DNA of 23,032 bases, taken from positions 1 through 23,032 of IMG/VR virus record IMGVR_UViG_3300009496_000086. One strand, given 5' to 3'. Source of the DNA: a virus. The notes under the pieces were generated by a model. That model saw only the letters and a list, made by a program, of their open reading frames with translations. It did no database searches and had not been told where the DNA came from. The position numbers were made by a program, and so were the translations under genes. This document shows positions 1-23,032 of the stretch, one piece after another; within the stretch, counting starts at the first letter, position 1, and each line of letters begins with the position of its first letter.

Positions 1-531
1 AAACTGACCAATATTAGAAAGGTCTAAGTCCATTACTATTTTTTGCTGACCTAAAGGAACACCAAAAATCATAAAATCTCCCGATTCATTAGTTTTTACA
101 GTGTATTTGTAATACTTCTCATAAACTTGTAAAACTTCACTCCTAGTTAAAACATCATCTCTAGATGGGAATGTCCCTGTCGGTGTATGCCCCCCGTATT
201 GTTGTTCGTAAGGTAATAAGTTATATCTATACCCATCTTCATTCTTATCTATTATTTTTTTATAAGGGTAAAGTGTAGAAATTATCGGGTCATTAGCGTC
301 TTCATTATCTAGTGGGACAAATATTGAAATGTTGACGTTCGGAACTCCGAAGCCTCCATTAACTACTACCCTACCAGCGACAACACCATAATCCGCACAA
401 AACCTATCATACAAATCCTCTTGTCTAAACTTTAATGACAAAACTTCTAAGAAATCAAAGTCCTGGTCAATATTGAGTCTGACTTCTTTGTCGACCCCTA
501 CTTCTGTTCTAAACCTATATGATTTTGACAT
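1..531 (-). CDS. Virion structural protein with carboxypeptidase-regulatory-like (Ig-fold) domain, partial
   Basis: The reading frame begins at ATG 529-531 and stays open for 177 codons to the window edge, so the C-terminal part is missing. The translation starts MSKSYRFRTEVGVDKEV. Around residues 48-75 it has VAGRVVVNGGFGVPNVNISIF, and after an insert come GDFMIFGVPLGQQKIVMDL. That pair of strands (gain of a G-x-V-x-x-x-x-x-x-x-P-N-x-x-V element, then G-x-F-x-F-x-x-x-P-x-G) is typical of carboxypeptidase regulatory-like beta-sandwich domains, here split by an insert of about 70 residues. It follows the gp25-like and gp6-like wedge genes, so a baseplate or tail role is likely, but I do not recognise a T4 counterpart. 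The start has no Shine-Dalgarno sequence and lies 70 bases beyond the gp6-like stop codon. Confidence 0.7.
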   Translation of the reverse strand, partial: MSKSYRFRTEVGVDKEVRLNIDQDFDFLEVLSLKFRQEDLYDRFCADYGVVAGRVVVNGGFGVPNVNISIFVPLDNEDANDPIISTLYPYKKIIDKNEDGYRYNLLPYEQQYGGHTPTGTFPSRDDVLTRSEVLQVYEKYYKYTVKTNESGDFMIFGVPLGQQKIVMDLDLSNIGQF

Positions 532-601
532 AAAATACTTTTAAGATAAATAGTTATTCATCTTAATTTTAATTTTAAAAAAATAAAAGTATATGAATGC
601 G

Positions 602-2440
602 TTATGAGAACTCTACGTTCTTAAGTTGTTTGATTCTGACTTTAATATCTTTTTCAGGAAACCTTATCTGATATATCTGATTAGGTTGTGCAAAAATAGT
701 ATCATCTATCAACTCAATTTGTTTAGAATTTTTATTAACGTATCTTTGAGATGTCTCGGACGATGAGTATTGACCTCCTGTTTTATTAAACACTTTTAAA
801 TCCGCCAATGTACTAACTCCTGGTATATCTTGTATAATTCTTCTAATGTCAGATATGTTAACATTTTTACCTAATAAATTAGTCATCGGAGATAAGTAAG
901 ATTCGACACTATTAACTATACTAGTTACAACCTGTCCTTGGTTTTCTGTGGATGTCATAGCAACACTGAACTCAAACTCTAAATCAATAACATCAGCACT
1001 CCGTATAGATATGTAATCATTTATCATACGATAATTAGAAAGGTAGTTAGCAATATTATCTTTTAATGTTTTAGACACATTACTAGTTAACTTTCTGTTT
1101 GAGTCGTATGATAATACTTCAATTTTTATCTTATTATCTTCCTCAACAATCGCAGCCTTTGCAGGTGCACCAAATCTACTTGGCATCGTTCTTATTAAAG
1201 AATTATAGTCGTTTATAGTAACCGCTCTTTTTTGTGCTGAAAAGTTATAAGTTACCATATTTCTAACCTCTTCTGTTGTAGGTAAGTCACCTCCTCCGAT
1301 AGCGGCGGTTACATTATTACATCTTAAACTTTGAATTACATTCTGATTAATGTTCTGTGATGGTCCGTTTACCGCAAAATTTACATTACCGATTTGATTA
1401 ATCGTATTAACCCCTATATTTGATGTCGCACCACCTCCGATTCTATATTTAACAAATAATGTCGTATTCGCTTTAACTGTTTTACCAAGTGCAATGTTGT
1501 TTTGATAATCCTGTAACCTTAATGGTATCCCCGTTCTTGCAAACTCGGCAAGTTGGTCGTCAGCGGTTACGGTAGCACTACCAAATTGGACTCTACAATA
1601 TCCTTCAGGTGTGTATTCGGATATAAATCTGTTTTCAGTCTCTATATATTTTCCGACTTTTATACCTGGATTGTCTGACGCCTTACTTGGGTCTTCAACA
1701 AATACCGTATTTTCTGCTAACGCATCGACCTCATACCATTTATCGGGTGAAGTGATAAACTCATCATATGTCGGCGGACTAGAATAGGATGTCCCATCTT
1801 TTTGAATTAAAGATGTTATACTTATTACATTTTTTTCAGGTAAAAAGAAATCGTAAAATGGTTTTACATCGTTACTATTAATTACTTTTTTGAAAACCTT
1901 TGTAGTTCCATTAACAACCACTTCTCTTTTTGTGATGGTATAATTTACTATTCTATTATTAGAATCAAAGTTCGGTATTTTAGTTCTGTTTGGAAACCCT
2001 TTACTATTATACTGAGTACTAAAATCAATATCGTCTTGATTTTCGAATATCTGACCAGCACCTATGAACTGAGAGCCCGACCTTATAATTCCTAAATATC
2101 TACTATCTTCTTGGTCCCCAAAAGCAGGTACGGTTATAGAAACGTCAACCAACGCAATTGACGGTCGGTTTCCAGGTATCTTTAGTCCGTATGTTCTTGC
2201 TATATTATATATAGATGATTTTTGTTGAGCATACTGTAGAACAGTTTCTTGAACACTTCTGTCAATGTGATAATGTAAATTATCTCCAATTGCAGCGTTT
2301 AAATCTAAAAATACAGAATAAACTGACGCATCATTAAAATTATCAATTAATTCAGGATAATATTGACGTGTAAAATTAATAAGGTCTTGCCTTAGTCCTT
2401 CAAAATCTCTATCTGTGTATGATATTTTACGATTAGCCAT
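602..2440 (-). CDS. 6: Baseplate wedge protein, gp6/J family
   Basis: This 612-residue protein is a T4 gp6-type (Baseplate_J family) wedge subunit, which forms the ring of the contractile-tail baseplate. The N-terminus carries the family signature ISYTDRDFEGLRQDL, then YYPELIDNFNDASVYSVFLDL and IGDNLHYHIDRSVQET (residues about 6-66). Further on are RVQFGSA, a glycine-rich GGGATSNIG, and the segment TTEEVRNMVTYNFSAQKRAV followed by NDYNSLIRTMPSRFGAPAKA, both typical of the conserved J core. It is similar in length to T4 gp6 (about 660). The ATG is five bases after the stop of the gp25-like gene, and the junction reads TAAGGTAAATG, giving the only fair Shine-Dalgarno-like AAGG in the window. 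The pairing with gp25 matches the physical partners in the T4 wedge. The function is a family inference, but a strong one. Confidence 0.9.
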   Translation of the reverse strand: MANRKISYTDRDFEGLRQDLINFTRQYYPELIDNFNDASVYSVFLDLNAAIGDNLHYHIDRSVQETVLQYAQQKSSIYNIARTYGLKIPGNRPSIALVDVSITVPAFGDQEDSRYLGIIRSGSQFIGAGQIFENQDDIDFSTQYNSKGFPNRTKIPNFDSNNRIVNYTITKREVVVNGTTKVFKKVINSNDVKPFYDFFLPEKNVISITSLIQKDGTSYSSPPTYDEFITSPDKWYEVDALAENTVFVEDPSKASDNPGIKVGKYIETENRFISEYTPEGYCRVQFGSATVTADDQLAEFARTGIPLRLQDYQNNIALGKTVKANTTLFVKYRIGGGATSNIGVNTINQIGNVNFAVNGPSQNINQNVIQSLRCNNVTAAIGGGDLPTTEEVRNMVTYNFSAQKRAVTINDYNSLIRTMPSRFGAPAKAAIVEEDNKIKIEVLSYDSNRKLTSNVSKTLKDNIANYLSNYRMINDYISIRSADVIDLEFEFSVAMTSTENQGQVVTSIVNSVESYLSPMTNLLGKNVNISDIRRIIQDIPGVSTLADLKVFNKTGGQYSSSETSQRYVNKNSKQIELIDDTIFAQPNQIYQIRFPEKDIKVRIKQLKNVEFS

Positions 2441-2445
2441 TTACC

Positions 2446-2925
2446 TTAAATATTAATAATAATGAAATCTCTCGTATCAAATGTACTATCTTTGATTGAA
2501 TAGTCTATTTTAACTTTGGCGGTGTACTCTTCAACCCCCTCACCCGCTGTTCTAAATATATCAAACATTTCATATGTTGAGCTCTGGTCCTCGACGTTTA
2601 AATCACCTATAGGACTCTTATCATCCTCACTATATGGTTCAATTGTGATATCATTTATCTGTAGGTTAGGTATGTATTTATCACACGCTATTTGTATATC
2701 TGACTTTATTGCGTCAAATGTAGGTCCATCCATAGGTTCAAAAATAAACTCATATATTCTAGTTCCAAAATCAGGTAAATAATATCTACTACCCTTTCTT
2801 GTTAATATTAAATGAAGTAAATCTGCCCTTACTTCTTCAGGTACATTTTCTGTTAAGTCTAAGTAAGTACCGTCAGTACTTTCTCTAAAAGGAAAATTTA
2901 CACCATAAGTTTTCTTTATCGCCAT
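2446..2925 (-). CDS. 25: Baseplate wedge protein, gp25 (GPW/gp25) family
   Basis: The 159-residue product belongs to the gp25-like family of small baseplate wedge proteins, which join the sheath to the baseplate in contractile tails. Visible family features are the N-terminal GVNFPF segment, the stretch EEVRADLLHLILTRKGSRYY, and the core PDFGTRIYEFIFEPMD at residues 51-66. This is followed by an alpha-beta C-terminal half with LQINDITIEPYSED and KVKIDYSIK. It is slightly longer than T4 gp25 (132). It is the first gene after the nrdA terminator, with 61 bases between the nrdA stop and this ATG. Directly before the ATG the minus strand reads TATATTTATTGTT, which might be a promoter -7 element, but that would give an almost leaderless message. 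It is followed after five bases by the gp6-like gene. Confidence 0.88.
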   Translation of the reverse strand: MAIKKTYGVNFPFRESTDGTYLDLTENVPEEVRADLLHLILTRKGSRYYLPDFGTRIYEFIFEPMDGPTFDAIKSDIQIACDKYIPNLQINDITIEPYSEDDKSPIGDLNVEDQSSTYEMFDIFRTAGEGVEEYTAKVKIDYSIKDSTFDTRDFIIINI

Positions 2926-2955
2926 AACAATAAATATAACTTAGAGTATTTTTAT

Positions 2956-2988
2956 AAAAAAACCCGTGTTAAACACGGGTCTTTTTTT
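2956..2988 (-). terminator. Intrinsic terminator after nrdA, usable in both directions
   Basis: Arms ACCCGTG (2962-2968) and CACGGGT (2974-2980) form a seven-base stem with a TTAAA loop, which can extend by one more pair. The hairpin is flanked by seven A (2956-2962) and seven T (2982-2988) on the plus strand, so each strand shows a GC-rich hairpin followed by a T run. On the coding strand the nrdA stop codon is itself the start of the A tract (TAAAAAAAG), so the terminator begins at the stop. Confidence 0.9.
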
Positions 2989-4693
2989 ATCCTTCACATG
3001 CGACACATTGTAGGTCATTTAAATTCAACTTCTTTCTTGCAAATGCCTGAGCCGAGTTCATTGAGTGTTGGTAGTATAGTGTTTTAACTCCTAACTTCCA
3101 TGAATCAATCAATAACTTATTAACATCTCTTGTCGGCATATCAGGAGATACCATTAAGTTTAATGACTGCGATTGGTCAATGTATTGTTGTCTGACCGCA
3201 GCCTGATTAATTATTGACGCTTGATTGATTTCTGAAAAAGTTCTAAAAACATCTTTTTGCTCGTCACTTAAAAAATCTAAGTGTTGTACTGAACCGTCTT
3301 TCTTTTTAATCGTATCCCACACTTCTTTAGTGTCTTTCCCTATTTCAAGTAACAGGGTTTTAAGTATTGGGTTCTTAATCGTGACTTTCATTTTAGCAAC
3401 GTCTTTTACATAACAGTTAGACCATATAGGTTCGATTGACTGTGACACTTGACCTAAAATAAACGCGGATGATGTTGTCGGAGCAATCGCGTTAAGTGTA
3501 ACGTTTCTGCGCCCATAACCCTTAAGATATTCAGGTTCTCCAAATTTTTCAGCTAGCTCAGAAGATGCGTTGTATGATTTTTCTTTGATGTTTTTAAATA
3601 CCTCTACATTCAATCTTGCACTTTCTTTAGTGTCAAACCCCAACCCTTTCGATTGGAGTAGTGAATGCCACCCTAAAACACCTAATCCTAACGCTCTTTG
3701 TCTTTTAGCGAAGTTGTATGCCTTCTCCAAGTAGAAGAATGCCCTATTACCTTCAATAGAACCGTCAGATTTTAGGTCTTCAATTTTAGTTAAAAACTCA
3801 GTAACAACCGCGTCAAGAAAGTAAGTCATAGTTTCAACCGCATCTGTGTCTTTCCATTCGTCATAATGTAGAGCGTTCATAGATGACAATACACAAACAA
3901 AAGATTCTTCTTCTGAATTGTGAAGTGCAATTTCAGAACAAAGGTTAGAATTATAAATTTTAGCCCCTTTATCTCTATATACATCGGGAGAGTTGTTATT
4001 CATAGTATCACTAAACATGATATATGGATAACCAATTTCACCTCGTCTCTGAATTACTTTAGCCCAAATTGCTCTCTTCTCTTCGTCACCCCCAATCATT
4101 TCTTTCATGAAGTCATCACTAACAGTTACTGCATGTGTTAAATCTTGAATAGGGAACCCTTCAGTACCGATTTCAAGGAACTCCATAATATCAGGGTGCT
4201 CTACAGGTAAGTAAGGTGAAAAACGACCTCTTCGAGTAGCTCCTTGTGAGATGTTATCAACGACACTTTCGAATAAATTCATAAAGTGAACCGCTCCAGG
4301 CGCTTGCCCGTTATCGGTAATATATGCACCTCTTTCACGAATATTTCCAAAGTAACCTGAAGTTCCTCCACCCATTTTACTCATTTCACCAACTTCCGCC
4401 TGTGTAAACAAAATGGATTCAATATTGTCACCAATGTTAGACCCAAAACAACTAACGGGTAGTCCCCTCTTTTTTCCAAAATTAGCCCAAACAGGTGATG
4501 ATAACGAATACCATCCCTTACCCATATATTCATAAAATTTATCAGCAAATCCTTCGATTCCTAATATTTTCTCTGCATGGTCTGCAATTGTTCTAATTCT
4601 TTCTAAAGGTTCCTCTCCCTCACTTAAATACCCTCTACGTAAAAAGGTTATGGATTCTTCATTAATCCAATCAAAAAGTTTTCTATTTTTCAT
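2987..4693 (-). CDS. nrdA: Ribonucleoside-diphosphate reductase alpha subunit (class I), without ATP-cone
   Basis: This 568-residue protein is the catalytic subunit that reduces ribonucleoside diphosphates to deoxy forms. All key residues are visible: active-site Cys82 in LPVSCFGS, N250-x-C252-x-E254 in SNLCSEIA (the thiyl radical Cys and its partners), and partner Cys267 in FVCVLSSMNA. Tyrosines 540-541 in TLYYQHSMNSAQ match the radical-transfer pair, and a C-terminal C563-V-A-C566 pair serves re-reduction. The protein starts directly in the alpha-barrel entry region (FLRRGYLSEGEEPLERI), so the N-terminal ATP-cone of E. coli-type NrdA (about 760 residues) is absent. This is not truncation, because the cone is found on NrdB instead. 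The gene lies 19 bases after nrdB and is last in the replication cassette, directly followed by a terminator. Confidence 0.96.
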   Translation of the reverse strand: MKNRKLFDWINEESITFLRRGYLSEGEEPLERIRTIADHAEKILGIEGFADKFYEYMGKGWYSLSSPVWANFGKKRGLPVSCFGSNIGDNIESILFTQAEVGEMSKMGGGTSGYFGNIRERGAYITDNGQAPGAVHFMNLFESVVDNISQGATRRGRFSPYLPVEHPDIMEFLEIGTEGFPIQDLTHAVTVSDDFMKEMIGGDEEKRAIWAKVIQRRGEIGYPYIMFSDTMNNNSPDVYRDKGAKIYNSNLCSEIALHNSEEESFVCVLSSMNALHYDEWKDTDAVETMTYFLDAVVTEFLTKIEDLKSDGSIEGNRAFFYLEKAYNFAKRQRALGLGVLGWHSLLQSKGLGFDTKESARLNVEVFKNIKEKSYNASSELAEKFGEPEYLKGYGRRNVTLNAIAPTTSSAFILGQVSQSIEPIWSNCYVKDVAKMKVTIKNPILKTLLLEIGKDTKEVWDTIKKKDGSVQHLDFLSDEQKDVFRTFSEINQASIINQAAVRQQYIDQSQSLNLMVSPDMPTRDVNKLLIDSWKLGVKTLYYQHSMNSAQAFARKKLNLNDLQCVACEG

Positions 4694-4712
4694 TTTTTAT
4701 ATCATAATTAAA

Positions 4713-5993
4713 TTAAAATAAGTCGTTTGACGTAATCGATTTTGATTTCTTACTATAATTAATACTTCTTTTATTGAAGAAATCTGTATGTTTTGTTGTT
4801 AAAATTTCATCATCAAACCATTCAGTAGTCTCAAGTAATGTTTCATTTACGGTGAATATACTATCAATACCGATTGAGTTTAATGATACGTTAAATCTGT
4901 GTTTTATAAACTCCATAGTTTGTTTTTTAGTTAGGAAGTCTAAGTCTCCTTTCTCAAAAATCCAATTGACAATCTCGATTTCTGCGTCACACGCTTCCAA
5001 TGTCGCATCAATTAAATCTTCAACTAACTCTTCTGTCCACCAATGTGGATTTTCCTTCTTAATTAAGTTTACTAAGTCAAATCCAAAACTAGCGTGAATA
5101 TTCTCTTCCTTAGATGTCGCCTCAACAGCGTTACTAATACCCTTTAACATATTCTTGTGTTTGTTAAATGACATAATAACTAAGAACTGTGAGAATAGTG
5201 ATACGTTCTCAATAAACATCGAGAATAGTATTACGGACTCAAAGTATTCCTTGTTCTCAACACTTTTTGAGTTTGAAATGGATTTTTCTAAATATTTAAT
5301 TCTTCTTCTAATCGCGGGTACCTGCATTAGACTTTCAAATTCTTTGTTTAAACCTAACAACTGTATTAGGTGTGAATAAGCATCAGCATGTCTTACTTCT
5401 GACTCCGCGAATGTAGCTCCTACGTTACCGATTTCTGGTTTTGGCATCCTTTTATATATGTCCCCCCAAAATGTTTTAACGGCAATCTCAATCTGAGAAA
5501 TTGCCAACATCGCTCTTTCAAGTGCAGATTTTTCTTTTTCATCTAAGTGCACTTTAAAATCCTGTATATCTGAAGTAAAATTAAACTCTGTATGTACCCA
5601 GTATGAATGTCTAATTGCATCGACAAACTCATTTAACTCAGGATAATCATAAGGTTTTAAATTAACTCTTTTCGAAAATATATCAGGTCTATTCTTAGCC
5701 CTATATACAATATACTCTTTTGCCACTTCGTTAAGTCCGTTATCCATTAGTTTGTTCTCAACCATATCATGAATATCGTCAACATGTGGTATTCTTTCTT
5801 TATCGTTTCTAAACAACGCCTTCGCAGTAATACGAGCGATTTTCTCCGCCATTACCTCATCGACCTGATTAGTACTCTTCATTGCTTTTAAAACCGCAAC
5901 TTCAATTTTTTCAGTTTTAAAAACGACTTTATCGCCACTTCTTTTTATTACATAGCGCATATCTGTCTCTATTTTATTCATTAGATTCTCCAT
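4713..5993 (-). CDS. nrdB: Ribonucleotide reductase beta subunit with N-terminal ATP-cone
   Basis: This is the 426-residue radical-generating subunit. Residues about 11-100 form an ATP-cone (RYVIKRSGDKVVFKTEKIEV, ending VAKEYIVYRAKN), a regulatory domain normally on NrdA. The ferritin-like part follows with all six metal ligands: Glu169 (SQIEIAVKTFW), Glu199 and His202 (SEVRHADAY), Glu262 (FIENVSLFS), Glu297 and His300 (EENIHASF). The first ligand is Glu rather than the Asp of E. coli. A tyrosine (Tyr206) is at the usual radical position. An ATP-cone on NrdB, with Glu as first ligand, matches the flavobacterial enzymes of Leeuwenhoekiella blandensis and Flavobacterium johnsoniae (class Id, dimanganese cofactor). 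Assignment to Id is inference, since the metal cannot be read from sequence. The C-terminus (NYSKKSKSITSNDLF) is the expected tail that docks into NrdA. Confidence 0.95.
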   Translation of the reverse strand: MENLMNKIETDMRYVIKRSGDKVVFKTEKIEVAVLKAMKSTNQVDEVMAEKIARITAKALFRNDKERIPHVDDIHDMVENKLMDNGLNEVAKEYIVYRAKNRPDIFSKRVNLKPYDYPELNEFVDAIRHSYWVHTEFNFTSDIQDFKVHLDEKEKSALERAMLAISQIEIAVKTFWGDIYKRMPKPEIGNVGATFAESEVRHADAYSHLIQLLGLNKEFESLMQVPAIRRRIKYLEKSISNSKSVENKEYFESVILFSMFIENVSLFSQFLVIMSFNKHKNMLKGISNAVEATSKEENIHASFGFDLVNLIKKENPHWWTEELVEDLIDATLEACDAEIEIVNWIFEKGDLDFLTKKQTMEFIKHRFNVSLNSIGIDSIFTVNETLLETTEWFDDEILTTKHTDFFNKRSINYSKKSKSITSNDLF

Positions 5994-6009
5994 CTTTTAA
6001 GACAATTAA

Positions 6010-7389
6010 TTAAGATTTATTTTCTTTTTGTTTCCTTTTTTCAAGAAGTTCACGGATTCTTTCTTTGTTTTTTTCCTCCTTTTGTTCTTCAAGACCAAGG
6101 AACGTAACACTTTGTTCAGTATCAATTACTATCATCTCGTTATCAAACTTACAGTTTTCAAACACAATTCCATCTTTACCGATACGTGATTTAGTAATCG
6201 CAATAGTAGCTAAGTTCATTTCTTTTTGTTGTAATGATTTAGCGACTGAGATAATAACGTGACCTACCTGTGCTTTTTTAATTGAACCTCCCATTTGGTC
6301 CGTGGTAACAACTTCAGAGGAAATAGAACTTCTATTACCTTGAGTTGCCGTCCAACCAACTAAGTTCAATTCGTGACACATGGACTCGAAACCCCTCATA
6401 ACCGAACCTTCACTTTTCCATTCATCCCCTAAGTTCTTATCAGGAACAACACAATCGATATAATCTAAAACGACTAAATCTATTTTTGTTCCCTCAGCAG
6501 TCATCTTACGAATCTGATTTTTAATCTGATTCATTGTAAGAGTATCTGATGGTAGTTTTTTAAGAACTAATTTGTTAGGTGCATTTTCTCTGATTTCCTG
6601 AACTTTATTTATTACTTTGTCTTTATGCATTGACAGTAAATCGGGTGCTATTTCAGTCCATAGAGTAAAATGTTTCCTTTGAATAATTTTAGGATTGTCT
6701 TCAAAGAAAATTTGAAGAACGTTATATCCTAAGTTGAATGCGTGGTTTGAAATCTTTGTGAGGAAGGTAGATTTACCAACACCCGTTGGTGCTAATATAA
6801 CTCCTATTTCCCCTTTTGCCATTCCACCTTTAAGTAGGTTGTCGATACCCGGTATCCCCATAGGGATTGGGTGCCTAAAGTCTTCTTCAAGTACCTCTTC
6901 AAGGTTAGTAAAAACCTCAGAAGTACCTGTATCTACTTCCCCAACTTGTAAGGCTTCCCTCACCATTTCCTCCAAGTGGTCATAAGACTCAAAATCACCT
7001 TTATCGATGATTTTTTGAGCCCTAGACATAACCTTCTGAAGTTCTTGTTGTTTGCAAAATTTAAGACCTTTTTCCTGAACGAAGGTTTCTCCTTCAGCAG
7101 GGGCTTCTTTAACTTGCTCTAACATATCAAGAACCATCTTCTGAGCCATAGGAGATGAGACTTCTGACTTAATAAGTTGTTCAAGGGTATTGTATGAAGG
7201 TGTATGTTCATACTTTTGGTAATACTCCTTTAGGACCTGCATAATCAACTTAAAATACTGATTATCAAAATATTTAGGTTCAATCACGTCAACAATAGAA
7301 GTAGCAAAGTCCTTATAAAGAACGATGTTATTTAATAACTGAATTTGAAATGTGTTTCCGAGATATCCGAAATTTTTTTCTTTCGACAT
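6010..7389 (-). CDS. 41: Replicative DNA helicase, DnaB/gp41 type
   Basis: The 459-residue protein is the hexameric 5'-3' helicase of the replication fork, equivalent to T4 gp41 (475). An alpha-helical N-terminal domain (residues about 10-150) precedes the RecA-like core. The core shows the DnaB entry motif IPMGIPGIDNLLKGGMAKGE, Walker A APTGVGKST (200-208), the FFEDN motif carrying a catalytic Glu, and Walker B LVVLDYID (305-312). TATQGNRSS then resembles motif H4, with the later ITKSRIGKDG resembling the arginine-finger region. The C-terminal 30 residues are lysine/glutamate rich and probably disordered. It lies 40 bases after the 151-residue unknown gene and 16 bases before nrdB. The upstream gap contains TATATTTATT on the coding strand. 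No primase gene is present in the window. Confidence 0.93.
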   Translation of the reverse strand: MSKEKNFGYLGNTFQIQLLNNIVLYKDFATSIVDVIEPKYFDNQYFKLIMQVLKEYYQKYEHTPSYNTLEQLIKSEVSSPMAQKMVLDMLEQVKEAPAEGETFVQEKGLKFCKQQELQKVMSRAQKIIDKGDFESYDHLEEMVREALQVGEVDTGTSEVFTNLEEVLEEDFRHPIPMGIPGIDNLLKGGMAKGEIGVILAPTGVGKSTFLTKISNHAFNLGYNVLQIFFEDNPKIIQRKHFTLWTEIAPDLLSMHKDKVINKVQEIRENAPNKLVLKKLPSDTLTMNQIKNQIRKMTAEGTKIDLVVLDYIDCVVPDKNLGDEWKSEGSVMRGFESMCHELNLVGWTATQGNRSSISSEVVTTDQMGGSIKKAQVGHVIISVAKSLQQKEMNLATIAITKSRIGKDGIVFENCKFDNEMIVIDTEQSVTFLGLEEQKEEKNKERIRELLEKRKQKENKS

Positions 7390-7429
7390 GTTGATTGTGA
7401 TTACTAATAATGTGTCTTAATAAATATAT

Positions 7430-7885
7430 TCAAGAAAGGGTATATTCCATATAATTCTGTGTCAATTTGTCAGAAGAAAAAACTTCAGTCAAGGACTTCA
7501 GAATGGACTTTAAATGAGGTCTTACGTCAACCGTGTACCTAATCTTCGGTGGGTATCTCTTGCCGTCCCAACCTCGATGCATGATAACTTCGTCATTATA
7601 TTTAACATAGATGTTAAATACCTCGTCATCATCAGTCATAGAGGTGTCTAAAATTTTTGGGTCAGACATAATCTGATACTGGTTCTCCAGCATGTACCAA
7701 ATTGTTTTAGATTTCAAATCGCCATGAATTTTCATATATACGTCATTAACTGCGTCAGCTAATTCCATACTATTTTTAGCGTCTACGTTAAATCCTTTAA
7801 CATTGTAATACCTCTGTACAATGATATTGTCATTCAATGTGAGTAGAAACTCCATCTTAGTAATGTCATTCTTTTCTTTACTCAT
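7430..7885 (-). CDS. Hypothetical protein in the replication cassette
   Basis: I do not recognise a characterised family for this 151-residue protein. It begins MSKEKNDITKMEFLLTLNDN, has IIVQRYYNVKGFNVDAKNSM, an Asp-rich centre (TSMTDDDEVF), then a segment with HRGWDGKRYPPKIRYTVDVR and a C-terminal helix (LKSILKSLTEVFSSDKL). There is no signal peptide, membrane segment or cysteine. It is predicted to be a soluble mixed alpha/beta protein. Its place between rnh and gp41, with short spacing on both sides (12 and 40 bases), suggests a replication accessory role. T4 keeps its helicase loader gp59 and late coactivator gp33 near rnh, but no sequence feature here supports either identity. Translation starts at ATG behind an A-rich leader AAAAAACAAAAA. 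Confidence 0.85.
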   Translation of the reverse strand: MSKEKNDITKMEFLLTLNDNIIVQRYYNVKGFNVDAKNSMELADAVNDVYMKIHGDLKSKTIWYMLENQYQIMSDPKILDTSMTDDDEVFNIYVKYNDEVIMHRGWDGKRYPPKIRYTVDVRPHLKSILKSLTEVFSSDKLTQNYMEYTLS

Positions 7886-7897
7886 TTTTTGTTTTTT

Positions 7898-8908
7898 TTA
7901 ATTAGTTTTTCTAAATCTTCTTTTTTCTTTTCTTGTAAGTTTCATAAAAGGTGTCAAGAAATACACCCATGCGTTGTCTGTTTTAGGTAAGTACTTAAAA
8001 ATCCCGTCATCCATCATCATTCTCATAAGATTTTGATATCCCCGACCTTCAGGGTCAATATCTTCTTTATAATAAAGTTCAACGAGTTCCCTTGCTTCGT
8101 CAGTTAACAAAGGTAAGGATAAATCCACTAAACTTCTATTAATAACATAGAATTCTTCACCATATACCCCCCTTTTTGTTTTACCTGAAAGTAAATTTTG
8201 TAATGCTCTGTTATCTTTGTCATTTTCGTGTAGTTGTTCACCCTTCTGTAAAATATCGTCAACACTAACGACAGAATCAACTATCTCAGGAAAAAGTTTT
8301 ACAAATGTTTTTTCACCAAAATAATATATCCCGTCAATATTATCAGACTTATCACCTGATATTATTTTAAATGTTGTAACATTCTGATGAGGTATAGAAA
8401 TATCTTTAAGTTTTACCTTATCACCAAACTTAATCATTTGTTTTTGAGTTGGTGAGTAGACTTGTACTCTTTCGGAAATTAGTTGTGTTAAGTCTTTATC
8501 CGCCGAGAATATTGTTTTGTTTTCATCTTCAGATATTTGACAGTAGTATGCTATCATATCGTCCGATTCATTACCATCAACAACAACCTGACGAATAAAC
8601 ATCTCTTCCAAGTACTCTTTCACTCTCTTTTGTTGCCAATTAAAAGATTGTTTTTGGATATCGTTTAGTCTGTTATAACGACGATTCTCTTTGTATTCAG
8701 GAAAAATCTTTTTCCTTTGATTAGAGTTGTCATTGCCGTCCCAAAAAACAATAACCTTATCGTAGTTGTATTCGGATATAAATCGTCTAATTGTATTCAC
8801 AAAGTGGTAGATTCCACCTATGTGATTACCCTTATGGTAATATTCCCGAACACCGTGATATCCAATCTTAAATAGATTGTTACCGTCCACTAATAAGGTT
8901 TTTGTCAC
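7898..8908 (-). CDS. rnh: RNase H / 5'-3' exonuclease, FEN-like (T4 Rnh type)
   Basis: The 336-residue product is a 5'-nuclease of the PIN/FEN superfamily, like T4 RNase H (305), which removes RNA primers from lagging-strand fragments. Metal-binding acidic motifs appear in the expected order: Asp8 in LLVDGNN, Asp57 in VFWDGND, Glu114-x-Asp116-Asp117 in ESDDMIAYY, Asp137 and Asp139 in FSADKDLTQL, and Asp186/Asp189 in the helix-hairpin-helix entry ISGDKSDNIDG. An Arg/Lys-rich helical-arch region (QRKKIFPEYKENRR) lies between the first motifs. The C-terminus is strongly basic (KLTRKEKRRFRKTN). The start is GTG at 8906-8908, since LLVDGN must be near the N-terminus and no upstream ATG exists before the uvsX stop 10 bases away. 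It is followed after 12 bases by the 151-residue unknown. Confidence 0.92.
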   Translation of the reverse strand: MTKTLLVDGNNLFKIGYHGVREYYHKGNHIGGIYHFVNTIRRFISEYNYDKVIVFWDGNDNSNQRKKIFPEYKENRRYNRLNDIQKQSFNWQQKRVKEYLEEMFIRQVVVDGNESDDMIAYYCQISEDENKTIFSADKDLTQLISERVQVYSPTQKQMIKFGDKVKLKDISIPHQNVTTFKIISGDKSDNIDGIYYFGEKTFVKLFPEIVDSVVSVDDILQKGEQLHENDKDNRALQNLLSGKTKRGVYGEEFYVINRSLVDLSLPLLTDEARELVELYYKEDIDPEGRGYQNLMRMMMDDGIFKYLPKTDNAWVYFLTPFMKLTRKEKRRFRKTN

Positions 8909-8918
8909 TTGTTTTAAA

Positions 8919-9923
8919 TTACGCGATTAGACTATCTTCTTCCAACTTAAAATCACTACCTATTCCAATAATATCTTTCCAATACTCAGAATGTTCTGAC
9001 TTGTACTTTTCAATAGACTTCTTCTCTTCCGTTGAGTCTTTACCCGCTAAGAATCCATGAGCAGTTACAAGTATTCTACCATCTTCATATCCTAGTCCGT
9101 TAATGTGGTTTTTCATTACAGAGACTTTTGTTCTGCTAGCGAATTTTACTTTTCTTTTGTCTTTTACTGCAGTAATCTTCGTAGTTCCTGCATTCTTTTG
9201 ATTACCAAACAAGAATACCATTGATGAGTTCAACCAAATCGCTTCACCACCCTTCGCCTTGATTTTAGGTTGTCCAAAAGGATTGTCGGGGAGTTCTACC
9301 CATGGTTGATTAACAATAACCAAAGTGTTTTCGTGTTTAGAGTCTGACCTACGTGAACCTGATATTCTTTGGTTAATACCCATTCCTATTTTGTCTGCGA
9401 GTACCGCAGCGTTGTGTTGTTTACCTCCTTTACCGTCATAAGTCATCTTACAAGGTACAGAACCTACCGAGTCCCAAAGGAAAAGAAGGTCATAATCCAA
9501 GTCTCCCTTTTCTTGCGCATCTAACAAAGAATTGATATAGTCTGTAATTTGCTCGATGTATTCAAAGTTGTTATTGAAGATAAAAAATCCATCCCAATCC
9601 AACTCTCCAGTTTCTTCATCCACTAATTCTTCACATTCAAAACCCATAAGTTTTGCGTGGTCAAACGACCATTTTTGTTCCGTAATGATAAATACTGGAA
9701 GAATACCTCTCTTTTGTGCGTCAACCGCCGCTTTAACCAAAGCAGTTGTTTTACCTGTGTCTGAATGACCCAAGAACATATTAAGATGTCCCATAGCAGG
9801 TCCAGGTACTCCTACGGCATCCAAAAAATCAGTGCCCAAGTCATAGAATCTTTGAGGTTTGAATTTTGCCGAAGAAGAAAACTGCTTCTTTATGTCTTTA
9901 AATGATTTTTTCTTAATTGCCAT
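8919..9923 (-). CDS. uvsX: RecA-like recombinase UvsX
   Basis: This 334-residue protein is a RecA/UvsX strand-exchange ATPase that promotes recombination-dependent phage replication and repair. After a basic N-terminus (MAIKKKSFKDIKKQF) come Walker A GHSDTGKTT (52-60), the catalytic-Glu strand VFIITEQKW (Glu82), and Walker B LLFLWDSVGSVP (from 146). NTLVIVNQPWVELPDNPFGQ then marks the L1/L2 region, followed by KAKGGEAIWLNSSMVFLF. It is shorter than T4 UvsX (391). The C-terminus is acidic (FKLEEDSLIA), as in RecA-type proteins. It is separated from gp32 by 86 bases that include an inverted repeat, and is followed by rnh after 10 bases. gp32 and UvsX act on the same single-stranded DNA, which fits their shared transcript. 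Confidence 0.93.
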   Translation of the reverse strand: MAIKKKSFKDIKKQFSSSAKFKPQRFYDLGTDFLDAVGVPGPAMGHLNMFLGHSDTGKTTALVKAAVDAQKRGILPVFIITEQKWSFDHAKLMGFECEELVDEETGELDWDGFFIFNNNFEYIEQITDYINSLLDAQEKGDLDYDLLFLWDSVGSVPCKMTYDGKGGKQHNAAVLADKIGMGINQRISGSRRSDSKHENTLVIVNQPWVELPDNPFGQPKIKAKGGEAIWLNSSMVFLFGNQKNAGTTKITAVKDKRKVKFASRTKVSVMKNHINGLGYEDGRILVTAHGFLAGKDSTEEKKSIEKYKSEHSEYWKDIIGIGSDFKLEEDSLIA

Positions 9924-9964
9924 TGTATTTTGTTTTTTTCATTACAAAAATTTCATAATGATAA

Positions 9965-9994
9965 AGATGGGAGAGTTGTTACACCCCCCCATCT
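9965..9994 (-). other. Inverted repeat between gp32 and uvsX, possible weak attenuator
   Basis: Arms AGATGGG (9965-9971) and CCCATCT (9988-9994) can form a seven-base stem with a 16-base loop that includes part of a run of seven C (9984-9990). On the coding strand the stem is followed only by TTTATCATT rather than a full T run, so it is a poor intrinsic terminator. It could lower read-through from the highly expressed gp32 gene into uvsX or stabilise the gp32 message end. It might also be chance. Confidence 0.35.
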
Positions 9995-10009
9995 ATTGTT
10001 TTGTTTTTG

Positions 10010-10870
10010 TTAGAAAGGAAGGTCTTCGTCAACCTTCATTTTGGTTTGTGGGTCTTTTAATTCTTCAGTAGTTTCTGTCTTAGTAGTTGTAGTACCACCA
10101 ATTGTTTCGGTAGTGTCGTCACCATAGACAAACTTCTTAAGTTCAGAATCCCATACAGGTGTCTCACCACGTGCAACCGCCTCAAGATACTCAATAGGTC
10201 TTTGTGCGTAAACGTCAGACCATGTCATACCATCTTCTATCCATTCTTTCATTTGGTCCGCATCTCCACTTAAAGGACATGGGTCATCATACATGATTGT
10301 CTGAACAACGGTGTATTCAATTCCTGAATTAGTCTTAGATTTAGATAGTTCGACAATGAGGTCACGACCTTCGTTACCATCCGTAACGTCTCCTTTTGCC
10401 CTCCAAATAGGAATGATTTTATCGAGAATACCCTCCTGCTTATAGTTGTCTTTAAATCTCCAAAACTTTACCCCGTCTTCTTCATTATCTCGGTCAATAA
10501 CCTTCACAATGTAAAACTTACGAGGTCGGTATTGCATTGCCAACTTCTTATCCGCCTCTTTACCCGTAGACATGAGTTCTTCATATACTTCAGTTAGTGG
10601 TGAACGTTCTCCATCATTTTTTCCTGGGTCGTATAGTTTAACCCATCGTCCATCAACTTGTACTTCGTGAAACCATACCTCCTTAAATGGTGATGAACCG
10701 TCAGGAGTGGGGAGTATTCTAATTCGTGATTGCCCTGATTTGGTTCCTTTAGGTAGATACGTAGTGTAGTATTTTTTAAGACGTTCTTGTTGCGTCATTC
10801 CGTCTCCACCACCGCGAGACTCTGTGTTTTTTTCGTACTGTGCCAGTACTGCGTCGAGTGCATTTGCCAT
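10010..10870 (-). CDS. 32: Single-stranded DNA-binding protein, gp32 type
   Basis: The 286-residue protein matches T4 gp32 (301) in size, layout and context. The N-terminus (ALDAVLAQYEKN) precedes a basic stretch, then the OB-fold core begins with SRIRILPTPDG and PFKEVWFHEV and continues through QYRPRKFYIVKVIDR, VKFWRFKDNY and RDLIVELSKS. The C-terminal 45 residues are a Thr/Glu-rich flexible linker ending in the acidic VDEDLPF. Two points are odd. The Cys/His zinc ligands of T4 gp32 are absent, with only one cysteine in the whole protein and the expected site reading GERSPLTEVYEEL. The C-terminal tip resembles bacterial SSB (DDDIPF) more than T4 gp32. It is the first gene of the replication cassette, with its own promoter and a roughly 40-base leader. 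Confidence 0.9.
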   Translation of the reverse strand: MANALDAVLAQYEKNTESRGGGDGMTQQERLKKYYTTYLPKGTKSGQSRIRILPTPDGSSPFKEVWFHEVQVDGRWVKLYDPGKNDGERSPLTEVYEELMSTGKEADKKLAMQYRPRKFYIVKVIDRDNEEDGVKFWRFKDNYKQEGILDKIIPIWRAKGDVTDGNEGRDLIVELSKSKTNSGIEYTVVQTIMYDDPCPLSGDADQMKEWIEDGMTWSDVYAQRPIEYLEAVARGETPVWDSELKKFVYGDDTTETIGGTTTTKTETTEELKDPQTKMKVDEDLPF

Positions 10871-10915
10871 AATTTTTTTCTTTTATTCGTTAAATTTTTA
10901 TCTATTACTCAATGT

Positions 10916-10946
10916 AAAATATAACAACGAAAAACACTAAGTCAAA
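10916..10946 (-). promoter_or_regulatory. Bacteroidota-type promoter of the gp32-nrdA cassette
   Basis: On the coding strand TTTG (10943-10946) is followed after exactly 19 bases by TATATTTT (10916-10923). This fits the Bacteroidota consensus TTTG-N19-TAnnTTTG in all but the last base. The same bases also read as TTGACT-16-TATATT, close to a sigma-70 promoter. It lies between the terminator at 10957-10987 and the gp32 ATG, exactly where a promoter is needed. Transcription would begin near 10909, giving a leader of about 38 bases. No experiment is available. Confidence 0.65.
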
Positions 10947-10956
10947 TGATACACAT

Positions 10957-10987
10957 AAAAAAGGACCATCAATATGGTCCTTTTTTT
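10957..10987 (-). terminator. Intrinsic terminator after the lipoprotein gene, usable in both directions
   Basis: Arms GGACCAT (10963-10969) and ATGGTCC (10974-10980) form a seven-base stem with a four-base CAAT loop, flanked by six A on one side and seven T (10981-10987) on the other. As at nrdA, the stop codon of the upstream gene merges into the A tract (TAAAAAAAGGACC). It closes the structural block and separates it from the gp32 promoter. Confidence 0.9.
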
Positions 10988-11261
10988 ATTCTGATATGTC
11001 AGTACGAACTATTAGAACCCCTTCTTCCGTTGGGTGTTTTTCAATCACCCATGTGATACCGTTCCAATCTGTCCATTTTTCACCGACTTTAATTGTACTC
11101 TCCCAATACTTTATAGGGTATTGTCCGTCCCAATATGTGGGAATCATTGCGTCAAATCCAAATTTACTAGGATTTTTGTATACTTTTGTTGGGATTGTAT
11201 TATAACATCCCGAAAATAAAAAAGTAATTAATATTAATAGTATTTTATAATCTATCTTCAT
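10986..11261 (-). CDS. Small predicted lipoprotein
   Basis: The 91-residue product starts MKIDYKILLILITFLFSGC. It has a short charged N-terminus, a hydrophobic stretch and a lipobox LFSGC with the acceptor Cys19, so it should be exported, lipidated and leave a mature chain of 73 residues. The mature part has many aromatic residues (YWDGQYPIKYWE, WTDWNGITW) and no further membrane segment. I chose the ATG at 11259-11261; a longer in-frame start at 11318 would overlap the upstream gene by 74 bases and bury the signal peptide. With the chosen start the overlap is 17 bases. A phage-encoded lipoprotein could be an outer spanin for lysis or a receptor-blocking exclusion factor. No neighbouring holin, endolysin or inner spanin supports lysis, so the function is open. 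Confidence 0.8.
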   Translation of the reverse strand: MKIDYKILLILITFLFSGCYNTIPTKVYKNPSKFGFDAMIPTYWDGQYPIKYWESTIKVGEKWTDWNGITWVIEKHPTEEGVLIVRTDISE

Positions 11262-11877
11262 CTTCAAATGGTTTATCAAAAGACTTTTTGATATCACCAT
11301 CAGAATAACTTTCAACATCGTCAGAGGTTAAAACGTATTCGTTTTTACCTGTTTGTTCTAACTCATCTTGTTTGTCCATAAAGAAGTCTGTTAGTTTTTG
11401 ATTGTATGGATAACTATCAAGACTTCTCAACTGTAATTTTTCTTCAGGTGATTTTTGTCTGTATTTTTCAACTTTTTGTTCTAAGTCGTTAATCTTATTT
11501 AAGATAGTGTCCATCTCACCTAATTTAGAAGTTAAATCATCTAACTTACTAAACATATTCTCCATATACTCATCCTGTTTGTCAGAAATATCTTTCTGAG
11601 TTGTTACTAAATCTGTAATGTCTAACTCCTCAACACCACCTTCATCAGTAATATCGACACTTTCATCTCCAACAACTTCAACATCTGGGTCACTATCAAC
11701 GTCTACAGGTTCAGGAACTTCCTCAACATTTGTTTCGGTATCTACACCCATTTCCAAATTTTCATCACCACCTTCATCAGGTAGTGGGGGTAATTCAGTA
11801 TCTTCCTGCTCAATGATATAATTAGTTATCTTATTATATCTTTCAATTTCATTTATAATTTTTTTATCTATAGACAT
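11245..11877 (-). CDS. Acidic coiled-coil protein of unknown function
   Basis: This 210-residue protein is not recognised. Residues 1-22 form a basic/polar helix (MSIDKKIINEIERYNKITNY). Residues about 24-92 are extremely acidic and proline/valine rich (repeats of D/E with VPEPVDVDSDPDVEVV), so probably disordered. Residues about 93-145 show a heptad-like coiled coil (MENMFSKLDDLTSKLGEMDT, then ILNKINDLEQKVEKYRQK), followed by a mixed C-terminal part (RSLDSYPYNQKLTDFFMDKQ) and an acidic end FEDEDRL. Such an acidic plus coiled-coil make-up would suit a scaffold, assembly chaperone or other protein that is not a rigid virion part, but this is inference. It sits 11 bases after the 74-residue gene, and its last codons overlap the lipoprotein start. 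The leader AAATTAGAAAA has no Shine-Dalgarno sequence. Confidence 0.82.
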   Translation of the reverse strand: MSIDKKIINEIERYNKITNYIIEQEDTELPPLPDEGGDENLEMGVDTETNVEEVPEPVDVDSDPDVEVVGDESVDITDEGGVEELDITDLVTTQKDISDKQDEYMENMFSKLDDLTSKLGEMDTILNKINDLEQKVEKYRQKSPEEKLQLRSLDSYPYNQKLTDFFMDKQDELEQTGKNEYVLTSDDVESYSDGDIKKSFDKPFEDEDRL

Positions 11878-11888
11878 TTTTCTAATTT

Positions 11889-12113
11889 TTAACCATTTAA
11901 TAATGTTTTTACGCCATGTCGTGTCTCAACTTTCATAGTTCTATTAACCTTCATAGTGTTATCAACTCTTTCAATTAAACCATCTCTCATTCTGACGGTA
12001 TAACAATCTCCAGTATCTAAATCACAAACTTCTTTATAACCATCACCATTATCTCTTTCAGTAATTCTACTATCTTTTTGTAGGTAGTCGTCTAATAAAT
12101 TTTTAATGTTCAT
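11889..12113 (-). CDS. Small hypothetical protein, 74 residues
   Basis: The ATG at 12111-12113 gives MNIKNLLDDYLQKDSRITER and a highly charged protein. It has two cysteines close together (EVCDLDTGDCYTVRMRDG) and a C-terminal part RDGLIERVDNTMKVNRTMKV. A longer reading frame would need a TTG at 12158 that overlaps the previous stop; ATG 12113 is preferred because it is a standard codon with an A-rich leader (ATAAAAAGATTACAA). The 41-base gap upstream is one of the few in this block. No domain is recognised. The CxxxxxxC spacing could bind metal or form a disulfide, but nothing more supports that. Its position between the giant hub-like gene and the acidic coiled-coil gene suggests a role in virion assembly. 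Confidence 0.75.
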   Translation of the reverse strand: MNIKNLLDDYLQKDSRITERDNGDGYKEVCDLDTGDCYTVRMRDGLIERVDNTMKVNRTMKVETRHGVKTLLNG

Positions 12114-12154
12114 TTGTAATCTTTTTATATAAATATGTTTATTGTTAGGAATAT

Positions 12155-15100
12155 TCAACTTTCACCTCTCTGTATCACAGATTTAAATATATCTAACCAC
12201 TGTTCATAATTAGTTTTGAATTTTTCGTTGGTTTGTTTTTGATAATTAACCTCTTTTATAATATCAGATGCACTTCCGTTAATTGTCGGATTAGAGTAAA
12301 TATTACTCATATAAACAGTTGTTAAAGTTTTAGGTAATTCATCTATAACTGCCCCTTGTTGTAGTACATCGTATATTGCATCGGCCATGGGTCCGATTGG
12401 GTTAAGTGTTGCTCTCATAAAATCTAATGATTTTTCGATATTATCAAATGATGCTATTGTTGTTAAAATCCCCCCATATTGTACACAAACCTGAGAATCG
12501 AAGAATTGGTCTCTATTAGTTACTAATATATCAGTTCTTACATCCATAATATTGTTATTATAGCAATTTTCTCTGATTGACTGATTTTGTGTCGATATTC
12601 CGTATATTAATGTTTTTATCTTATCACTTGTAAAATCTTTACTGTTAACATAATCAATAACTTCTTGCGCTTGTATTGGTGTTTTTACCATTTCGGTAAA
12701 TGGTTTTTGAGGATATTTGGTAATCTCTTGTCCCTTTTCTTCTGGTCCTTGGGAGATGTTTTTCATCTTAGTTAATGCTAAATCATTTTCCGTCCCACCT
12801 GTTTTAGCGTTTGTTTCAATTTGTCTGACTTTCTCCTCCCATTGTTTTAATAGCTGTCTATTAACACTAGCAACTAACTTATCAGGTGGTGATAGTGCAA
12901 ATTTCGGTATTCTTACCCCGTCAAAATTAGTGGTAAAACCTCTATTAGTTATATTATGTGTTACATTCATAATTAAATACGGTCCATAAAATAAGGGTAC
13001 GTTTGTTAGGTTAAAGTACATCGTGGGTTGTATCATAGCGTTACCCATAGACTGTACTTGACATGTATAACTTCTAGTTTTATAAAAATTATAAAGAGAT
13101 TGAGATTGTTGAGCCACTTGTTGACCCGAAGCTTGAGAACCTATGTCCTCCAATACTTGGAATGTCGGTCCAATATTTTTGTGTTGATTCATGTCTATAG
13201 AGACTGAGTTAAATACTCCCTGATTTCTTTTTCCGAAATCTACCTGAAATCCTACACATCTATTACTATCAGAATAGTTAGTTTTGTTTGTTTGATTTTC
13301 TCTTAATGGGCAATCCGATGGGTTTGTTATATCAAACGCGTCGTCACCTTTTCTAAAAGTATTATTCTGCCCTGTACCTAAATTAGAGGATGGTTCACCA
13401 ACATAAATTCCAATCATTCTCGGTCTACTATCTCTAGTATCGACTTCCATAAACGTACCGAATAGGTCATTCGGTATGTCTTGTGGTAATGGTTCATTTT
13501 TCTTAGTCCTATCATTTCTACCGTAGAAATTAGTATACGCGGGTGTTGGTATAAATGTAAAATTATTTTTTTGGTATATCAGACCTAATAACCCATAAAC
13601 TGACATTTTGTCACTTCTACCTGTTATAAAACCTTCTAATTCGGAAATATTTACAACTACCTTATCCCCCACCGGTCTGTTCGCTCTATCTAAAAATAAG
13701 AAGTCTTCAAAAATAGTTCTGTTTTTAAAGTCTTGACCTGCCACCCATTTATCATTAAGTGCTTGAAACGTTTTCCATAGTTCAAGTTTTGGTATATTTC
13801 CGTCTATCTTAGACAGTCCTAATGATTCTTCAGTAATAGATACCGATGGTAAATCTCTATTCAATTTTATAAATATCTGATTTAGTATATCCTTTTGGAA
13901 GTTTTCTTGTTCCCCAAGGTACTCGTTAATTTCGTTTATAAAATTATCTTTATTCATCGTTTGGTCTTTCGACTTTTTAGATGCATAAATTTTTATGATA
14001 GGAGATAATAGTTGAACATTACTTTCAGTAAATTCAAATTCCATATCAACAAAAAAGTCGGTTAGATATGAGCCGTTATCTCCATACTTAAATCCTCCCT
14101 CGGAGAAATCTCCAACATATTCATACATTGCCTTCCACGCACTCGGATAAGACGCCTTACTTGACCCTAAACTTACACCTCCACCTTCGGTAGGTAATGA
14201 GTTCTGTACATAGTTTCCAAAATTATAAGGGTCTTCAATTTTTTGTGACGATAATGTTGTTAATGAACCATAAACTTTATTATTATATTTCGATGGGTTT
14301 CCAATTTTAAGTATGATATCTTTATTTGTGAGTACGTCCAAATTATAGTTTATGAATTGTGTGCTTTGTGAGTTAGTTAAACTTTTCAATACATTGTCAA
14401 AATTTAACTGTTCACTAGGAGCATTAACCATTAATAAAGATTTTAAAACTTCATGAATATTTAAATCATATTTATATAAATTAGGTCCATTGTATAAACT
14501 TTCCTGATTTTCATAAACCGATTTCCATCTACTCAGTTCAGTTGAAGGGACTTCTCCATTTTCATATTGACCCCTCACCTCTTCACTATTTATAAACTCT
14601 TCAAATGTTGTGTTTCCTCTGTTAACTAAGAATTGTGTTTTATTCGGTGGTTGACAAAAATTTAAAAAGTGTTGTTCAAATAAATCCAACATGTCTTTAG
14701 TAAAGACACCGAAAATATCATCTATCGATGAATAAGTTAAAGAAGTATCATTACCTAAATTAAACGCCTGTGTATTTTTATTTTCAGGGTTAATATGTTT
14801 TATATATTGATTAGGTTTTGGTTTATCAATCATTTCATTTGAGTAGTATCCGTAGTTTGAAGATGACCATAATGACCTTACCCCTCCATTATAAATCGAT
14901 GGGTTTGTTGTTACATTTTGTTTGTGGTTACCAACCGCATCAAAACATTCAAATCTTGTTTGATTAAATTTAGCTTCACCAAAAGAAGGTATTATTAGTA
15001 CCTTATTTTCTTTATTCTCTCTAAAATCATAATTACCTAAAACATTAAAGTACTGTGACCATGTATTCATCTGATAATCGGTCTCAGGGTCTTTAGAAAG

Positions 15101-18100
15101 TTTTATTTTTGTTTTTGATGTCGTACCTATTTGTAATCCTTTTTCGGTTTGAGCGCTTTGTAGTTCTGACGATGAATACGTACTAAATACGTCTTTTTTG
15201 GTGAAGAAATAATAAACGTCATTCATCACTTTAGGGAAGAATCCGTTTTGGACTCTTGTCGACTCAAGGTTTATCGTGACGTTCAAATCTCCCCCTAAAA
15301 ATGCGGGGTCACCCTGATTCAGTTGTATTATATCGGTAAATTGCTCATATTGTTTTATTGTGGTATTATCACCATTATAATCATTAAAACTATATGACTT
15401 AGACGTGTTGTTTGAAATGGGGTCATATGCGTTTACATAATCGAAATCTTTCCATACATCATCTAAAATATCTATATTATCATTTTGATATTTTTTATAT
15501 CTATGCCATATCGAACCATACTTTAATATGAAAGGGTATGGTAGTTTATGAATAGCCGAATACTTGTTTAATGTTGCAAAAATATAATTTAACTCTGTGG
15601 TTATTGTATTTGAGTTTGTTTTAAACTTTTCTTTTAGTGTGGATAAAGGTAAAGAATTTAAGTACAAATAACCTAAAGCGGTATATGGATTTTCAATTTC
15701 ATTTTTTTCGTTTTCAACTCCTTTCATAATTGAGTTGATGAAATATGGTGTATTAAGTAGTGAAGTAGTTTGGTTTCTACTAATGTAATTCTCAGTTGTG
15801 TCATATTTTGTCCCATAATCAATAAAGGACTCTGTTAATACTAAATCTTTTTGCATCCTAAGATTGTAGTAATTTATGACTTGAGCGTTTGTTAGGTAGT
15901 TTGTGTTTCCGTTAGAATTAATTGATGAGTCAAGGTCACTAGTCTCTTGTGTTGGTGAATTACTATAGTTTAATATCCATTCAAAATACGTGAATGGTTT
16001 TTTGTCATATGTTTTACCTATACTTGACTGACCTGATGATTGTGAACCTAAATCCGCTAAAACATCAAAACCGTACTTAAAAGACGCTATACTCTTTTTG
16101 GTTGAGTTTATTGAAAACATTTTAGACGTGTCGTTACTTAATTCAACTGAACTTATTTGTGACCCCTCTGATAAATTATTCTGTATCCATAATAAATTAT
16201 TAAATGGGTAACCATCACTAAATGACATTTCGTCTGAGTAGCTAGCTTTAAGGTATTTTTCTAATTTATCTATATTTTCAACATTTGACTCAACTGTGGT
16301 ACTATCTCCTTCTAAGTAACTTAAATCATATATTCCATAATCATTTTCTAAATATGATTTTATATATGGCGTCGTAAACTCTCCCCTTGAGTGTAAATTC
16401 CAATTTGTACCTTGTCCGTTGTTGGAAATAGACTTCATATATCTCAACATATTTTCGTAACTAAATGCGAAGTTTTTTAATAGCTCGATTAACTCCGTTG
16501 AGTTAACAACTGATTCTTTAAGGTTATTATACTCAAAGTCACTAACAACACTGTAAACCTCATCCCTATAACCACTTGATTTATAAAGGTTAGTATAATT
16601 ACTACTTAATAAAGTTCTTTCAAATATTTCATATATAAATGGAACTATGTTTAAGTCTGTATACGGTTGATTTTGGTTTGGGAACTCTATCGCATTTATA
16701 CCCATAAATGGATTATCCTTTAACGTATTAGTTAAATCGAAGTCTATATTTCCTGACTCTTTCTGAGTAGCCCCTTTCATAAATTCTTCAACAAACCTAA
16801 CCTCAGGCCATACCGTAGAAGAGAACGCTCTTAATTGTGACGCGACAGTATAGTCACCAGGGTATGTGTCTTTTAGTTCTTCATTTCCGTCTTCATCTAC
16901 TGAGTTAACAAAATACTGAGGCCAAGGATATACAATGGCGGTTTCTTGTTGTGGGTTATTAGTTGTCGGGGCATTACCACTATTTGTTTCAACTCCTTGT
17001 GATTTTTCAGGAGATAAAACGGCATTTCTTCTTATCGGGTTTTTTCTTTGTTCCCAAGATTCGTCATGTACTTGGTCCATTAATCTTAGGAACGCGTCTG
17101 CACTTGCCGATATAACAGCGATTATGTTTTTTATTGTAGGGTAAAATCCAAGACCCACGTTAGGACTTTTTATTTTTTCCGCCAACGCCTCAGACATCTT
17201 TTCTTCTACCATACTCCTCTTAGTCTCAAAGTCATCATTTAACCTCTGTAACTTACCCAAAAAACTAGTTATATTGTATTTTGTTTTACCGTATACATCC
17301 CCAAAGATGAAGAAGGTCCTCCTAAGCTGACTGTCCTCCATTTCTAACGTCTCAGCGTTAACTTGGTATCCATTAATTGTCAGTTCTGTCTCTATCTCAA
17401 CCTTTAGTGCCTCGACTTCCTGTTCTGTACCCGCTCTACCATTTCTTACTTCAAACGTAGATTCATAATCGATATCATCGGGATTGGTTATTTGTGTTAA
17501 AAAATTATTGATTGATATTGTTGAGGTGAGCGTAGTTTCTAATTTTTTTCCGTGTATTTTTGCTTGTCCGTCACTACCAAACGTGGTATTATCATTTAGT
17601 TTTGTGTTATATTCCTTGATAATGGTGTCAAGTGAAGATATAGAGTCACTTATGTTTTGTAGCGCAGTCTCTTCCTGATTTGTTAATTCTTTTTTTAACG
17701 GATATACTACCGCTGAGTTTGGGATGTTTAATATGAATGGTAGGTTTTTATCGATATTTTTTGTTTCCCAATTATCCGTTATTTGCCCGTATATCTTACT
17801 TTCATATTCTTTTAATGTTTTTCGATACAAATCAATATCGTTTAAGATTGCAAAATCTTCTTGTCCATACGCCTCCATTACATACCGTTCAAAGTTTTCC
17901 AACTTCATTAACATTTGACTTAACGTTAGTTCAGGGAAATTTTCATCTATCAAACCTTTGGCCTTATATGAACTATAAACATTCTTTATCATATCATAAC
18001 CTCTGGTAGATTTAATCCTCCTGACTTCTTGTAAACCCGATTCATTACTGGTTGTGGTCTTTTCGGGACCTAACGTTGCGGTTCGTTCGTACATATGAGG

Positions 18101-18811
18101 TAATGCGAATAGAGAGTCTACTGATATATCTGAAAGAAGTGCGTAAGTACGAGAAATAAAGTTAGTAGTAATTTTATAATTACCTGAAGATGGGTCGAAT
18201 CTTGCGTTAAAATCTTTTAACATTAATTCATACCTTAACGCCTTACCATAATATCCCTTAACAGTTAAGGTGAATAATGGGTATGGTAAATGAAAAAACG
18301 CACTGTATGGAGAATTTTCACCCTGCTCAAATAAAACCCTTCCCTGTACGTCTTCCATTTCAATAGTTACCAACGCAGCGTATGAAGTATTTATCTTAAT
18401 CGATATATTGGTTATTCCTAAAAGTTGTGAGTCAACATCCCCATTACGTGTTCTACCGAGTGTTAAATTGTCAGTCCATGAGGTATCTAAGTAAGAATCT
18501 TGTGTTTGACCTTCTCCCGTGTCCTGAGATTGTGGTTTCATAAAATTAATTACCGTTTCTTTGTTGTCATCAATGGCTCCTACTCGAATATTTTCTACCG
18601 CAGTTTCAAAATTATCACCAACAACTAATTTACTTCTCGGTATTATTTTAGCCTCTAAGCTGGCATACATAACGAGTTCCTCGTGATTGACTAACCTTTC
18701 AGAGACTTTACCCCCACTATCAACAACTTTATTGGGGTCTACCACAATAATGTTGTCATAATCGGTTTCTACATATACATTTTGATTGTTAAAGAATTCA
18801 TTACCTGCCAT
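12155..18811 (-). CDS. Giant tail/baseplate protein, probable hub component (2,218 residues)
   Basis: One unbroken frame of 2,218 codons, the largest gene here. Residues about 130-230 form a beta-rich domain with ITNISIKINTSYAALVTIEM, a PYPLFTLTVKGYYGK segment (177-190) and the strand pair LMLKDFNARFDPSSGNYKI, followed by FISRTYALLSDI; this style is seen in tail-hub or wedge proteins of large myoviruses. Near the C-terminus (about 1,915-1,975) the pattern TCQVQSMGNAMIQPTMYFNL, then PLFYGPYLIMNVTHNI and GFTTNFDGVRI resembles the last domain of gp27/GpD-type tail hubs (x-G-N-x-x-I-x-P then F-x-G-x-Y-x-I-x-x-V-x-H). About 1,700 residues of insert, rich in Asn, Ser and Tyr, separate them. The motif VL-x-D-x-GSQ-x-SGQ occurs twice, at 917 and 1,886. 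It overlaps the gp53-like gene by 11 bases, suggesting coupled translation. Hub identity is inference from motif pattern. Confidence 0.8.
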   Translation of the reverse strand: MAGNEFFNNQNVYVETDYDNIIVVDPNKVVDSGGKVSERLVNHEELVMYASLEAKIIPRSKLVVGDNFETAVENIRVGAIDDNKETVINFMKPQSQDTGEGQTQDSYLDTSWTDNLTLGRTRNGDVDSQLLGITNISIKINTSYAALVTIEMEDVQGRVLFEQGENSPYSAFFHLPYPLFTLTVKGYYGKALRYELMLKDFNARFDPSSGNYKITTNFISRTYALLSDISVDSLFALPHMYERTATLGPEKTTTSNESGLQEVRRIKSTRGYDMIKNVYSSYKAKGLIDENFPELTLSQMLMKLENFERYVMEAYGQEDFAILNDIDLYRKTLKEYESKIYGQITDNWETKNIDKNLPFILNIPNSAVVYPLKKELTNQEETALQNISDSISSLDTIIKEYNTKLNDNTTFGSDGQAKIHGKKLETTLTSTISINNFLTQITNPDDIDYESTFEVRNGRAGTEQEVEALKVEIETELTINGYQVNAETLEMEDSQLRRTFFIFGDVYGKTKYNITSFLGKLQRLNDDFETKRSMVEEKMSEALAEKIKSPNVGLGFYPTIKNIIAVISASADAFLRLMDQVHDESWEQRKNPIRRNAVLSPEKSQGVETNSGNAPTTNNPQQETAIVYPWPQYFVNSVDEDGNEELKDTYPGDYTVASQLRAFSSTVWPEVRFVEEFMKGATQKESGNIDFDLTNTLKDNPFMGINAIEFPNQNQPYTDLNIVPFIYEIFERTLLSSNYTNLYKSSGYRDEVYSVVSDFEYNNLKESVVNSTELIELLKNFAFSYENMLRYMKSISNNGQGTNWNLHSRGEFTTPYIKSYLENDYGIYDLSYLEGDSTTVESNVENIDKLEKYLKASYSDEMSFSDGYPFNNLLWIQNNLSEGSQISSVELSNDTSKMFSINSTKKSIASFKYGFDVLADLGSQSSGQSSIGKTYDKKPFTYFEWILNYSNSPTQETSDLDSSINSNGNTNYLTNAQVINYYNLRMQKDLVLTESFIDYGTKYDTTENYISRNQTTSLLNTPYFINSIMKGVENEKNEIENPYTALGYLYLNSLPLSTLKEKFKTNSNTITTELNYIFATLNKYSAIHKLPYPFILKYGSIWHRYKKYQNDNIDILDDVWKDFDYVNAYDPISNNTSKSYSFNDYNGDNTTIKQYEQFTDIIQLNQGDPAFLGGDLNVTINLESTRVQNGFFPKVMNDVYYFFTKKDVFSTYSSSELQSAQTEKGLQIGTTSKTKIKLSKDPETDYQMNTWSQYFNVLGNYDFRENKENKVLIIPSFGEAKFNQTRFECFDAVGNHKQNVTTNPSIYNGGVRSLWSSSNYGYYSNEMIDKPKPNQYIKHINPENKNTQAFNLGNDTSLTYSSIDDIFGVFTKDMLDLFEQHFLNFCQPPNKTQFLVNRGNTTFEEFINSEEVRGQYENGEVPSTELSRWKSVYENQESLYNGPNLYKYDLNIHEVLKSLLMVNAPSEQLNFDNVLKSLTNSQSTQFINYNLDVLTNKDIILKIGNPSKYNNKVYGSLTTLSSQKIEDPYNFGNYVQNSLPTEGGGVSLGSSKASYPSAWKAMYEYVGDFSEGGFKYGDNGSYLTDFFVDMEFEFTESNVQLLSPIIKIYASKKSKDQTMNKDNFINEINEYLGEQENFQKDILNQIFIKLNRDLPSVSITEESLGLSKIDGNIPKLELWKTFQALNDKWVAGQDFKNRTIFEDFLFLDRANRPVGDKVVVNISELEGFITGRSDKMSVYGLLGLIYQKNNFTFIPTPAYTNFYGRNDRTKKNEPLPQDIPNDLFGTFMEVDTRDSRPRMIGIYVGEPSSNLGTGQNNTFRKGDDAFDITNPSDCPLRENQTNKTNYSDSNRCVGFQVDFGKRNQGVFNSVSIDMNQHKNIGPTFQVLEDIGSQASGQQVAQQSQSLYNFYKTRSYTCQVQSMGNAMIQPTMYFNLTNVPLFYGPYLIMNVTHNITNRGFTTNFDGVRIPKFALSPPDKLVASVNRQLLKQWEEKVRQIETNAKTGGTENDLALTKMKNISQGPEEKGQEITKYPQKPFTEMVKTPIQAQEVIDYVNSKDFTSDKIKTLIYGISTQNQSIRENCYNNNIMDVRTDILVTNRDQFFDSQVCVQYGGILTTIASFDNIEKSLDFMRATLNPIGPMADAIYDVLQQGAVIDELPKTLTTVYMSNIYSNPTINGSASDIIKEVNYQKQTNEKFKTNYEQWLDIFKSVIQRGES

Positions 18812-19118
18812 AATAGAAGAAGTGTGTATCTAATGCCTTTTTATAATCTTGTAAAGAATTCACTAAAGGAAAGGGTATTACTAAAACTGCACCGTCATCG
18901 ATGTTATTTTCTAATCCCCCGAACTTAGGGTTTGCCGCTAAAATTAACCAACCAAAGTATGGTGTTTCATAAAATTGTTGACTTACTTTATCCAATCTAC
19001 TTCTACTAACTCTATAAATAAATTTCTTGTCTGTTGGTTTTGATGGGATGTTTACAAACGGCACTACAGTTTGTTCTCCATTCAAAAGAAAGTCTTGGTA
19101 TCTATTATAGTATCTCAT
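18801..19118 (-). CDS. Probable baseplate wedge protein, gp53/LysM-like
   Basis: The 105-residue product begins MRYYNRYQDFLLNGEQTVVP. From residue 33 it reads FIYRVSRSRLDKVSQQFYET, PYFGWLILAANPKF and DDGAVLVIPFPL. A strand, a helix with S-R-L-D-K-V-S-Q-Q-F-Y, W-x-L-I-L-A-A-N, then G-x-x-L-x-I-P is the layout of a LysM-type fold, which is used both in T4 gp53-type wedge subunits and in small tail-tube adaptors of other contractile systems. The context between two very large tail proteins supports a structural adaptor rather than a lysin. Its ATG shares one base with the stop of the preceding gene (TAATG), and its end overlaps the giant gene by 11 bases, so the three are probably translated together. 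The gp53 name is tentative, but the structural role is likely. Confidence 0.72.
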   Translation of the reverse strand: MRYYNRYQDFLLNGEQTVVPFVNIPSKPTDKKFIYRVSRSRLDKVSQQFYETPYFGWLILAANPKFGGLENNIDDGAVLVIPFPLVNSLQDYKKALDTHFFYYGR

Positions 19119-22100
19119 TAGTTAAATGTATATTTTTCATTAAAGATGTTTTTGGGTCCATCGTTTAATCCTGATTTAAATGTTGCGTTAAAGTATTTTA
19201 CCTTACTGTCGTCAGCAGATTCTTGTGGTTTTTGTATGTATGTGAAGTTTCTTGTTTTTTCTAAATTAAATGGTTGGTATAAATTAAATTTTAAACATAT
19301 TGGTTTATTTTTAAACCTTTCGACACTTCTGTTTGAATCTCCTTGTAGTTTTTTATATATACTCTGTAACCCCCAGTTATTGTTTGGTAGTGAGCCTGCT
19401 GAAAAATTATTTGTCTGTGTTCCTATACCGTTAATTACTGTGTCGACCCAAAATACCCATTCTGCTTTTTCTATTAGTTTTTCACCTAAAATTTGTCTTT
19501 TTAATTCCTCAGGGTTGTTGATTACAAAACCAAAATTAATCGTACAAAATCTTGTTTGTGGTTCTGTGTTATAAGGTGGGAATAAAAAATCTATGTATAA
19601 ATTATCTTTTTCAGGTAAAAGACCATAACTTATATTATTGTCTTCGTCTTCAAAATCAAAATCATCATCACTATTATCTACTCCCTGAAATAATTCTTCA
19701 TAAAAATTTTTCATATCTTCTCCCACTGTTTGGATGTCGTCAACTAACTCCCCGTATGTGTCTATCATATCTGACGAAGGGTCAACTTCAGTAGTTGCTG
19801 ATAATGAAAGTATAAATGCCCTACCTTTTTTGTTTTTATAACCGTCAGTACTTGTTGTAATTAAATTTAGTTTATCATTAATTCTAGTAAAATCTGTTTG
19901 TACTCCTACTGCACTATTCCCGTGACCTTCCATAATCTGAGCATATTCATTTGTTCTTTTTTCAATGAGTGTTTTTAAATTCTTTTTAAATTTTTTTATA
20001 TCACTATTTTTTAAATTTTGTTCATAGATTGTTGTGGTAGGTGTTTTTAAAAATGGATTTTCATCATTATCAACATCTTCTAATAGTTTGTTTTTTAAAT
20101 CAATAACCCTATTTTGTATCTCTATCGGTTTACCAAATAAATTTGTTTCATATTCATTATTACCATCTAAATACCCTGTTACATAGCCTTCTGTGTAGTT
20201 TCTTTTTTGTGTTAGATAATAAAGACCTATTCTTGAATGGAATGTATTTACGGTTTCAACAGTGGTAATAATATTTTGTGTATATGCTTGTGTTTTTTTG
20301 ACGTAGTCGACAACAGGTGCTTTATAGTTTATTTCACCTATTAAATCGAGTGTTGTTCCTGTTAGTTCAGGGCTTGTTTGAGTACTTGTTATTTCACCTA
20401 TTGTATCTCCCGCCTCTTCACTTCTTTCAACTTGACCGTTTTCAGTTAATGAAAAATCATTCGCATCTTCTATAGCGTCTAAAGCCTCTCTATTTAATTC
20501 TGACCTATCTTCGGTAACTATTGAACGGTCGTCATAAACCTCCGTGTTACCATAATAGTTAAAAGACAATGCGTTTTGTAATCTAGATACCGGCTCTTTT
20601 ATTCCTTGTCCACCTATAAAGTAAAAACTCATATTAATATCTGCTATCATAGGTTGTACACCAATTCCTTCAGGATTCAAATCAAATGTTAATGGTTCGT
20701 AATTAATACTCATCTGTTGAATTGCAATTTTTGAATGATAAAAATCACCTATTCTTAATACACATATCGGAGGCGCACCAAACGCAGTGTTTTTAACATC
20801 CCCCTCTCTTGGTTTACCGTCCTCACCTATTACGGGGATTGTATCACCAGGTCTCAAACATTGTTGTAAGAAAGTAAGTCTACTGTTTAATCCTTCAGGT
20901 GTCATAGAGTGAAATACCGGTTGAAAATATTTAATCTTCTCTTTGATACCTTCGTACACTCTTGGTGTTTCCTCCCTCATCATATTAAAGTAGTCACACT
21001 CAGTTAATAATTTTTTAACTATTATCTTAGCAACTTCGTTTCTCGGCTGGGTTAGTTTTGATTCTTTTTGTCTTATTACCTCCGTTTTTCCTGTTATGGT
21101 TTCTGTTATTATAGTTTCCTCCGGCGGTACTTCGGTTACCCTTTGTTCAGGTGGTGAAGGAATTTCTTCAATTGTTTTTATCACCACAGCCCTACATGCC
21201 ATTGCGTTAACCGAATATGTCGTAGAGTTACCTGATAACTCTTCTGTACAATTAAAAGACCCGTATTCACCTCCGCCTGGTGTGGCGGTTGACTGTTCTC
21301 CTTGTGGGTCTTCGGTAATTGAAAATCTGTCTTCATATTTACTTAAGTCAAAAAACGAAAATAAATATTTTTTAACGGCGTCTATTCTTCTTTTAGACAA
21401 AGAATCGTTATACGCAACACTATTTGGTGCAGATGCAGAACCTACTAATTTCATATTTATAGTGGCTCCTTTATCTAACGCCGCTTTAATCTTTACCACT
21501 AACTCCTGTGTTTTCTTTTCTGTTATATTAGTACCTTCTCCGTTTATTAAAAAGCTTTCAAAAAATTGTAGTACCTGAATTTTTTTATCAGAGTCCGCAG
21601 TATTATAGTAAGTTTCTTTTTTGGCTATGTATGTGGATAGTGTGTTCGCATATTCTTCAGTTGTAGTTGTGGACGATGCAGTTCGTGGTCCGGGTACATC
21701 ATTGTCAAAATAAAATTCATACTCATAGTCTTGTGTTTGTACTTCAGGAGTATATTCTTCAATGACAGGGTCTTTTTCGGTTAAGTCAATTCTTTCAATA
21801 TCTTTTGAAAAATTTTCATATGTTTTTATGTCTGTAGTTTCTGTAACTATCTCGTATATATCTTTTAAGGTAAATTGAGGGAACCTTTGGGCTAATTCAT
21901 ATATGTCGTATTTTCTACATCCCGCAAAAAATGAATCAACAATGTCATTAACTCTTTGTGAGTTTTGACCCGCCAACTCTTTATCAACAATTGCGTTTAA
22001 TATTGAGGGGTGGTCAACCACTATTTTCCAAGATAAACTACCTTGTCTGGTCGTATTGTTATACGTATAAACCGGTTCAGGTCTTCCTAAAAACTCGTTA

Positions 22101-23032
22101 GATGTCCAATTGGTAGAGTTGGTTTCAGATACTTTCATATCGTATGGTGGAAACCACATAATTCTACCTCCGCTAGGTCCTCTTTCACAAACGGGTAAAT
22201 CAGAATAAGTGAATCCAGGTTTACTTGATGTTCTCCAAGCCAAGTTTTCAATTGAAAACATATACTTTTTTACTTTATCGGCTTGTATATTACTTGAATC
22301 GTCATCCCTAAAAGGTGCGATATTAAGATTATAGGTATTATCTAAGACAGAAAATTGGAATCTTCTGTTTTGATTAGTCATTCCGTCTTCCTTTTGTAGT
22401 TCACTATTTGAGAAATAAGGTATGTCTTTAGTAAATACTCTACAGTATTCCATTCCTTTAATTTCACCAGTGCTTTGGTCTTCGTATTTATAAACTCTTG
22501 AGCCTTTTGTAATCTCGCGAGTACCGTCACTAAAAACTTTTGACACTTGATTTATTGCATTACCAACGTGTTGTAACCTTGCATCTCCTTGTAACCCTTC
22601 TGCGGAGTCAATTAATTTTTGTGTGTCATCTAATATAGAACCTTTCTTAAAATCGTATTGTGTTGATACACCCGCATCAAATGATGACTGTATATTCGAT
22701 TCAAAGTTACTATCAACAGAACCAAGACCACCACCTTGCGATACAAATCGTCCCGCAGATTTTACACCGTCTAAACTAGTCCATGTAAATCCTCCTTGTA
22801 ATCTAGGTGCGTCGTAACTACTGTTTGTGGCAGTTCCTACCCTTAAGAATTTAGTTCCGTTAAGTCCAAATTTAAATGAAAAGTTACCCTCGTATAGTTT
22901 ACCTAACTCAGAGTATCCTCTAACAGGTGTTCTTACTCTATTACCAAATTGGTCTACCGGTAGTTCGTTTGATGGTGCAACAATGTCTTTAGGGTCTTGT
23001 GTTTTACTCCCCACGTAATAGTTACCTGAAGG
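19118..23032 (-). CDS. Large baseplate/tail protein with embedded OmpA-like domain, 5' end outside window
   Basis: The frame stays open to the right window edge. A GTG at 23012-23014 would give 1,298 residues, but in-frame codons (reading PSGNYY) continue upstream, so the true start probably lies outside. Numbered from that GTG, residues about 475-560 form an OmpA-like domain: IQVLQFFESFLING, INMKLVGSASAPNS (Gly525), then YNDSLSKRRIDAVKKYLFSF. A proline/glutamate linker (IPSPPEQRVTEVPPEE) follows. A conserved-looking core then reads FHSMTPEGLNSRLTFLQQCL, APPICVLRIGDFYHSKIAIQ, LNPEGIGVQPMIADINMSFY and FIGGQGIKEP. This looks like a tail-tube or baseplate-completion type beta domain, though I cannot assign a T4 number. 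It precedes the gp53-like gene in a TAATG overlap. No signal peptide is seen in the visible part, so the OmpA-like module belongs to a cytoplasmically assembled virion protein. Confidence 0.82.
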   Translation of the reverse strand, partial: PSGNYYVGSKTQDPKDIVAPSNELPVDQFGNRVRTPVRGYSELGKLYEGNFSFKFGLNGTKFLRVGTATNSSYDAPRLQGGFTWTSLDGVKSAGRFVSQGGGLGSVDSNFESNIQSSFDAGVSTQYDFKKGSILDDTQKLIDSAEGLQGDARLQHVGNAINQVSKVFSDGTREITKGSRVYKYEDQSTGEIKGMEYCRVFTKDIPYFSNSELQKEDGMTNQNRRFQFSVLDNTYNLNIAPFRDDDSSNIQADKVKKYMFSIENLAWRTSSKPGFTYSDLPVCERGPSGGRIMWFPPYDMKVSETNSTNWTSNEFLGRPEPVYTYNNTTRQGSLSWKIVVDHPSILNAIVDKELAGQNSQRVNDIVDSFFAGCRKYDIYELAQRFPQFTLKDIYEIVTETTDIKTYENFSKDIERIDLTEKDPVIEEYTPEVQTQDYEYEFYFDNDVPGPRTASSTTTTEEYANTLSTYIAKKETYYNTADSDKKIQVLQFFESFLINGEGTNITEKKTQELVVKIKAALDKGATINMKLVGSASAPNSVAYNDSLSKRRIDAVKKYLFSFFDLSKYEDRFSITEDPQGEQSTATPGGGEYGSFNCTEELSGNSTTYSVNAMACRAVVIKTIEEIPSPPEQRVTEVPPEETIITETITGKTEVIRQKESKLTQPRNEVAKIIVKKLLTECDYFNMMREETPRVYEGIKEKIKYFQPVFHSMTPEGLNSRLTFLQQCLRPGDTIPVIGEDGKPREGDVKNTAFGAPPICVLRIGDFYHSKIAIQQMSINYEPLTFDLNPEGIGVQPMIADINMSFYFIGGQGIKEPVSRLQNALSFNYYGNTEVYDDRSIVTEDRSELNREALDAIEDANDFSLTENGQVERSEEAGDTIGEITSTQTSPELTGTTLDLIGEINYKAPVVDYVKKTQAYTQNIITTVETVNTFHSRIGLYYLTQKRNYTEGYVTGYLDGNNEYETNLFGKPIEIQNRVIDLKNKLLEDVDNDENPFLKTPTTTIYEQNLKNSDIKKFKKNLKTLIEKRTNEYAQIMEGHGNSAVGVQTDFTRINDKLNLITTSTDGYKNKKGRAFILSLSATTEVDPSSDMIDTYGELVDDIQTVGEDMKNFYEELFQGVDNSDDDFDFEDEDNNISYGLLPEKDNLYIDFLFPPYNTEPQTRFCTINFGFVINNPEELKRQILGEKLIEKAEWVFWVDTVINGIGTQTNNFSAGSLPNNNWGLQSIYKKLQGDSNRSVERFKNKPICLKFNLYQPFNLEKTRNFTYIQKPQESADDSKVKYFNATFKSGLNDGPKNIFNEKYTFN

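Follow-up and report, generated by a model that had tools for sequence, protein, structure and literature searches.

Is the OmpA-like segment encoded in the tail region of this phage a real domain, and if so is it used to bind the cell wall of the host? To our knowledge, little is known of the way contractile tails locate and cross peptidoglycan, except in phages with tail lysozymes, and in the open-access literature we found no phage baseplate reported to contain an OmpA-like domain. An earlier note on this DNA had read such a domain within a large tail protein and offered two roles for it, holding the tail at the peptidoglycan layer or a re-used fold for assembly. If the first is true, a baseplate-region domain akin to the wall-anchoring proteins of the host would represent a docking step that can be tested.

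The window analysed is the entire viral record of 23,032 bases. The gene in question is open to the edge of the window and has genes for baseplate proteins downstream.

19118..23032, minus strand: protein of the tail/baseplate region that carries the OmpA-like domain, its ORF continuing past the window edge
18801..19118, minus strand: next gene downstream, baseplate wedge subunit, gp53-like (PHROG 7145, E 0.0013)
12155..18811, minus strand: 2,218-residue protein belonging to this block, without a family match
2446..2925, minus strand: baseplate wedge subunit, gp25-like (PHROG 261, E 5.1e-16)
602..2440, minus strand: baseplate wedge subunit, gp6-like (PHROG 219, E 3e-20)

Counted from the first GTG inside the window, the minus-strand ORF (23014..19118) encodes 1,298 residues, and the frame runs on unbroken as far as the window edge. 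Two contigs that are 99.9% identical to the window, L002 and L007, carry the full ORF of 1,595–1,597 residues; judged from these, the window edge truncates the gene and approximately 300 N-terminal residues are missing. Upstream of the gene in L007 are genes for sheath, tube and a gp26-like protein, together with a 682-residue protein that may be a tape measure, judging by its resemblance to one. The order downstream is the gp53-like gene, the 2,218-residue protein, replication and ribonucleotide reductase genes, and then the gp25- and gp6-like wedge genes, the latter having Flavobacterium phage immuto and Microcystis phage Mel-JY01 as its nearest annotated phages. A block with sheath, tube, gp26-, gp53-, gp25- and gp6-like genes is a T4-like baseplate and tail module, and confirms that the gene lies in a tail/baseplate block, as the earlier reading implied.

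The body of the OmpA-domain protein has no relative of known function among PHROGs or solved structures, and HMM comparison with phages immuto, Mel-JY01 and LR756508 gave no match. The PHROG matches of the protein were rejected as a clue to its body after being traced to the OmpA domain, and the CIS tube initiator (PF19266) was rejected because hhalign gave a probability of 0.2–0.4% and reversed controls did as well. The TPR, beta-propeller and CRD parts of the PorE, T9SS architecture are absent from both the window protein and the full L007 ORF. Elsewhere in the block, the 2,218-residue protein (12155–18811, minus strand) had no match in a scan of the genome contigs, and by eye its C-terminal part (PLFYGPYLIMNVTHNITNRGFTTNFDGVRIP) resembles a hub protein. 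A truncated minus-strand ORF after gp6 (1–531) has a weak match to CarboxypepD_reg (E 0.023) near its in-window end.

Within this protein, two nested features define the domain:

21164..21724, minus strand: OmpA-like domain, residues 431–617 of the in-window protein (HMM, AlphaFold, Foldseek)
21335..21532, minus strand: core matched by Pfam OmpA (PF00691), profile positions 7–72 of 98 (profile search)

The PF00691 match covers residues 495–560 and scores 26.2 bits (E 1.7e-7) against the window record, 22.2 bits (E 1.9e-4) when the whole protein is compared with all Pfam, and 25.7 bits (E 1.5e-5) when only the segment is. All of the window's own scores, 22.2–26.2 bits, are just below the curated cut-off of 27.2 bits, as might be expected of a chance motif without the OmpA fold. 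Against this reading, the ortholog in the 270-kb record of locus L012 scores 34.6 bits, above the cut-off. Altogether PF00691 is matched in 30 of 41 relatives (best E 1.3e-8), and a profile of the phage domains matches 29 distinct solved sequences of the OmpA family at E<0.001. In the reciprocal search, an HMM of 35 chromosomal domains from Bacteroidota matches residues 431–617 (iE 2.8e-19) with 72.1 bits, compared with at most 5.6 bits over 1,000 shuffled versions of the protein and −4.1 bits for the reversed protein. The ortholog score, reciprocal HMM, shuffles and the fold search below rule out a chance motif, which we regard as next to impossible. The three peptides on which the domain had been called, KIQVLQFFESFLING, MKLVGSASAPNS and YNDSLSKRRIDAVKKYL, all lie in the minus-strand ORF in the order and place given for them, and the N-x-x-L-S-x-x-R helix is present as NDSLSKRR, with its Arg in 68/68, Asn in 65/68 and Leu in 66/68 of the phage rows. 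The span first proposed, 21340–21590, is correctly located but too short, since the bacterial-domain HMM extends the domain to approximately 21164–21724.

An AlphaFold model of residues 440–645 has a pLDDT of 86 and a pTM of 0.79. When it is used as a Foldseek query, OmpA-like chains dominate the top ranks, with PorE (6top) first, followed by Capnocytophaga OmpA and Pal; the best E is 2.3e-3 with a probability of 0.99, and target TM values are mostly 0.42–0.61. The top E-values are modest (2e-3 to 5e-3), probably because the domain has extra helices and its first strand falls outside the construct. In a 1,195-residue model the first strand is visible and the domain has a pLDDT of about 77–89, within a body that is low and an overall value of 64.5. 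The predicted model and the Foldseek ranks point to the beta-alpha-beta-alpha-beta fold, as had been foreseen for the segment. With Pfam profile, relatives and predicted structure in agreement, the domain call is right and the OmpA-like fold is beyond reasonable doubt.

Whether the domain could bind peptidoglycan depends on its ligand pocket. In PorE the side chains of Asp576, Asn584 and Arg591 bind the DAP residue, while Phe541, Tyr583 and Ile587 touch the peptidoglycan fragment (PMC7192894), and in Acinetobacter OmpA D271 and R286 are critical for DAP binding (PMC6572160). The corresponding elements of the phage domain are as follows:

21698..21715, minus strand: first strand FYFDND, with Phe436 equivalent to PorE Phe541 (alignment with Bacteroidota domains)
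21422..21442, minus strand: loop GSASAPN, with Ser528 (21431–21433) at the position of PorE Asp576 and Acinetobacter OmpA Asp271
21362..21412, minus strand: helix YNDSLSKRRIDAVKKYL, with Tyr535, Asn536, Leu539 and Arg543 (21386–21388) (conservation)

In the helix Tyr535 corresponds to PorE Tyr583, Asn536 to Asn584, Leu539 to Ile587 and Arg543 to Arg591. The comparison of DAP-binding residues thus finds counterparts for the Phe, Tyr, Asn, Leu and Arg positions but not for the Asp, which is Ser instead. The replacement of the TDxxG Asp had been noticed before and holds, as does the retention of the arginine, Arg543 being invariant in the phage rows. Across all phage rows the position is Ser in 65/68 and Asp in 0/68. 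Where phage and bacterial domains were compared, Ser occupies it in 35/35 bacterial rows and 29/30 phage rows, the remaining one being Thr. Since Ser is invariant in the 35 Bacteroidota relatives, the exchange is a property of the subfamily and not a loss or degeneration in the phage. The F, N, D and P of the first strand are likewise invariant in the Bacteroidota domains (35/35).

By conservation, the six pocket positions, taken as the side-chain positions named for PorE (PMC7192894), stand at ranks 1, 4, 5, 8, 9 and 28 among 187 (p 5e-5), and they also surpass the other residues of their loop and helix (p 5e-4). Because they are among the most conserved positions, the pocket appears to be under constraint with Ser in place, and conservation of its Phe, Asn, Leu and Arg suggests a working ligand pocket. 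Its ligand would probably be the peptidoglycan stem peptide. Asn, Leu and Arg are also hallmarks of the OmpA-like fold and could be kept for stability alone. In the solved C-terminal domain of Francisella FopA (6u83) GYASQG replaces GHTDxxG, so Ser-type loops also occur outside the Bacteroidota; that FopA binds peptidoglycan is only assumed (PMC9342783). We found no record in the literature that the ligand of the Ser-type OmpA subfamily has been determined.

Where, then, does the domain come from? With the phage profile as query, 43 of the 149 genomes from one class of Bacteroidota had full-length matches (1e-16 to 1e-27); 99 genomes of the phylum of genome G005, whose locus is titled Holophagaceae, had no match of full length. 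The matched Bacteroidota proteins contain TPR and PD40 propeller repeats, some with CarboxypepD_reg, followed by a C-terminal OmpA-like domain, and in NCBIfam their N-terminal parts are near CHU_0125 and PorE, below the cut-offs. The window scores 72.1 bits with the HMM of these Ser-type domains versus 29.9 bits with an HMM of other OmpA domains, and shares with them a full-length match, the YFxNDxPxP strand, the Ser loop and the RRI/V motif. On these sequence comparisons, the phage domain belongs to a PorE/CHU_0125-like Bacteroidota subfamily and not to OmpA/Pal in general. A tree separates the labels cleanly into three groups without an outside root; reading a direction of transfer from it was rejected, since three groups without a root do not distinguish donor and recipient. 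The phage probably infects Bacteroidota: uvsX matches nothing but Flavobacterium phage immuto (46%), and of the five relatives from genome bins three carry a Bacteroidota label, the rest being Prochlorococcus and Holophagaceae.

Among viruses, relatives were found at 77 IMG/VR loci with identity down to 32%, and nearly all whose alignment reaches that far carry the OmpA-like domain. A tblastn search of 50,697 phage records matched neither the whole protein nor its domain, and the OmpA domain is absent from the nearest annotated phages (immuto, Mel-JY01 and LR756508). The deepest relatives (L071, L072, L076 and L083) have an OmpA-like core in the same slot that scores higher with ordinary OmpA models, which may reflect a swap of one OmpA subtype for another or plain divergence; L077 and L078 match neither OmpA model and have lost the signature. 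One feature is particular to the phages:

21194..21250, minus strand: Cys589 and Cys607 pair, conserved in phages and absent from Bacteroidota domains

Cys589 is present in 30/30 and Cys607 in 27/30 phage rows, and either in 0/35 bacterial rows. Separately, the record of locus L042 contains a second OmpA-like protein of 505 residues (L176:346–1863, minus strand), whose gene adjoins one that appears to resemble the T4 gp23 major capsid protein and whose N-terminus, MSKKIIRLTESDLENIVRRIITEQ, looks like a capsid-targeting sequence. In the record of L012 an OmpA-like ORF of 474 residues (L175:1081–2505, minus strand) begins with MKRNIINEVNRMRQIMGLELVLEQ and has a weak Pfam match (E 9.2e-4). A 210-residue ORF in the window (11245–11877, minus strand) has a start, MSIDKKIINEIERYNKITNYIIEQE, akin to the N-termini MSKKIIRLTESDLENIVRRIITEQ and MKRNIINEVNRMRQIMGLELVLEQ and is possibly head-targeted.

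The explanation that we favour is that a complete OmpA-like domain (431–617), with the segment as its core, lies in a large baseplate- or tube-region protein of an uncultured T4-like phage, and that the phage line would have taken this domain from a PorE/CHU_0125-like envelope protein of its probable Bacteroidota host. The domain would act after passage of the tail tip through the outer membrane; its pocket would then bind the stem peptide of peptidoglycan or a close relative of it, and binding would place the tip at the wall. We give this explanation as a whole, a host-derived Ser-type domain whose pocket is used to dock the tip at the wall, a probability of about 0.5. A sharper version, in which a T4-like lineage carries a host PorE-like wall-binding domain in its baseplate, with a Ser pocket of new specificity, and docks at peptidoglycan before genome release, is put forward tentatively, at somewhat short of even odds. 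Counting against the favoured explanation, the DAP-contacting Asp is missing from the phage domain.

That missing Asp, and the conserved Cys pair that the phages add, would also fit a domain that is merely an assembly or spacer part of the baseplate and does not bind the wall. There are precedents in the LysM domains of gp16 from Anabaena phage A-1(L), which lies inside the baseplate, and of T4 gp53 (PMC10966104). Such structural re-use is the main rival, possible but on balance doubtful: the pocket positions rank near the top of the domain in conservation, also relative to their own loop and helix, and host envelope proteins, which play no part in a baseplate, show this Ser-type pocket without variation. 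Of the two roles offered by the earlier note, pocket conservation favours binding, and we rate attachment to the wall as the likeliest role, with odds near even. An invariant Ser could also mean a ligand that has changed but is constrained, so that the domain would bind a host envelope protein or another non-peptidoglycan ligand, for example a partner of the Ser-type PorE-like proteins; that Ser-type OmpA domains occur elsewhere, as in FopA, is in keeping with this. We consider it improbable, since the remaining contacts of PorE with the DAP group (Phe, Tyr, Asn, Leu/Ile and Arg) are kept. If docking at the wall is correct, the phage may hold on to the wall of its host by means of a domain much like one that the host itself has, the key pocket residue being exchanged in both. 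Attention is also drawn to the Ser-type OmpA subfamily, which is frequent among Bacteroidota and does not vary at a pocket position whose Asp, where present, is critical for DAP binding.

Of the known systems, PorE of Porphyromonas gingivalis (6top) is the best match among solved structures, with a pocket alike in all but one residue; PorE, with Asp576, binds a fragment of peptidoglycan, whereas the phage domain has Ser528 and its binding is putative. The PorE/CHU_0125-like proteins of Bacteroidota match over the whole domain, including the YFxNDxPxP strand, the extra helices, the Ser at the Asp position and the pocket Asn, Leu and Arg, but carry the domain C-terminally after TPR and propeller repeats, while in the phage it lies mid-protein and has the Cys pair. 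The C-terminal domains of OmpA and Pal (PF00691) and of TagL share the fold and the N-x-x-L-S-x-x-R helix, but have a GHTDxxG loop in place of GSASAPN. TagL fixes a contractile machine, the T6SS, to the wall (PMC8253398), but is part of the membrane complex of the secreting cell. Other phages also encode OmpA-domain proteins (Cellulophaga phi17:2 R9ZWT8, PHROG 26111), again in a phage of Bacteroidota and with weak profile and fold similarity, although there the domain is in a separate protein of 327 residues and PHROG 26111 is filed under moron genes. The LysM domains of T4 gp53 and A-1(L) gp16, the latter located between hub, initiators and wedge (PMC10966104), likewise place a wall-binding-type fold within a baseplate, but the fold is unrelated and its role there is structural.
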